DNA from: a virus
DNA length: 50,235 bases
Virus record (IMG/VR): IMGVR_UViG_3300036854_000038
Coordinates: 1 to 50,235 of that record
Reading direction: 5' to 3' (one strand)
Under the pieces are notes generated by a model. That model did no database searches and was not told where the DNA came from. It saw only the letters and a list, made by a program, of their open reading frames with translations. The position numbers and the translations under genes are program-made. Shown here in pieces: positions 1 to 50,235 of this stretch (its first letter is position 1; each line of letters opens with the position of its first letter).

Positions 1-150
1 GAGGCGACCGTGCGGATCATGGATGATCTGCCACCACGCGAGCGGGCCAAGACACTCGCCTTCTGTGTGGCGGTCCTCATCCTCACCCTGCTCATCATGG
101 CCACCGTGAGGCTGTGAACGCGGCAAGGCCCCGGTCTCGTATCCCGGGGC
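1..150. repeat. Terminal direct repeat, left copy
   Basis: The first 150 bases match the last 150 (50086-50235) except at two positions: base 127 is G here and A there, and base 143 is C here and A there. This is the overlap expected of a circular or terminally redundant molecule, giving a unit of about 50,085 bp. The mismatches suggest mixed templates rather than exact terminal repeats. The repeat covers a small membrane-protein gene and half of a terminator hairpin. Confidence 0.95.
10..117 (+). CDS. Tiny single-span membrane protein (35 aa), left copy
   Basis: A GTG-started reading frame encodes a charged N-terminus (about residues 1-14) followed by one strongly hydrophobic span rich in Leu, Val and Ile. 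In the right-hand copy of the repeat the start is preceded by AGGAGG with 5 bases of spacing, which supports the GTG over the downstream ATG. A 17-bp hairpin follows the stop directly. It is the last gene of a short plus-strand pair with the 41-aa peptide at 49894. The function is unknown. Neighbouring lysis genes make a holin or antiholin role possible, but that is inference. Confidence 0.6.
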   Translation: MRIMDDLPPRERAKTLAFCVAVLILTLLIMATVRL

Positions 151-160
151 CTTGCCGCGT
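118..160. terminator. 17-bp perfect hairpin, probably a bidirectional terminator
   Basis: Arms 118-134 and 144-160 are perfectly complementary over 17 bp with a 9-base loop. The hairpin separates the plus-strand peptide gene ending at 117 from the minus-strand holin-like gene ending at 184, so it can end transcripts from both sides. There is no strong T-run, as is common in high-GC actinobacteria. Confidence 0.75.
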
Positions 161-183
161 CATGGGGTGTTCTACGTCGGAGC

Positions 184-342
184 CTACACCTGGCGGTTCT
201 TCGGCGCTCGCGCGACTACGAGCGTCTGCCCGAGCGCGCCGAGCGCGAGCATCCACCAGGGCACATCAGTTGTCGGCAGCAGCACTGCGGCCTCCGCCAG
301 GCCGGCCACTGCGGCGGCGATCGCCTTGTTGTAGCGGGTCAC
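184..342 (-). CDS. Holin-like small membrane protein (52 aa)
   Basis: A GTG start with a GGGAG ribosome site 4 bases upstream opens a 52-residue frame beginning VTRYNKAIAAAVAGLAEA. It has two short hydrophobic stretches, around residues 7-20 and 28-43, separated by a DVPWW turn, and ends in a basic tail. This layout and the TRYNKAI-type N-terminus resemble small actinophage holins that let endolysin through the membrane. It is the last gene of the structural/lysis operon, downstream of the amidase. The assignment is by pattern and position only. Confidence 0.65.
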   Translation of the reverse strand: MTRYNKAIAAAVAGLAEAAVLLPTTDVPWWMLALGALGQTLVVARAPKNRQV

Positions 343-365
343 GGCACTCCCTTCTTGTCGTCCCT

Positions 366-428
366 GGCCCTCCGGCCAGCTAGCCCCCAGCCAGTCGCGG
401 GGCTGGGCAGCACTTCACCGGAGGGCCG
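366..428. terminator. Nested inverted repeats between endolysin and holin-like genes
   Basis: A perfect 10-bp inverted repeat (GGCCCTCCGG at 366-375, its complement at 419-428) encloses a second hairpin (CCCAGCC at 386-392 with GGCTGGG at 401-407). It lies just after the amidase stop on the minus strand and before the holin-like gene. It could be a partial terminator or a processing structure. The rest of 343-464 shows no gene. Confidence 0.45.
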
Positions 429-464
429 AGGCCGCGCCGCGCCACGGCCAGGGTCTCGTTGCGG

Positions 465-1172
465 CTACGCCGGCGGCGGTGGGGGGGTGGTCAGCGCGTC
501 GATGAGCTCGGCCAGCTTGGCGTTCACCGCCGTGAGCTGGTCGAGGAGCTTCTGCGTGCTGGCGTGGTTGGGGCCGCGCAGCAGCGTCACGAAATCCTCG
601 TGGAGGCGGTCGAACTGGCCGGTGAAGTAGGCCTCGTCAGGCATGGGGTCCTCCTGGGGGACGTGGGCGGAAAGTGGAAGGCCAGCGGCGATCCAGGCGC
701 GGAGCTGGTCGCCTGGGCAGTCGGTCGCCTTGAAGTAGGAATGCGGCTGGACGCCGTGCACGCCGGCCCATGTGTTGCACCGGTCGACCGCCCACTTGAT
801 CGCCTGCCGGCCCGGGTCGGTGACGTCGTCGCGGTTGGCCGAGTCGTCGCCGAGGAAGCAGACGGCATGGTAGGCGGTGTTGCCGTGGTCGGTGCCGTTC
901 GCGGCCGTCCTGATGCCCAGGTCGCGGCCCATGAACACGTAGCCGTGCTTGCAGACCACATCGGAGTAGGCGATGTCGGCCCAGCCTTTGGTGTCCATGT
1001 GGTAGCTCTGGATGCCACGGACCCGGGCGGCGCAGTTGGCGTGGTCTGCCTGTTCGTCGGCGTCGGCGCCGGTGTAGTGGACGGCGGTTCCCTCCTGGGC
1101 GGAGCGGTCCAGGGGGGTACGGTCCTTGGGTGGGCGGGCGCCCCAGCCGTCGCGGGAGATGAGGATCACCAT
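465..1172 (-). CDS. Endolysin, N-acetylmuramoyl-L-alanine amidase (235 aa)
   Basis: This is a peptidoglycan amidase of the Amidase_2/PGRP fold, which cleaves the bond between MurNAc and L-Ala at host lysis. Expected zinc ligands are visible as His32 in VHYTG, His144 in QPHSYFK and Cys152 in DCPGD, with Lys148 in the usual KxxDCPG context. The catalytic domain fills residues 1-165. A helical tail and a poly-proline end follow, with no recognisable wall-binding repeat. The ATG overlaps the upstream stop (ATGA), so it is translationally coupled to the 79-aa membrane protein. A longer in-frame extension upstream is only a shadow of that gene. Confidence 0.9.
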   Translation of the reverse strand: MVILISRDGWGARPPKDRTPLDRSAQEGTAVHYTGADADEQADHANCAARVRGIQSYHMDTKGWADIAYSDVVCKHGYVFMGRDLGIRTAANGTDHGNTAYHAVCFLGDDSANRDDVTDPGRQAIKWAVDRCNTWAGVHGVQPHSYFKATDCPGDQLRAWIAAGLPLSAHVPQEDPMPDEAYFTGQFDRLHEDFVTLLRGPNHASTQKLLDQLTAVNAKLAELIDALTTPPPPPA

Positions 1173-1411
1173 CAGCTGTGCTCCTTGCGGTAGGTGGTGA
1201 GCTCGGCTTCGAGCTGCTCGACACGCGCGGCGAGCCGGTCCCGTTCGCGTTCGACATGCGCGAGGCTCCGCTCCAGCGACAGCACGGCACGCTCTGCGCC
1301 GCCGGCGACGACGGACTGCCGCTCCGCGCCAGCACGCAGCAGCAGGACCAGGCCCTGGAGGAGTGTCCCGCCGAGCAGGGTAGAGATCAGGGGGACGAGC
1401 CACTCTCTCAC
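1172..1411 (-). CDS. Membrane protein with coiled coil (79 aa), lysis cassette
   Basis: There is one N-terminal hydrophobic span (about residues 4-25, LVPLISTLLGGTLLQGLVLL) followed by a charged heptad-like helix (about 45-75) rich in Glu, Arg and Leu. It overlaps the upstream membrane gene and the downstream amidase by ATGA. One span plus a coiled coil, located in a lysis cassette, fits a holin or spanin-like accessory protein. Actinobacteria lack a conventional outer membrane, so holin-accessory is the more likely reading. Identity is not established. Confidence 0.7.
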   Translation of the reverse strand: MREWLVPLISTLLGGTLLQGLVLLLRAGAERQSVVAGGAERAVLSLERSLAHVERERDRLAARVEQLEAELTTYRKEHS

Positions 1412-1851
1412 TCAGGTCCCGTCACCCTCTGCCGGATCGTGGCACCAGTGGCCCACAGGCCAAGCGCACGCAGGTAGGCGGCCGCGCCGAGCAGGCCGAT
1501 CAGGAGCGCGGCGACGATGCCGCGGCGACCGCCGATAGCCAGGATCACCGTGGCGTACACCAGCGTGGACGCGCCGAGCAGGCACAGCCCGGCGATCTCG
1601 ACCCGGCGGACCTTGCGGAGCAGGCCGGCCAGGCCGAGCGCGCCGCCCAGGAGCAGATCGGCGTTCCACAGGGCCACGACCGCAGGTGGGAGGAGCCTGC
1701 TGATCGCGCCGGGAGAGCTGAGTTGCAGCAGGTAGGACGCGCCGCTCAGGACACAGGCAATCTTGACGAACAGCGCCCACGGCTCCTGCAACAGCATCGG
1801 TGGGAGCCAGCGCACCAGGCGCAGCAGGAACGGCTGGAGCGTGGTCATCAC
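1408..1851 (-). CDS. Four-span membrane protein (147 aa), lysis cassette
   Basis: It has about four hydrophobic segments (residues ~25-45, 55-75, 85-105, 108-128), few charged residues between them, and a polar C-terminus. It overlaps both neighbours by ATGA, so it is made with the amidase. Position and topology suggest a holin or another membrane lysis factor. It is larger than the holin-like peptide at 184 and the two could act together. No family was recognised. Confidence 0.65.
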   Translation of the reverse strand: MMTTLQPFLLRLVRWLPPMLLQEPWALFVKIACVLSGASYLLQLSSPGAISRLLPPAVVALWNADLLLGGALGLAGLLRKVRRVEIAGLCLLGASTLVYATVILAIGGRRGIVAALLIGLLGAAAYLRALGLWATGATIRQRVTGPE

Positions 1852-2312
1852 AGCACCGCGATTCGGTAGCAGCTCAGCCAGGCGGTGAAGTTCTGCGCCG
1901 ACCCGGTGCCGTGGCGGACCTGGCAGACGAAGCTGTCGGCGGCCAGCAGCGGGATGGTGATGCCCAGCGAGGCCCGCTTCAGCAGGCTCGCGTCCATCGC
2001 CACAGTGAAGTCGGCGGGCATCCCCGTGATCGCCGAGGTTGGCAGGATCAGGATTGCCGCGGTGCCAGCGGCGCCGGAGATCCCCGGGCCGCGGGCGTCG
2101 TAGGTGATCGCGTAGAGCCCATCCAGGCCGGTGGGGATGGTGATGGTCGTCGAGGTGACGGCGATGAAGCCGGAGGTGTCGACATCCTCGGTGTCCCAGG
2201 AGACGCTGGTGGTGACGCCCGAGCTGATGCTCTGGTTGGCGACGCGGCGGAGCCGGCAGCCGACATCCCCGGGGATGTCGCTGGCCCGGACGAAGTCACC
2301 TGCGGACGGCAC
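1848..2312 (-). CDS. C1q-like tail-tip protein (154 aa)
   Basis: This is a beta-rich protein whose motif order resembles the C1q/TNF-like jelly-roll found at phage tail tips and fibres: LRRVANQSISSG, then SWDTEDVDTSGF, then GLYAITYDARG, and an aromatic C-terminus (FTAWLSCYRIAVL). Such domains trimerise and often bind the cell surface. It lies directly downstream of the large minor tail protein and overlaps the next gene by 4 bases. A receptor-binding role is inference. Confidence 0.7.
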   Translation of the reverse strand: MPSAGDFVRASDIPGDVGCRLRRVANQSISSGVTTSVSWDTEDVDTSGFIAVTSTTITIPTGLDGLYAITYDARGPGISGAAGTAAILILPTSAITGMPADFTVAMDASLLKRASLGITIPLLAADSFVCQVRHGTGSAQNFTAWLSCYRIAVL

Positions 2313-2315
2313 GGC

Positions 2316-5078
2316 TCACCTCACGTAGACGACTGGGTGGTCCAGCGCGACTTCCGCGCCGGTGGAATGGGCCTTGACCACGCCGTTCACGCTCCTCGTC
2401 ACCGTGAAGGTTTGGGGGCTACTGGCACCTGAGATGGCGGTCACGGTCATGACCTCGCCGCCGATCCTGATGTTGAAGTTGCCGTCGTCGTGGGACCACA
2501 GGGGCCCCGAGGGGGTGGCCACGTCCACGTCGGTCTCGGTGGTCGTCAGGGCCTCGTTCAGGGTGCTGCCGTCGCTGGAGTAGCGGCTGTCCGGGTCGTC
2601 GTAGACGCCGACCCGGCCCCACGGTGTCTCCGGGGAGCAGTTGACCGCGATCCGGTGGGTGAAGTTCCCCATCGTCTCGACCATGCCCTGCGCGAGCTGG
2701 CTGATCGCATCAGGGGGCAGCCACGCTGGTGGGTTGTCGACGGTCAAGCGGTCGCCCAGGTCAAGGTCCTGCACGGCCAGCACCAGGCTGGAGTCGGCAA
2801 CGAACGGCGCCCGGGACAGGTCGACCATCAGCACCGGATAGCGGGCCTCGTCCACGGTGCCCAGCCACAGCAGCCACCCGGCCGCGTCCGGCACCTGCGC
2901 GTCCGATTCCAGGTTCAAGGTGACCTCGGTGTCGTACCTGCCCACCCCGTCCGGTGGGTCCAGGATCGACAGCGCGCCGGTCTCCAGCACCGCCCGCACG
3001 CTCGACCCGCCGGTGCGCTTGACGGTGACGTCGTTGCGGACCTGCTGGTCGTCGTCGGTCGGCTCGATCCCCGTGTCACTGCCGCTGCCCAGATGGTTCG
3101 CCGCATAGTCCAACGCCAGTGCCGCGTCCTGGTTGTAGAGGGATTCCCTAGTCCGGTAGGCCAGGCCGAACAGGTCCCTCGGCTCGTAGAGGAGGCCCCC
3201 ATCCGCGTCGGCGGCCTCCTGGAGCAGGTCGACCAGCTCGGCGGAAAGCTGGGCGCCCATCGCCGCGGTGGTGTCCAGCTCGCCGACCCCACGGAAGGTG
3301 ACCCCCTCCTCGCCGCAGAGCCGCTCGATCCGCCGGCCGGCGGCTTCCCCGACGTAGGCGTTGAGCTGGTCGGCCAGCTCGAACAGGCTGAGGATCTCGT
3401 TGTGGACGGCGATGTGTCCCACGGCAATGTTGTCGCCCAGGTCACCACCGCCGTTGACCCTGACCGAGTGGCAGCGGGACACCGTCTGGGCGGCCAGCGT
3501 GCCGCCGGTCCCGACCGCCGCCGACGCGCCGACCTCGAGGGTGTCGATCGACCAGTTGATGTCGGCGCCGTTCTGCTCAAGCTGGATACCGACCCGGACC
3601 AGCTTGTCGTCAAGGTTGAAGTTGAGCACCCCGGAGTCGAGCAGCTGCGTCCCGGCACTGTTGTAGGCACGTAGCCGCAGGTCACCGCCGGTGGCGTACT
3701 CCAGCAGCCACAACGCGACCGTCCCGGTGGTGTAGACCCCGATGATGTTCTGCCCGGAGGTCGCCGCGCCGGCCGGGAGGTTGAGCAGACACCACACTTG
3801 GATATTGCCGGTGCCGGTGTAGGTGGGCACCGAGCCGATCCAGTCGGAGGTGGCCACCAGCACCGGCAGCGCCGACGAGCATTTGAACCCGTCGAACTGG
3901 GCCGGGGAGAACGCGCCGAGGACGGTCATCGGCGGCCCGCCGATCCCGGAGGCGATCCGTGTGGCGTCGCTGGAGTCCTCGCAGGGCCAGTAGGCCTTGG
4001 GTGGGTTGGCCAGCGACGTCAGGCCCCGGTACAGGGTGGATTTCAGTGGGCTGCTGCCTTGGGTGAGCCGCCGCAGGATACCCGATGCCTCCAGGGGGAC
4101 GTACACGTCGGTGCCGGAGATGTCCCAGCGTGGCGGCCACTCGCTGACCTCGCCGACGAAACGCACCGCCGGGTCGACGATCGAGGCGTCCGCCAGCAGC
4201 GTCCAGGTGTTCCCCGACCCGTCGACGAAGGAGGCAGCGCCGGCCTCCTCATCGTCGAAGTCCACGTCGGCACGCAAGGTGCCCGCAATGCCCTGGTAGA
4301 CCTGGGCGGCGTACAGGCGGCCGGTGAGGTCGTTCGCGGAGCCGTTGCCCTGCGACCCGCCGATCTCCACGCTCGCGGTCGAGTCGAAGATGCTGGTGGT
4401 CCCGGCGGTGGTGACGGTGGCGCCGAGCTGCGACCAGGAGCCGCTGATCGTGTTGGCGGTGTAGAACTTCACATCGTTGCCGGCCGCGCCGTTGTCCACG
4501 TCCAGGGTGACCCTGACGGCCAGCCGGCCCGATGCGGGCGGCGACACCGCGGCGGTGCTCGTCTTGGTGATGGTCGTGCTGCCGTCCGCGCTCCAGCGGA
4601 AGCTCAGCGTGCTGTCGGCGTTGAGCCACAACGCCCAACTCCGCTGGTTGCCGGTTGACAAGTACTTGTTCGCCAGGCCCTGCGCCGCGGCCCACGAGGT
4701 GGGCTGGATGTCCAGGCGGATGTCGATGTCGCCGGTGATCGACAGGTTGGCGGAGTCGGGGGTGGAGGCGCGGTCGTCGTTGACCATGAGCAGGTAGCCG
4801 GGTGACGCCGGGTCCAGGCGGACCCGCATCCTGGTGTTGCGGCCGATCAGCCCGTAATAGCTGCCGGTGGGGTTGCGTGGGGAGAGGTTCCCGCTGCGGT
4901 TGTTGGCGGTGAGACTGCACGTCGACCGTTCGACCGTTGTCGCCTCGTTCGGCCGGCCGCGGGTGACCGTCACGTCATCGCGGCCGTACACCTGGTTCGG
5001 GTTGGCCAGCTCCGTCCACGTCCCGCCGAGGAGTACCTCCACGGTCAGGTCCAGTGGCGTGGCGGGGAACGTCACCAC
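2316..5078 (-). CDS. Large minor tail protein with two lectin-like domains (920 aa)
   Basis: This is probably the baseplate or tail-tip protein. The N-terminus (about 1-90) has tail-hub-like strands (DLTVEVLLGGTWTEL, RSTCSLTANNRSGNLSPRN). A LamG/concanavalin-like beta-sandwich follows at about 95-270, a linker (GEVSEWPPRWD), a second sandwich at about 330-500, then a hub-like region and a C-terminal beta domain. The start is placed at the GTG pair at 5078/5075 behind a G-rich ribosome site and after the tape-measure stop. The open frame upstream of it is a shadow of the tape measure. Sugar binding at the host surface is inferred from the lectin folds. Confidence 0.85.
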   Translation of the reverse strand: MVTFPATPLDLTVEVLLGGTWTELANPNQVYGRDDVTVTRGRPNEATTVERSTCSLTANNRSGNLSPRNPTGSYYGLIGRNTRMRVRLDPASPGYLLMVNDDRASTPDSANLSITGDIDIRLDIQPTSWAAAQGLANKYLSTGNQRSWALWLNADSTLSFRWSADGSTTITKTSTAAVSPPASGRLAVRVTLDVDNGAAGNDVKFYTANTISGSWSQLGATVTTAGTTSIFDSTASVEIGGSQGNGSANDLTGRLYAAQVYQGIAGTLRADVDFDDEEAGAASFVDGSGNTWTLLADASIVDPAVRFVGEVSEWPPRWDISGTDVYVPLEASGILRRLTQGSSPLKSTLYRGLTSLANPPKAYWPCEDSSDATRIASGIGGPPMTVLGAFSPAQFDGFKCSSALPVLVATSDWIGSVPTYTGTGNIQVWCLLNLPAGAATSGQNIIGVYTTGTVALWLLEYATGGDLRLRAYNSAGTQLLDSGVLNFNLDDKLVRVGIQLEQNGADINWSIDTLEVGASAAVGTGGTLAAQTVSRCHSVRVNGGGDLGDNIAVGHIAVHNEILSLFELADQLNAYVGEAAGRRIERLCGEEGVTFRGVGELDTTAAMGAQLSAELVDLLQEAADADGGLLYEPRDLFGLAYRTRESLYNQDAALALDYAANHLGSGSDTGIEPTDDDQQVRNDVTVKRTGGSSVRAVLETGALSILDPPDGVGRYDTEVTLNLESDAQVPDAAGWLLWLGTVDEARYPVLMVDLSRAPFVADSSLVLAVQDLDLGDRLTVDNPPAWLPPDAISQLAQGMVETMGNFTHRIAVNCSPETPWGRVGVYDDPDSRYSSDGSTLNEALTTTETDVDVATPSGPLWSHDDGNFNIRIGGEVMTVTAISGASSPQTFTVTRSVNGVVKAHSTGAEVALDHPVVYVR

Positions 5079-5160
5079 GCCACCCCCAAGGAAATAGCCG
5101 TGGCGCGAAATGGCGCAAAATACAGCCGCGCCCAGCCGCCGCCGGTCCTGTGGTGTGTCC

Positions 5161-6906
5161 TCATGCGGTGCGGACCACCTGGGCGAAGCCAGGGCGGGTG
5201 CGGATGGCCTTGGACAGCACCTCGACCAGCAGGTCATCCAGTTTCGACCCGCCGGAGCGGATCTCCAGCACCACCGGCTCACGGCCGCCCTGGCCGTGGC
5301 CGAGGGCGGCGCGGGTCTGTCCCGCCGGGACCACGCGGGAGCCGAAGGGAAGGTCCACCAGTTCCGGGCCCTGCTCCCCGACCAGCACCTGCCGTGCGCC
5401 GGCCAGCCCACCGGTCTGCATCCCCTGGGCGCCGACCAGCCCGCCGGTGGCGAACGGCCACAGCCCGGCAGCGGTACGGATGATGCTCTGCCTGATGGTG
5501 GTGACGATGTTGCGGGGGATGCGGCCAAGCCAGCCGATCAGACCCTGGATCGCGCGGATGGCGCTACCGGTCAGGAACTTGTAGACGGTGTTCCACGCGC
5601 GGGGGATGCGCCTGGTCAGGCCGGTGATCCGCAGGATCGTGGCGATGGCGTTGCCTGGCTTGAACAGGAACTGTAGGACCCGCCGCAGCGGGATGCGCCG
5701 GATCGCGCCGACGAGGCGGCCGACCCAGCCGATGACAGCCCTGATCTGCCTGATGGCCCCGGTGAATTCCTCCATCAACCGCTCAGCCACGAACGCGGCC
5801 GCCGGCCCCGCCTTTTTCAGCGTCTCGATGAACTCCTTGATCCTCCTGGTCCCCGTATTGAACAGCCTGGTTAGGAACCCCAGCGCGTCGCTGAGGAAGT
5901 TGATTACGCCGATGAGCCCGGTCAGTAGGTACCCGAACGCCTCGATCGTTTCCGGCTTCGCCATTTGCAGGAGCAGGTTTGCGATCGCGTCGGCCAGTTC
6001 CGGCGCCCGCGCTGCAAGAACCTCGAACATCTCGACCACGCTGGGCATCATCTTGATGATGGCTGGCAGGATCGTCTCTGCGAAGACGGCGAAGGTGTCG
6101 ACCAGTAGCGGCACGATCGGGGCGGCGGCGGCGAACAGCCGACGGAATTGCGGCTCCAGCTTGGCGAAGATGTCCGCGACCGACCCGGCGGCCTTGATGA
6201 AGACAGGCAGCAGCGGCGCGGCCGCTCTGGCAAGACTGTCCATGATCCGCTTGCCGGCTGTGGAGAAGGCGTCGGAAAGCGTCGTTGCCGCAGCGACGCC
6301 GGCAGCCTTGATTTTGGCGTTGTTGCGGAGCGTGGCATCAGCGATGGCGGCCTGGCCTTCACGCTGCACGCGGTTGATCTCATCCTGCGACGCCCCCGCC
6401 AGCCGCATATGCGCCAGGCGGGCACGAAGGTTGTCCCGCATGGCTTTCAGTTCAGCGGCCGAAGACTGCTTAACCCGCTTGAGGTTGTCCTTCGCCAGCT
6501 TCTGGTTGAGCTTCTCGCTGCCGAGCAGGATCGCGGCGCCGGCCGCGAGCACCCCACCGCCGACGCCGAGCAACACCGCCGACTGCAACGCCGCAGCGAT
6601 CGCGCCCGCGCCGTGGACGGCGATACTGGCGGCGATGGCCGCAACCAGCGGAATCGAAAAGGTTGTCTCCAGTGGATGCAGCAAGGCGCTGAGCACATCG
6701 CTTTTGACGGTGAACAGCCGCTTGAGGGCGCGGCTGAACACGTTCCCGCCGCCCTTCCGGCGGGCCGCTCGGCCGAATGCGTTCTCAAAGTGCTCGGAAG
6801 TGTCCTCGCCGGCACGCTCCCCGACCTCTTTGGCGGCACGCCGGAAACTCGCATCGTCGATGCGGCCGTGGACCTCGACGTAGCCGTCCGCGATCTTGAA
6901 GGCCAC
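5161..6906 (-). CDS. Tape measure protein (581 aa)
   Basis: This alpha-helical protein sets tail length. A charged helical N-terminus is followed by an alanine/glycine-rich hydrophobic stretch (about 95-150) and several more amphipathic and hydrophobic helices. The C-terminus carries the common tape-measure end pattern ATGGLVGAQ...VLVGEQGPELVDLP. At 581 residues it is short for the family, predicting a tail of roughly 85-90 nm at about 1.5 angstrom per residue. The GTG start at 6906 follows the upstream stop by one base. It sits directly after the tail chaperone region, the standard siphovirus order. Confidence 0.92.
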   Translation of the reverse strand: MAFKIADGYVEVHGRIDDASFRRAAKEVGERAGEDTSEHFENAFGRAARRKGGGNVFSRALKRLFTVKSDVLSALLHPLETTFSIPLVAAIAASIAVHGAGAIAAALQSAVLLGVGGGVLAAGAAILLGSEKLNQKLAKDNLKRVKQSSAAELKAMRDNLRARLAHMRLAGASQDEINRVQREGQAAIADATLRNNAKIKAAGVAAATTLSDAFSTAGKRIMDSLARAAAPLLPVFIKAAGSVADIFAKLEPQFRRLFAAAAPIVPLLVDTFAVFAETILPAIIKMMPSVVEMFEVLAARAPELADAIANLLLQMAKPETIEAFGYLLTGLIGVINFLSDALGFLTRLFNTGTRRIKEFIETLKKAGPAAAFVAERLMEEFTGAIRQIRAVIGWVGRLVGAIRRIPLRRVLQFLFKPGNAIATILRITGLTRRIPRAWNTVYKFLTGSAIRAIQGLIGWLGRIPRNIVTTIRQSIIRTAAGLWPFATGGLVGAQGMQTGGLAGARQVLVGEQGPELVDLPFGSRVVPAGQTRAALGHGQGGREPVVLEIRSGGSKLDDLLVEVLSKAIRTRPGFAQVVRTA

Positions 6907-6907
6907 C

Positions 6908-7261
6908 TCAGCCTCGCTTCTTGTGGATGGCGCGGCGCATGAAGGCGTACTCGCGGTTGCCGGGATGGCTGACCCGCGGGACGGGGTGGGCAAGGCCTTC
7001 CCACCAGAGGGCCTGCTTGACGACCGGGTAGATCGGGTGGGGGCTGGTGCCGTACTCCAGGAAATGCCAGTGGTCGGTGCCGACGTACACGCGGGTGCCT
7101 TCCTGCCGCACCGACATGAGCAGGTCGCCAGTGTCGACCAGGCCGTCCGAGATGATGTTGGCGTGCACGTCGTCCATCACCTCACCGGCGATCTTGTGCT
7201 GAAAGCGGAGCGTGTGCTGGCGGACCTTCGCCCGCCACCCCGGCGCCATCACCACCCGCAT
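6908..7261 (-). CDS. HK97-gp10-like head-tail or tail assembly protein (117 aa)
   Basis: The middle of the protein contains the features of the HK97 gp10 family: GLVDTGDLLMSVRQ followed by VYVGTDHWHFLEYGT, and a basic C-terminus (MRRAIHKKRG). The family usually works at the head-tail joining region. Here it sits between the chaperone extension and the tape measure, which is an unusual position. Its first 80 bases overlap the 3' end of the frameshifted chaperone frame. Confidence 0.75.
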   Translation of the reverse strand: MRVVMAPGWRAKVRQHTLRFQHKIAGEVMDDVHANIISDGLVDTGDLLMSVRQEGTRVYVGTDHWHFLEYGTSPHPIYPVVKQALWWEGLAHPVPRVSHPGNREYAFMRRAIHKKRG

Positions 7262-7870
7262 TCAAGGCCTCCATTGGCAGCTGGAGGTCCCCGAGGTCCT
7301 GTGGCTCCTCCTCGTCGGCCTCCCCGACCGGGGCCTCGTCGTCGTCGGCTTCTGCCTGCGCTTCGGCGTGGGCGCGCATCGCCCCCTGGTAGGCGAAGGT
7401 CCGTTCGCACAGGGCGATGAACCGCTCGGCCGAGAGGTCCCCGAACCGGCCGTCACCGATGCCGTCGATGCGGTAGAGGACGCGGAAGTCGGCGTCGAGG
7501 TCGTCGAGGTAGTCAACGACCCACCCTAGATCCGACGTCCGCTGCGTGAGTTTCCCAGGGTCTTCTTCATCTGCCCCATGAGCTTGCGCTCGACGATGCC
7601 CATGATCTGCCGCATCTGCTCGTCGGTGACCGCGTCACTCTCGGCCAAGGCCTCCATCGCGTCCGCGCCCAGCACTTCCCGCATCGCGGCGGCCAGCGCG
7701 TACTCCTGGCCCTTGTCGTAGGTGTCCTGGAGGTACTGGATGGTGATGTTGGGCCGGATGCGCTTGGGGATCGTGTACTCGGCCTCGTCGATGTAGAAGA
7801 GCGGCTCCCGCTCCTCCTCGACGATCTCGTCCGTGCGGATCTTGACTGGCTCGTACCCTGGGCTGGTCAT
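7182..7870 (-). CDS. Tail assembly chaperone fusion (G-T type) made by -1 frameshift, 229 aa
   Basis: Reading starts at the ATG at 7870, runs 107 codons in frame 0 to the GGGAAAC site at 7550-7556, then shifts -1 for 122 more codons to the stop at 7182. The extension begins LTQRTSDLGWVVDYLDD and continues into LYRIDGIGDGRFGDLSAERF, a natural-looking helical domain, before an acidic tail. Lambda G/GT-type chaperones bind the tape measure and tube protein during assembly. The arrangement (tube gene, G, slip, T, tape measure) is the classic one. The 80-base overlap with the next gene is longer than usual. Confidence 0.85.
7526..7870 (-). CDS. Tail assembly chaperone, unshifted (G-type) product, 114 aa
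   Basis: The frame-0 product starts MTSPGYEPVKIRTDEIVEEE and ends just past the slippery site at a TAG. The N-terminus is acidic. The middle is helical (IQYLQDTYDKGQEYALAAAM) and is followed by a basic end (RKLMGQMKKTLG). It is expected in excess over the shifted form, the balance set by the GGGAAAC signal. It starts two bases past the stop of the 134-aa tail-tube-like gene. Homology to lambda G is positional and architectural, not from sequence identity. Confidence 0.85.
   Translation of the reverse strand: MTSPGYEPVKIRTDEIVEEEREPLFYIDEAEYTIPKRIRPNITIQYLQDTYDKGQEYALAAAMREVLGADAMEALAESDAVTDEQMRQIMGIVERKLMGQMKKTLGNSRSGRRI
7550..7556 (-). promoter_or_regulatory. Programmed -1 frameshift slippery heptamer GGGAAAC
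   Basis: On the minus strand the bases fit X XXY YYZ in the right frame (ctG GGA AAC), seven codons before the frame-0 stop. After a one-base slip both codons re-pair (GGG AAA). It is the expected control of the chaperone ratio. Confidence 0.88.
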
Positions 7871-7871
7871 G

Positions 7872-8276
7872 TCAGCTCCAGGTGGGAACGGTGCCGTCGC
7901 TGAGCACACCGGGCGCGCTCCAGGTCAGGCCCCCGTCTGCGTTGCGGGTCATCGCGTAGTCGGTGAACAGCAGCTCCCCGGCCAGCGTCTGCCCCGAGTG
8001 GGCCAGCGTCACGGTCCTGGCCACGCTGGTCGACGGAACCGTCTTGAAGACGGCATGGCTGAAGTTGGTGGCGTCGTCGAAGACGCCGTTGAGGGTGGTG
8101 GAGAAGTCGGCGAGGAGCAGCAGCCGCTCCATCGCGCTCTTGTCCACGCCGGTCACGTCCTGGACCCCCCGAGGGGTGGCCCACTCGAGGTTGGTGATGT
8201 CGTTGGAGATGGTCCGGGGGGTGCCGCCGGAGTCGTCCACCGCCACACTCAACCCGAGCCCTGATTCCTTGGACAC
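7872..8276 (-). CDS. Tail tube-like protein (134 aa)
   Basis: This beta-rich protein has the pattern of small siphovirus tube subunits: LEWATPRGVQDVTGVDKSAMERL near residue 30-52, then alternating strands (SVARTVTLAHSG, AGELLFTDYAMTR) and a C-terminal ...SAPGVLSDGTVPTWS. The GTG start is used. It sits immediately before the chaperones, where the major tail protein normally lies. A second tube-like gene is at 8714, so which one forms the main tube is undecided. Confidence 0.75.
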   Translation of the reverse strand: MSKESGLGLSVAVDDSGGTPRTISNDITNLEWATPRGVQDVTGVDKSAMERLLLLADFSTTLNGVFDDATNFSHAVFKTVPSTSVARTVTLAHSGQTLAGELLFTDYAMTRNADGGLTWSAPGVLSDGTVPTWS

Positions 8277-8279
8277 TGC

Positions 8280-8714
8280 TCAGCCCCTTTCGATGCGGTC
8301 TGCGAGCTGCTGCTGATGCTCGGCGAAGTCCTCCACCCAGTCCTGGCTGCGGGTGTGCTCGCGGATCAGACCAAGGTTGCCGCGGTGGTCCCCAGCCCTG
8401 GTGAGGTACCGCTGTGGCCGGGTGCGATGGTCGGCGAAGCACCGCTGCCCCGACTCAAAGCGGAACACGGTCAGCCCCTCGGCGGTGCGGAGCTCCCGGT
8501 GGGTGCGCATCGACCGCTGCCGGATGTAGGCGGCCTGCTGCATGCCCAGCTCGGTGCGCTCGTCCACGGTCGTGTCCCAGCCGTACCGCCACGCCAGGCA
8601 CCCGACCGTCTCACAGGCAAGGACCACGGTCTGGTCGGACGGCTGCCGCACCGCATACGTCTTGTAGGCACCCACCGGCCCGGCCGGCTCGATCCGGTTC
8701 AGCGGCCGGTCCAC
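8280..8714 (-). CDS. Conserved actinophage tail-region protein (144 aa)
   Basis: It begins VDRPLNRIEPAGPVGAYKTY and contains two cysteines (ACETVGCLAWRYGWDTT), then helical, charged segments and a C-terminal DWVEDFAEHQQQLADRIERG. The GTG overlaps the upstream stop by one base (TAGTG). Proteins of this layout recur between tail genes of actinophages, but their function is unknown. The frame upstream of 8714 is antisense or shadow reading within the tube-like gene. Confidence 0.7.
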   Translation of the reverse strand: MDRPLNRIEPAGPVGAYKTYAVRQPSDQTVVLACETVGCLAWRYGWDTTVDERTELGMQQAAYIRQRSMRTHRELRTAEGLTVFRFESGQRCFADHRTRPQRYLTRAGDHRGNLGLIREHTRSQDWVEDFAEHQQQLADRIERG

Positions 8715-9463
8715 TAGAACACCTGCCCGGCGGTCTCGTTCTTCACCACGACCACCGCGAAGACCAGGCTGGAGAATCCGCCGGTGGTGACGGTGATCGC
8801 ACGCAGGTAGCGGCGGACGGTGGCGGTGTTGCCGATGGCGATCCGTTCGGCCAGCGGCGCCCCACCGGTGACCTGCGTGAACGCCAGCGACGCCACGTCG
8901 GCGAAGCTGGAGTTGTCGGCGGAGTCCTGGATCTTCACGGTCACGTCGGTGCCCGAGAACGAGAAGACTTGCAGGTAGGCTTGCGCGCCGAACGAGGCTG
9001 AGGCGGTGGTGTCGATCGAGGAGCCGTTGGTCGCGCCGCTGTCGGTGCGCTTCCCAGCCGTCAACGACCGGCCCCACTCCAGCCCGTAACCGTTGGCCAG
9101 CGCCTGCACCGCGATGGTCAGCGACCCGTCGTTGCCGCGGCTGGGATCGTAGTTGACCTGCTTGGCAACCATCGACGCGGCCGGGTTGCCCAGTGTCGTG
9201 CCACGCAGGTAGGAGACGATCCGGTCGGTGATGGGCCGCGTCGACAGGGCAGGGTGGGCGGCGCCGGCGGCGTCGTTGAAGAAGCTGGAGAACTCGACTT
9301 GGCCGTTGCGGAGGCCGCCGAGCCGCTCGAAGCCGCTCTTGTCAATCGCGGTGACCTCGAGCGCTGCCGGCCCGCCAGCAACCGAGCCTAGGCTGCCGAC
9401 GTCGCCGGACAGGTCGTAGCCGCCAACGTACAGCTGGTCCCCCATGCCCGCCTGCTTGGCCAT
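8714..9463 (-). CDS. Major tail protein-like, with C-terminal beta domain (249 aa)
   Basis: The N-terminal tube-like domain (about 1-140) starts GDQLYVGGYDLSGDVGSL and includes VTAIDKSGFERLGGLRNG. A second beta domain follows at about 155-249 (AYLQVFSFSGTDVTVKIQDS, RRYLRAITVTTGG), resembling the Ig- or carbohydrate-binding-like domains displayed on tail tubes. Its IDKSGFERL motif parallels VDKSAMERL of the 134-aa protein, so the two may be distant paralogues. This longer one is the better candidate for the main tube. Confidence 0.78.
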   Translation of the reverse strand: MAKQAGMGDQLYVGGYDLSGDVGSLGSVAGGPAALEVTAIDKSGFERLGGLRNGQVEFSSFFNDAAGAAHPALSTRPITDRIVSYLRGTTLGNPAASMVAKQVNYDPSRGNDGSLTIAVQALANGYGLEWGRSLTAGKRTDSGATNGSSIDTTASASFGAQAYLQVFSFSGTDVTVKIQDSADNSSFADVASLAFTQVTGGAPLAERIAIGNTATVRRYLRAITVTTGGFSSLVFAVVVVKNETAGQVF

Positions 9464-9466
9464 GGC

Positions 9467-9757
9467 TTACACCTCCGCCCGGATCGGGGTGAGCTCGCGG
9501 CGGCCCAGATGGGCCCGGTGGGTGGCCACGTGCTCCACGTTCGCCTTCGGGTCGCGGGCGAGCTGGTGGTGCACATCCATGGCCAGCCGGACCCATTCCT
9601 GCGGCAGGGTCTGGTAGTCGTCATCGTGGACGCTGACCCGCCTGCTGGACGCGCTGAGCGACGCCCGGTGGTCTTCTGCGGCGGCCATGGACCGGTACCA
9701 GCGCACGACCATGCCATCCATCACGGTCGGCGTGGCCACCACCACCGGGTTGCTCAT
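9467..9757 (-). CDS. Conserved phage protein of unknown function (96 aa)
   Basis: The start ATG at 9757 overlaps the upstream stop (ATGA). The protein has an N-terminal strand-rich part (NPVVVATPTVMDGMVVRWYR) and a helical, histidine-rich C-terminal half. It lies between the tail terminator-like gene and the main tail protein gene, so a head-tail or tail role is likely. No family was recognised. Confidence 0.6.
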   Translation of the reverse strand: MSNPVVVATPTVMDGMVVRWYRSMAAAEDHRASLSASSRRVSVHDDDYQTLPQEWVRLAMDVHHQLARDPKANVEHVATHRAHLGRRELTPIRAEV

Positions 9758-10209
9758 GCGCTTTGCTCCCACACATCGTTCACAAGGACCGGGATGGCAA
9801 TGTCCATGACGCGGTAGATGATCCCGCTCAGGTTCATGAAGTGCGCGTTCGCGCTCAGCGGGACGCCTTCCATGCCGAGCAGGTCGACCGCGCGGACGCT
9901 GGCGCCAAGGTCGAAGTCGCCGGAGTAGGCGGTCAGCAGCGCCGAGGTGGCGTCGGTCATCGCCTCCTCCAGGTACGACTCCGGCGCGGCCTCGGTGGAG
10001 GAGAAGAGGCGGACCTTGAACAGCAGCCGCGCGCTGGTCGAGGCCAGCCCCGACGACTTGAGCGGGGTGATGTCGTCCACCCAGATGCCTGCGGTGAGCC
10101 TAGCCCCGGCGGGCTCGTCGATCTTGAAGGTGTTGACGCTGTCGAAGTGGCCGCTGGCCAGCGCGTGGGAGACGAGCTTGTCGAGGATTCCCCGGATGTC
10201 CAACGCCAT
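9754..10209 (-). CDS. Tail terminator / minor tail protein-like (151 aa)
   Basis: An N-terminal helix (DIRGILDKLVSHALASGHFD) is followed by strands with TAGIWVDDITPLKSSGLASTS and a helix bearing a cluster of acidic residues (YLEEAMTDATSALLTAY). This is the alpha/beta arrangement of tail-completion proteins that cap the tube at the head-proximal end. Its location directly after the connector gene and before the tube gene fits. It overlaps the upstream stop by one base. Confidence 0.65.
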   Translation of the reverse strand: MALDIRGILDKLVSHALASGHFDSVNTFKIDEPAGARLTAGIWVDDITPLKSSGLASTSARLLFKVRLFSSTEAAPESYLEEAMTDATSALLTAYSGDFDLGASVRAVDLLGMEGVPLSANAHFMNLSGIIYRVMDIAIPVLVNDVWEQSA

Positions 10210-11297
10210 CAGACGGCCCTGACCCGGGCTTTGCGGGCGAACGCGGCGTAGGCCTGTTCGCGGATGTCGTCCAAGCCCCGCCCGGACGCCTCAATCGGGT
10301 TGCGGGCCTTCCCGGAGCCGCGTTCCTCGCCGAGGCCGGAACGGCGGGCGTACCCGGTGCCTTCCTGCTGCAACGTGTTGATCGCCTCGGCGATGTTCAG
10401 CTCGCGGACCAGCCCAGGGACCAGGTGCCGGTACACGTCGGCGCCGGTGGTGTGGGCGGCCAGGGTGGTGCCCAGCTGCGCGCGCGCGAGCTCCACCCCG
10501 GTCAGGGTGTAGATGTCCGCGTTGGAGGAGTGGGCGGCCAGGACGGTGCCGTCCCAGGCGCGCTTGACGGTGAGGTTGTTGCCGGCCTTGTCGACCACGA
10601 GCATCCGCTCGCTGCCGATCAGCAGCACCATCCCAACCGCGAACGCGGTCCCGTCAGTCACGGCCACGGTGACATCGGCCGCTGAGGCGGTGAGCGCCCC
10701 GCCGGTGTTCTGGGTCGAGTCGACCATGGTCTTGTCGGTGACGATCATCCGTTCGCTGTCGATCCGCAGCACATCACCAACCCCGATGTAGGGGGTCGTC
10801 CAGGTGGTCGTGGCCGTATCGGTCACGTCGGCGTCGAGGTTGGAGGTGAGGTCGCCGACTTGCTCCTCATCGTTGCGCCAGCCGAACAGGCAGGTTGCGG
10901 CGATGGCACGCTGGTGGGTGTCCCCCGAGGCGAACGCGCTCGAGGAGGCGAGGTCGATCTCGATGAAGGTGTATGGCGGCTGGTCCTCACCGTCGAAGTT
11001 GCGCAGGAAGTAGTCGCTGGAGGGGATCGTGACACCGCCGGCGACCAGCGAGGCCACCGAGATGACCTCGTGCTGGTTGAGCCACAGCCGCCACGGCCGG
11101 GTGCCACGCTGGGCCTCGTTGGGCCAGTCGAAATACCTGGTGGCCAGCACCGGCCGGAAGGTACGATGCAGGAGGCCCTCGACGCTGCGGGCGCCGGACT
11201 CGATGGCGCGGTCGACCTGCCGGTAGTTGCGGGCGGTCAGCTTCACGTCCAAGGCGGACGTGACGTCCTCCCTCGTCGTATACCAGGGTGCCGCCAT
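10209..11297 (-). CDS. Head-tail connector with inserted repeat domains (362 aa)
   Basis: The N-terminus (MAAPWYTTREDVTSALDVK... VDRAIESGARSVEGLLHRTF) resembles helical gp6/gp15-type adaptor proteins that sit under the portal. After about residue 150 there are two related beta units, VGDVLRIDSERMIVTDKTM and VGMVLLIGSERMLVVDKAG. A helical, basic C-terminus follows. The repeat insertion makes it about three times longer than minimal adaptors. An operator-like element lies just upstream. Confidence 0.75.
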   Translation of the reverse strand: MAAPWYTTREDVTSALDVKLTARNYRQVDRAIESGARSVEGLLHRTFRPVLATRYFDWPNEAQRGTRPWRLWLNQHEVISVASLVAGGVTIPSSDYFLRNFDGEDQPPYTFIEIDLASSSAFASGDTHQRAIAATCLFGWRNDEEQVGDLTSNLDADVTDTATTTWTTPYIGVGDVLRIDSERMIVTDKTMVDSTQNTGGALTASAADVTVAVTDGTAFAVGMVLLIGSERMLVVDKAGNNLTVKRAWDGTVLAAHSSNADIYTLTGVELARAQLGTTLAAHTTGADVYRHLVPGLVRELNIAEAINTLQQEGTGYARRSGLGEERGSGKARNPIEASGRGLDDIREQAYAAFARKARVRAV

Positions 11298-11316
11298 CGA
11301 CTCCTCGCCGCGTTGG

Positions 11317-11343
11317 CTGACGCTTGTGCTGACACTCCGTCAG
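11317..11343. promoter_or_regulatory. 27-bp operator-like element (CTGAC family), copy 1
   Basis: A half-site CTGACGCT, 4 bp, then the 15-bp palindrome CTGACACTCCGTCAG. It matches the element at 18375-18401 in 24 of 27 positions. It lies in the short gap upstream of the connector gene. The same half-site/palindrome layout occurs at 37851 and 38690, beside the immunity region. Confidence 0.65.
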
Positions 11344-11355
11344 ATGCTGGTTAGC

Positions 11356-12909
11356 TTAGCCGATGCTGCCCGGCAGGGTGCCACGCCGGCTTGTGCCGCC
11401 CACGAGCGCCTCCGAGGTGACGATGACGGCGCCGACGATGATCGGGCCCGCCGGGTTGACGTTGGGGGTGACCTCGCCGAGCTGCTCCGGCAGCGGCAGC
11501 GCCACCAGCAGCACGACGACCGCCGGGGCCACCCCGACCGAGATGGCCGGGCGGGGGAGCGCGGCCAGCGCGGCGATGGTGGCAGGCTGAGCGAGCGCGT
11601 GGACGGCGATGGTGGCCAGCGGCAACGCGACCACCAGCGGGGCGACGGCTGGCGTGACGCCGACGCCGACGCCCGGCCGTGGGAGGGCTGCCAGCGCGGC
11701 GAGGACCGCCGGGGTTATCCCGACGCCCACGGCCGGCTGGGGAAGACTGACCAGCGCGGTGATGGTGGCGGGGGTCACGGTCGCGTTGCTCGAGTCCTCC
11801 CCGGCCGAGGTCACCAGCGGCAGCGTGACCACCAGGGGGATCACGGCCGGAGCCGCGCCAACGCCCACAGATGCCCCTGGAAGCGACGTGAGGGCCGCCA
11901 GGACAGCCGGAGACACCCCGACGCTGATCTGGACACCCGGAAACGCTGTGAGGGCCGCGAGGACTGCCGGGGCCACGCCGACACCCACGCCAGGCTGGGG
12001 GAGCGCGGCGACGGCCTGGACCTGGGCGGGGGCCGCACCGACCCCGACGCCCGCTTGCGGTGCGGCGGTCACCGCCGCAAGCACGGCCGGGGCGGCGCCC
12101 ACACCAACGCCTGCTTGCGGCAGCGCCGTGGTGCATGTGATCACGGCCGGGGTGACGGTCGCGTTCCCGGCGGCGGTGTCCGGGGAGCCAGCCCAGGGCC
12201 GCCAGCGGCCCTGCTGGATCAGCAGCCTCGCCAGCCTAGGGTCTGGGGCGAAGACAGAGGCGTCGTCGGTGCCGCGGAGCTCGAACGCGATGATCTGGCC
12301 GCGTTCGGTGGTGCCACGGTTAAGACTCAGGGTGAAGCTGCCGGCCGTGGCGACCGGGTTGGTGGAGTGGCCGGCCCCACCGCCGGTGGTCGCCGCGATT
12401 TGGCTGGAGTGGTCGGCGGTGGTGCCGGAATCACCGGCCGTAACGGTCGTACTGTCCCAGTTGCTGATGCCGCCCAGCACCCTGCTGTTGTCAAACAGGG
12501 TGGTGATGGCCAGCGTCCTGGGGTCAGCACTGCCGACCGCGAACGACGATTCGGCGGTCTGCCCTGTTGGGCTGCCAACCTTGTAGCTGGTCCACTCGTC
12601 GACCCAGCCGCCATGCGCGGCGGAGCTCGGCGGGGTGATGGTGACCGTCATCGAGGCGGGTGAGCCGCCGATCTCCTGATAGGCCCAGACCGCCGACGTT
12701 TGCGTGCCGGATTCGGTGGGGCCACGAGCAACAATCGTGGTCCAGGAGCCACCCAGCGAGTCACTGATCGAGCAGGGTTCACTGTCGGACCAGGCGTACA
12801 CCAGCAGGATCGAGTTGGCGCTAGGGGTGAAGCTGCCGCTGGTGGAGCTGGCCCCGTTGGTCGGGCCGAGGGTGCCCCGGCTGGTTGGCCCTGATGGCGG
12901 GGTTGGCAT
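11356..12909 (-). CDS. Structural protein with about ten tandem beta/PAV repeats (517 aa)
   Basis: The N-terminal half (1-235) is a beta-sandwich-like domain (SFTPSANSILLVYAWSDSEP, GGWVDEWTSYKVG). The second half consists of tandem units of about 20-24 residues with the core PAVLAALTALPQPGVGVG, varied as PAVIPLVVTLPL and PATIAALAALPRPAISVG. Such low-complexity repeats could form a fibrous stalk. Its place between connector and capsid genes suggests a head fibre or decoration. It has no enzymatic motif. The repeat DNA is a likely site of copy-number variation. Confidence 0.75.
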   Translation of the reverse strand: MPTPPSGPTSRGTLGPTNGASSTSGSFTPSANSILLVYAWSDSEPCSISDSLGGSWTTIVARGPTESGTQTSAVWAYQEIGGSPASMTVTITPPSSAAHGGWVDEWTSYKVGSPTGQTAESSFAVGSADPRTLAITTLFDNSRVLGGISNWDSTTVTAGDSGTTADHSSQIAATTGGGAGHSTNPVATAGSFTLSLNRGTTERGQIIAFELRGTDDASVFAPDPRLARLLIQQGRWRPWAGSPDTAAGNATVTPAVITCTTALPQAGVGVGAAPAVLAAVTAAPQAGVGVGAAPAQVQAVAALPQPGVGVGVAPAVLAALTAFPGVQISVGVSPAVLAALTSLPGASVGVGAAPAVIPLVVTLPLVTSAGEDSSNATVTPATITALVSLPQPAVGVGITPAVLAALAALPRPGVGVGVTPAVAPLVVALPLATIAVHALAQPATIAALAALPRPAISVGVAPAVVVLLVALPLPEQLGEVTPNVNPAGPIIVGAVIVTSEALVGGTSRRGTLPGSIG

Positions 12910-12924
12910 TGGCCCCCGCTCCGG

Positions 12925-13623
12925 TTAGCTTCGCAGGTCGACAGCGAAGCGGTTCACCTTGATGGTGTTGGATGCGCTGCTGGTGCCCCACACCGCGCCG
13001 ACCTTGGGCGCGAGCGCGGTGCCGGTGTCGATCCCGGAGGCGACCGTCCGCAGCGCCAGGGTGGCCGGCATCGCCTGGACGGTGGAGAACGCCGTCAGTG
13101 AGGTGCCGATCATCCACCAGCCCATGACATGCACGCTGGCGGTCCCAGACGCGCCGACTACGCGGACCCGCATGTTCGCCTCGGCGTGCCACGGCCACGA
13201 CGTGGCGCCGGTGGTGGTGGTGATCGCCGTGCCAGCCGCCAGGGTCGTCGCGCCGAGCAGGAACCCCAGACCCAGCGTCGGCGTGCCAGTGTTGCTGAAT
13301 TCCCCATCGGCCTCCAGATGCAGCTCCGAGCCGACCTCCAGCAGGCTCGCGGCCAAGGTGACATCAGGCGCCGGGGTGATGGACTGGAAGGTGGTGAAGG
13401 TGTTGAACGCGGCGCCGTCCACGGTGTGGATCGGTGGGATCGGCTGGACGAGGTACATGCGGCTGCCACCGCTGATACTCCAAATCGGCTGGCCGGCCGA
13501 GTCGTAGCCGAGCATTTCGGCGCGGTGGATGCGCTGCCGGCCCGCGGTGCGGGCGTGGACCTCCGCGGCCCTGCGGGCCTGCTCACCGTGCTGGCCGAGG
13601 AGGATCGACCCCTGCGTGTTCAT
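12925..13623 (-). CDS. Beta-rich virion structural protein (232 aa)
   Basis: A short helical N-terminus (HGEQARRAAEVHARTAGRQR) leads into a long strand-rich domain with repeated Thr/Ala/Gly segments (FLLGATTLAAGTAITTT, VRVVGASGTASVHVMGWW). This resembles jelly-roll decoration or fibre domains. The ATG at 13623 is chosen over an upstream in-frame ATG that falls close to the preceding gene. It follows the head genes and precedes the repeat protein. Exact role unknown. Confidence 0.65.
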   Translation of the reverse strand: MNTQGSILLGQHGEQARRAAEVHARTAGRQRIHRAEMLGYDSAGQPIWSISGGSRMYLVQPIPPIHTVDGAAFNTFTTFQSITPAPDVTLAASLLEVGSELHLEADGEFSNTGTPTLGLGFLLGATTLAAGTAITTTTGATSWPWHAEANMRVRVVGASGTASVHVMGWWMIGTSLTAFSTVQAMPATLALRTVASGIDTGTALAPKVGAVWGTSSASNTIKVNRFAVDLRS

Positions 13624-13667
13624 CGTGTCAGCTCCCCGAGTTGACGGTTCGCGCATAGGTGGACTGC

Positions 13668-14126
13668 TCAGGGGGTGAAGTCGATGGTGAAGATCCCGCT
13701 TGCCGACCGCTGGATCAGGAACGTCCCACCCGAAGAGCTGGCCGCGTTGACGAAGTCGGAGAGGAACACCAGCTCGTCGGCGGACTGGGCGCCGCCCCGG
13801 TCGAAGTAGCCGACCTCGGCCATCGCGTTGGCGATCGTCGAGGAGGCCCAGGAGGAGTCGGCCGCGTCGTAGGTGAGCACCCCGCCGGAGATGGTGATCT
13901 CGGTTGAGGTCAGGACCGCGCCGTCAGCGGTGTAGCCGGTGCCGGAGACTTCGTTGGCTACCACGTCGTCGAAGAAGTTGTCGGCGTTGAAGTCGGGGGT
14001 TTCGCTGTCGGTGATGAGCGCGCCCTTCACCGCCGTTTCCGACTCGAGGCCGCTGGCGGGCAGGCTGGTGACGTTGAGGAACTTCTCCAGGGTGAGCCCG
14101 TACAGGCCACTGGCGGTGATGCTCAC
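13668..14126 (-). CDS. Virion structural protein (152 aa)
   Basis: A short, acidic, Ser/Thr-rich protein with helix FLNVTSLPASGLESETAVKG and later strands (VLTSTEITISGGVLTYDAAD, SGGTFLIQRSASGIFTIDF). It is part of the tightly packed head gene cluster. The composition fits a capsid accessory or head-fibre base. The family is not recognised. Confidence 0.6.
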   Translation of the reverse strand: MSITASGLYGLTLEKFLNVTSLPASGLESETAVKGALITDSETPDFNADNFFDDVVANEVSGTGYTADGAVLTSTEITISGGVLTYDAADSSWASSTIANAMAEVGYFDRGGAQSADELVFLSDFVNAASSSGGTFLIQRSASGIFTIDFTP

Positions 14127-14383
14127 CGGTCACCTCCGGGTCGCTTCACACCTGCGGTGGCCTCGACCGTGGCAGGCCGCACCACCGCGTCGCCGACGCT
14201 GTCCTCTGGCGGGGCGGCTTCCCGCAGCGTCCGGTGCGCCAGGCGGGCCTCCCGCAGCGCCTCCTTGCACGCCCGGTACTCCTCAGCGTCGACGCTCACA
14301 GCCGGGTCGGCCTTCAACGCGACCAGGCGCGCCTCCAACTCGACCACGGCAAGCTCCGCGCGGAGCTCATCGGCGCGGCCCAT
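14123..14383 (-). CDS. Small helical protein (86 aa), head cluster
   Basis: The first two-thirds forms a long charged amphipathic helix (DELRAELAVVELEARLVALKA), with coiled-coil potential. The end is disordered. It overlaps both neighbouring genes by 4-17 bases, suggesting coupled translation. A scaffold-like or assembly function is possible but unsupported by motif. Confidence 0.6.
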   Translation of the reverse strand: MGRADELRAELAVVELEARLVALKADPAVSVDAEEYRACKEALREARLAHRTLREAAPPEDSVGDAVVRPATVEATAGVKRPGGDR

Positions 14384-14642
14384 ACCTGCCGTCCTTTCCC
14401 TTGAGTGGCCCCTCCGGGTCCGGGTGGCCGTGCGCGCCCCAGAAGCGCCTGACCTTGAGGCGGATCACATCCGGGCGGACGATCGCGTCCAGCCGGCCCC
14501 CATACTCGACGTGGGTCACGGTCCCGGAGTCGTCCACGGTGACCTTGGCGCGCTGCCCGTTGGGGAGGGTCACGGTGCGCTGGCGGGCCTGGTGCTTGAG
14601 CAGGGCCGGCGCCCCCTCCCCGGGAGTCCACAGGCCGCTCAC
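14367..14642 (-). CDS. Small basic protein (91 aa), head cluster
   Basis: The GTG at 14642 overlaps the upstream stop (GTGA). The core is strand-rich (QRTVTLPNGQRAKVTVDDSG, THVEYGGRLDAIVRPDVI) and the C-terminus is basic and glycine-rich (KGKDGRYGPRR). It resembles small conserved phage proteins found near capsid genes. Its function is unknown. Confidence 0.6.
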   Translation of the reverse strand: MSGLWTPGEGAPALLKHQARQRTVTLPNGQRAKVTVDDSGTVTHVEYGGRLDAIVRPDVIRLKVRRFWGAHGHPDPEGPLKGKDGRYGPRR

Positions 14643-14803
14643 TGCTTCGCCCTCCGCCGCCAGATCACCAGCGGGACCGACCAGCCGGTGGCGAAGTGCA
14701 ACGCGACGAACCCCAGCCACCACCACAGCAGCTCGGCACCCTCCACCACGTCGAGGATCGCCAGGGCCGCGACCACCGCGGCGCATAGCGCGAATACGCT
14801 CAT
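14639..14803 (-). CDS. Small membrane protein (54 aa)
   Basis: Two hydrophobic segments (SVFALCAAVVAALAILDVV and LLWWWLGFVALHFATGW) end in a basic tail (IWRRRAKQ). A GAGGG ribosome site lies upstream of the ATG, and the gene overlaps both neighbours by 4 bases. A membrane peptide inside the head cluster is unusual. It could be an exclusion or lysis-timing factor, but nothing in the sequence proves this. Confidence 0.65.
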   Translation of the reverse strand: MSVFALCAAVVAALAILDVVEGAELLWWWLGFVALHFATGWSVPLVIWRRRAKQ

Positions 14804-14973
14804 CGTCCGTCCCTCGGGTACTGGTAGCCGTCGAACGGGCAGAACAGCTCCCCGGCCGGGCCCGGACGCAACGGCTCGCCGTCGTTGGGGCACGCCTGCG
14901 GGTCCGCGGCCAGCTCGGCAGCGGCCAGCTCGACGGCTTCCCGCTGAATGTCGAGGAGCTGCTCCCAGGCCAT
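14800..14973 (-). CDS. Small zinc-ribbon protein (57 aa)
   Basis: An N-terminal helix (MAWEQLLDIQREAVELAAAE) is followed by CPNDGEPLR...LFCPFDGYQY, a shortened zinc-ribbon pattern with two cysteines and conserved proline/glycine spacing. This exact layout is common in actinophage head clusters. The ATG overlaps the upstream stop (TGATG). The role is unknown, possibly assembly. Confidence 0.7.
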   Translation of the reverse strand: MAWEQLLDIQREAVELAAAELAADPQACPNDGEPLRPGPAGELFCPFDGYQYPRDGR

Positions 14974-15359
14974 CAGCCCTCGCCCGCCTCGGCCTCGGCG
15001 AGCCGGTCGCGCAGCTCATCCTTGCTGCCCGAGACCGACAGGCCCCGCGCGCGCAGCCGCTCGCGCAGTTCGCGGACGGTCGCCTGCGCCTCGGTCTCCG
15101 GCATCGGCTCCGGCTCCTGGTCGGCCGACTCGCTGATGGTCGCCTCGGCCAGCGATACCGCCTCCGGGGTCTCCGCGGGCTCGGCGGGTGGCTGATAGCC
15201 GGGCTGGCCCGGCTCGGCGAACTGGTCGCTCGGGCCGCCGTGCACGGTGTTCTTGGCCATCTCCTCACCATCCTCCCGGTAGTCGGTCGAGGTGCACTGC
15301 GGGCAGTACGGCAACCCCACCGCGTACTTGGTGCCACACCGCCCGCACACCCACAGCAT
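14973..15359 (-). CDS. Zinc ribbon plus SAP-like domain protein (128 aa)
   Basis: The N-terminus has CGRCGTKYAVGLPYCPQC, a CxxC...CxxC zinc ribbon. After a proline/glutamate-rich linker comes a C-terminal SAP-like helix-extended loop-helix (VRELRERLRARGLSVSGSKD, ELRDRLAEAEA), a fold that binds DNA. It lies just downstream of the capsid and decoration genes. A DNA-packaging or head-joining accessory role is inferred. The start was moved to the ATG at 15359 because the upstream extension reads through another gene. Confidence 0.7.
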   Translation of the reverse strand: MLWVCGRCGTKYAVGLPYCPQCTSTDYREDGEEMAKNTVHGGPSDQFAEPGQPGYQPPAEPAETPEAVSLAEATISESADQEPEPMPETEAQATVRELRERLRARGLSVSGSKDELRDRLAEAEAGEG

Positions 15360-15372
15360 GATTGGCCCCCGA

Positions 15373-15894
15373 TCAGGCGTTGAGCTGGGCCAGGTTCTCC
15401 GGCGCCCGCTGCACCTCCAGGTTGAACAGGATCGCCAGGATGCCGCCCGCGCGGGTACCACCGGCGCCGGGGTCGGCCATGTCCACGCTCACCCACTCGT
15501 AGCCGTCGGAGAGCTGCTCGGCGAGCACCTCGGCGACCAGGATCATCTGGAGGCCCGCGTAGGTCGCGCCGGTGAGCGAGATCTCGCTGGCGGCGGACTG
15601 GGTGACCTTCGTCCAGGTCTCGTCGCCGTCGAGGGTCGCCTCGCTCTTGTGGTACCAGGTCGTGACCACATCCAGGTCGGAGCTGGTGCCGCCGGACGCG
15701 GCGGTGTGCTGCTGCACGTCGGGGACGAAGGTGTCGGTCCCGGCGGAGACGGCGCCCATGTAGACCACGAACGCGACACCGCCGTAGTTCTTGAGGTGGA
15801 TGCGGTGGCCGGTCTGGGCGCCGGCGGCGAGGTCGGCGACGGGGACGACCACGCTGCCGAGGTCGAACAGGCGGCCGAGGGCCTTGACTCCCAT
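15373..15894 (-). CDS. Capsid decoration / minor head protein (173 aa)
   Basis: A strand-rich protein with motifs seen in actinophage proteins encoded next to the capsid gene: RIHLKNYGGVAFVVYMGAVS, TDTFVPDVQQHTAASGG, and DLDVVTTWYHKSEATLDGDE. AAGGAG precedes the ATG at good spacing. Given its size and place immediately after the major capsid gene it is probably a decoration or cement protein. Confidence 0.72.
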   Translation of the reverse strand: MGVKALGRLFDLGSVVVPVADLAAGAQTGHRIHLKNYGGVAFVVYMGAVSAGTDTFVPDVQQHTAASGGTSSDLDVVTTWYHKSEATLDGDETWTKVTQSAASEISLTGATYAGLQMILVAEVLAEQLSDGYEWVSVDMADPGAGGTRAGGILAILFNLEVQRAPENLAQLNA

Positions 15895-15957
15895 GATGTG
15901 CTCCTTTCCCGGCCGGGGCGTTACTGCCGGCCATTGAGCCGCACTGGGCGGGTTGAG

Positions 15958-15988
15958 CCGGGACCGGCCAGCCGTAGGCCGGTCCCGG
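15958..15988 (-). terminator. 12-bp hairpin after the major capsid gene
   Basis: Arms 15958-15969 and 15977-15988 pair over 12 bp with a 7-base loop, 6 bases past the capsid stop. A weaker GGCCGG/CCGGCC pair lies at 15911-15932. It probably reduces transcription into the downstream genes and raises relative capsid output. Confidence 0.7.
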
Positions 15989-15994
15989 CCAGGA

Positions 15995-17380
15995 TCAGGC
16001 GGACAGCAGCGAGACGATCGGCGAGAGGGTCGCCGAGCTGTTCTTGGGGGTGATCGCCGAGTTCAGCCAGGGGCGGCCGTCGACGCGCTCGATGATGCGG
16101 AACACCGTCATGTCATTCTGGAACTTGTAGTGTTCCGAGCTCCTGGCCGACATGACCTGCCGGTCGCCGAGCAGGTAGAAACCGAAGTCGATGAAGTTGA
16201 GCGCGCCGGTGGTGCCGAGCGCGGGCACCTTCTCGGTCAGCAGCACCGGACGGCCCAGCAGCGACAGCATCGGGTTGCCGTGCATGTCGGTTGTCCACGC
16301 GCCGGCACCGCCAACGTTCTCGGTCCCGGCGACGTTCTTGACCGGCAGCGTCATCTTGGCGAGCTGCGGGAACGTGTCGATCGAGGCGACCCACACCGCC
16401 CGGTTCAGCGACCCGGGGAGCATCCGCGCGTACATCGCCACCACGTCGTCCCACAGGATCAGGTTGGCGGTGGTCTCGGTGACGGTGATCTTCGCGGCGC
16501 CGTTGAGGACGCCGAGGGGCTCGCCCACGCCGGAGCCGCGCAGGAAGGCGTAGTCCTCGTAGAAGCCGAGCGCCTCGGGGAAGATCTCGTCGATGAACGC
16601 CTGGAACGAGGTGATCGAGTCCGAAAGCAGCTCGTTGGGGACCTGGGTGTAGGCGGTGAGCTTCTTGGCGTCCAGGACGACCCGGCCGAAGCTGGCCTGG
16701 CTCTCGGTGAGCGCCGCGCCCTCCTCGGTCCAGTAGCCGACGATGCCGCCGTACACGCTGGACACGTTCGAGGTCGAGTCGATCGCCGGAAACGGGACTC
16801 TGAGCGTCTCCATCGGGATGACGCGGGCCCGCGGGCGCACGATCGAGGTCTCCAGCGACACCCGCAGCAGCTCGCTGCGCAGCGTCTCCGGGATCAGAAA
16901 GCCGCCCTCGGAGGGGACGGTGCTCGAGAAGGCGTTGCGGACCCGGCCCAGCTTGGCCTGCGCCTGCGCGTCCCGCTGCCGGTTGTGCCACACCAGCGAG
17001 AAGTAGTCGGCGGCGTTCTCGAATTCCTTGTCGAGGGCCGCGCCCATCGCCCGGGAGTTGTACAGGCCGCCGCGCGCGCTGGCCCGGTCGCGGACCCCCT
17101 GGGGGTTCTTGAAGCCCAGATTGACCGGGACGACGCCCTCTTTCTCCTGCTGCTCCCGCAGCCACTCGCCCAGGACCTTCTGGGTCTGCTCGCGGACCTG
17201 GGTGGCGATCTCCTGGTCCTTGTTGTGGACCGCCTTCGCGTAGTTGCGCACGAAGGTGGCGAACCCGTCGCGCTGCTTGAACAGGGCCGCCATCTTGTTG
17301 CGGTCCAGCATGAACTCCTCGAGCTGGGCCGGGGTCTCGGGGATCGTGAGGTCGTCGACCTCGGGCGCGGTCGTGGTCAC
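15995..17380 (-). CDS. HK97-fold major capsid protein (461 aa)
   Basis: It forms the icosahedral shell. An N-terminal helical region (about 1-120, likely the delta/scaffold domain removed by the protease) is followed by the HK97-like capsid core: FLIPETLRSELLRVSLETS at about 165-185, strands VRPRARVIPMETLRVPFPAI, and C-terminal NFIDFGFYLLGDRQ. The GTG at 17380 has AAGGAG 7 bases upstream and overlaps the protease stop (GTGA). The order portal, protease, capsid is standard. Confidence 0.93.
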   Translation of the reverse strand: MTTTAPEVDDLTIPETPAQLEEFMLDRNKMAALFKQRDGFATFVRNYAKAVHNKDQEIATQVREQTQKVLGEWLREQQEKEGVVPVNLGFKNPQGVRDRASARGGLYNSRAMGAALDKEFENAADYFSLVWHNRQRDAQAQAKLGRVRNAFSSTVPSEGGFLIPETLRSELLRVSLETSIVRPRARVIPMETLRVPFPAIDSTSNVSSVYGGIVGYWTEEGAALTESQASFGRVVLDAKKLTAYTQVPNELLSDSITSFQAFIDEIFPEALGFYEDYAFLRGSGVGEPLGVLNGAAKITVTETTANLILWDDVVAMYARMLPGSLNRAVWVASIDTFPQLAKMTLPVKNVAGTENVGGAGAWTTDMHGNPMLSLLGRPVLLTEKVPALGTTGALNFIDFGFYLLGDRQVMSARSSEHYKFQNDMTVFRIIERVDGRPWLNSAITPKNSSATLSPIVSLLSA

Positions 17381-18342
17381 GGGCGCACTCCTTCCTGGAT
17401 GCCCTTGACAAACTCGTCGACGAAGTTGACCGGCTCCAGGGGAGGATCGGCCTTGACGGGTGGGGGGGCGGGCGCGTCGCCGTAGATGTCGGCGATCAGG
17501 GAGCCGACCACCTGCGGGTCGTAGCCGGCCATGGGGTCGAACGTCTCGTCGAGGCTGACGCGGAGGGCTTCGCCGACGGCGGCCCACTCCTCGTCAGTCA
17601 GCTCGTCGGCTGCCGCCGCGGCCGGCTCGGCAGCGGCCGGCTCACCGCTGCCCTGGCCCTCGTCGTCGTCGTCGGCTGGCTCGTCGTCGGCGGTGGAGTC
17701 GGCCAGGCCAGCCTCGACAGCCTCGGCGGCGCTGTACCAGGTCTCCGCGAGCATCCGCTCACGCCACTCGGCGACCGTGCTGCCAGCGCGGGCGGCGTAG
17801 ATCCCGGCGATCTCGTTGGAGATCCGGTCGAGCAGGTCAACCATTTGCCGGTGGTCGGCGGCGTTGCCGATGGTGAAACCGTGCGCGTCGTGGATCATGA
17901 ACTGGGTGCCGCGGTTCATGGCGATGGTGTCGCCGGCCTGCGCGATGAACGACGCGGCGCTTGCGGCGAGGCCGTCCACAACGACGTTGACCTCTCCGGG
18001 CCTGGTGGCCAGCAGGTTGTAGATGGCCGTCCCGTCGAACACGTCCCCGCCGGGGCTGTTGATGCGCAGCTTGATGGCACGGTCGGGGCCGATCTCGTCG
18101 AGGAGCTCGGCGAAGTCGTCGGCGGTGATGCCGAACCAGCCGCCGATGGAGTCGTACAGGCGGATCTCGGCGGGCTCGTCGGTGGCGGCCTTGTTGTGAA
18201 GCTCCAACTTCGGCCGGCGCTCCGGCGGGCGGGCCCCGAATGGCTGCCCGTCGCGGGCGCGCAGGTGCGCCTGCACGCGGGACATGACCACCTGGTCGAT
18301 GGGCGGGCCATGATCCCGCCGGACGAGCCGCCTATTGGCCAT
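17377..18342 (-). CDS. ClpP-type (S14) prohead protease (321 aa)
   Basis: This serine protease matures the prohead. The ClpP core is at about 55-215: INSPGGDVFDG at 95-105, nucleophile Ser128 in DGLAASAAS, and catalytic His151 in MIHDAHG. The C-terminal third is acidic and alanine-rich (ADDEPADDDDEGQGSGEPAA), then ends in a helix, and may act as a built-in scaffold. An operator-like element lies upstream at 18375-18401. Confidence 0.9.
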   Translation of the reverse strand: MANRRLVRRDHGPPIDQVVMSRVQAHLRARDGQPFGARPPERRPKLELHNKAATDEPAEIRLYDSIGGWFGITADDFAELLDEIGPDRAIKLRINSPGGDVFDGTAIYNLLATRPGEVNVVVDGLAASAASFIAQAGDTIAMNRGTQFMIHDAHGFTIGNAADHRQMVDLLDRISNEIAGIYAARAGSTVAEWRERMLAETWYSAAEAVEAGLADSTADDEPADDDDEGQGSGEPAAAEPAAAAADELTDEEWAAVGEALRVSLDETFDPMAGYDPQVVGSLIADIYGDAPAPPPVKADPPLEPVNFVDEFVKGIQEGVRP

Positions 18343-18374
18343 CGGGCACCCTGGGGGTCACGCCGCTCCTCGTG

Positions 18375-18401
18375 TTGACGCTCGTACTGACACTCCGTCA
18401 G
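18375..18401. promoter_or_regulatory. 27-bp operator-like element (CTGAC family), copy 2
   Basis: TTGACGCT, 4 bp, then CTGACACTCCGTCAG, nearly identical to the element at 11317. It sits in the 104-bp gap between portal and protease genes, upstream of the capsid transcription unit. It could control an internal promoter, or act like the stoperators of mycobacteriophages. The rest of the gap holds no gene. Confidence 0.65.
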
Positions 18402-18446
18402 GCGGACTGTACCGCAAATGCCAACCCTGGCGTTACGAAACCCCGG

Positions 18447-19751
18447 TCAGGCGCCGTTGCCGTTGTGGCCGGCCAGCGCGAGCGCCCGCACGGCTTCGGC
18501 GAGGTCCCCGGTGCCCGGCGCGCCCGGCGTCGGGGTGGGCTTGGGCGCGGCCGGCTTGGTGTAGTCGAGCTGGGGCAGGCCACACAGCTCCAGCACCTGC
18601 TCGGCGTCGAATCCGGCCTGGATGAGCCGGATGGCCATGTCCACGGCGGCCTCACGCTCGAGCCGGTCAGCGTCACGGTCGGCCGGTGTCGGGTCGTCGT
18701 GGTCCCACTCGTACTGGTCGGCCACGTCACGGCCGAACAGCGGCAGAAAGTCCGAGTTGAGGGCGCCTTTGATGCGGTTGAGGCGCTGGCGGAGCACCCA
18801 CCTGGCGAAGACGACCTCACCGGCCTCAGCATTCGCGCGGTTGATGTCGACGACGTCACCGAGCATCGGCCGCGGGTAGCCGAACGCCTTGCGGATCTGC
18901 TCGTCGTTGACGGCCCGCAGCTCGGAGAACTGCATGTCCCGCATCGAGAACGCCCGGTCGACCCATTTGCCCTGCTCGATGACGGCGACCCGGTGGGCGT
19001 TGCGGACGCCCTGATGCTGCTCCCGCCACCGGGCCCCCATCTCGTCGAACTCGGCGTCGGAGAGGCGCTTGTCGACCTCGATGATGCCGCCCGGGGAAGC
19101 GTCGTTGAGGAAGAAGTTCCGGTTCCACTCGGCCGTGTAGCGCGTGCTGTCCAGGTCCGCCAGGACGCTCTGGACGGGCCCCATGCCGCGGTAGGGGTCC
19201 AAGGGGTTCGGCATCCGCAGGAAGACCACTTCGTCGGTGCCAAGGGGGATCTTCCGGCCGTCAGGGTCGGAGTAGATGTAGCCGGAGACGAACTTGGTGG
19301 GATGCGGCTCCGGGGCCATCTTGTCGGGGCGTATCGGCCACAGCGAGATGGGCAGGTCGCTGCGGGGGTTGCGGCCGACGACCCACCAGCCCTCGCCGAC
19401 CAGCTCCACATGCTGGGAGAACACCTCGCGGAACTCCTGCCCCGTCATGAACGGGTTGGGCTGGTGCCACACGTCCAGCGCCCAATGCGAGGTGACCTCG
19501 ACGCGGGTGTCCTCCACCGGCCCGTACCTGCGCCTGCGGTCGGTTTGCTTGCGGTACAGGTGCCACTGGACCTCGCTCACCGACGTGGCGATCCGGGAGA
19601 CGATGGCGAACAGGGTTCCGACGCTGCCGTACTGGCGCATCATCCGTTCCTGATGCGTCTCCGACCACAGCGGCAGGCTCACGGCGGTGCCGCCCTTGCC
19701 CACATACGGGACCGGCGCCCGGTTCAGCAGCGCGCCCAGGGGAGACCTCAC
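18447..19751 (-). CDS. HK97-type portal protein (434 aa)
   Basis: It forms the dodecameric channel for DNA entry and exit. Recognisable family segments are SVGTLFAIVSRIATSVSEV near residue 43, WWVVGRNPRSDLPISLWPI at about 122, VVFLRMPNPLDPYRGMGPVQ at about 175, NRNFFLNDASPGGIIE and KAFGYPRPMLGDVVDINRAN. The C-terminus is proline-rich. The GTG start overlaps the lipoprotein stop (GTGA). Confidence 0.93.
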   Translation of the reverse strand: MRSPLGALLNRAPVPYVGKGGTAVSLPLWSETHQERMMRQYGSVGTLFAIVSRIATSVSEVQWHLYRKQTDRRRRYGPVEDTRVEVTSHWALDVWHQPNPFMTGQEFREVFSQHVELVGEGWWVVGRNPRSDLPISLWPIRPDKMAPEPHPTKFVSGYIYSDPDGRKIPLGTDEVVFLRMPNPLDPYRGMGPVQSVLADLDSTRYTAEWNRNFFLNDASPGGIIEVDKRLSDAEFDEMGARWREQHQGVRNAHRVAVIEQGKWVDRAFSMRDMQFSELRAVNDEQIRKAFGYPRPMLGDVVDINRANAEAGEVVFARWVLRQRLNRIKGALNSDFLPLFGRDVADQYEWDHDDPTPADRDADRLEREAAVDMAIRLIQAGFDAEQVLELCGLPQLDYTKPAAPKPTPTPGAPGTGDLAEAVRALALAGHNGNGA

Positions 19752-20146
19752 GGCGCCGCCGTCCGCTGCACCTCACGCACGACAGCCCGGTGGGCATCCG
19801 GGTGGTCGAAGACCTCGAAGCTGATGCGTGCCTGCTGGCCTGGCTGGACGTGTTCGGCGGTGGGGTTCGCCCAGTCGACCTGCGTGCCGGCCTTGTTCTC
19901 GATGCTGACCTCGATGTAGTAGTCGGACGGGCCACTAGTATGGTTGGTGATGAGGAGTCTGCCGACGTGGCGGACCACGCCGCCTTCCACGTCGGCCCGC
20001 TGGAAGGAGAGGAGCTTCACGTCGGCGGTGGCGTCTTTGGCGCCAAGGCCCCGGCTGACCGTCTCCCCGGTCTCAACGGACGCGCTGCATCCGGCCACCA
20101 GGGCACCTAGCAGCAGCGCACCGCAGACCCACCACCACCGCCTCAT
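19748..20146 (-). CDS. Predicted lipoprotein inside the packaging/head operon (132 aa)
   Basis: A type II signal peptide is clear: WWWVCGALLLGALVAGC, with the lipobox LVAGC and Cys20 as the lipidation site. The mature part is a beta-sandwich-like domain (VRHVGRLLITNHTSGPSDYY, IEVSIENKAGTQVDWANP). It lies between the terminase-side genes and the portal and overlaps the portal gene, so it is expressed with the virion genes. Surface lipoproteins of temperate phages often block superinfection. That role here is inference. Confidence 0.8.
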   Translation of the reverse strand: MRRWWWVCGALLLGALVAGCSASVETGETVSRGLGAKDATADVKLLSFQRADVEGGVVRHVGRLLITNHTSGPSDYYIEVSIENKAGTQVDWANPTAEHVQPGQQARISFEVFDHPDAHRAVVREVQRTAAP

Positions 20147-20167
20147 GGCACCTTTCTCCCTCGCGGC

Positions 20168-20446
20168 TTACCGTCGCCGGTCATCATCGCCGCTCAGGTA
20201 CTCCAGCACCAGCAGCGACACGCCAGCGGCGGCCAGGCCGGCAGGGACGGCGACCATCCACGCCGCGGTGGAGAGCAGGCCGAAGCCACCCACCGACAGC
20301 AGCGTGGTCCGGGCCCGGGGCAGCCGCTCGACCACCCGCGCGGCCAGCCGGCCCAGCACGGCCAGCAGCGGCTGGCGTGGTGGGAGTGCCGGCAGGGCCT
20401 GGAGCCGCGCGCGCTCCTGCGCGTAGGCGTCGCCGAGGGCGCTCAC
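20168..20446 (-). CDS. Membrane protein (92 aa)
   Basis: A charged N-terminal helix (GDAYAQERARLQALPALPP) and a basic middle lead to two hydrophobic segments (LLSVGGFGLLSTAAWMVAVP and AGLAAAGVSLLVLEYLSG). The GTG has GGAGG 5 bases upstream and overlaps the previous stop (GTGA). It is downstream of two zinc-binding-type peptides and upstream of the lipoprotein. Unknown function. Confidence 0.65.
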   Translation of the reverse strand: MSALGDAYAQERARLQALPALPPRQPLLAVLGRLAARVVERLPRARTTLLSVGGFGLLSTAAWMVAVPAGLAAAGVSLLVLEYLSGDDDRRR

Positions 20447-20607
20447 AGAGACCTCCCATAGGCCAGCACGCAGCGCACACCGGCAGGATGCCTCGGGTGG
20501 TCCCACTCTGGGCACCGCAGGCAGCACAGCTCGGACGGTGGCTCACAGGCCGTCGTGTGCCCCTGGCAGCAGACACCCGGTACCGCGACCGCGCTCATGT
20601 CGATCAC
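20443..20607 (-). CDS. Cysteine-rich small protein (54 aa)
   Basis: Eight cysteines in a short chain (CCQGHTTAC...LCCLRCPEWDHPRH...VRC) suggest zinc binding. The start is taken as GTG at 20607 because it overlaps the upstream stop (GTGA) and has AAGGA five bases upstream. An ATG lies three codons later. It belongs to a run of small coupled genes between terminase and portal. Confidence 0.6.
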   Translation of the reverse strand: MIDMSAVAVPGVCCQGHTTACEPPSELCCLRCPEWDHPRHPAGVRCVLAYGRSL

Positions 20608-20801
20608 AGCCGTCCTTTCGGCAGGGCGAACAGCTCAGCCGGCTTCCCACACGGCACCGGCCGGCTCGGCAGGGCGCCTTCGGCGCTGCCGATCTGAGCG
20701 GCACAGCGGCCAAAGGTGGGCGAACCTACAAGCCGCAGGTAGGAGCGGTGGCCGTCCCCGCAGATGGCGAGGTACTCTCGCGCGTGATCGGTCAGGCTCA
20801 C
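20604..20801 (-). CDS. Small conserved protein (65 aa)
   Basis: It begins SLTDHAREYLAICGDGHRSY and has Cys residues spaced through RCAAQIG...PVPCGKPA. The GTG overlaps the terminase stop (GTGA) and GAGG lies upstream. Small Cys-containing proteins of this form commonly follow the terminase in actinophages. Function unknown. Confidence 0.6.
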   Translation of the reverse strand: MSLTDHAREYLAICGDGHRSYLRLVGSPTFGRCAAQIGSAEGALPSRPVPCGKPAELFALPKGRL

Positions 20802-22081
20802 AAGAACCTCACTCGTGGTCGTCCTTTCAGGTCCCGCTCGGCGACGATATACCGCATCGCGTCACAGCCGTCATCGTTCTCCTTGATGGGCTGCTCCTTG
20901 GTCTTGTAGTCGCCCCACACGTACCCGGGGACCTCCTCGGCCGTGCACGTCGGCTTGTGCTGCTCGTCCAGGTCCGGGTCACGGTAGACCCGGCAGTCCT
21001 TGAAGATGAGCAGCCTGCGGTCCCGCAGCCGGGTCTGCACCGCGTCGATGCCTTCCAGGACCTTCTTCACCGCCGGGATCGTCCCCACCCCCAGGTGATG
21101 CTCCAGGGTGGCCCGGTCCTCGGCGTCATGGTCGCAGATCACCGCCCGCGGCCGTGGTTCCGCCTTGGCGTAGGTGATCGCATCCTGGCAGTGCTCATCG
21201 ACCGTCCGATGCGTCCGGTACAGCTCCCGGTACAGGAAGAGCTTCCCATCGGGGTCTTCCGCCCACCACTGCATCACGAACGGGTGCACGAACCCGAAGT
21301 CCACCGACCACCACCTGGTCCAGTCGGTCGGGATCGGGAACGGCTCCACCACATGCACCGCCGGGTCCCAATGCTCGTAGATGACGCCCTCCGCGGCGAC
21401 CCACCGGCCCAGGTACAGGCGCTGATACCTGACGCCGGTCAGGGCCTGCAACTTCCCCAGATACGTCGCCCCCGTCGTGGTCGGCTCCCCGTCGGACCCG
21501 TACAGCAGCGGATTGTCGGTGTGCCGCGACTCCAGCAGCACCGTCCCCCCCCGGTCGCAGCGCTGCTTCAGCCAGTGTGTCGGCATGTCCGGGTTGCAGT
21601 CCGCCAGCAGCTGCTGATACGGCATCCTGCCGTACCGCAGCCGCGTGGTCAGCGCCTCCCAGTCGTCCTCCAGCAGCTCCGTGGCCTCCTGCACATAGAT
21701 CAGGTCATACTCCGTCGACATGACCTTGCTGGCCTTGTCCAGGCCACCCAGGATCACCCGCGACCCGTTCCGGTACCGGTACTGCGCCGGCTCCTGCGCG
21801 CTCCCCCCGTAGAACGCCACCACCCCCGCAGCCAGCGCCTCCGAGATCACAAACCGCGTCCACGTCACCAGCGCCCCCGCACTCAGCGACGTCGACGTCT
21901 TCCGCAGCAGCAGGCCCCGCATCCCCGGATACTTGAGCGCCGCCAGATGCACCTTCTCCAGGCACGACCGGCTCTTCCCGGTCCCCGCCGGCCCCGCCAC
22001 CAGCACCTCACTATCCCGGCGCCGCCACAGCTCCGCACACGCCCCCCGCGGCGAAAACCTGTGCACCATCGATGCCGTCAC
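20798..22081 (-). CDS. Terminase large subunit (427 aa)
   Basis: This is the packaging motor ATPase and nuclease. Walker A is GPAGTGKS at residues 30-37, Walker B is DLIYVQEATE, and the Terminase_3-like nuclease half has VDFG, then CDHDAEDR, and a late DDGCDAMRY. GTG at 22081 is preferred over GTG at 22087 because it overlaps the upstream stop (GTGA). A repeat-rich gap and the small subunit lie upstream. Confidence 0.92.
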   Translation of the reverse strand: MTASMVHRFSPRGACAELWRRRDSEVLVAGPAGTGKSRSCLEKVHLAALKYPGMRGLLLRKTSTSLSAGALVTWTRFVISEALAAGVVAFYGGSAQEPAQYRYRNGSRVILGGLDKASKVMSTEYDLIYVQEATELLEDDWEALTTRLRYGRMPYQQLLADCNPDMPTHWLKQRCDRGGTVLLESRHTDNPLLYGSDGEPTTTGATYLGKLQALTGVRYQRLYLGRWVAAEGVIYEHWDPAVHVVEPFPIPTDWTRWWSVDFGFVHPFVMQWWAEDPDGKLFLYRELYRTHRTVDEHCQDAITYAKAEPRPRAVICDHDAEDRATLEHHLGVGTIPAVKKVLEGIDAVQTRLRDRRLLIFKDCRVYRDPDLDEQHKPTCTAEEVPGYVWGDYKTKEQPIKENDDGCDAMRYIVAERDLKGRPRVRFL

Positions 22082-22302
22082 AGCCACCCCCCGGATGCTA
22101 GAGTCCCCCCGCTGGGGAGGGGGGGCTGGGGGGGAGAGGTTGGAGAGGAGAAGAGAGGAGGGGGAAAGGGGGGGAGAGACGAGGGGAGGGACCGCACCAC
22201 GCCCGGGTCGGCCAGCTCATCGTGGGCGCAGTCATAGCAGACCCCATCCACCAGGTCGTCAGCATCGACCTCGCAACCGCACACCCCACACACTGCTGTC
22301 AT
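22078..22302 (-). CDS. Zinc-ribbon protein with proline-rich tail (74 aa)
   Basis: The N-terminus (CGVCGCEVDADDLVDGVCYDC) carries a CxxC...CxxC pair typical of a zinc ribbon. Residues 38-68 are Pro/Ser/Leu-rich because that part is encoded by the homopurine tract of 22114-22190. It overlaps the terminase start. The tail's composition makes its C-terminal extent less certain than its N-terminus. Confidence 0.6.
   Translation of the reverse strand: MTAVCGVCGCEVDADDLVDGVCYDCAHDELADPGVVRSLPSSLPPFPPPLFSSPTSPPQPPLPSGGTLASGGWL
22114..22190. repeat. 77-bp near-homopurine tract
   Basis: On the plus strand only five of 77 bases are pyrimidines, in runs such as GGGGAGGGGGGG and GGAGAGGAGAAGAGAGGAGG. 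Such tracts can form triplex (H-DNA) or G-rich structures. It lies inside the proline-rich 3' part of the small gene upstream of the large terminase. Confidence 0.85.
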
Positions 22303-22538
22303 GCTCGCACCATTCGACCGAATCTAGTTTGAGTGGCTGCAACACGAACCGGGGGGCCCCAGTACCCAGGTGGCGGGACCTTCGGTATTTTCCCAGCCCA
22401 AGGGCCTTTCGTTTGTGTGTGTGGGTGGTGGTAGGTACCTACCTCCCATAGTACCCACACCCACCCTATACCTACCTACTGTACCCATAGTACCCATACC
22501 TACCTAGGTACTAGGGGTGGGGTAGGACCAGGTCCCAC
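22303..22538. repeat. 236-bp non-coding repeat region between the terminase genes
   Basis: No gene is seen. The right half contains short direct repeats: CCCATAGTACCCA at 22445-22457 and 22484-22496 (39 bp apart), ATACCTACCTA at 22468-22478 and 22496-22506, the palindrome GTAGGTACCTAC at 22431-22442, and CCTAGGTA/CTAGG at 22503-22514. Sites of this type next to a small terminase gene are candidates for cos/pac recognition. A late promoter could also lie here. Confidence 0.6.
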
Positions 22539-22889
22539 CTACAAGGCCTCCAGGTCGACCCCGTCGATGCGGTAGTCCACCTGTCCACCATCCACCTGCA
22601 CCTGGGTACTGCTCGGCCCGTACCCGCTGCGGTCCAACAGCGCCGTCGCAGCACGGACAGCGATCGCCTCATCAGGCGAGTCGAGCAGCTGCACCAGGCG
22701 GGCAGCCGCAGGATCGGCAGCCTCGAGGAGGCGACGGCGCGCCGCATTCTGCACTTGGGGAGCCTTGCCACCATGCAGGTTGCAGACCAGGGAGCCGGGC
22801 GCTGGTGTGCGTCCGCAGCGGCCGCCTGCTCGGTTGTGGGCGGTGCAGCGACGCTTGGGAGGCCCGTCGGTAGGGTGAGGCCCGTTCAT
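22539..22889 (-). CDS. Terminase small subunit (116 aa)
   Basis: It is expected to bind the packaging site and load the large subunit. A zinc-binding-like N-terminus (RRCTAHNRAGGRCGRTPAPG, VCNLHGG) runs into KAPQVQNAARRRLLEAADPAA, the signature order of actinophage small terminases, then a helical domain ending DRSGYGPSSTQV. The ATG at 22889 lacks a ribosome site and sits 6 bases past a TATGCT -10, so it is probably leaderless. Confidence 0.8.
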   Translation of the reverse strand: MNGPHPTDGPPKRRCTAHNRAGGRCGRTPAPGSLVCNLHGGKAPQVQNAARRRLLEAADPAAARLVQLLDSPDEAIAVRAATALLDRSGYGPSSTQVQVDGGQVDYRIDGVDLEAL

Positions 22890-22895
22890 GGGGTG

Positions 22896-22901
22896 AGCAT
22901 A
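22896..22901 (-). promoter_or_regulatory. -10 box (TATGCT) for a leaderless small-terminase transcript
   Basis: TATGCT ends exactly 6 bases before the ATG, so the transcript should start at or next to the A of the ATG. The same spacing occurs at 23581, 28202 and 48854. No good -35 is seen. The upstream hairpin at 22908-22935 falls in the spacer. Confidence 0.5.
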
Positions 22902-22907
22902 GCAAGG

Positions 22908-22935
22908 CGCCCGGCCGCTGGTGGACGGCCGGGCG
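22908..22935 (-). terminator. Terminator hairpin after the 66-aa basic protein gene
   Basis: CGCCCGGCCG at 22908-22917 pairs with CGGCCGGGCG at 22926-22935 around an 8-base loop, 12 bases past the stop at 22948. It should separate the early small gene from the terminase transcript. Confidence 0.7.
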
Positions 22936-22947
22936 GTGGGCGAGGCG

Positions 22948-23148
22948 TCAGATGCGAACGATTCCGCTGGCGTTGTAGACGCTGCGCTGACGGAGCGAGA
23001 GCCGGTTGGTGTGTCGGTAGCAGAATGCCTCATACAGCAGTTCCCAGCGGATTGCGGAGTGGTGGTCTTGCTGACGGCGGGCGCGTTCGATGCGGCGGAG
23101 TGCGCGCATCCTGGTGGTGTGGGTGCGGGTTCCGGTGTAGCGGCCCAT
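22948..23148 (-). CDS. Small basic protein (66 aa)
   Basis: It starts MGRYTGTRTHTTRMRALRRI and is strongly basic throughout, with a helical segment RIERARRQQDHHSAIRWELL. GGAGG lies 6 bases before this ATG. An in-frame ATG at 23184 would sit almost on the -10 box and is rejected. It is driven by a promoter with paired 18-bp dyads (23175-23227) and ended by a hairpin. Nucleic-acid binding is likely from charge only. Confidence 0.6.
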   Translation of the reverse strand: MGRYTGTRTHTTRMRALRRIERARRQQDHHSAIRWELLYEAFCYRHTNRLSLRQRSVYNASGIVRI

Positions 23149-23174
23149 CTTGTTCCTCCTGGCTGGTCTGGTCT

Positions 23175-23227
23175 GTCGAGTCATGACTCTACGCTCTCCC
23201 TGGGATGCTGTCAAGGGATGACTTGAC
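23175..23227 (-). promoter_or_regulatory. Promoter with two 18-bp operator dyads (set A, minus)
   Basis: TTGACA (23214-23209), 17 bp, TAGAGT (23191-23186). The -35 lies in the perfect dyad GTCAAGGGATGACTTGAC (23210-23227) and the -10 in GTCGAGTCATGACTCTAC (23175-23192). The dyads start 35 bp apart, as in the other sets. Confidence 0.82.
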
Positions 23228-23237
23228 AGACGGCTGA

Positions 23238-23265
23238 GCGCCCGGCCGTGGTGGGGGCCGGGCGC
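23238..23265 (-). terminator. Terminator hairpin after the 54-aa protein gene
   Basis: GCGCCCGGCC (23238-23247) and GGCCGGGCGC (23256-23265) form a perfect 10-bp stem with an 8-base loop, 15 bases after the stop at 23281. It closely resembles the hairpin at 22908. Confidence 0.72.
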
Positions 23266-23280
23266 CTTGTGTGGTGGTGG

Positions 23281-23445
23281 TCAGTAGGTGAAGCCTCGGG
23301 CTTTCAGGTACCGGTCGTGTAGTGCGAGGTAAATTGCGTCCCAGCGTTGTACTGCGTCGATGTCACCGTTGTTCCATGCGCGGTGTGAGCGTTGGAATGC
23401 GCGGATGCTTGAGCGTTCCATGCGCTTCAGGCTGTGCTTTCCCAT
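23281..23445 (-). CDS. Small basic helical protein (54 aa)
   Basis: The sequence begins MGKHSLKRMERSSIRAFQRS and ends in an aromatic helix (YLALHDRYLKARGFTY). A strong GGGAGGA lies before the ATG. Its promoter is set B minus (23470-23522) and its terminator the hairpin at 23238. Together with the 66-aa gene it forms the leftward early output. Unknown function. Confidence 0.6.
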   Translation of the reverse strand: MGKHSLKRMERSSIRAFQRSHRAWNNGDIDAVQRWDAIYLALHDRYLKARGFTY

Positions 23446-23469
23446 AGGGTCCTCCCTCCCTCCTCGCTT

Positions 23470-23522
23470 GTCGAGGCATGACTCTACGCTCCCTCATGGA
23501 TGCTGTCAAGCCATCACTCTAC
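23470..23522 (-). promoter_or_regulatory. Promoter with two 18-bp operator dyads (set B, minus)
   Basis: TTGACA (23509-23504), 17 bp, TAGAGT (23486-23481). The dyads are GTCAAGCCATCACTCTAC (23505-23522) and GTCGAGGCATGACTCTAC (23470-23487), 35 bp apart. It fires left toward the 54-aa gene and is back to back with the plus-strand set B. Confidence 0.82.
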
Positions 23523-23532
23523 GCACTTCTCT

Positions 23533-23585
23533 GTAGAGCCATCCCTTGACGCTCTCCTCTCCCACCTGTAGAGTCATGGCATGAC
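23533..23585 (+). promoter_or_regulatory. Promoter with two 18-bp operator dyads (set B, plus)
   Basis: TTGACG (23546-23551), 17 bp, TAGAGT (23569-23574). The dyads are GTAGAGCCATCCCTTGAC (23533-23550) and GTAGAGTCATGGCATGAC (23568-23585). The ATG of the next gene starts 6 bases after the -10, so the message is leaderless and the operator overlaps the start codon. Confidence 0.82.
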
Positions 23586-23745
23586 AGAGAGCCACGCGAC
23601 AGCGAAGCGCCAATGCCCACGGTGCGGACGGGACATCACCGTCGATGATGGCCGGCTCGAGCCAGGGCGGAAAGGCCTGCTGCTTCGCCATCGTGACCCA
23701 GCTCGAGGCTGGAAGCGGTGCCCGTACAGGGGGCGTGGCAAGTGA
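23581..23745 (+). CDS. Leaderless zinc-finger-like protein (54 aa)
   Basis: An N-terminal CPRCGRDI knuckle and a later KRCPYRGRGK suggest a small zinc-binding or nucleic-acid-binding protein. The ATG is inside the second operator dyad and 6 bases from the -10. It is the first gene of the rightward early operon and overlaps the next gene by GTGA. Confidence 0.65.
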   Translation: MTESHATAKRQCPRCGRDITVDDGRLEPGRKGLLLRHRDPARGWKRCPYRGRGK

Positions 23746-24782
23746 CGGCGGCGGTCCAGACCCGTTGTGCTGGGTGTGGCCATTTCGTGCGCCGCCGCGC
23801 GGACATCCTTGACCCCGAGTTCAATGAGCTTGCGCGGAGTGAGGAGGCCTACTCGCGTGAGTGGGAGGAGCATGATTGCCCGGCCCAGTACAGCGAGAAT
23901 GCGGCGCCGCGGCGTGGGGAGTATGAGGCGTACCTGGAGAGCCTTGACGTTGACGGGCTTGTGGAGGAGCTGGGGGAGGCTGGCGCGGCCGCGTACCTGG
24001 GTGTGACAGCTGAGACGGTCGACGCTCCCGAGACTGCGGCGGCACCGGTTGCTGCTGCTGCGGCTGTTGAGGCTGCGGTGCCCGAGGTTGAGGCGGTCAG
24101 CCTCAGCGAGCTCGTGCGGCGCATGGATGCGGCCGCGAAGCCTCCGACAGTCCGGCCGCGGCGGCGGGTGACTCCGGTCAGCGCCGAGGACTGGGATGCG
24201 ATCATGGGCGCCCGGGTGGTCGCTGAGGCGGAGCGGATCACCCGGGCGATACCGGCAGCGTGGTTGGAGCCCGTCACGCCTGAGCAGCTGCACCTACTGG
24301 GAGGCGACGATGGTGAGGAGCCGAGCTTACGGGCGCGCGCGCGTCGCGACAGCGCTGGAATGCGGCCAGCGGGTGGCCGACGCGATGGCCAGAAAGGACA
24401 GCGGGACGCCGGAGCAACGGGCCGCCCAAATCGTGGCCCGCAGCCAGGATCTCCGACACCACGACGGGCCGATCGTGCAGCTCGACTTGGACGGCGGAGC
24501 GACACCACTCCCGTCCGCCCCTTGCCCTGGCCCGACACTCCCCAAGGGGAGCGGCCGACAGCTCAGCCTCCCCCTGGCCGTGCCGGTCGTCTACCAGTCG
24601 CCAGCGTGGAACGGGACCGTCGAACAGCCCCCACTCGACCTCGCCGCGGACGGCGAGGGTTGCGGCTGAGTCGCCTGCTGCGCTGGTTGCAGCAGGACGA
24701 CCCACGCTTGACGCATCGGCTTGAGCGGACAGCGCGGGTGGTCGAGTGGGTTGAGCGGCTGTTCGTCGCCGACCCACACTAG
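23742..24782 (+). CDS. Zinc-ribbon protein, C-terminal extent uncertain (up to 346 aa)
   Basis: GTG at 23742 overlaps the previous stop. Residues 9-55 have CAGCGHFVRRRADILDPEF and a later CPAQY, a split zinc site. An acidic and alanine-rich middle follows (YLGVTAETVDAPETAAAPVA), then a helical region to about residue 195. From 24310 to 24669 the codons look poor (Pro/Arg-rich, low GC at third positions) because another gene lies in the +1 frame. The last 40 residues (LLRWLQQDDPRLTHRLERTA) look natural again. It may be one protein with a nested gene, or two genes. Confidence 0.55.
   Translation: MTAAVQTRCAGCGHFVRRRADILDPEFNELARSEEAYSREWEEHDCPAQYSENAAPRRGEYEAYLESLDVDGLVEELGEAGAAAYLGVTAETVDAPETAAAPVAAAAAVEAAVPEVEAVSLSELVRRMDAAAKPPTVRPRRRVTPVSAEDWDAIMGARVVAEAERITRAIPAAWLEPVTPEQLHLLGGDDGEEPSLRARARRDSAGMRPAGGRRDGQKGQRDAGATGRPNRGPQPGSPTPRRADRAARLGRRSDTTPVRPLPWPDTPQGERPTAQPPPGRAGRLPVASVERDRRTAPTRPRRGRRGLRLSRLLRWLQQDDPRLTHRLERTARVVEWVERLFVADPH
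24310..24669 (+). CDS. Nested gene in the +1 frame (119 aa)
   Basis: The ATG has GGAGG 5 bases upstream. Codon third positions are strongly G/C in this frame and weak in the surrounding one. The protein starts MVRSRAYGRARVATALECGQ, has a helical, charged N-terminal half (VADAMARKDSGTPEQRAAQI) and a proline-rich end. It lies wholly inside the open frame of the 23742 gene. No family was recognised. Confidence 0.65.
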   Translation: MVRSRAYGRARVATALECGQRVADAMARKDSGTPEQRAAQIVARSQDLRHHDGPIVQLDLDGGATPLPSAPCPGPTLPKGSGRQLSLPLAVPVVYQSPAWNGTVEQPPLDLAADGEGCG

Positions 24783-24788
24783 CAATCT

Positions 24789-24841
24789 GTAGAGGGATGG
24801 CTTGACACACCCTGCCCATTCATGTAGAGTCATGACACGAC
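24789..24841 (+). promoter_or_regulatory. Promoter with two 18-bp operator dyads (set C)
   Basis: TTGACA (24802-24807), 17 bp, TAGAGT (24825-24830). The dyads are GTAGAGGGATGGCTTGAC (24789-24806) and GTAGAGTCATGACACGAC (24824-24841), again 35 bp apart. It lies directly after the stop at 24782 and drives the genes from 24866. Confidence 0.82.
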
Positions 24842-24865
24842 AGAGAGACCAGTAGGGGAGGGGCG

Positions 24866-25030
24866 ATGGAGCAAGTCAGGAAGGCCCGGCGGTACACGGC
24901 CACGGTGGAGAGCGCCAGCGGAATCCTCCACACATTCGAGGTTCTTGCGCTCGACCTGAACGGTGCTCGTCATGCGGTGGCGCGCAAGTACCCGGGGACC
25001 TACTTGCGGGCACTGCGCCCAGTCAACTAA
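24866..25030 (+). CDS. Small protein (54 aa)
   Basis: It begins MEQVRKARRYTATVESASGI with a strand-turn-strand look, then a helix (LDLNGARHAVARKYPGTYLR). A G-rich ribosome site (GGGGAGGGG) precedes the ATG. It is the first gene behind promoter set C. Function unknown. Confidence 0.6.
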   Translation: MEQVRKARRYTATVESASGILHTFEVLALDLNGARHAVARKYPGTYLRALRPVN

Positions 25031-25049
25031 CCGAGAGGAGGCGCGAGCA

Positions 25050-25307
25050 ATGGGAATGACGCAGATGGTAAGCGCCGAGCAGATGAGCTCGGCGGCGAGT
25101 TACCTGATCCGGAACTGGGGCGAATACGGCTACAGGATCGGCGTGGAGGCTGCCGGGTTCACGCGCGCCGCGTTCCTATGCCGCGCATCGGACGGCTCAG
25201 AGTTCCGCTTCCTGGTCGACCGGTACGGCAACACGGTTGACCTTCCCGACGCGCCGAGCCTTGACCGGGCGCTCGAGCTGCTGCCCGCCGAGCAGGTGAC
25301 CTCATGA
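25050..25307 (+). CDS. Small protein (85 aa)
   Basis: GAGGAGG lies upstream of the ATG at 25050. The sequence alternates helix (SAEQMSSAASYLIRNWGEYG) and strands (SEFRFLVDRYGNTVDLPDAP), suggesting a compact alpha/beta fold. It overlaps the next gene by ATGA. Function unknown. Confidence 0.6.
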   Translation: MGMTQMVSAEQMSSAASYLIRNWGEYGYRIGVEAAGFTRAAFLCRASDGSEFRFLVDRYGNTVDLPDAPSLDRALELLPAEQVTS

Positions 25308-25498
25308 GCGCGGCCACGGTCGCCGTGTCGCTGGCCTGTGAGACGGGCCGGTGTGACCGGTGCCGCGGGACGGTCGTCAGCCTCACCCGCCCGGTGGGCG
25401 CGCAATGCGAGCACGACTGCCACAGCACCGACGACCAGGCCATCGAGGCGCAATTGGAGCGCGAGCACTTCGGCGAAATCGGCTACTGGGACGAGTGA
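25304..25498 (+). CDS. Cysteine-containing small protein (64 aa)
   Basis: The motif C-x4-CDRC (CETGRCDRC) followed by CEHDCH suggests a zinc site at about residues 12-39. The C-terminus is acidic. It overlaps the upstream gene by ATGA. Typical of the small zinc-ribbon genes of phage early regions. Function unknown. Confidence 0.6.
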   Translation: MSAATVAVSLACETGRCDRCRGTVVSLTRPVGAQCEHDCHSTDDQAIEAQLEREHFGEIGYWDE

Positions 25499-25512
25499 GG
25501 AAGGGGAGAGCA

Positions 25513-25875
25513 ATGACCTACCGCAGAAGCTACGGGCGCCGGTCGAGTGCGCCGCGGCAGGGCCGCTGGATGGCACTTCGCTACGCGGGCACCTGCACCG
25601 CTGGCGAGACACTCGCCGCCGGGACCCGGGCGTTCTACGACCCGTCCGACCGGTCAGTCACGTGCACTGACCTGGAGCACGCCAAGGCGGCCGGGCTGAC
25701 AACGGAGAAGTGGCAAGGCTCGCCGACCAGCGGCAGCTATCAGACCGTGCTGTCCGACGTGCGCCGCGACACTGACGGCGTGGTCGTGGCGAACACGCGG
25801 TACGGCAGGCGGCGCGGCTACGAGTGGACCGGCAGCCGGTGCATCGACGCGCCGTGCTGCGGGTGCTGCGACTGA
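25513..25875 (+). CDS. Small protein with C-terminal cysteine cluster (120 aa)
   Basis: A basic N-terminus (TYRRSYGRRSSAPRQGRW) is followed by a strand-rich domain (YAGTCTAGETLAAGTRAFYD) and a terminal CIDAPCCGCCD. The ATG at 25513 has GGGGAGAG upstream. The cysteine cluster points to metal binding. No homology was recognised. Confidence 0.6.
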   Translation: MTYRRSYGRRSSAPRQGRWMALRYAGTCTAGETLAAGTRAFYDPSDRSVTCTDLEHAKAAGLTTEKWQGSPTSGSYQTVLSDVRRDTDGVVVANTRYGRRRGYEWTGSRCIDAPCCGCCD

Positions 25876-25889
25876 CCAGGAGAAACACC

Positions 25890-26054
25890 GTGACTGATGA
25901 GGAGCTCGCCGAGCACATGCAACAGGTCCACGAGTGGTGGCCCATGGCGCCCGAGGTGGCCCGCAAGTTGCACGACCGCGACCACCGCCAGGCCATCAAT
26001 GGCACATACCGAGGACACCGCCACGACGACCAGGAGGAGGAGCAAGGATGCTGA
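25890..26054 (+). CDS. Small acidic/histidine-rich protein (54 aa)
   Basis: The GTG is preceded by CAGGAGAAA. It begins VTDEELAEHMQQVHEWWPMA and ends HDDQEEEQGC. A single amphipathic helix fills residues 2-32. It overlaps the next gene by 7 bases. Function unknown. Confidence 0.55.
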   Translation: MTDEELAEHMQQVHEWWPMAPEVARKLHDRDHRQAINGTYRGHRHDDQEEEQGC

Positions 26055-26371
26055 CCAACACAACCGCCACGCTGGAGGAGCTCCAGGAGCTCGTGACCGC
26101 GGGCACGCACATCACCCTGTCGCGCCGGATGCCGGAGAGCACCCGGCCCGGGACCTTCTCGGGCGTGCTCAAGCAGGCCAGCGGGCCGTTCCCGCCCTAC
26201 GGCTTCGCCGTGTTGTGGCACGGCGACCAGGGCGAGCAGTCCTACCTCGCTCTGCCTCCCGACTGGGAATGGAGCATCGAGCGCACCGAGCACAGGCACA
26301 CCGACCTGCAAGAGCACGCGCACGACTACATCCAAGGCTCACGGGTGCTGATTCACCGCCACGCGAGCTGA
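26048..26371 (+). CDS. Small protein just before the first hammerhead motif (107 aa)
   Basis: It begins MLTNTTATLEELQELVTAGT and has a strand-rich middle (SYLALPPDWEWSIERTEHRH). AAGGA lies upstream of the ATG. Its TGA is two bases from the first base of the ribozyme, so ribosomes finishing this gene would cover the ribozyme 5' strand. Function unknown. Confidence 0.6.
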   Translation: MLTNTTATLEELQELVTAGTHITLSRRMPESTRPGTFSGVLKQASGPFPPYGFAVLWHGDQGEQSYLALPPDWEWSIERTEHRHTDLQEHAHDYIQGSRVLIHRHAS

Positions 26372-26373
26372 CA

Positions 26374-26427
26374 GGCCGAAACCGGCCGCCCGGCCGGTCC
26401 TAGCGTCAAGCGCTAGCTGATGAGGCC
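26374..26427 (+). ncRNA. Type II hammerhead ribozyme, copy 1
   Basis: All core elements occur in order. Stem II 5' strand GGCC (26374-26377), then GAAA (26378-26381). Stem III CCGGCC-gccc-GGCCGG (26382-26397), then T and C (26398-26399, cleavage after C26399). Stem I CTAGCG-tcaag-CGCTAG (26400-26416), then CTGATGA (26417-26423) and stem II 3' strand GGCC (26424-26427). A further CTG/CAG pair beyond a 3x3 internal loop could extend stem II. It fills the gap between two same-strand genes. Cleavage would leave a 2',3'-cyclic phosphate after the upstream gene and a 5'-OH ahead of the DUF3560-like gene. Confidence 0.9.
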
Positions 26428-26458
26428 AGGCAGACCTCAAGCGAGGGAGGGCAGGGGA

Positions 26459-27529
26459 ATGGTCGAGATTATCCACACCAGGGCCGACGGGACCATGGCG
26501 CACGGCACCACCCGCGGCGATGGCAGCGCGCCGATCCTCAAGCGTGCCGGGTTCCGGTGGGCGCCGTCGCTCAAGACGTGGATTGTGCAGCAGTCCCGCG
26601 ACCGGGCCGTCAAAAGCTGGATTGTCGACGCGGCCGCCGAGGGGCTCCGCGCGGCCGGGTTCGAGGTCACCGTCTCGATCGACGACACCCCGCGCGCATT
26701 CGCGGAGGCCGAGGCCGAGCGTGCCGAGCGGATCAGCGAGCGCGCCGACCGGCTCGAGGGGCGCGCCGGGCGGGCCACCAGCGAGGCTGAGGCACGCTAC
26801 GCGGCCGCGCGCCGCGAGGCGGACCTGATCCCACCGGGCCAGCCGATCCTCGTCGGGCATCACTCCGAGCGTGGGCACCGCGCGGCGCTCAAGCGGATCG
26901 ACAACAACATGCGCCGCTCGATCGAGGCTGACCGCGCGGCGACCCACTACGAACGGGCCGCGAAGGTGGCCGGCCAGTACACCGCCCGCCGCGAGAGCCT
27001 CCCAACGACCCTGCGGCGGATCGCCAAACTCGAGGCGGAGGAGCGCAAAACCCGCCGGGACATGCAGCCGTGCCCGACGTCAGCACGGAAGGCGAAGGCC
27101 GGCAACGAGGGCCGCACGTTCACCTGCCCGCGCTGCTACAACGAGCAGACCATCGGGGCGGATCTGCTGGTGCCCGACCACGGCCGGCGGATCTCGCAGG
27201 CGACCGCGGATCAGCGCCTGGCGGAGCTCGCCGACGAGCTCGCCTACTGGCGCAAGGTGGTCGCCGACCAGGAGGAGGACGGCGCGAAGGTGTGGGGGCC
27301 GGCGGACTTCCGCCCGGGTGACCGGGTCCGGTACTGGGGCGGCTGGCGTGAGGTTCTCAAGGTCAACGCCAAGAGCCTCACCGTGCCATCCGGCTACTCC
27401 TGGGATGAGCGCCTCCCGTATGACGAGGTGCGCGGCCGGCGGGCGGCCGGCGACCCGGGCGGCCAGGTCGAGCACGTCGACCAGGAGGACGACGGGCCGG
27501 CCGACGAGTGCGACGGCGCCGACCGGTAG
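26459..27529 (+). CDS. DUF3560-like protein (356 aa), flanked by ribozymes
   Basis: The conserved segment READLIPPGQPILVGHHSER (about residues 120-139) with the following RRSIEADRAATHYERAAKVA matches my recollection of DUF3560, a family of actinomycete plasmids and phages with no settled function. The N-terminus has a KTWIVQQSRDRAV-type strand-helix unit. A zinc ribbon (CPRCYNEQTIGADLLVPDHG, with an earlier QPCPTS) lies near residue 225, and the C-terminus is a short beta domain (FRPGDRVRYWGGWREVLKVN). GGGAGGGCAGGGG precedes the ATG. Predicted cuts at 26399 and 27558 would release this cistron as a 1159-nt RNA. Confidence 0.8.
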   Translation: MVEIIHTRADGTMAHGTTRGDGSAPILKRAGFRWAPSLKTWIVQQSRDRAVKSWIVDAAAEGLRAAGFEVTVSIDDTPRAFAEAEAERAERISERADRLEGRAGRATSEAEARYAAARREADLIPPGQPILVGHHSERGHRAALKRIDNNMRRSIEADRAATHYERAAKVAGQYTARRESLPTTLRRIAKLEAEERKTRRDMQPCPTSARKAKAGNEGRTFTCPRCYNEQTIGADLLVPDHGRRISQATADQRLAELADELAYWRKVVADQEEDGAKVWGPADFRPGDRVRYWGGWREVLKVNAKSLTVPSGYSWDERLPYDEVRGRRAAGDPGGQVEHVDQEDDGPADECDGADR

Positions 27530-27586
27530 GCCGAAACGGCGCCCGGCCGGGTGCCGTCCGCGGGTAGGGCCCGCGCTGAGGAGGCC
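27529..27586 (+). ncRNA. Type II hammerhead ribozyme, copy 2
   Basis: Stem II 5' GGCC (27529-27532, its first G is the last base of the upstream TAG), GAAA (27533-27536). Stem III CGGCGCCC-ggcc-GGGTGCCG (27537-27556, one G.U pair), T and C (27557-27558, cleavage after C27558). Stem I CGCGGG-taggg-CCCGCG (27559-27575), CTGAGGA (27576-27582) and GGCC (27583-27586). Stems I and III differ in sequence from copy 1 yet pair fully, which is compensatory support for a real structure. The invariant core is the same. Confidence 0.9.
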
Positions 27587-27612
27587 AGAGAGCCCTCACC
27601 AGAGGAGGAGCC

Positions 27613-27777
27613 GTGTACCTGTTCGCCGTGCTGATCGACGGGACCAGCGAGGCCGTCATCGTCGGGGCCGCCAGCAAGTCGCAGGCCATCGAGGCGGCCG
27701 GCCGGCTGCGACCCGGCGTCAACTTCGGCAAGACGTTTGTGCTGCTGACCAGCGACAACCACAGCCACGACTACTGA
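27613..27777 (+). CDS. Small alpha/beta protein (54 aa)
   Basis: GTG start with AGGAGGAG upstream. The sequence has strand (YLFAVLIDGTSEAVIVGAAS), helix (KSQAIEAAGRLRPG) and strand (KTFVLLTSDNHSHDY). It is the first gene after the second ribozyme, so its mRNA would begin with a 5'-OH at base 27559 after cleavage. Function unknown. Confidence 0.6.
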   Translation: MYLFAVLIDGTSEAVIVGAASKSQAIEAAGRLRPGVNFGKTFVLLTSDNHSHDY

Positions 27778-27789
27778 GAAGGAGGCATC

Positions 27790-28047
27790 ATGCCCGAGAC
27801 CTACCCCGATGGCATCCCAATGGAGGCAATGACCGAACGTGACCCCGGCCTCGGCTCCAAACTCGCGGTCAACAGTGCAATCGCTTGCATGCGCGCGGTC
27901 GCCTACCACCGCGGCGCCGCCGAGACCTACGGGGCCGACACCACCAGCGGCGACAGCGGCATCCCGTCGCTGACACTGGCCGCGCAGTACACCGCCGAGG
28001 CGCAGGCGTGGGCGACCATCGCGCTCGCCATTCAGGCGGGACGCTAG
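27790..28047 (+). CDS. Small helical protein (85 aa)
   Basis: GAAGGAGG precedes the ATG. After a polar N-terminus there are two alanine-rich helices (KLAVNSAIACMRAVAYHRGA and LAAQYTAEAQAWATIALAIQ). Possibly a small oligomeric protein. Unknown function. Confidence 0.6.
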   Translation: MPETYPDGIPMEAMTERDPGLGSKLAVNSAIACMRAVAYHRGAAETYGADTTSGDSGIPSLTLAAQYTAEAQAWATIALAIQAGR

Positions 28048-28049
28048 CC

Positions 28050-28136
28050 GTGGCCATCGCCGGCCTTGCCCTCCAGGCCCTGCTGATCGTGGCGGTGGGG
28101 GCGCTGATCGTCCACAACGCCCGCATACCCCGCTGA
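28050..28136 (+). CDS. Possible 28-aa membrane peptide
   Basis: A GTG two bases past the previous stop opens VAIAGLALQALLIVAVGALI, a single hydrophobic span, ending NARIPR. The ribosome site is weak. It is retained because the span is clean and the reading fits the operon, but it is short. Confidence 0.4.
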   Translation: MAIAGLALQALLIVAVGALIVHNARIPR

Positions 28137-28142
28137 GCCTCC

Positions 28143-28182
28143 GACCGGTAGGCGTCAAGGCTGTACTCGACGCCTACCGGTC
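28143..28182. terminator. 14-bp hairpin overlapping the next promoter
   Basis: GACCGGTAGGCGTC (28143-28156) and GACGCCTACCGGTC (28169-28182) pair perfectly around a 12-base loop, directly after the ribozyme operon. The -35 dyad of promoter set D (28154-28171) occupies the loop and inner arms, so termination and initiation share the same DNA. Confidence 0.7.
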
Positions 28183-28206
28183 AAGCATGTAAGGTCATGG
28201 CATGAC
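28154..28206 (+). promoter_or_regulatory. Promoter with two 18-bp operator dyads (set D)
   Basis: A weak -35 (TCGACG, 28167-28172), 17 bp, TAAGGT (28190-28195). The dyads are GTCAAGGCTGTACTCGAC (28154-28171) and GTAAGGTCATGGCATGAC (28189-28206), 35 bp apart. The ATG at 28202 is 6 bases past the -10, so it is leaderless like the gene at 23581. Confidence 0.72.
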
Positions 28207-28459
28207 AACCGTGGAGGAGGTGTGCCCGGTGGAGGTCATCGGACAGCCGGAGATCGCCAAGAAGTACGGTAAGACCCTGCAAACGGTGTGGCAGTGGCGC
28301 CGCCGCTACCCGGACTTCCCCGCCCCACTTCCCGGGCGGGTCGCCGGCGCGCCAGCGTTCAACGCGGCAGCCGTCGACCGGTGGTACACGGCCAAGTGGC
28401 CCGACCGACCCGCAGCGGCCGCCCACCGGGACGGCGATCAGGACGGAAGTAGGCCATGA
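28202..28459 (+). CDS. Helix-turn-helix DNA-binding protein (85 aa)
   Basis: The segment VIGQPEIAKKYGKTLQTVWQ WRRRYPDFPAPLP (about residues 12-44) is the winged HTH pattern of AlpA/excisionase-like regulators, followed by AVDRWYTAKW. It is leaderless and its operator overlaps the start codon, so autoregulation is likely. It is a candidate regulator of the dyad-bearing promoters, an inference from position. Confidence 0.75.
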   Translation: MTTVEEVCPVEVIGQPEIAKKYGKTLQTVWQWRRRYPDFPAPLPGRVAGAPAFNAAAVDRWYTAKWPDRPAAAAHRDGDQDGSRP

Positions 28460-28758
28460 GCGAGGGGCCCATCCGGTGCAGCGACGAATTGACCCGGCGC
28501 ATCCTAGAACACCATCGGCGGATCGGCGTAGCCCTTGGTGCGGCCGTCCAGCAGATGCAGCAGGACGGCCGCCGATTCCATGGCCGCATGGTCGAGGCGA
28601 CCCTGGCCGCAGAGCGCGCCCGGCTCCGAGCACTCCGCGATTACCGCATCGCCCACACACCACGGCTGCTGCGCCCGTTCGCGCGGGTGGTCGCGCACCT
28701 TGCCTACCAGATCACGCTGGCGTGGGAGGACCTACCGCCCGAGCGCAAACGTCGATAA
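28456..28758 (+). CDS. Small helical protein (100 aa)
   Basis: It overlaps the HTH gene by ATGA. Mostly charged helix (EATLAAERARLRALRDYRIA) with a hydrophobic patch near the C-terminus (LLRPFARVVAHLAYQITLAW). It is the last gene of the rightward block and converges with the minus-strand genes starting at 28770. Function unknown. Confidence 0.6.
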   Translation: MSEGPIRCSDELTRRILEHHRRIGVALGAAVQQMQQDGRRFHGRMVEATLAAERARLRALRDYRIAHTPRLLRPFARVVAHLAYQITLAWEDLPPERKRR

Positions 28759-28769
28759 GCGAGCCCGGC

Positions 28770-28955
28770 TCAGCGCCGCTCCGGTCGGGTCGGGTTTGGC
28801 CGCGGTTTGAGCGCGGCGACCGCCGCGGCGGCAGGCACACCACGGAGGAACAGGGTGCAGACAGCGCACCGGTCGGCTGGTAGGTGATCGCCGGGCTGGA
28901 CAATGCCGGTGTCGTGCTCCAACCAGAGAATCCGGCGCCGCGGCTGGCCGCTCAC
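28770..28955 (-). CDS. Small cysteine-containing protein (61 aa)
   Basis: The GTG at 28955 overlaps the upstream stop (GTGA). The sequence WLEHDTGIVQPGDHLPADRC ends in a CAVC knuckle, then an alanine-rich, basic tail. It is the last gene of the leftward block from 38.7 kb. Function unknown. Confidence 0.55.
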   Translation of the reverse strand: MSGQPRRRILWLEHDTGIVQPGDHLPADRCAVCTLFLRGVPAAAAVAALKPRPNPTRPERR

Positions 28956-29119
28956 GCCGGCCGCTGCTTGCGCGCGTCGTACCAGCGCCAGCCGGGAATG
29001 CCGTACGAGCGGCACGCGCCACACAGCGCCCAGCCGCACATCCCACTGGCGCAGTGCCGGCCGAGCTGACGCTGCCCACAGGAGGGACACTCGACCTCGG
29101 CGCGCGCGTCCCGGGTCAA
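28952..29119 (-). CDS. Zinc-ribbon protein (55 aa)
   Basis: A TTG overlapping the previous stop opens LTRDARAEVECPSCGQRQLG; with HCASGMCGWALCGAC this gives a C-x2-C...C-x4-C...C-x2-C zinc ribbon. The start codon is inferred from coupling only, since no clear ribosome site is seen. Confidence 0.6.
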   Translation of the reverse strand: MTRDARAEVECPSCGQRQLGRHCASGMCGWALCGACRSYGIPGWRWYDARKQRPA

Positions 29120-29283
29120 TCCTCTTCCTCGTAGTCCTCGCAGGGGCAGCCTTCGACGTCGCAGGGCGCGTAGCCCACAGCGTTCACGACGAGGGCGGGC
29201 GGGATGTTGTGCTGCCAGTCCGTATGACCACACCAGCGGCAAGGCCAGGTGTTGCCGATGCGCTCGGCGGTCGCCTCACTCAT
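29116..29283 (-). CDS. Zinc-ribbon protein (55 aa)
   Basis: It contains WPCRWCGHTDWQH and then CDVEGCPCEDYEEED, two metal-binding knuckles and an acidic end. The ATG at 29283 is chosen. The longer open frame upstream is a shadow of the next gene. One of about a dozen small zinc proteins in this genome. Confidence 0.6.
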   Translation of the reverse strand: MSEATAERIGNTWPCRWCGHTDWQHNIPPALVVNAVGYAPCDVEGCPCEDYEEED

Positions 29284-29626
29284 CTGTCCCCTGACGGTTG
29301 GCGGCGTTCCAGTCGATGACCTCGGTGAGCGCGTCCATGGCCTGGCGGCGGCGGCGCAGCACGCCCCGGCCGACATCCTGGCGGGCGCCGAGGTAGCGGA
29401 CGGTGCGGGCCTCGACCTCGCGGAGCCGCTCCAGCTCCTCCCGGAGGGTGTTGGCGGTGATGTCGGACAGGAGCAGGCCGCTGGTGTGCAGCAGGCGCAA
29501 CTGCTCACGGAGCTGCTTGCCGTAGATGCTCGACCAGGGCAGGCCGAACAGGTCAAGGCAGCGGCCCAGCCAGTCGATGTCAGGGTTGTAGCCGGGCTGG
29601 TGGCCGCTGAGGGGCGGCTGGGTCAC
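29276..29626 (-). CDS. Helical protein (116 aa)
   Basis: The GTG at 29626 overlaps the upstream stop (GTGA). After VTQPPLSGHQPGYNPDIDWL come helical segments (YGKQLREQLRLLHTSGLLLS, LREELERLREVEARTVRYLG). Conserved-looking but unidentified. A coiled-coil scaffold is possible. Confidence 0.6.
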   Translation of the reverse strand: MTQPPLSGHQPGYNPDIDWLGRCLDLFGLPWSSIYGKQLREQLRLLHTSGLLLSDITANTLREELERLREVEARTVRYLGARQDVGRGVLRRRRQAMDALTEVIDWNAANRQGTDE

Positions 29627-30003
29627 TGCTCGCGGCCTTCCAGGTCGGACGCGGCGCCGGCCCATGCGTTGCTGACGGTCTCGCTGAGGGGGCAGGGACC
29701 AGGCTGGTGGTAGCCGTCACACACCGGAGTCCGGATGTGCTGTGCGGCGTCGGCGTCGGCCTGGCCGGCGGTGGTGAGGCGGTAGCTGCGGGCGGCGGCG
29801 CGGACCTGCTCGAGGTCGTCGGCCCAGGCGTCCTCGCCGAGGCGGGGCTTGCCGTTCAAGCCGTTGACGTAGTCCTCGCGGAGGTTCTCCTCAAGGGCGT
29901 TGACGCGCCGTCCCAAGCCTCTGGCGTGCAGGACCAGCGGCACAACAGCGCCCAAGGCGACGAGGATGAGCACGAGCATGACGATCAGACCGGCGGCGAG
30001 CAT
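29623..30003 (-). CDS. Membrane-anchored coiled-coil protein (126 aa)
   Basis: An N-terminal hydrophobic span (LIVMLVLILVALGAVVPLVL) is followed by a charged helix (RVNALEENLREDYVNGLNGK) and a C-terminal CDGYHQPGPC. GAGGCCC lies upstream of the ATG. Membrane localisation is clear. The role is unknown. Confidence 0.65.
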   Translation of the reverse strand: MLAAGLIVMLVLILVALGAVVPLVLHARGLGRRVNALEENLREDYVNGLNGKPRLGEDAWADDLEQVRAAARSYRLTTAGQADADAAQHIRTPVCDGYHQPGPCPLSETVSNAWAGAASDLEGREQ

Positions 30004-30221
30004 TGGGCCTCCTGTGTCTGCTGGAGATGGTCGAGCTGGCGGGTGAACCGCTCACGGCGGCCGGTCTGCCAGTCGAAGGTGACGCCGGTCCCGCGGGCGA
30101 TCTTGGTGACGGTGGCGGGCGAGACGCCGAAGTGGCGGGCGATCTGATTGCGGATCGCGTCCGGCTGCCGACACGCCGCCGCGATCCGCTCGCACAGGTC
30201 CCGGGGGAGCGGGGCGGGCAT
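29985..30221 (-). CDS. Helix-turn-helix protein (78 aa)
   Basis: NQIARHFGVSPATVTKIARG (about residues 22-41) is a clean homeodomain-like/resolvase-type HTH. The rest is basic. The ATG at 30221 directly abuts the upstream stop. Probably a small transcription regulator of the leftward block. Confidence 0.7.
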   Translation of the reverse strand: MPAPLPRDLCERIAAACRQPDAIRNQIARHFGVSPATVTKIARGTGVTFDWQTGRRERFTRQLDHLQQTQEAQCSPPV

Positions 30222-30436
30222 CAGGCGGTCGCCTCGAAGGTGAGTTGCTGAGGACCTTTGCCATGCTGTTCGCGGCAATGCTGTTCGAAAGCGCGCTGTA
30301 GGCGGGCTTCATAGCCTCGCGCGTCGGCCGCATGCCAAAACCACCCGCAGCGGTTGCTGTCGGGGCACTCGAAGATCAGTGCAGGTGGCCACGGCTGGGA
30401 AGGGGTCTGTGGGGCTACCCGACCGGCAGAGTCCAT
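30221..30436 (-). CDS. Small zinc-finger-like protein (71 aa)
   Basis: The motif FECPDSNRCGWFWHAADARG carries two cysteines and a downstream HCREQH, forming a possible C2H2-like site (about residues 23-58). It overlaps the upstream gene by 22 bases. Function unknown. Confidence 0.55.
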   Translation of the reverse strand: MDSAGRVAPQTPSQPWPPALIFECPDSNRCGWFWHAADARGYEARLQRAFEQHCREQHGKGPQQLTFEATA

Positions 30437-30879
30437 TGGCGTTCCTTGTCGTCGGCGGCCGAGCCGGGAGCAGCCCCGGGGGGAGGCGCGCTCACCGGCC
30501 CGGCCTGGTGTGCCAGGGCCGCCCCCGCCGCGAGGCGGCCCTGGCTAGTGCTCCGCCCGAGAGTCGAACCCGGGTCCCGCCTGGCCTGGTGTCCGGCCGG
30601 CAGCGGGGCGCGCTCATGCGCCGAAGCTCCATCAAGGGCGGGGCAGGACCCCGGGTGCCAGTGCGGCGAGTCGCCCGGGAACAACTCCACCTCGGTGCCG
30701 TCGTCGAGCAGGACGACCAGCGCCGGGCCCGGCACAACCTCCAGGACCGTGCCGCGCTGGGTGACCTGCTGGTGCTGGGTGGGGGTGTAGCAGGAGGCGG
30801 TGTGGACTTCCACCAGGTCGCCGGGACGGTACAGAGCGCCATGCTGGCCCTGCCCGTCGTAGGTGCTCCTGATGCTCAT
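30415..30879 (-). CDS. Small beta-domain protein with disordered tail (154 aa)
   Basis: The first 70 residues form a strand-rich unit (GALYRPGDLVEVHTASCYTP, VLEVVPGPALVVLLDDGTEV) resembling a small SH3/KOW-like barrel. Thereafter it is Pro/Ala/Arg-rich and poorly structured. GGGGGG lies 5 bases before the ATG. A tRNA T-arm-like stretch on the same strand falls in the tail (30549-30573), probably by chance. Confidence 0.55.
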   Translation of the reverse strand: MSIRSTYDGQGQHGALYRPGDLVEVHTASCYTPTQHQQVTQRGTVLEVVPGPALVVLLDDGTEVELFPGDSPHWHPGSCPALDGASAHERAPLPAGHQARRDPGSTLGRSTSQGRLAAGAALAHQAGPVSAPPPGAAPGSAADDKERQWTLPVG

Positions 30880-30922
30880 GCTGTCCCCCCGCCGCGTTTG
30901 ACCGGGCGATCATAACCGCTTG

Positions 30923-30962
30923 CTGACACAGTGTCATCCCGGAGTGTCGATGCGAGTGTCAG
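30923..30962. promoter_or_regulatory. Operator-like elements (CTGAC family), copy 3
   Basis: The palindrome CTGACACAGTGTCAT at 30923-30937 is followed at 30936-30962 by an inverted copy of the longer element (CTGACACTCG then GACACTCCGG when read on the minus strand). They overlap the 3' end of the VRR-NUC gene, upstream of the 154-aa gene. Confidence 0.6.
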
Positions 30963-31389
30963 TCTGCGGGCGCGCTGAAATGCCCCGCCGTCGCGCGTGG
31001 CGGCCCCTGGAGCCGTTTTCAGCGTCCGGGGGTGCCTGTGTATGCCCTGGTGCTTCTGCGGCCGTCAGAACGGCTTGTACGGCCTCCAGGTCTCCCGGGC
31101 GCCACACATACACCTCGGCGCCGGCCGCCCGGAGCAGCCGCAGCCACTCCCGCTGGTCCGGCTGGAGCCGGCCGCCCTGCCGTTTGAGCTCGGCGAAGAC
31201 GACCCGGAAGACGCCCCGCTCACGGACCAGCACCAGGTCCGGGAAGCCGGGATGGCCCTGGATGGGCGTGGCCCACTTGCCGTTGCGGTTCATCGCCGCG
31301 CGGGCGTGGTGGACCCGCCAGCCGAGCATGCGCGCGAGCTGGACGACTTGGGCTTGCCAGGCCTTCTCACTCATCGCCGGCAGGCTCAC
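30934..31389 (-). CDS. VRR-NUC domain nuclease (151 aa)
   Basis: PD-(D/E)xK-type core: an N-terminal helix (SEKAWQAQVVQLARMLGWRV), then GFPDLVLVRERGVFRVVFAE LK with catalytic Asp, Glu and Lys, then WLRLLRAAGAEVYVWRPGD. This is the VRR-NUC fold, used in phages for recombination or repair of branched DNA. The GTG at 31389 has GGGAGG upstream and overlaps the previous stop. It lies in the same leftward block as the Rad52-like gene. The tail overlaps operator DNA. Confidence 0.8.
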   Translation of the reverse strand: MSLPAMSEKAWQAQVVQLARMLGWRVHHARAAMNRNGKWATPIQGHPGFPDLVLVRERGVFRVVFAELKRQGGRLQPDQREWLRLLRAAGAEVYVWRPGDLEAVQAVLTAAEAPGHTQAPPDAENGSRGRHARRRGISARPQTDTRIDTPG

Positions 31390-31814
31390 GCCTGCCTCCC
31401 GATGGCGGCGGTCAGCGCCGGCGCCTCGCCGTTGCGCTTGGAGCCGTGGGCGGCCAGGATGTCGATCGCCACGCGCACCGCCTCCAGCAGCCGGTCCTCC
31501 GCCAGCCCACGCTCCAGGCCGCGGCGGGTCTGGTCGACCGCCTCCAGCAGCTCTGCCTCCCGCGCCCGGGTGCGCCGCAGGGCGAAGTCGGCGGCGCGCT
31601 GGCGGTCCTCGGCCCGGGTGGCGCGTACCTTGGCCCGCTCCCGGTCGTGGCGCAGGCCACGGATGACCTCGTGGGCGTCGTGCAGCTTCGCCTCGGCCTG
31701 GGTCAGGCTGTCCAGCAGCGCGTCGCGCTCCATGGTGACCTGGCCGAGCGCGCGCGCCGCGTCGTCGCGTTCGCCGGCGACCTCGTGCACCCACTCGAAC
31801 GTTGCCCTATCCAT
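31386..31814 (-). CDS. Coiled-coil protein (142 aa)
   Basis: Nearly the whole chain is charged heptad helix (EWVHEVAGERDDAARALGQV, AEAKLHDAHEVIRGLRHDRE), with a short C-terminal domain (VRVAIDILAAHGSKRN). It overlaps both neighbours. Structural or adaptor role likely. No family recognised. Confidence 0.6.
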   Translation of the reverse strand: MDRATFEWVHEVAGERDDAARALGQVTMERDALLDSLTQAEAKLHDAHEVIRGLRHDRERAKVRATRAEDRQRAADFALRRTRAREAELLEAVDQTRRGLERGLAEDRLLEAVRVAIDILAAHGSKRNGEAPALTAAIGRQA

Positions 31815-32496
31815 CGTGGTCGCTCCCTTCGGCGGGGATCAGCTGGAGCGCTGCACGGTGCATGGCCTCCAGCTCTCGGATTGCGCGTGGGCCCTCCTGC
31901 TCGGCCATGTCCGCCAGCAGCGGCAGGCCCGTGTCGATCGAGGCGAGGACCTCCGCGCGGGTGCTGGGGCGGCCCTCGGTGAACCACAGCGTCTGCGCCG
32001 GGTCGCCGATGCGGACGAGCATGCCGCCCTGCGGGTCGAAGATGAGCCGGAAGGTGCGGGTCACCCACACCAGCGCGACGCCGGGGTTGCGCTCGATCAT
32101 CACGCCGCCCGGCTTGACTGCGGCCTCGGGCTTGCCGGTCTCCCGGCGCCGCATCGCGGGGGTGGTGAGGAACGGGCAGGCCCGCGCGGACCAGGTGGCG
32201 CAGTCCCGGTGGGACGGCGGCTCGCTGCTGACGCGGTTGACCGCGCACATGGGCCCGATCACGAACGCCTTGTAGGCGCCGAGGCGTTCCCCGCACACCC
32301 AGCAGCGCTCCCCTTGGATGGCGTCCTCGAGTTTGCCGGAGCCGACGACGCGGAAGTCCGGCGTGCCGTTGCCGGCGGTGGTCTCGTTGCCGTCGTCGTC
32401 CAGCCAGGCGACGAACCAGGGCACCGGCCGGTGGTGGCGGTCGCGTGGCAGGCGGGCCATGCGGTCAGGCATCGGGCCGGGGTCGTTGGCGGTCAC
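31807..32496 (-). CDS. Conserved actinophage protein with cysteine motifs (229 aa)
   Basis: GTG at 32496 overlaps the upstream stop. It contains CWVCGERLGAYKAFVIGPMC, then SSEPPSHRDCATWSARACPF and a helical C-terminal half. The combined CxxC...GPMC...HxxC pattern suggests a metal site, and the layout recurs in actinomycete phages and plasmids. Function not known. Confidence 0.65.
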   Translation of the reverse strand: MTANDPGPMPDRMARLPRDRHHRPVPWFVAWLDDDGNETTAGNGTPDFRVVGSGKLEDAIQGERCWVCGERLGAYKAFVIGPMCAVNRVSSEPPSHRDCATWSARACPFLTTPAMRRRETGKPEAAVKPGGVMIERNPGVALVWVTRTFRLIFDPQGGMLVRIGDPAQTLWFTEGRPSTRAEVLASIDTGLPLLADMAEQEGPRAIRELEAMHRAALQLIPAEGSDHDG

Positions 32497-32762
32497 GATG
32501 CGCCTCCGATTCCGCAGCAGTCGGCGCAGCACACGCCGACGCCGCGCACGAAGCCGATCTGTTCGCCCTTCTCAACCCACCGGCCGCAGTCTTCAGCGCG
32601 GCACCAGGTCCGGTGGAACGCCTCCAGAACGTGGTAGGGCCGCAGCGCCGGCCGGGTGGGGAGGGCCTGCTCGAGCTCCCGGTGGCAGGCCGAGCAGGAC
32701 GTGGCCGGCCAGATCTCGTGCTTGCAGCGCTCCTGCGGCGGTGCGGCGGTGATCGTGGTCAT
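32493..32762 (-). CDS. Zinc-ribbon protein (89 aa)
   Basis: CSACHRELE around residue 23, CRAEDCGRWVEKGEQIGFVR, and a terminal CCADCCG provide two or more metal sites. It begins MTTITAAPPQERCKHEIWPA. It overlaps the next gene by GTGA. Function unknown. Confidence 0.6.
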   Translation of the reverse strand: MTTITAAPPQERCKHEIWPATSCSACHRELEQALPTRPALRPYHVLEAFHRTWCRAEDCGRWVEKGEQIGFVRGVGVCCADCCGIGGAS

Positions 32763-32808
32763 GACGCGCTCCTCTCAGCGCTTGGCGGTGGGATGAACCA
32801 GCGGCGCA

Positions 32809-33186
32809 TCAGTCAGCCCGCCAGCCAAAGCCCCCATCGGGGTTGTCCTCGTCCAGGTCCTCCTCATCGGGGTCGTCCTCGTACTCGGGGGCAGTGAGCT
32901 GGAGCGGTGAAGGCGGATACAGCAACCGCAGCACTTCCTCGCGCGAGTAGTAGGACAGCAGGTACAGGGCCGGCCCGCTCGGGTTGAAGGCGTACTCGCG
33001 GCGCAGCGTGATCCCGTCGGCCTCCGGGGTCTGCACCAGCAGCGCCCCGCTCAGCAGTTCGTCTTGGGCGATGCGGCCGGCGATCGTCTTGTGGCCCATG
33101 AGCTGGACGACGGCCCAGCGGCCGTCACGCGGCACAGCACGAGCCTCGTCGGCGGCGGTGTCGGCGATCGTGCTCTTGTCCCCCAT
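32809..33186 (-). CDS. Small acidic protein (125 aa)
   Basis: The core WAVVQLMGHKTIAGRIAQDE followed by YAFNPSGPALYLLSYYSREE is strand-rich. The tail (EYEDDPDEEDLDEDNPDGG) is very acidic and could mimic DNA. The family resembles small phage proteins with a GHKTIAGR motif, of unknown role. It lies just downstream of the replication genes. Confidence 0.6.
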   Translation of the reverse strand: MGDKSTIADTAADEARAVPRDGRWAVVQLMGHKTIAGRIAQDELLSGALLVQTPEADGITLRREYAFNPSGPALYLLSYYSREEVLRLLYPPSPLQLTAPEYEDDPDEEDLDEDNPDGGFGWRAD

Positions 33187-33188
33187 GG

Positions 33189-33680
33189 TCAGGCTCCCTT
33201 CGACGACTCCAGGGCTGGCCGGGCGGGCGGCGGGAGCTCCCGCTGGCTTGCGGCCATCTCGCGGCGGCGGCGCTGGAGGATGGACTGGTAGGCGTCCCGG
33301 AACTGCGCCCGGGTGGCAGCCGGGTTGGTGCTGGTGCGGATCTCGTACAGGCCGATGGTGCGGGCGGCCTGCTGGGCGGCCTCATGCGACCAGGGCCGGT
33401 CGGTGCCACCGGCGTGCTCCTCGGCCTCCGCCCAGGCGTCTTCCCAGCCGGGGGCCTGGTCACGCTGGTCGACGCAGCGCTGCCAGATGGTGGCGATCGA
33501 CGGCATGAACTCGCATTCGAGGGTGAGCGCGTCCACAACGGCGACGACCTCGGCCGGCTCGAACACGGCGAGACGCTTGGCGTAGGTGCGGCTGGTGCCG
33601 TCGATGGGTTTGGCGGCCGGCCAGGCCCTGAGCATGTCGGCCCAGATCGGGGCGAACCACGAATGGTCGCTGCGGTTCAT
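33189..33680 (-). CDS. Helicase-loader-like protein (163 aa)
   Basis: The helical N-terminal part (WFAPIWADMLRAWPAAKPID, YAKRLAVFEPAEVVAVVDAL, EFMPSIATIWQRCVDQRD) resembles loaders/inhibitors of phage replicative helicases. The C-terminus is a charged helix. It directly follows the initiator gene (ATGA overlap), the lambda O-P order. Assignment is by layout and needs a profile search. Confidence 0.55.
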   Translation of the reverse strand: MNRSDHSWFAPIWADMLRAWPAAKPIDGTSRTYAKRLAVFEPAEVVAVVDALTLECEFMPSIATIWQRCVDQRDQAPGWEDAWAEAEEHAGGTDRPWSHEAAQQAARTIGLYEIRTSTNPAATRAQFRDAYQSILQRRRREMAASQRELPPPARPALESSKGA

Positions 33681-34579
33681 GTGAGCAGCTCCTGGAGGCT
33701 GGCGAGGCGGCGCCGGTCGGCGTCGGTGAGTCGGTGGCCGTTGCGGCTGGCGCCGCGGGCGGCGGCGTCGATGAATGACAGCAGGGTTGCGGGGTGCTGG
33801 TTTGAGTGGTGCCATTCCCAGAGGCCGCGTTTGATGATCTCGGGGGGGTGGCTGGCCTCAAATGCGAGGCCGAGGTTTTTTGCGAGCTGGCCGATGGTGC
33901 GCCTGTCGAATCCGTTGACGCCGTTTTCGTGTCGCCAGTCGATATAGGCGGCCAGGACGGTCTGGGCTGTCTCCGGCTGGGGGCCGTCCTTGACGATCTC
34001 GGCGTCGATCGTCTCGGGGTCGTCGGCCGGAGGCGTCGGCGCAGCCGGCGCCGTAGGTAGTTCTTTGCTTTTAGGCTTTTCCCTTCTCTTCCTATTAGGC
34101 GAGTCCGGTGAGCGAGCCACTACGGGCTTGTGGCTCGGTGAGCGAGCCACTACTAGCGACTCGGTGAGCGAGCCACTAGCCGCTAGTGGCTCGGTGGGCG
34201 AGTCGCTACGGTCGGCGTCTAGTGGCTCGGTGAGCGAGCCGCTACGAGCTAGTGGCTCGGTGAGCGAGTCGCTAGCCTCTGTCTGTAGTGGCTCGGTGGG
34301 CGAGCCACTAGCGGGGTCCGGGACGAGGATGCGGTACGCCGTCGACCGTCGTCCGGCACCGGCCTCCAGCTTCTCCAATTCGCCACGAGCGATGAGTGAA
34401 TTCAGCGCCTCGTGCACCGTCGAGGTCGAAATACGCGCTTCCTTGGCCAGCCGCCGGCGGGACGCGGAGCATTCGCCGGTCTGCCTGTCGGCGCGAAATG
34501 CGATGACCACGAGTACCTTCCACGCCGCATCCGTCGAGGGGCTGTCCTCGACCACGTACTGCATCGCGGCGTAGTTCAC
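33677..34579 (-). CDS. Replication initiator with iteron-encoded repeats (300 aa)
   Basis: A winged-helix N-terminus (about 10-90: SPSTDAAWKVLVVIAFRADR, RLAKEARISTSTVHEALNSL) is followed by seven protein repeats such as SGSLTEPL and SDSPTEPL (about 92-160). These are encoded by DNA palindromes that are probably its own binding sites. A basic stretch (NRKRREKPKSK) is encoded by the AT-rich segment. The C-terminal domain is helical (AYIDWRHENGVNGFDRRTIG). The GTG has GGGGAG 6 bases upstream, inside a hairpin. This is the lambda O organisation, with the origin inside the initiator gene. Confidence 0.8.
   Translation of the reverse strand: MNYAAMQYVVEDSPSTDAAWKVLVVIAFRADRQTGECSASRRRLAKEARISTSTVHEALNSLIARGELEKLEAGAGRRSTAYRILVPDPASGSPTEPLQTEASDSLTEPLARSGSLTEPLDADRSDSPTEPLAASGSLTESLVVARSPSHKPVVARSPDSPNRKRREKPKSKELPTAPAAPTPPADDPETIDAEIVKDGPQPETAQTVLAAYIDWRHENGVNGFDRRTIGQLAKNLGLAFEASHPPEIIKRGLWEWHHSNQHPATLLSFIDAAARGASRNGHRLTDADRRRLASLQELLT
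34053..34100. other. AT-rich segment, candidate origin unwinding element
   Basis: This stretch is about 58% A+T in a genome near 32%, with TTCTTTGCTTTTAGGCTTTT at its core. It sits at the left edge of the seven iterons, the position of the unwinding element in lambda-type origins. Confidence 0.65.
34098..34311. repeat. Seven palindromic iterons, candidate replication origin
   Basis: Seven imperfect copies of a dyad with arms TAGTGGCTCG and CGAGCCACTA around a GTGAG/GTGGG centre, centred near 34112, 34142, 34166, 34197, 34232, 34262 and 34298 (24-36 bp apart). They lie inside the initiator gene, next to an AT-rich stretch. The leftmost copy is the most degenerate. Confidence 0.82.
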
Positions 34580-34581
34580 TC

Positions 34582-34605
34582 GGCGCTCCCCTTCCTGGAG
34601 GCGCC
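34582..34605 (-). promoter_or_regulatory. Hairpin covering the initiator ribosome site
   Basis: On the minus strand GGCGC-c-TCC pairs with GGA-GCGCC around a short loop (8 bp plus a one-base bulge). The GGGGAG ribosome site lies in the 3' part, so the initiator start could be closed until the hairpin melts. Confidence 0.5.
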
Positions 34606-34653
34606 GACCCCGGGGTACAATGATCCCGAGTTGGACGGCTCCTCCCGTCCTCT

Positions 34654-34687
34654 GCGACCCGGCAGGCCCCGACAGCCGCCGGGTCGC
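34654..34687 (-). terminator. 10-bp hairpin upstream of the initiator gene
   Basis: GCGACCCGGC (34654-34663) and GCCGGGTCGC (34678-34687) pair perfectly around 14 bases, 21 bases past the stop of the gene at 34708. It separates the upstream block from the initiator unit. The region 34580-34707 holds no gene. Confidence 0.7.
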
Positions 34688-34707
34688 TTCACGTTCGTAG
34701 GCGGATC

Positions 34708-35247
34708 TTAGCCGACTGCTGACGCTGTGTCAGCAGTAGTCGCAGCGGCAGTGTCAGGGTCGGCGAAGGTGGGATTCCACGCACGCAGGTGCGACCGCAC
34801 CAGCTGGTCGATCGGGCCTTCCCAGTCGGCCCGCTCGAGGCCTTCCACCAGCTCGGGGATCGCCGGGTGGGCCTGGGCGCGCACCAACCCCCGCGCAAGC
34901 GGGTCGCTGTCTTCGATGACGATCGGCTCAGGCGGGTCGTAGTCGTCCTCGTCGTCCTCTTCTGGCTCGCCGAGCACCACCCCGGCCTCATCGAACACAA
35001 CCAACTCGGGGGGCACCATCCTGGCCAGGCCGGGGCCACCGGTCAGGCCAACCTCGCGGAAGCTCTCAGGGTCCATGGGTTCCTCCTGGTCGAACAGGCG
35101 GCCCTGGCCGAGGCCTCGGCCGTGGTGGGCGCCCTCGCAGATACAGTCACAGTCCGGCCCGCGCGCCTGGTGGCAGCGCGCGTCACAGCGCCGCTCGCCG
35201 CCACCTGGGCCGCCGAGCGCGCCGCCAGCGCTGATCAGGGTGACCAT
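34708..35247 (-). CDS. Protein with N-terminal cysteine motif and acidic core (179 aa)
   Basis: The N-terminus has CDARCHQARGPDCDCICEGA followed by HHGRG, a Cys/His motif I associate with actinomycete plasmid and phage proteins. The middle is acidic (EPEEDDEDDYDPPEPIVIED) and the end helical (ADWEGPIDQLVRSHLRAWNP). A second start at 35076 (MDPESF) has a much better ribosome site (AGGAGG, 5 bases), so a shorter 122-aa form may also be made. The 3' end overlaps an operator. Confidence 0.6.
   Translation of the reverse strand: MVTLISAGGALGGPGGGERRCDARCHQARGPDCDCICEGAHHGRGLGQGRLFDQEEPMDPESFREVGLTGGPGLARMVPPELVVFDEAGVVLGEPEEDDEDDYDPPEPIVIEDSDPLARGLVRAQAHPAIPELVEGLERADWEGPIDQLVRSHLRAWNPTFADPDTAAATTADTASAVG
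34715..34737. promoter_or_regulatory. 23-bp operator palindrome (CTGAC family), copy 4
   Basis: ACTGCTGAC (34715-34723), five bases, GTCAGCAGT (34729-34737) contain the family core CTGACGCTGTGTCAG at 34719-34733. A further half-site AGTGTCAG is at 34750-34757. It sits just upstream of the initiator unit. Confidence 0.65.
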
Positions 35248-35396
35248 CGCTGTGGGGCCGGGGTGGTCGTGGTCGGGCCCGGCGGTGGCGGCGCGCCGGG
35301 GCGGCCCGACCCGGCAATGCCGAGGGCGGCCAGCAGCAGCGTGGCCACGACGACGAGGGCAACCCGGGCGGCCCCCCGCGCGAGGCGGCTACGCAC
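35235..35396 (-). CDS. Signal-anchored proline-rich peptide (53 aa)
   Basis: VRSRLARGAARVALVVVATL then LLAALGIAGSG forms a basic N-terminus and a hydrophobic span, followed by a Pro/Thr tail. It overlaps both neighbours (GTG within the end of the 65-aa gene, stop within the start of the next). The ribosome site is weak. Membrane or exported peptide of unknown role. Confidence 0.45.
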   Translation of the reverse strand: MRSRLARGAARVALVVVATLLLAALGIAGSGRPGAPPPPGPTTTTPAPQRWSP

Positions 35397-35586
35397 CGGG
35401 CCCACCCGCCCGGCGGGCCTTGCGGCGCTCGTGGCGGCGACGCTCGTAGGCGGTCACGCAGCGCCTGGCGATCGCCGCGTACCGGGCGGTCACCTCGGCG
35501 GCGTTGTCCAGCCGCAACGCATCGACGACCCGCTGGCCGAGCTCGAAGCGGTCCAGGTGCACCCCTCGGATGTCAGCCGCCCTCAC
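35389..35586 (-). CDS. Small basic helical protein (65 aa)
   Basis: It begins MRAADIRGVHLDRFELGQRV and ends in a strongly basic helix (AYERRRHERRKARRAGG), typical of a nucleic-acid-associated peptide. It overlaps the Rad52-like gene stop. Function unknown. Confidence 0.55.
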   Translation of the reverse strand: MRAADIRGVHLDRFELGQRVVDALRLDNAAEVTARYAAIARRCVTAYERRRHERRKARRAGGPGA

Positions 35587-36485
35587 GCGACGACACCCCG
35601 CTGGAGCAGCTGCTCGCGCGCGTCGTGCATGCAGGTCGTCCAGTGCTGCATGTCCGGGTCGTTGTAGAGGTGGTGGTCACGGCCGAACCGCTGGAGCTTG
35701 GCGTTGCCCAGGGCGCGCTGGAAGGCCAGCGAGCAGGCTTCGGCGATTGCGCGTGCCTCGGCCAAGCTGCGGGAGTCAGGGCTGGGGAGTTGCCCGAGCC
35801 AGGCGATCGCCTCCGGGGTGGGCATGCCCTGGTCGATCATCGGCTCGGCCGAGACGACCTCGGCGTTTCCCGGCTCCGACCGGGCCGGCTGCTGGGCGGC
35901 CTTGGCGGCAGTGTCCGGGGTCTGTTGGGCGGGTACGGCCTGCTCAGCTTCGGCGTCCTGGTCGGGTTGGCCGTCCTCGTCCCGGCGTAGCTGGGTGTCG
36001 AGGAAGTAGTGCTCCTGCGCCCACAGGTGCAGCCCGAGGCCGAGACGCATGCAGCAGCGCTTGAGCGCATCCGAAGCCGCATCCTTGAGCCGGGCGCCGT
36101 CGTGGGGCCAGTTGTGGACGTCGCCGACGTCGCCGACCTCCTCGACCTCGACGCGCTGCCCGTCGACCGTGCAGGACAGCCGCCACACGCCGCCGACGAC
36201 GACGCTGTGGAGCGCCGGGGTGCCCTGCCGGGCCCGCCGGCTGCGGCCCTCCGAGTTGGGCGCGATTGCCGCGACGTCGCCGCGGACGACCTCGACCAAC
36301 TTGAAGTCGAACGGGCCGACAATGCTCAGCAGCCGCTGGTTGACGACGTGGTGGGCAACATAGTCGATGCCGTCCTTGCGCTCGATGAAACCATCGGGGA
36401 AGCGGCGGGCAAGCTGGCGGAGCTGCTCGCCTTCGCCAGCAGGAAGGATCTCGCCGCTGGCGGTGTCGACGCGCTGGCTGGTCAC
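35583..36485 (-). CDS. Rad52-like single-strand annealing protein (300 aa)
   Basis: The N-terminal core (about 15-170) shows the Rad52/Rad22-like order: KDGIDYVAHHVVNQRLLSIV, FDFKLVEVVRGDVAAIAPNS, GVWRLSCTVDGQRVEVEEVG, then GARLKDAASDALKRCCMRLG and LGLHLWAQEHYFLD. Such proteins anneal complementary strands for phage recombination and repair. The C-terminal half is a Gln/Glu-rich linker plus a helical tail. It shares the block with the VRR-NUC nuclease. Confidence 0.82.
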   Translation of the reverse strand: MTSQRVDTASGEILPAGEGEQLRQLARRFPDGFIERKDGIDYVAHHVVNQRLLSIVGPFDFKLVEVVRGDVAAIAPNSEGRSRRARQGTPALHSVVVGGVWRLSCTVDGQRVEVEEVGDVGDVHNWPHDGARLKDAASDALKRCCMRLGLGLHLWAQEHYFLDTQLRRDEDGQPDQDAEAEQAVPAQQTPDTAAKAAQQPARSEPGNAEVVSAEPMIDQGMPTPEAIAWLGQLPSPDSRSLAEARAIAEACSLAFQRALGNAKLQRFGRDHHLYNDPDMQHWTTCMHDAREQLLQRGVVA

Positions 36486-36724
36486 GGTGCCTCCCTGATG
36501 AGTTCGACCCGCCCGCCGCAGCGGGGGCAGGGCTTGGCGGTTCGGACCTCATGAACGGTGCGGCAGATCGCACATCCGGCCAGCGGATGCATCACGCTTG
36601 GCAGGGTCGGGGTCCGCGTACCCTTCCAGCCGCAGGGCTTCAGGCGGACATGGCTCAGATCCCGGGTACGGGTCGCCTCGCTCCAGAAGGGCGGATGTCC
36701 GGCGCACCGGACGTTGGCGGTCAC
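36482..36724 (-). CDS. Zinc-ribbon protein (80 aa)
   Basis: A terminal CAICRTVHEVRTAKPCPRCG gives two CxxC pairs. The N-terminus also has a Cys/His pair (VRCAGHPPFW). It overlaps both neighbours by ATGA/GTGA. Function unknown. Confidence 0.6.
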   Translation of the reverse strand: MTANVRCAGHPPFWSEATRTRDLSHVRLKPCGWKGTRTPTLPSVMHPLAGCAICRTVHEVRTAKPCPRCGGRVELIREAP

Positions 36725-36963
36725 GGCAGCTCCTCCGGGTAGTGGGCGGCCTCGAGGAGGCGCTCCTCGCCCAGGCCGTCGTCGGGGATGTCGCCCAGGC
36801 CGAGCCGCTCCGACCGTTCGGCCTGCTCCCGCTCGTACTGGGAGCAGCCGGCCAACCAGCCCCGGGCGTAGTCGGACCCGGAGCCGGTGGGTGGCCGCCA
36901 GGTGTCACGGCCGGTGTAGCAGGCGGTCAGGGCGTCCTGGCGGCCCTGCTCATGCGGGATCAC
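36721..36963 (-). CDS. Small acidic protein (80 aa)
   Basis: It begins MIPHEQGRQDALTACYTGRD and contains YARGWLAGCSQYEREQAERS, a common phage motif of unknown role. Acidic C-terminal helix. It overlaps the next gene by 4 bases. Confidence 0.6.
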   Translation of the reverse strand: MIPHEQGRQDALTACYTGRDTWRPPTGSGSDYARGWLAGCSQYEREQAERSERLGLGDIPDDGLGEERLLEAAHYPEELP

Positions 36964-37253
36964 GACCCGCCCCCTACGGCCTGGTCGTAGGCGGCGATGA
37001 CCTCAGCGGCGGCGTCTCCATGCGGGGAGCCGGAGAACAAGCGCGCCGTTCCTCGGGCAAAGTCAACGGATCTGCGGGCGGCGCGCAGCTCGGCGGCCAT
37101 CCGGTCGCAGTCCTCGACGTACCAGCCGGCGATCATGGCGGCCGCGGCCTTGATAGCGCTGTTCAGGCCGTTGGTGAGGTCGTGGTCAAGGACGCCGACC
37201 CGCCGCTGGACCTCGTCGAGGTCGACCTGGCCGGCGGTGTGCTGCTCGCTCAC
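36960..37253 (-). CDS. Helical protein (97 aa)
   Basis: The GTG at 37253 overlaps the upstream stop (GTGA). The chain is almost all helix (VDLDEVQRRVGVLDHDLTNG, CDRMAAELRAARRSVDFARG) with no clear motif. It could be a small oligomeric regulator. Unknown. Confidence 0.55.
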   Translation of the reverse strand: MSEQHTAGQVDLDEVQRRVGVLDHDLTNGLNSAIKAAAAMIAGWYVEDCDRMAAELRAARRSVDFARGTARLFSGSPHGDAAAEVIAAYDQAVGGGS

Positions 37254-37513
37254 GACCCGCCACCCCCCGACCGGGAGCGGCGCAGGGTGGTGACGGCGTG
37301 CCAGGGGATGAACACGGTCTCGCCGGCGCCATGCCATTCGTCGCCGGGATCGGACTTGACGACCAGCATGGTGGGCACCTCCACCTCCTGGTCGCCCCAG
37401 GAGTAGGAGAGGAGCGTGCCCCAGACCGTGCCGGTCGTCAGGCCGACCGTGACCTGCTGGTCGATGAGCTCGTAAAGCGCGGGGATGCGGGACTCGGATG
37501 CGGCGGTGGTCAT
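37250..37513 (-). CDS. Small beta-rich protein (87 aa)
   Basis: Strands VTVGLTTGTVWGTLLSYSWG and VPTMLVVKSDPGDEW suggest an SH3- or OB-like barrel. The C-terminus is basic and glycine-rich. It starts at an ATG with GGGGGAA upstream. Unknown function. Confidence 0.55.
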   Translation of the reverse strand: MTTAASESRIPALYELIDQQVTVGLTTGTVWGTLLSYSWGDQEVEVPTMLVVKSDPGDEWHGAGETVFIPWHAVTTLRRSRSGGGGS

Positions 37514-37527
37514 GACGTTCCCCCTTG

Positions 37528-37695
37528 TCAGCGGCCGATCAGCGCGGCGCCCACCACGAGGGCGGGCAGGACCAGGCCGATCAGGATGGTGGGCAGCAGG
37601 CAGCCTGCGCGGCGGGCGGCCAGCGCGCGGCGGCGACGCCGGTCGTAGCGGCGCTTCGCGGCGTCGGTGGCCTCACGGTCAAGCCAGCGGCTCAT
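37528..37695 (-). CDS. Small membrane protein (55 aa)
   Basis: A strongly basic N-terminus (SRWLDREATDAAKRRYDRRR) leads to a hydrophobic C-terminal span (CLLPTILIGLVLPALVVGAA). It overlaps the upstream stop. A tail-anchored membrane peptide of unknown role. Confidence 0.6.
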   Translation of the reverse strand: MSRWLDREATDAAKRRYDRRRRRALAARRAGCLLPTILIGLVLPALVVGAALIGR

Positions 37696-37841
37696 CAGCG
37701 GCCGTCCTGCTCGTCCAGCAAGCCCCACAGCAGCTCGTTGGCCAATTCGATGTCGTTGAGCATGGAGGGCCGCAGCGTCTCCTGCTTGAGCAGATTGGCA
37801 GCCTGGATAATGCGTTCGAGCAGTTCCTCCTGGGTGGCCAT
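37695..37841 (-). CDS. Small helical protein (48 aa)
   Basis: The sequence ATQEELLERIIQAANLLKQE then ELANELLWGLLDEQ forms one or two amphipathic helices. An ATG start and a TGATG junction with the next gene place it in the same leftward unit. Found by hand in the gap. Unknown function. Confidence 0.6.
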   Translation of the reverse strand: MATQEELLERIIQAANLLKQETLRPSMLNDIELANELLWGLLDEQDGR

Positions 37842-37850
37842 AGGCACCTC

Positions 37851-37877
37851 CTGACAGTCGGGCTGACACGGTGTCAG
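37851..37877. promoter_or_regulatory. 27-bp operator element (CTGAC family), copy 5
   Basis: Half-site CTGACAGT, 4 bp, then CTGACACGGTGTCAG, a perfect 15-bp palindrome. It lies at the 3' end of the 90-aa gene, upstream of the 48-aa gene. It is the best match to the family consensus. Confidence 0.7.
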
Positions 37878-38150
37878 CTAGCGGGCATGGGTGAAGGGCG
37901 CGAGCCGCGCCGCGACCTGCCGGAGTTGCGCCCAGACCGGGTCGTCGCCGAGGCCGGGCACGTCGCCCAGGTCGCAGGGCAGCTTGGCGTCGGCGCGGGC
38001 CTGCAAGGTGCCGCCATCGGCGAAGCAGATGGTGACCTCGCCGTCGTCGGCGGGCTCGACCGCGGCGACCTCACGCCAGCGGCCGAAGTCCACCTCCAGC
38101 TTGGCCCGGGCGGGGATCAGCGAGGCGGTGACGTGGCGGACGATGAGCAT
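37878..38150 (-). CDS. Small protein (90 aa)
   Basis: It begins MLIVRHVTASLIPARAKLEV and has strands and helices of a compact alpha/beta fold (GEVTICFADGGTLQARADAK, PVWAQLRQVAARLAPFTH). It is one of the first genes transcribed from the immunity promoter. Unknown function. Confidence 0.55.
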   Translation of the reverse strand: MLIVRHVTASLIPARAKLEVDFGRWREVAAVEPADDGEVTICFADGGTLQARADAKLPCDLGDVPGLGDDPVWAQLRQVAARLAPFTHAR

Positions 38151-38159
38151 GGCACCTCC

Positions 38160-38438
38160 CTAGATCAGGCCCAGGTCACGGCGGAGCAGGCACACCCCGG
38201 CAAGGCGCATGCCGAGGAAATCAGCTCGCCATGACTCCTCATCGCCGACGTTCTCCGCCAAGCCAAAGGCGATGACCTGCGCGAAATACTCCCGGAGCAC
38301 GTCCGTGGTCAGGGCGATCCCCTTGCCGGTCAGTTCGTCGCGGATCGCGGCGGCTTCCTGGTCGACCGCTGCTCGCGTGCCGGGCTCGGCAGTGTCGTAC
38401 TGCTCGAGGATGCCGGCCATGAGCGTGTCGGTGTTCAT
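38160..38438 (-). CDS. Small helical protein (92 aa)
   Basis: Helices AGILEQYDTAEPGTRAAVDQ and VLREYFAQVIAFGLAENVGD, then a short hydrophobic tail. GAGGCACC lies upstream of the ATG. It follows the Cro/CI-like gene in the leftward unit. Unknown function. Confidence 0.6.
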   Translation of the reverse strand: MNTDTLMAGILEQYDTAEPGTRAAVDQEAAAIRDELTGKGIALTTDVLREYFAQVIAFGLAENVGDEESWRADFLGMRLAGVCLLRRDLGLI

Positions 38439-38457
38439 GCGGCGGTGCCTCCCCTTT

Positions 38458-38667
38458 CTAGGCGGCGTCGGTGACGAGTTGCTCGGCCCTGACCTCGAGG
38501 GCCTTGGCGAGCCTGACGCCGACCACGAGACCCGGGGTGACCGCCCCGGACTCCCACTTGCGGATGGCTGCCTCGGTGACGCCGATCCGGGCGGCCAGCT
38601 GGGTGCGGCTCCACTGCTTGCCCTTGCGCAGCCGCGTGAGAAGCTCGTAGTCGAATTGTGCGGTCAT
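38458..38667 (-). CDS. Cro/CI-like HTH regulator (69 aa)
   Basis: The chain is a compact HTH_3 fold: LLTRLRKGKQWSRTQLAARI, GVTEAAIRKWESGAVTPGLV, VGVRLAKALEVRAEQLV. It is the first gene of the leftward block, divergent from the 175-aa gene. Its promoter region carries the CTGAC-family operators, so it is the leading candidate for binding them. A Cro-like role is inferred from size and position. Confidence 0.8.
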   Translation of the reverse strand: MTAQFDYELLTRLRKGKQWSRTQLAARIGVTEAAIRKWESGAVTPGLVVGVRLAKALEVRAEQLVTDAA

Positions 38668-38689
38668 GGGCTGGACCGGCCTCCCCTGG

Positions 38690-38716
38690 TTGACAGTAGT
38701 TCTGACAAAGTTTCAG
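38690..38716. promoter_or_regulatory. 27-bp operator element (CTGAC family), copy 6
   Basis: Half-site TTGACAGT, 4 bp, then CTGACAAAGTTTCAG, the same layout as at 37851. It lies between the start of the Cro/CI-like gene and its promoter, covering the transcript start region. Confidence 0.68.
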
Positions 38717-38725
38717 GACACCGTG

Positions 38726-38754
38726 ACCCTACGACGGGTGCCCACCAGTGTCAA
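38726..38754 (-). promoter_or_regulatory. Promoter for the leftward block
   Basis: TTGACA (38754-38749), 17 bp, TAGGGT (38731-38726) on the minus strand, with the start expected near 38719 in the operator element. It should drive the Cro/CI-like gene and the genes to its left. Confidence 0.75.
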
Positions 38755-38790
38755 CAGCCGGCCATGCGTACACTCGTCAGAACAGCAGTA

Positions 38791-38820
38791 TTGACTAGGT
38801 TTTCGACACGCGGGTACGCT
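38791..38820 (+). promoter_or_regulatory. Promoter for the rightward immunity gene
   Basis: TTGACT (38791-38796), 18 bp, TACGCT (38815-38820) on the plus strand, 35 bases before the ATG at 38855. Family half-sites (ACACTCGTCAG at 38770-38780, CGACACG at 38804-38810, GAGTGTC at 38826-38832) surround it. This fits a divergent switch. Confidence 0.6.
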
Positions 38821-38854
38821 CCCCGGAGTGTCCACCCCTCCGAAGGAGCCACGC

Positions 38855-39382
38855 ATGGCGGCAGAGCAGGAGCGCGGCGGCGCCGCGTTCGGCGCGCTCA
38901 TGGCACAACGGGTCCGCGAGCTCGAGCAGGAGCGCGGCGAGACCATCACCCCGGCGCAGGTGACCCGCTGGGTCTTCCGCGAGCTGGACGACGAGACCCG
39001 CGCCTACGACCAGCAGCAGGCCACCAGGGTCCTCAAAGGCGAGCGGGCCTTCCCCGACACCGAAGAGGTTGACGCCTGGTGCAGGGCGCTCCTGCTGACC
39101 GGTGAGCGCCGCGCCCGCGCGTTCTGGACGGTCGGGCTGCTCCCCCCGGAGGTCGACGCCGAGCAGCTCGCCGCGGCGATGAACGGTGATGGTGGTGCCA
39201 GCAAAAGGCGCGGCCGGCATCTGAGCACCTACCGGGCCCGGCCCGGGGCGACCACCGGCGGCCGCAACGTGCAGCGTCGGAGGACTACCACCCGGTTTGC
39301 TCCGATCGCAGCTCACAGCACGTCCCACGCGGACCTGTCTGCGATCCTGTGCCACGGTGAACGGCTCAACCCGGCCGCATGA
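38855..39382 (+). CDS. Repressor-like HTH protein (175 aa)
   Basis: The ATG at 38855 has AAGGAG 6 bases upstream. The N-terminus has MAQRVRELEQERGETITPAQ followed by VTRWVFRELDDETRAYDQQQ and ATRVLKGERAFPDTEEVDAW, a HTH with an extended recognition region as in some actinobacterial repressors. The C-terminus is basic and disordered. It is divergent from the Cro/CI-like gene and just upstream of the integrase, the usual place of a prophage repressor. Confidence 0.65.
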   Translation: MAAEQERGGAAFGALMAQRVRELEQERGETITPAQVTRWVFRELDDETRAYDQQQATRVLKGERAFPDTEEVDAWCRALLLTGERRARAFWTVGLLPPEVDAEQLAAAMNGDGGASKRRGRHLSTYRARPGATTGGRNVQRRRTTTRFAPIAAHSTSHADLSAILCHGERLNPAA

Positions 39383-39744
39383 GCCCCCACCTGGTGGTCG
39401 GCGTGTGCATGGCCGCCGCGTTCCTGGGCGCTGCCACCGGCAGCGCCCTCGGCCACTGGGTCGCCGACCGGCTCAGGCTGGCATCCCCCCACGATCAACG
39501 TAACGATCGTTCCCCCATCTGTACGAAATTCCGGGACCGTAACACTGCTGTGACCAACCGGTCGGATGCTTCCGCCCCTCTACGCCGAGTAGAAGGGGGG
39601 CCCCTTGGAATCGTCCACGACCGCCGCAGTGGGCACGCGCCTGCTCGAACACTTCTCCGACCAGCTCCACCGTATCCCCCTAGGCTTCGGCCCCCGCCAC
39701 CTGGTCGCGCTGCTGATCCTGCTGGCCGTGGGGTACGTGGCTAG
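39379..39744 (+). CDS. Possible membrane-anchored peptide overlapping the integrase (121 aa)
   Basis: The ATG overlaps the upstream stop (ATGA). The N-terminus (SPHLVVGVCMAAAFLGAATG) is a signal or membrane segment. After about residue 40 the frame becomes Arg/Pro-rich and runs 140 bases into the integrase, so only the N-terminal part is convincing. It may be shorter or spurious. Confidence 0.4.
   Translation: MSPHLVVGVCMAAAFLGAATGSALGHWVADRLRLASPHDQRNDRSPICTKFRDRNTAVTNRSDASAPLRRVEGGPLGIVHDRRSGHAPARTLLRPAPPYPPRLRPPPPGRAADPAGRGVRG
39502..39511. promoter_or_regulatory. Short palindrome upstream of integrase
   Basis: AACGATCGTT is a perfect 10-bp palindrome, with a nearby ACGATC repeat. It is in the lower-GC 39480-39570 segment before the integrase and could be a regulator site. 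No stronger evidence. Confidence 0.3.
39575..39598 (+). promoter_or_regulatory. Hairpin covering the integrase ribosome site
   Basis: CCCCTCTAC pairs with GTAG-a-AGGGG (one bulge) around GCCGA. The G-run that serves as ribosome site for the TTG at 39605 is partly in the 3' arm, so integrase translation may be held down until the hairpin opens. Confidence 0.55.
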
Positions 39745-40960
39745 GCATGCACCGGACCCCCACGGCCAGCTGGCCGGTGCCCTGCCCGACTCGGGCAGCC
39801 TCCCAGACCCCGAGCTGTACATCGCCGGGCTGACCGGCGGCGGCCTGTGGGAGCGCTACAAGCTGACCATCTCCATGGACGGCCGTCACGAGCCGTCCAC
39901 CGTCGCCCAGTGGGGCGAGGTGTGGGACGACTGGCTCGTCTACCTGCACGCGGCCGGGTGCCGGCGCCGGCCGGGCCGCTGCGACCGTGGGGAGGGCTGC
40001 AAGGGCATCCCCTGGCAGCGCGCCCGGGAGCGGCACTTGAAGGCGTTCCTGGACCTGCCGTGCCGCAGCGGCCCCCGCAAGGGCATGGCCAAGACGGTCG
40101 CCACCAGGGCGGCCTACCTCAAGGCGATCAAGCCGGTGTACCAGTTCGCCGTCCGCAAGCGCATCCTGAGCCGCGACCCGTTCGCCGACGTCCGCCCACC
40201 CAAGGTCGGCGACGGGCTGGCTATCGCGTTCTCCCGCGACCAGCTCGCCAAGATCCTGACCGCCGCGGCCGGCCACGCCGACCGGCGGATCTACATCATG
40301 TGCTGGCTGGGCTACCACGGCCTGCGGTGCATGGAGATCGCCGGGTTGCGCCGCGAGCATGTCCGCCTGGACGACGAGCCGGTGCTGCTGGTGCACGGCA
40401 AGGGCAGCAACCGCCGGGAGGTCCCGGTGATGCGCCTGTTCGTACCGGTGCTGGCCGAGTGGACCCGGGACATGGGGACCTTCGACCCGCTGATCGTCGC
40501 CCACGACAACCAGTGCCGGCCGACCGCGCAGCCGCTCAGCCCCTCCCGGATCTCGGGGATGCTGAGCGACTTCATCCGCCACGACGCGGGCGTCGGCGGC
40601 AGCGCCCACCGGCTGCGGCACACCGCGGCGACGTTCATGCTCGACGAGGGCGACGGGGAGAACCTGCATCATGTCAGCCGGTTCCTCGGGCATGCCAGGC
40701 TCGACACGACGATGATCTACGTGCGCGCGCACCAGTGGAACGTCCGCAAGTGGGTCGACCGGATGCCGGACCCGGCTGACCCGACCCGCCGGCAGCCCCA
40801 GCCGCAGCGCCTCGGTGAGCTGCTCGGCGAGGCACTGCGGCAGACGCTCACCCCGGAGATGAGCCGGCGGCTCCGGGACCTCCCCGAGGACCTGGCCGCA
40901 ACCTACCGGCCGCTGCTGGAGCTTGGCCACCTGCTCGCAGCCGATCAGGCCGGCGGTTGA
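39605..40960 (+). CDS. int: Tyrosine integrase (451 aa)
   Basis: This enzyme is expected to recombine attP with a chromosomal attB. Catalytic residues are all present: Arg241 (YHGLRCMEIAG), His335 and Arg338 (AHRLRHT), His363 (FLGHARLDTT) and nucleophile Tyr372. The core-binding region is about 90-200. Residues 32-46 form a hydrophobic segment, unusual for an integrase. The TTG start has a GGGGGG ribosome site within a hairpin. It converges with the excisionase-like gene by 16 bases. Confidence 0.92.
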   Translation: MESSTTAAVGTRLLEHFSDQLHRIPLGFGPRHLVALLILLAVGYVARHAPDPHGQLAGALPDSGSLPDPELYIAGLTGGGLWERYKLTISMDGRHEPSTVAQWGEVWDDWLVYLHAAGCRRRPGRCDRGEGCKGIPWQRARERHLKAFLDLPCRSGPRKGMAKTVATRAAYLKAIKPVYQFAVRKRILSRDPFADVRPPKVGDGLAIAFSRDQLAKILTAAAGHADRRIYIMCWLGYHGLRCMEIAGLRREHVRLDDEPVLLVHGKGSNRREVPVMRLFVPVLAEWTRDMGTFDPLIVAHDNQCRPTAQPLSPSRISGMLSDFIRHDAGVGGSAHRLRHTAATFMLDEGDGENLHHVSRFLGHARLDTTMIYVRAHQWNVRKWVDRMPDPADPTRRQPQPQRLGELLGEALRQTLTPEMSRRLRDLPEDLAATYRPLLELGHLLAADQAGG

Positions 40961-41148
40961 CCCTCGCCGGCGGTTGACCGCAGCCATGCCTGCACGTCTG
41001 CCCACCGGTACCTGGGGGACCGGCCGGCCCGCACGAACGGTGGGCCGGTCCCCTGGCTGCGCCAGCGTGCCAGGGTGCGCCGCGAGACCTTCAACTCGCG
41101 GGCAAGCTCGGCAGCGGTCAGCAACTCGCCAGGCTCATGTTCACGCAT
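40945..41148 (-). CDS. Excisionase-like MerR-type HTH protein (67 aa)
   Basis: EHEPGELLTAAELARELKVS, RRTLARWRSQGTGPPFVRAG and YRWADVQAWL give the winged-HTH order of small excisionases. It overlaps the integrase 3' end in a convergent arrangement typical of int/xis modules in actinomycete integrative elements. It is expected to direct excision. Confidence 0.82.
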   Translation of the reverse strand: MREHEPGELLTAAELARELKVSRRTLARWRSQGTGPPFVRAGRSPRYRWADVQAWLRSTAGEGQPPA

Positions 41149-41411
41149 CGGACCCCCAAGGCCATCAGGGGCGGATTGTACCCGCCCGGCACCTGATGGC
41201 ATCACCCGGCGACTCGGGGCATCTACGGTCAGCATCCTTCGTCATCCTCCGGCACTACTTGACATCTTCGGGGAGCCTGGCGAACGATGACACAGGCGGG
41301 GCGTGGTGTCCTCTTGGACCCCCAAGGCCATCGGGACGCCGCGCCCCAGAAAAGAAAGGCTCCCCGGGCGCGACCGGGAAGCCTTTCATCGGAGCAAGAG
41401 GGGGCCACCTC
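41149..41411. other. Candidate attP region with 17-bp direct repeats
   Basis: This 263-bp gap next to xis holds no gene. GGACCCCCAAGGCCATC occurs at 41150-41166 and again at 41316-41332, exactly 166 bp apart. Such repeats could be integrase or excisionase arm sites flanking a core. No clear tRNA 3' end is visible, so the core is not identified. Confidence 0.45.
41354..41387 (-). terminator. Strong terminator hairpin
   Basis: Arms 41354-41367 and 41374-41387 pair over 14 positions with one C.A mismatch. Read on the minus strand it is followed by CTTTTCTGG, a good T-tail. It would stop leftward transcription coming from the resolvase block before it enters xis. Confidence 0.75.
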
Positions 41412-41603
41412 ATGCCCACTACGGGTGAAGTCTACGCGGCCTTGGCTGCCGAAGCAGCCGGCCTGCGGTTCCAGGTCAAGCGGTTCCTGCGCCTGCTGCG
41501 GGAAGCCGGCGTCGACCCTCCCGGCAGCCTGGCAGGCGCCGAGCGGACTCTCCACCAGCTTGAGGAGACCATGGCCGAGCAGGCAAGGCAGGCGGCGCAA
41601 TGA
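41412..41603 (+). CDS. Small helical protein (63 aa)
   Basis: PTTGEVYAALAAEAAGLRFQ runs into a charged helix ending EETMAEQARQAAQ. It overlaps the next gene by ATGA. Unknown function. The ribosome site is weak (AGAGGGG). Confidence 0.55.
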   Translation: MPTTGEVYAALAAEAAGLRFQVKRFLRLLREAGVDPPGSLAGAERTLHQLEETMAEQARQAAQ

Positions 41604-41893
41604 TCGCGGTCGTCAGCCCGACCCGCCGCGTGGTGTTGTGTACCCCGCCGCCACCCGGGACCGTCGTCCAGCAGCTCCAGGTCAGCCCGGGTACCCCGTC
41701 CGCGAAGGTCCTCGCGGGTGCCGCGCAGGTGCTGGAGCCGGCCGCGGTCGTCGAGCTGTGGCAGCGGCTGGCCAGCGCCGGTGACGACGTCGACCTTGAC
41801 AGGGTGCTCGAGCATGCCGCGCAGGTGCTGCCACCCGGCAAGGTCGACGAGCTCCGCGAGCTGCTGGAACCACCGTTCCAACGGGCGGATTAG
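41600..41893 (+). CDS. Small protein (97 aa)
   Basis: A strand-rich N-terminus (IAVVSPTRRVVLCTPPPPGT) precedes helices (AAVVELWQRLASAGDDVDLD, KVDELRELLEPPFQ). It is coupled to the 63-aa gene. Unknown function. Confidence 0.55.
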   Translation: MIAVVSPTRRVVLCTPPPPGTVVQQLQVSPGTPSAKVLAGAAQVLEPAAVVELWQRLASAGDDVDLDRVLEHAAQVLPPGKVDELRELLEPPFQRAD

Positions 41894-41986
41894 CCGTAAC
41901 CGTCCGCAACAGTGTAACTGCCTGGAACAACCTACGGCGCGTAGATTGTCCTTTAGCCATCGCGCGAACAAGGGGGGCGTTTGGCC

Positions 41987-42187
41987 GTGGCATCCGCAAT
42001 CCCACCGCGACGCAGGTTCCACCGCGAGACCGCGGGCCTGTCGAGCAAGATCACCCACGTCCTCGAGGCCGCCGCCGAAGAAGGTGTCGACATCCACAAC
42101 CACGTCTTCAATCTGCTGCTCGACACCAAACGCTGGGCGGACCAGCAACGCGGCGAGCCGGACGGCAAACCCAAGGACGGGGTCTAG
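41987..42187 (+). CDS. Small protein (66 aa)
   Basis: GTG start, with AAGGGGGG 9 bases upstream; a TTG at 41981 is possible. It contains RRRFHRETAGLSSKITHVLE and NHVFNLLLDTKRWAD. The upstream 93 bases carry the palindrome CTACG-GCG-CGTAG (41932-41944), a possible operator. Unknown function. Confidence 0.55.
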   Translation: MASAIPPRRRFHRETAGLSSKITHVLEAAAEEGVDIHNHVFNLLLDTKRWADQQRGEPDGKPKDGV

Positions 42188-42199
42188 CGGCCGGCTTGG

Positions 42200-42528
42200 T
42201 CAGCGGAGCACTGACGTGTCATCAATTTCCGGGTCAAACCCGAGGCGGGCCACGCAGTCGGCCTCCCATGATCCCGGCCGGCGGGCGAGCAGGCGGGTCA
42301 TCCCGCCGGCCTTGGCGCTGGCCTGGCGGATGCCGTCCGACAGCCAGCCGGCAATCTCGATGCCGTCGGCGTGCGCCCAGCCGATCAGCGTGGCCAGCGC
42401 GTCGGTGTACTCCGTGGCGTACTCCGTACTCCACGGCGGGGCTCTGGGTCGAGGTCGCTGCCGGGTCGGATAATCTGCTGGTCGTCAGCAGTTCTGCCAG
42501 TGGCTGAGTCGATTGGGTTGTCGGTCAT
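42200..42528 (-). pseudogene. Frameshifted gene (109 aa if restored)
   Basis: The ATG at 42528 overlaps the resolvase stop and reads MTDNPIDSATGRTADDQQII. After SDLDPEP the frame runs out, while the next frame continues naturally (TEYTDALATLIGWAHADGIE, EADCVARLGFDPEIDDTSVL) to a TGA at 42200. Adding one C to the C-run near 42438 restores a single open frame (PEPPPWSTEYATEY). The total is one base short of a multiple of three. It is either a genuine mutation or an assembly error. Three copies of GGAGTAC nearby may favour slippage. Confidence 0.7.
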
Positions 42529-43229
42529 TGGCTTTCCTCCCGGAGGCGGCGGGACAGGGTGGTGCGGGCCATGCCGACCGCGCCGGCGACCTCGTCAAGG
42601 CTCAGCCCGCCCGCGGTCAGCAGCTCCCTTGCGCGCGTGACCTGACCTGCGTCGTTGTGCCGTGGACGGCCTCCTGTGCGGCCTCGCGCGCGCGCTGCTT
42701 CCAGGCCAGCGCGGGTGCGTTCGCGGAGCAGGTCCCGCTCGAACTCGGCCAGCGCCGCCATGATGTGGAACAGCAGCCTGCCGGCCGGCGTGCTGGTGTC
42801 CAGCGCCTCGGAGAGGCTGTGGAAGGCGACGCCGCGGCGCTCCAGCTCGCCGACGACCTCCAGGAGGTGCTTGAGGCTGCGGCCGAGCCGGTCCAGCTTC
42901 CACACGACCAGCGTGTCCCCCGGGCGCAGCTGCTCCAGGAGCGCGTCGAGCTCCGGGCGGTCCTGGCGGGCGCCGCTGGCGTGGTCGGTGAACACCCGCC
43001 GGCAGCCGGCCCGCTGGAGCGCGTCAAGTTGGAGCTCGGGATGCTGGTCGACGGTGGACACGCGGGCGTAGCCGAGCTGGTAGCCGGACCACTCTGGCGG
43101 CGGGCCGAAACCCGTCGTGTCGGCCTGGTCGGCGGCCAGGGTTTTGGTCGACGGTTTTGGTCCCGGACGATCGCCGTTGGCGCCGGCCGGGCCCGGGTCG
43201 ACCACAAGGGAGCGTTTCTGCCCGGTCAC
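42525..43229 (-). CDS. Serine resolvase/invertase (234 aa)
   Basis: A Tn3/Pin-type recombinase: nucleophile Ser58 in GYARVSTVDQ, then LVVWKLDRLGRSLKHLLEVV, EALDTSTPAGRLLFHIMAAL and EFERDLLRERTRAGLEAARA. A C-terminal HTH (LSLDEVAGAVGMARTTLSRR) completes it. The N-terminal 50 residues are a non-canonical extension (VTGQKRSLVVDPGPAGANGD). The GTG overlaps the upstream stop. A role in resolving dimers of a circular form fits the plasmid-like block. Confidence 0.9.
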   Translation of the reverse strand: MTGQKRSLVVDPGPAGANGDRPGPKPSTKTLAADQADTTGFGPPPEWSGYQLGYARVSTVDQHPELQLDALQRAGCRRVFTDHASGARQDRPELDALLEQLRPGDTLVVWKLDRLGRSLKHLLEVVGELERRGVAFHSLSEALDTSTPAGRLLFHIMAALAEFERDLLRERTRAGLEAARARGRTGGRPRHNDAGQVTRARELLTAGGLSLDEVAGAVGMARTTLSRRLREESQ

Positions 43230-43684
43230 GTCTTGCTCGCTCGGTCGTAGTCGTCGAGCCACCGCTGCGCGTATTCGCTGAGCCGGTAGTACTCCTCCGG
43301 GTGCAGCTTCGGATCGCCGCCGTGCTTGCGCTTCATCCAGCCGAGCAGGTCGCCGATGATCTCGAAGGCTTCCTGATCGGCCTTGCGCAGCCGTTCGACC
43401 TCGCCGATGAGGTGGTCGGTATCGTCGGGGGCATGGGCGATGAACTCAGCGTCTTCGCGTTTCCAGACGCCAGCTTCACCATGTTCGGTCGCCACGATAC
43501 TGTCGTCGTCTTCCCGGCCGAGGATGTCCCAGTGCCACTGGGCCGACTCCTCATGTGATGGCCGTGAGCGGCGCCATGCTTCGCCGATCCGATCGTGAAC
43601 CCGCCACGGCGGCCGGGTGATGGCTGCTCTGCGAGCCTTGATCTGGTCGAGGTTGAGCGGATCGGGGACGGCAGGGTCAGTCAT
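43226..43684 (-). CDS. Conserved helical protein (152 aa)
   Basis: DPLNLDQIKARRAAITRPPW followed by HDRIGEAWRRSRPSHEESAQ, then DAEFIAHAPDDTDHLIGEVE and a C-terminal helical region. This layout recurs in Streptomyces phage and plasmid proteins of unknown function. It overlaps the resolvase by GTGA. Confidence 0.65.
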   Translation of the reverse strand: MTDPAVPDPLNLDQIKARRAAITRPPWRVHDRIGEAWRRSRPSHEESAQWHWDILGREDDDSIVATEHGEAGVWKREDAEFIAHAPDDTDHLIGEVERLRKADQEAFEIIGDLLGWMKRKHGGDPKLHPEEYYRLSEYAQRWLDDYDRASKT

Positions 43685-43718
43685 GCGGCGGCCTTTCTCC
43701 CGTAGCGTTTCTGCCCGG

Positions 43719-43838
43719 TCACCAGTCGTTCCCCCGGCGCGGCCTGTTCAGCAGCCATATCAGCAGCAGACCGAGCGCGCATCCAATGACTGCGCCCAAC
43801 ACGCTCCAGCCGGCGGCAACCCAATCAGCGTGCGTCAT
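43719..43838 (-). CDS. Small membrane peptide (39 aa)
   Basis: VAAGWSVLGAVIGCALGLLL then IWLLNRPRRG is one hydrophobic span with a basic end. GGAGG lies 7 bases before the ATG. Unknown. It resembles short anchor peptides in conjugative elements. Confidence 0.55.
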   Translation of the reverse strand: MTHADWVAAGWSVLGAVIGCALGLLLIWLLNRPRRGNDW

Positions 43839-44130
43839 GCTGTGACCTCCCGGTACCTGATCGCCGCGTGGCCGCGTCAAGGTCGGCGCGCAGCGTGCGG
43901 ACCAGCCAGTTGAGCATCCGCTCGTCCACCGGGTCGTCGCCGAGTGGCCGCAGCGCGCCGACCAGGGTCGCATAGGCACTGATCGTGCGGCGGGCTATCT
44001 CGCGGTCGGGGCGAAGCTCCGATTCCGGGGCGTCGCTGTTGACGAAGGGGTCGAGCAGGTCGCGGAGCAGGCCGAGCGCTTCGGCGACCTGCTCGGCGGG
44101 CACCGTCGGCGCGGGACGGGTCTGGGTCAT
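43825..44130 (-). CDS. Small helical protein (101 aa)
   Basis: EQVAEALGLLRDLLDPFVNS and RMLNWLVRTLRADLDAATRR are amphipathic helices. The 5' and 3' ends overlap neighbours. Part of the leftward plasmid-like block. Unknown function. Confidence 0.55.
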   Translation of the reverse strand: MTQTRPAPTVPAEQVAEALGLLRDLLDPFVNSDAPESELRPDREIARRTISAYATLVGALRPLGDDPVDERMLNWLVRTLRADLDAATRRSGTGRSQHDAR

Positions 44131-44354
44131 CGGGACGCCTCCAACTCGCGGGCCACCTTGGCAGCCTGCTGGGCCATGTCGGCGAGACGCTCAAAATCGA
44201 CCGCTCGGCCAGTGATGATGACCGAAGGTGTTATGTCGAATTGCGCGAGCGCGTTGCCCTGGTCCCAATGCGCATGCGGTGGCCAGGGCAGACTGGCGTC
44301 GCCTAGATGGACGAAGGTGATGGCGTGCTGCCGGTACTCGCTGCTGGTGCTCAT
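44127..44354 (-). CDS. Small protein (75 aa)
   Basis: It has an N-terminal strand-rich part (RQHAITFVHLGDASLPWPPH), then FDITPSVIITGRAVDFERLA and a helix. It overlaps the upstream and downstream genes. Unknown function. Confidence 0.55.
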   Translation of the reverse strand: MSTSSEYRQHAITFVHLGDASLPWPPHAHWDQGNALAQFDITPSVIITGRAVDFERLADMAQQAAKVARELEASR

Positions 44355-44533
44355 GCTGTGACCTCCCGGTCAGACGGTGCTGGTGTACCACGGCCACGCA
44401 GGCGCCGCACTCTAGGGGGTGGCGCCGGCCAGGGTGGCTCCAAGAGCGCGTCGCCCAGGCAGAGCGCGCACGCCACCAGAGCACCGCGGCGGACCAGTTC
44501 GGCCTCGCAACGGCAACGCGGGCAGACGCCCAT
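44351..44533 (-). CDS. Zinc-ribbon protein (60 aa)
   Basis: CPRCRCEAELVRRGALVACA then LCLGD gives a CxxC...CxxC zinc ribbon at residues 4-26. The tail is basic. It overlaps both neighbours by 1-4 bases. Unknown function. Confidence 0.6.
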   Translation of the reverse strand: MGVCPRCRCEAELVRRGALVACALCLGDALLEPPWPAPPPRVRRLRGRGTPAPSDREVTA

Positions 44534-44826
44534 CAGCGGTGCCCCGCTGGGCGGCTGAGCACCAGCGCGATCACCGCGAGACTGATCGCGCCCATAGTGA
44601 CCATGCCGGCGACCGCCACTGCGGCGGTGAGCACGGCGGCGACCAGCGCGACGATGGCGACCACGCCACCGACGACCATGCCGGCGGTGGTGAGCACGAT
44701 GGTCACGGCGGTGGCAGGGTGCATCCGGGCCAGCGAGTCGAGCACCAGCACCGGCGTGGGTCTGGGTGGCATGTCGGCCTGGGGGACGATCTCCACCGGC
44801 CGGCAGGCGGGTGGTTGTGGGCGCAT
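44533..44826 (-). CDS. Two-span membrane protein (97 aa), Spd-like position
   Basis: Hydrophobic segments MHPATAVTIVLTTAGMVVGG and VAIVALVAAVLTAAVAVAGM follow a proline-rich N-terminus. It lies downstream of the TraB/FtsK-like gene in the same leftward unit, where Streptomyces plasmids place spread (Spd) membrane proteins. A role in intramycelial spread is inference by position. Confidence 0.6.
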   Translation of the reverse strand: MRPQPPACRPVEIVPQADMPPRPTPVLVLDSLARMHPATAVTIVLTTAGMVVGGVVAIVALVAAVLTAAVAVAGMVTMGAISLAVIALVLSRPAGHR

Positions 44827-44835
44827 CAGGGTCTC

Positions 44836-45147
44836 CTAGTTTCTGAGCAGCTCGAGGACGCGGCCGAGCCGCGCGGTCGGCTCGGCGTGGCCCTTCTCGC
44901 TGATCACTCGGGTGGGCTGGCCGCCGACCAGCCGCGCGCTTGGCGCGCCGGAGGCGACGAACGCCAGCGTTCGGAACGTCTCCACCGCGTCGAGCACGCG
45001 ACGATGCTCGGCGTCGGGGATGGGCAGGTCGTAGACCAGCGTCGGGCCTTCGCTGGCGAGCGCCATGTGCCGGGGTAGCCGGCCGCGGTAGGCCGCGAGC
45101 AGCCGGCCGGCCTGGTCGACGACCAGGAAGGTGCGTCCGTGGGACAT
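44836..45147 (-). CDS. Conserved small protein (103 aa), transfer block
   Basis: MSHGRTFLVVDQAGRLLAAY then RGRLPRHMALASEGPTLVYD and a helical C-terminus (HAEPTARLGRVLELLRN) give an alpha/beta domain. It lies between the translocase gene and the two-span membrane protein. No family recognised. Confidence 0.6.
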   Translation of the reverse strand: MSHGRTFLVVDQAGRLLAAYRGRLPRHMALASEGPTLVYDLPIPDAEHRRVLDAVETFRTLAFVASGAPSARLVGGQPTRVISEKGHAEPTARLGRVLELLRN

Positions 45148-45181
45148 CGGGTCTCCGTCACTGTGGGTGGTCGGGCGGTCG

Positions 45182-45342
45182 GGTCTAGCTAGCGACGGGC
45201 GGCACCCACCGCGGGGCCGGTTTCGAGGCCCAGGAGGGCCGTTCGAGCGGCCGGCCGCTAGCCGATAGGCTCCTGGTCGGGCAGGGGATTTGCCGCTAGT
45301 GGGGCCGCTAGACCTAGCGGGGTTGGGCGCTAGGTCTAGCGG
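45182..45342. repeat. CCGCTAG repeat region beside the transfer gene
   Basis: CGCTAG or its variants occur many times: CTAGCTAGCG near 45185, GGCCGCTAGCC near 45260, GCCGCTAGTGG near 45293, and the 15-bp inverted repeat CCGCTAGACCTAGCG (45305-45319) with its complement at 45328-45342. Each arm is itself a near-palindrome. It fills the 205-bp gap between the 103-aa gene and the TraB/FtsK-like gene. It may be a clt-like transfer site, or a terminator for the translocase gene. Confidence 0.65.
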
Positions 45343-45352
45343 CGTTCCGGGG

Positions 45353-47473
45353 TCAGGAAGCACGGCGCCTCCGGTCACGCTCGGTGGCCACGGCGACGAC
45401 ATCGGCGCGCCAGATCCCGCGCCGGTTGGCACCCTGGCCGGTCGCCGGGTCGGTGGCCCACACCTGCCCGGTGGCGTCGATGTCGAGGTCCTTGAGCGCG
45501 GCGGTGAGGTGCTCGCGGCTCCAGGTGCCGTACACCTGCGGCCGGTAGGCCGCCAGCCGCTCCAGCAGGATCTCGCCCCACAGCCGGTCCTCGTTCGGCG
45601 GCACCACCACGAGCACGTCGGCGAGGAGCTCCTCGACCTTGGCCAGCGTGCCGCCGGACTCCGGCTCCTCACCGATCGCGTGGCCGGAGAGGGTGCCTGC
45701 CTTCTCCCGCGCGTACCGGGCGCGCGCGGCGATCCGCTCGGCCGCTGGGGCGTCCACGTAGAACGTCCGGGCAATGACGGGATCGTCGCCCTCGCCGGCC
45801 AGGTAGCCGATGCCCAGGTCACGGCGGGTGAACATGGTTGCCCTGATGCCGTTGCGGTGCGCCGAGCCGCCCAGGACCATGTCATTCTCGACGTGCGACA
45901 TGACCTTGAAGCAGAAGCGGAGCACCGCGTTTGCCGAGATGCCCTTGGGCAGGCTCTTGGCGTCGGGCCGCTGGGTGGCGAGGATGAGCATGATCCCGAC
46001 CGCCGGGCCCCGGCGGATGATGTCCTCGCACACCGAGGCCAGCTCGTCGCCGAACTCGGGATGCTCGAACCACGCTTGGCACTCGTCCACGCCGATGACG
46101 ATCGGGTGGAGCCGATACTGCGGCAGCTTGACCAGCTCCCGGGTGATCTTGCTCTCCGGCGCGAGATGGCGGGGCAGGCCGCGGATCTCCTTGGTGCGGC
46201 GGCGCATGTCGTCTCGCACCTCACGCATGCACCCCAGCGCGAACGAGACGTCTCGGTCCTCGTCGCCCGCGCGGTACCGGTGCGAGACGAACTCCAGTGG
46301 GCCGAGATCGCCGGTGCCTTTCAGGTCGTACACATGCAGCTCAACGGTGGGGTCGAGCGCGGCGGCGAGCAGCGCGAGACGCAGCGAGAAGGTCTTGCCC
46401 ATCCGGGGCACGCTGCCGATGACCATGCTCGCGTACATCAGCGTGAGCGGCACGATACGGCCGCGCGGGTCGGTGCCGAACGGGAACGCGCGGAACAGGT
46501 TGACCGTGCCGGCCCTGATAAGCGGCCAGGCGGGCTGCTTGGCCTGGCTCATGTCCTCATCGCCGACCCAGAGGACGAGACGGCCGGCGTGCTGCTCGTG
46601 CGCGGGCTCCGGCCACACCGAGCCGAGTGGGCGGCGCAACGCCGAGGCGAGCTTGTCTCGCCGCTCGATCACGTCGCTGGCGGTGACCCCGTGCGGCAGG
46701 TCGATGTCGGCGCGCCACCCGGGCCCGTCCCGGGTGATCGGCGCCGGGAAGGTGATCGCGCCGGTGTTGCGCTCGCTCATCCCGCTGATGCCGAGCGAGA
46801 CGAACGCGCGCCTGACCATCTCGCTGGTGAGCCTGCTGGCCTTCGCCTTGACCACGGCGGTGTCCAGCAGCGGCTTGTCGGGCCGCTTGCCGAACGCACC
46901 CAGGACAACCACCCCGGCGACCGCCAGCACCGCCCGGCCGATCGGCCCGGCGGCGACCGCCAGCACCGCGACGATGCCGACCAGCGGCACCACGACGATG
47001 GCCGTGGCGGTGCCACGCACCTTGACGCGGGCGTCGCGGTGCCGCTGGAGCCGCAGGTACTGGCCCGCGTCGGCCTGGTCACGCGCCGCGCGGCGCACCG
47101 GATGGCCCTCGAGGTCGAGCATCCAGGTGAACGTTGCGGCGGCGATCCTCCAGGCGCCACGCGGGGAGCGCAGCGCGAGCCGGCCGAGGTACAGCGTCGG
47201 CACCCTGACCGCCTGGAAGGCGGCGATGTATGCGGCGTAGGTGATCGCCCAGGCAACCGTCTTGCGCAGCGCCTGGAGGGAACGCAGCCACGGTGGCAGG
47301 ATCGGCCGCCTGGTGGCCGTGCGCGGGTCGGGCCGGGGCGGCCGCTGTGCCTCCGCACTGTCGACCAGCACCCGCTCACCGTCGTCGTCGTCGGCGTCGG
47401 TGGTGAAGTGGCGGGTCGCGTCGAGGTCGACCTGTTCGGCGTGGCCGTTGTGTTCGTGCAGGTCACTGCTCAT
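45353..47473 (-). CDS. TraB/FtsK-like DNA translocase (706 aa)
   Basis: A hexameric dsDNA pump of the type that moves actinomycete plasmids and AICEs between cells. Two hydrophobic regions lie at about 68-100 and 156-195 (VVVPLVGIVAVLAVAAGPIG). Walker A is GSVPRMGKT (353-361) and Walker B is PIVIGVDE (457-464). LILATQRPDAKSLPKGISAN and RFCFKVMSHVENDMVLG are FtsK/SpoIIIE-type sensor segments. The C-terminal domain (YGTWSREHLTAALKDLDIDA) resembles a winged-helix recognition domain. No packaging function is expected because a separate terminase is present. Confidence 0.9.
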   Translation of the reverse strand: MSSDLHEHNGHAEQVDLDATRHFTTDADDDDGERVLVDSAEAQRPPRPDPRTATRRPILPPWLRSLQALRKTVAWAITYAAYIAAFQAVRVPTLYLGRLALRSPRGAWRIAAATFTWMLDLEGHPVRRAARDQADAGQYLRLQRHRDARVKVRGTATAIVVVPLVGIVAVLAVAAGPIGRAVLAVAGVVVLGAFGKRPDKPLLDTAVVKAKASRLTSEMVRRAFVSLGISGMSERNTGAITFPAPITRDGPGWRADIDLPHGVTASDVIERRDKLASALRRPLGSVWPEPAHEQHAGRLVLWVGDEDMSQAKQPAWPLIRAGTVNLFRAFPFGTDPRGRIVPLTLMYASMVIGSVPRMGKTFSLRLALLAAALDPTVELHVYDLKGTGDLGPLEFVSHRYRAGDEDRDVSFALGCMREVRDDMRRRTKEIRGLPRHLAPESKITRELVKLPQYRLHPIVIGVDECQAWFEHPEFGDELASVCEDIIRRGPAVGIMLILATQRPDAKSLPKGISANAVLRFCFKVMSHVENDMVLGGSAHRNGIRATMFTRRDLGIGYLAGEGDDPVIARTFYVDAPAAERIAARARYAREKAGTLSGHAIGEEPESGGTLAKVEELLADVLVVVPPNEDRLWGEILLERLAAYRPQVYGTWSREHLTAALKDLDIDATGQVWATDPATGQGANRRGIWRADVVAVATERDRRRRAS

Positions 47474-47486
47474 GAGGGGCCTTCTT

Positions 47487-47768
47487 TCAGGCGTAGGCGT
47501 AGGCCAGCGCGGGCCGACGTTCGGGCGGGGGTGGATAGGCGAGGTAGCTGCGGACCGCCTGCACCAGCCCGGCGATGCCGGCGCCGATCAGCACCAGCAC
47601 GACGCCGGCCACGCATGCCAGCCGGGCGGGGCTGACTCGGTGGGCGAGCCGGACGGACAGGGTGGCGCCGGCCGGGGTGGTGGCGGGCCGGCCGAGGATG
47701 GCGTTGGCGATCAGGGCCAACGCGACGAGGTAGACGAGGACGATGAGGGTCAGGGTGTCGGCGGTCAT
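47487..47768 (-). CDS. Two-span membrane protein (93 aa)
   Basis: Spans TLTLIVLVYLVALALIANAI and VAGVVLVLIGAGIAGLVQAV are joined by a short basic linker. It ends with a proline-rich tail. It is just upstream of the translocase gene in the same unit. Membrane partner of the translocase is possible. Confidence 0.6.
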   Translation of the reverse strand: MTADTLTLIVLVYLVALALIANAILGRPATTPAGATLSVRLAHRVSPARLACVAGVVLVLIGAGIAGLVQAVRSYLAYPPPPERRPALAYAYA

Positions 47769-47843
47769 GGCGTGCTCCTTGGTGGTCGGTGGCTGGCCGG
47801 GTCGAGAGGCGCTCCGGGCGGGCCGGAGGACCTCCTGGCCCTG

Positions 47844-48032
47844 TCAGCGGCGGATAGCGGTACCGGCCTGGGCCTGCGCGTCGAGCTCGGCGGTGCGCTG
47901 GTCGTACTCGACGCGGATGGCGATGGCCCGCTCCGCCCAAGTGCTCGCGTTCTCTGCGGCCAGGCCACCGGCCACGAGGCTGCCCTGCTCTGTGATGTCG
48001 GTCTCGAACCAGCGGTCGCTGTGGTCGCTCAT
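47844..48032 (-). CDS. Small acidic helical protein (62 aa)
   Basis: DRWFETDITEQGSLVAGGLA then AENASTWAERAIAIRVEYDQ, mostly helix. It overlaps the DUF2637-like gene by 4 bases. Unknown function. It lies in the transfer unit. Confidence 0.55.
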   Translation of the reverse strand: MSDHSDRWFETDITEQGSLVAGGLAAENASTWAERAIAIRVEYDQRTAELDAQAQAGTAIRR

Positions 48033-48652
48033 GGCGTCCCTTCCTTTCCGGCGGCGGTCCCGCCGTTGACGGCGGCCAGCTCGCGGAGCACGCGCCGGCC
48101 GTAGTTCTTGGTGCCGAATTGGCGGTCAAGATCAGCGCCGGTCGGGTCTCGCCCTTCGGCGCGCTCGGCGAGCACGTACGCGCGCATCCGGTCTCCGACG
48201 CGCGCCGGGCGGCCGGCCTTGCGGCGCGTGCGAGACGGCGTGCGAGACGCAGACCGGGCCGTCTCGCTCGCCGTCTCGGCCTTGCCGGCGGTCTCGCGCA
48301 TGCGGGGCAGCTCGAGGACGACGATCGCCAGCAGCAGCGCGACGGGGGGGACAGCGCGGGCGAGCCACGCGGGCGGGGCGAGGACCTGGAAGGCGACCGA
48401 GCAGGTGAACGCGAGCAGCAGCATCGCCCAGGCGCGCCAGTCTCGCCGGTCATCGCGGACGCCGAGCGCGCCGGAGGCAGCGGCGGCGTCGATCACCAGC
48501 GCCCACCCGGATGCGAGCAGCTTGCGTGGCAGGATCGCCTGATCGGGGATGACGCCGGAGTCCAGCGCCTGCGCGCGGAGCGCGTCGAACGAGAGCACCG
48601 CCGCGGCGGCGGCGAGAAAGACAACGAGCCAGCGGCGCGCGTGGGCTTGCAT
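48029..48652 (-). CDS. DUF2637-like membrane protein with basic C-terminal domain (207 aa)
   Basis: About four hydrophobic spans in the first 115 residues (WLVVFLAAAAAVLSFDALRA, ALVIDAAAASGALGV, AMLLLAFTCSVAFQV, ALLLAIVVLEL) match DUF2637, a family of Streptomyces mobile elements. A Ser/Arg-rich linker leads to a C-terminal helical domain (RMRAYVLAERAEGRDPTGAD) that could bind DNA. It is upstream of the TraB-like gene. Confidence 0.75.
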   Translation of the reverse strand: MQAHARRWLVVFLAAAAAVLSFDALRAQALDSGVIPDQAILPRKLLASGWALVIDAAAASGALGVRDDRRDWRAWAMLLLAFTCSVAFQVLAPPAWLARAVPPVALLLAIVVLELPRMRETAGKAETASETARSASRTPSRTRRKAGRPARVGDRMRAYVLAERAEGRDPTGADLDRQFGTKNYGRRVLRELAAVNGGTAAGKEGTP

Positions 48653-48673
48653 GCGGCCTTCGCCTCCAAATGC

Positions 48674-48711
48674 GATCGGCCCTGAGCTGGTTGCGCAGCT
48701 CAGGGCCGATC
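48674..48711. promoter_or_regulatory. 16-bp perfect hairpin upstream of the DUF2637-like gene
   Basis: GATCGGCCCTGAGCTG (48674-48689) pairs with its complement (48696-48711) around GTTGCG. It lies 22 bases before the ATG at 48652, in the leader of the leftward transfer transcript. It may act as an attenuator or roadblock between the divergent units. Confidence 0.6.
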
Positions 48712-48758
48712 ACGACGGGTGATCTTCAACGAGGAGGCATCAGCGCGCAACCGCCAAT

Positions 48759-48800
48759 GTTCAGGTCTCTGTACGACCCTAAGCGTACAGGGATCTGAAC
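48759..48800. promoter_or_regulatory. 42-bp regulatory palindrome between divergent units
   Basis: GTTCAGGTCTCTGTACG and CGTACAGGGATCTGAAC are complementary in 15 of 17 positions around an 8-base centre. A minus-strand TTGACA (48809-48804), 16 bp and TACGCT (48787-48782) overlap it. A further TGTTCAG is at 48818-48824. It probably binds a regulator that controls the transfer unit. Confidence 0.55.
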
Positions 48801-48841
48801 ACCTGTCAAGGGTGGGCTGTTCAGAGGCCTTCACGGCTGCG

Positions 48842-48847
48842 TATGCT
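48842..48847 (+). promoter_or_regulatory. -10 box (TATGCT) for a leaderless transcript
   Basis: TATGCT ends 6 bases before the ATG at 48854, the same spacing as for the small terminase gene. The -35 is weak (GTTCAG at 48819-48824) and overlaps an operator-like half-site. Confidence 0.5.
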
Positions 48848-48853
48848 GCCGTC

Positions 48854-49174
48854 ATGCCCGAGGACCAGTCCGCCGCCGCGGCAGCGCGGCTCCAGCAGGC
48901 CATCGACGCCCTCACCAGAGCGTTCGAGGATGCGCTCGCGCTCGTCGACGCCAGCATCCGGGAGGGCGACCGGCAGGAAGCGCTCGACCTGGCGGTGACG
49001 CTGTTCGAGGCGATCGAAGCCAAGTACCATCAGACTGCCAAGCGCCGCAAGGCAGCCATCCGCCGAGTCTGGGACGAGGAGAAACCCTCCGTCCGTCAGA
49101 TGGCGCGGCGAGCGCGCATGTCGACAACCCGCGCGCACCAGCTCAAGCCCGGCGGCCAGAAGGAGGAGCCATGA
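48854..49174 (+). CDS. Helical DNA-binding-like protein (106 aa)
   Basis: It begins MPEDQSAAAAARLQQAIDAL, with long charged helices (AFEDALALVDASIREGDRQE) and a C-terminal HTH-like end (VWDEEKPSVRQMARRARMST). It is divergent from the transfer unit with a palindrome between them, so it is a candidate regulator of that unit. Leaderless. Confidence 0.6.
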   Translation: MPEDQSAAAAARLQQAIDALTRAFEDALALVDASIREGDRQEALDLAVTLFEAIEAKYHQTAKRRKAAIRRVWDEEKPSVRQMARRARMSTTRAHQLKPGGQKEEP

Positions 49175-49815
49175 CCAGCCTCGCAACCGACCTGCTGGCG
49201 ATCCTAGAGGCCCAATGGCGCGACACCGGCCGGCTCTTCCGCGCCGACATCGCCTGGCTACTGGAGGAGGCCCGGCAGCTCCGCACCGGTTACAAGCGCG
49301 TCACTGTCCAGGTGTTCCCACTCTGGGCCGGCAGGGAAGGTATCTGGCTGCTGTCCGGCGCCTGGCCGTGGTCCAGCGGCGCGATCCTCGACGGCGTCAG
49401 GAACCACCAGGTCGTCGAGGACCTGCTCCGGCAGCACGGCATCCCGGTCGACCAGCGCACCGTGCCGCTGCTGCACGAGACGTCCTGCATGGACCTCCTC
49501 AAGGTCGAGACCCACACCTACCTCGCCGAGGTCCGCTGGCGGGAGCCGATCCGCCGTGACTGGCCGGATGCGATCCCGATCGACCCGGAGGAGGTCGAAC
49601 GGATGGGGCCGCCGCCGACGCACGGCGCCGCGGAGGAGCCGGACTCGCGCGTGTGGGACCCGCTGATCCACGGCATCGGGGTCTTCCACACCGAGCGGGA
49701 CAAGAACGCGACGACCAGGCGGGACATGAGCCCGCTGATGCGCCGCCACGTCAGCAGGTTCGAGAAGACGCTCTACCGGCTGTACGAGCAGGAGCACCCG
49801 GCGACGGTCGCCTAA
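49171..49815 (+). CDS. Conserved protein of unknown function (214 aa)
   Basis: Overlaps the upstream gene by ATGA. It has a helical N-terminus (LAILEAQWRDTGRLFRADIA), a strand-rich middle (RVTVQVFPLWAGREGIWLLS, HTYLAEVRWREPIRRDWPDA) and a C-terminal helix (HVSRFEKTLYRLYEQEHPA). It is not matched to a family by eye. Its coupling to the candidate regulator suggests a joint role. Confidence 0.65.
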   Translation: MTSLATDLLAILEAQWRDTGRLFRADIAWLLEEARQLRTGYKRVTVQVFPLWAGREGIWLLSGAWPWSSGAILDGVRNHQVVEDLLRQHGIPVDQRTVPLLHETSCMDLLKVETHTYLAEVRWREPIRRDWPDAIPIDPEEVERMGPPPTHGAAEEPDSRVWDPLIHGIGVFHTERDKNATTRRDMSPLMRRHVSRFEKTLYRLYEQEHPATVA

Positions 49816-49823
49816 CCTCCCCC

Positions 49824-49875
49824 TTGTGTTGAGAGAGGTCACTCTCTATCCTCTCAAGGTGACAAAGGATGTCAC
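49824..49875 (+). promoter_or_regulatory. Promoter and operator-like repeats for the terminal peptide genes
   Basis: TTGTGT (49824-49829), 17 bp, TATCCT (49847-49852). Around it are the inverted repeats TTGAGAG/CTCTCAA (49829-49835 and 49851-49857) and GTGACA-AAGGA-TGTCAC (49859-49875). It should drive the two small membrane peptides. Confidence 0.5.
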
Positions 49876-49893
49876 GCACCGGGGAGGATCACC

Positions 49894-50019
49894 GTGCGAC
49901 ACTCCAAGACCTGGCCCATGCGCGCCTGGCGGCGCGTCTCGCTCACCATCATCAGCGCCGGCGCCGCGGCCTTTGCCCTGGCTGGCCTGGCCAGTCCGGA
50001 TCAGTTCATCTGGAACTGA
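49894..50019 (+). CDS. Small single-span membrane protein (41 aa)
   Basis: GTG with GGGGAGG upstream. VRHSKTWPMRAWRRVSLTII then ISAGAAAFALAGLASP forms a basic N-terminus and one hydrophobic span. Followed by a strong hairpin. Partner of the 35-aa peptide. Unknown role. Confidence 0.6.
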   Translation: MRHSKTWPMRAWRRVSLTIISAGAAAFALAGLASPDQFIWN

Positions 50020-50032
50020 TCCCAACTCCTCC

Positions 50033-50073
50033 CAGCGCCGGCCCCGCCCTGCCCGGTTCCGGGGCCGGCGCTG
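50033..50073 (+). terminator. 14-bp perfect terminator hairpin
   Basis: CAGCGCCGGCCCCG (50033-50046) and its complement (50060-50073) enclose a 13-base loop, followed by TCCTTT. It separates the 41-aa and 35-aa peptide genes, so the latter may have partial read-through expression. Confidence 0.75.
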
Positions 50074-50085
50074 TCCTTTGGTCAG

Positions 50086-50235
50086 GAGGCGACCGTGCGG
50101 ATCATGGATGATCTGCCACCACGCGAGCGGGCCAAGACACTCGCCTTCTGTGTGGCGGTCCTCATCCTCACCCTGCTCATCATGGCCACCGTGAGGCTGT
50201 GAACGCGGCAAAGCCCCGGTCTCGTATACCGGGGC
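50086..50235. repeat. Terminal direct repeat, right copy
   Basis: Matches bases 1-150 except for A at 50212 and A at 50228. The hairpin is cut off by the window end, so whether the partner of 50212 is also changed cannot be seen. Confidence 0.95.
50095..50202 (+). CDS. Tiny single-span membrane protein (35 aa), right copy
   Basis: Same reading as 10-117, here with its full AGGAGG ribosome site at 50084-50089. In the closed circle this and the left copy are one gene. It overlaps nothing and is followed by the variant hairpin. Confidence 0.6.
   Translation: MRIMDDLPPRERAKTLAFCVAVLILTLLIMATVRL

Follow-up and report, generated by a model that had tools for sequence, protein, structure and literature searches.

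Why would a temperate phage operon carry a hammerhead ribozyme on each side of a single gene, and what would the two ribozymes do for the RNA that they interrupt? The window examined here, the whole 50,235-base virus record that was analysed, encodes the gene set of a temperate tailed phage, including terminase, portal, major head protein, major tail protein, endolysin and integrase, and the phage is a temperate siphovirus of actinobacterial type. Its terminase shares 59% identity with that of Thermobifida phage P1312, and therefore the host is probably an actinomycete. Besides the integrase match at 39605-40960, a gene of the DNA invertase/resolvase family was found at 42525-43262. Both ribozymes lie in a rightward gene island that is bounded by leftward genes on both sides, with the structural genes on one side, in agreement with the phage operon setting given in the first-pass annotation. 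The features are as follows.

24963-29069, plus strand: rightward gene island with both ribozymes (ORF and GC3 analysis)
26048-26371, plus strand: upstream cistron, 107 aa, no Pfam match, stop codon TGA at 26369-26371 (translation, Pfam)
26373, plus strand: A directly 5' of stem II of copy 1, near-invariant in relatives (A in 164/165 type II copies)
26374-26427, plus strand: type II hammerhead, copy 1, predicted cleavage after C26399 (core sequence, Rfam, descriptor, fold)
26443-26451, plus strand: Shine-Dalgarno-like GAGGGAGGG for the DUF3560 gene (sequence)
26459-27529, plus strand: DUF3560 gene, 356 aa, stop codon TAG at 27527-27529 (Pfam 2.1e-27)
27529-27586, plus strand: type II hammerhead, copy 2, predicted cleavage after C27558 (core sequence, Rfam, descriptor, fold)
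27602-27609, plus strand: Shine-Dalgarno-like GAGGAGGA (sequence)
27613-27777, plus strand: downstream cistron, 54 aa, GTG start (translation)

The DUF3560 gene starts at ATG 26459, as backed by its homologue in the related phage contig L172, and not at the ATG within the ribozyme core. The latter (26420-26422, in the CTGATGA of copy 1) is in the same frame as the start at 26459, therefore ORF callers stretch the gene into the ribozyme.

Both copies contain the complete hammerhead core, CUGANGA, GAAA and the UH before the cleavage site, with zero deviations. In copy 1, the 5' half consists of GGCC (26374-26377), GAAA (26378-26381), stem III CCGGCC/GGCCGG and T26398 C26399, and the 3' half of stem I CTAGCG/CGCTAG, CTGATGA (26417-26423) and GGCC (26424-26427). 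The corresponding elements of copy 2 are GGCC (27529-27532), GAAA, stem III CGGCGCCC/GGGTGCCG and T27557 C27558, followed by stem I CGCGGG/CCCGCG, CTGAGGA (27576-27582) and GGCC (27583-27586). Stem II is open and stems I and III are loop-closed in both, which is the type II (RF02276) layout, and stems I and III differ between the copies yet pair fully in each. The hammerhead, with three helices around the core, was the MFE fold for both exact segments, in which stem I gains one closing U-G pair. With these exact boundaries the mean pair probability was 0.98 for copy 2 and 0.73 for copy 1, where competing GGCC pairings are present. The core, the divergent but fully paired stems, the predicted cleavage sites C26399 and C27558 and the length of 1159 nt for the RNA between the two predicted cuts (26400-27558) were all reported correctly in the first-pass annotation.

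The Rfam model RF02276 matched both copies at 29.5 and 22.9 bits (E = 0.0013 and 0.07 in a 1.3-kb search), both under its gathering score of 37, which is a curation threshold and not a biochemical criterion. A default scan of the whole window matched neither motif owing to its speed filters, and a scan of the short stretch matched both. A pairing-aware descriptor found exactly two motifs in the window, both on the plus strand. The scores under the gathering threshold and the competing pairings of copy 1 might suggest inactive relics or chance matches. However, the descriptor had no match in 200 windows shuffled in dinucleotide blocks, the two copies have different stems that are both perfect, and the hammerhead in L172 has a covarying stem II (GGTC/GACC), so that relics or chance matches are barely credible. 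We conclude that both ribozymes are almost certainly real.

A special part of the DUF3560 gene in the arrangement was not supported. Eighty terminase relatives were tested with the descriptor, many of them short contigs that end before the region, and L172 (75% terminase identity) was the sole ribozyme carrier among them. Its DUF3560 protein is 70% identical to that of the window, and no ribozyme was found on either side of its gene; one type II hammerhead, with a TGA stop codon four bases ahead, is located some 2.1 kb further upstream within that run of genes. Since L172, the closest relative, keeps the gene with the ribozyme elsewhere, the flanking of DUF3560 by ribozymes is not conserved, and to judge from these sequences ribozyme position changes faster than the genes. 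Processing at the DUF3560 gene would therefore be dispensable, and neither the special role for the DUF3560 message proposed at first nor a DUF3560-specific function of the ribozymes was retained. Loss of the core from close relatives that conserve the flanking genes had been named as evidence against the first reading, and L172 goes half of the way: the gene is kept without adjoining ribozymes, but a core persists upstream. L172 was found through its terminase; a search of the viral and genome collections with the DUF3560 protein yielded no relatives. DUF3560 is very common on plasmids.

Hammerhead cleavage leaves 5'-OH and 2',3'-cyclic phosphate ends, and two ribozymes flank the gene here, so the first-pass annotation had considered excision of the 1159-nt DUF3560 RNA and its closure into a circle by an RtcB-type ligase. 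We consider this highly improbable. No RtcB gene was found on the record, which may however be incomplete, and such a ligase could also come from the host. The bracketing is absent in L172, many phages carry a single ribozyme or a long series rather than a pair, and circles were sought for similar clusters and none was found (PMC3088659).

Prophage hammerhead clusters flanking single genes were published in 2011; they cleave in vitro, and one does so in E. coli (PMC3088659). The window pair, two hammerheads on one transcript strand flanking a single gene, is an addition to this already known arrangement. It resembles the type II ribozymes of Perreault 2011 (RF02276) in element order, core nucleotides, closed hairpins, phage setting and copies that flank single genes. 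A close comparison is the ardA cluster of an Agrobacterium tumefaciens prophage, in which ribozymes also flank single phage genes and which cleaves both in vitro and in E. coli (PMC3088659); unlike the window with its two copies and DUF3560 gene, that cluster has three copies.

To place the pair in a wider context, a survey was based on a pattern that fixed stem II as GGCC and left stems I and III free, which was found in at least 118 IMG/VR stretches and 47 bacterial genome stretches; because of this seeding and of the capped number of matches listed, fractions from the survey are not population estimates. When pairing was required, 169 motifs were obtained versus 0 in reversed-sequence controls, and covariation in stem I extends over every Watson-Crick pair type. 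This architecture, with the stems left free, was present in well over 100 IMG/VR contigs. Nine type II copies are spread along about 4.2 kb of one operon on one contig (L009), where some of the copies with a GGCC stem II score over and some under the Rfam gathering score, and a Singulisphaera genome (L165) has six type II copies. Five type I hammerheads stand in series on one phage contig (L294:6082-8000), so type I forms arrays as well. Type II hammerheads with similar stems, one or two per contig, were found on short contigs (L138, L146, L150 and L167) that belong to a single Micromonosporaceae MAG (Dino_bin41), and these probably have one phage or plasmid source. The pattern match in Mycobacterium lepromatosis (L141) and several other genome matches showed no hammerhead fold by the descriptor and were set aside.

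Arrays were also found in cultured phages. The Streptomyces phages Alvy (L444), Thestral (L446), Janus (L447), Issmi (L448), Tefunt (L452) and Daudau (L453) carry several type II hammerheads each, mostly unannotated, and up to six within about 5 kb exceed the Rfam gathering score. Like the window copies, these are of type II and lie at stop codons, as arrays in series among small genes. Unlike the window copies, they mostly have a GGC/GCC stem II and a longer stem-loop I, most of the tested copies exceed the gathering score, and their neighbours include no gene named DUF3560 in the deposited annotation. In Alvy (L444:1054-1180) and Thestral (L446:1167-1294), two type II hammerheads stand in tandem, about 10 nt apart, behind one stop codon.

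The closeness of the ribozymes to the upstream stop codons had already been noticed in the first-pass annotation. In the window, the TGA ends at 26371, two bases ahead of copy 1, and copy 2 shares a G with TAG 27527-27529: stem II begins with G27529, and A27528 is the conserved A described below. To measure this placement, the stop codon was taken from the longest upstream frame of at least 60 codons, with annotated genes used only in annotated phages, and scored at -12 to +8 of the first base of the ribozyme. Among the IMG/VR phages, an upstream stop fell into this interval in 120/156 type I and 115/161 type II copies and in 3/38 type III copies. The counts were 81/105, 80/120 and 3/29, respectively, in a nonredundant set (p < 1e-7); the survey set includes related phages, whose relatedness this test reduces without removing it, and the type III sample is small. 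At control positions shifted by 250-900 nt the stop distribution was flat. The form of copy 2 (TAG at -2) is the commonest among type II copies and that of copy 1 (TGA at -5) falls into a second peak. In the cultured Streptomyces phages, 17/24 type II copies begin no more than 20 nt after an annotated stop of the deposited gene calls. Stop codon placement is thus general for types I and II, as far as it can be read from gene predictions. We regard the stop codon placement, and not the DUF3560 bracketing, as the most interesting part of the finding. Stop codons go unmentioned in Perreault et al. 2011 (PMC3088659), and no earlier report of such a rule was found in a literature search that covered few subscription journals. 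Hammerheads that flank phage genes are already known, and the part for which no earlier report was found is the stop placement together with the conserved A and the type III hairpin described below.

The base directly 5' of stem II in type II copies was A in 164/165 cases (163/171 after loci were added), and the first loop I base past the six-bp stem was U in 142/142 type II copies with a 17-nt stem-loop I. Neither base was part of the search pattern, and both are present in the two window copies. We take these bases to be the loop II A and the loop I U that contact each other in the tertiary fold of fast natural hammerheads, and A26373 is probably the partner of the loop I U on the side of loop II. 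A pseudoknot between loop I and the 3' tail, for which copy 2 can form 5 bp and copy 1 only 3, showed no excess over permuted tails in 133 type II copies with a GGCC stem II (z about -1) and was rejected as a shared feature of this subgroup. Such a pseudoknot was predicted in the majority of published type II ribozymes (Perreault et al. 2011, PMC3088659). The window copies differ from these in the 4-bp GGCC/GGCC stem II and in showing the invariant loop I U and the A instead of a supported pseudoknot.

The conserved A lies within the stop codon in 60/161 type II copies, either in a TAG that overlaps stem II by one base or in a TAA or TGA directly ahead of it; copy 2 is an example, as its TAG shares the A and the G with the ribozyme. 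In type I, the catalytic U4G5A6 is itself an in-frame stop in 33/156 copies. These overlaps would fit control of cleavage by translation, a possibility raised in the first-pass annotation: while a ribosome terminates, it would keep the stem II strand (type II) or the core (type I) from folding, and cleavage would hinge on whether the upstream gene is translated. However, the A is just as invariant where the stop is far away (45/45), therefore the A is structural first, and compaction of the genome yields a like placement. We find this ribosome-dependent mechanism rather doubtful.

Compaction could also be the whole explanation, with the ribozymes as passengers that move into various phage operons, survive only where the gap fits and have no role in gene expression. 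The gaps are tight on both sides of the ribozymes, from the stop codon to the next Shine-Dalgarno sequence, and turnover appears to be quick, with a ribozyme in 1/80 terminase relatives, many of whose contigs end before the region. Yet cores and tertiary-contact nucleotides are kept while the stems diverge fully, and passenger status would not predict the hairpin that accompanies type III ribozymes on the 5' side only. Compaction with no further role is thus unlikely.

This hairpin, perfect and flush with the ribozyme, was found on the 5' side of 15/39 nonredundant type III copies and on the 3' side of 0/39. Compared with control positions, of which about 6% had such a hairpin, the type III count on the 5' side has p = 4e-9. 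The same test gave 0/110 for type I and 3/129 for type II, and by its strict definition 24/39 type III copies lack the hairpin. In L369, L293, L411, L287 and others, perfect hairpins, often with GAAA or TTCG tetraloops, abut the type III ribozyme with no gap. Coaxial stacking is an unlikely cause, since the hairpin is on the 5' side only. After the stop codon and ahead of the cut, types I and II have one or two hairpins of their own, whereas type III cuts ahead of its own hairpins and has no built-in hairpin 5' of the cut. With the added 5' hairpin of type III and the built-in ones of types I and II, a hairpin near the 3' end of the upstream message can therefore be common to all three types. 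The downstream messages share no such 5' hairpin across the three types, as type I leaves none.

We favour as reasonably probable that the two copies cleave the operon RNA on either side of the DUF3560 cistron, each 28-29 nt past a stop codon, giving hairpin-ended mRNAs while transcription continues. The tail of each upstream message would consist of the stop codon, GGCCGAA, the stem III hairpin and UC with a 2',3'-cyclic phosphate, and each downstream message would have the stem I hairpin at its 5'-OH end, followed by its own Shine-Dalgarno sequence and start codon. The message of the 107-aa gene would stop at position 26399, that of DUF3560 would span 26400-27558 and the next message would run from 27559. 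The stem III hairpin would shield the upstream 3' end in the manner of an intrinsic (Rho-independent) terminator, while the polymerase reads through into the genes beyond, and each cistron may then decay at its own rate. As with such a terminator, the message would have a hairpin shortly after its stop codon, at the 3' end; unlike with a terminator, transcription would go on and the end would be made by RNA cleavage. Intrinsic terminators leave a U tract with a 3'-OH, and ribozymes leave a cyclic phosphate. The reading starts from the core, the fold, the position and the like layout across phages, which were established directly here, and by analogy we would expect cleavage in the window phage, protection of the 3' end and independent decay. 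Against it stand the Rfam scores under the gathering threshold, the like placement that compaction alone could give, the type III copies without a flush hairpin and the L172 DUF3560 gene without ribozymes.

It is possible, and we put it forward tentatively, that all three topologies form one system of stop-anchored, self-cleaving makers of 3' ends that replace operon terminators. Catalytic or tertiary-contact nucleotides of types I and II would come from the stop codon or overlap with it, so that termination and cleavage would be physically coupled, and type III would regain the hairpin by adding one. The role of hammerheads in phages has been a question since 2011, and the placement rules described above suggest a defined task for them, the making of the 3' end of the upstream message. 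In the cultured Streptomyces phages with several ribozymes in about 5 kb, the proposed role would be directly testable by RNA end mapping.
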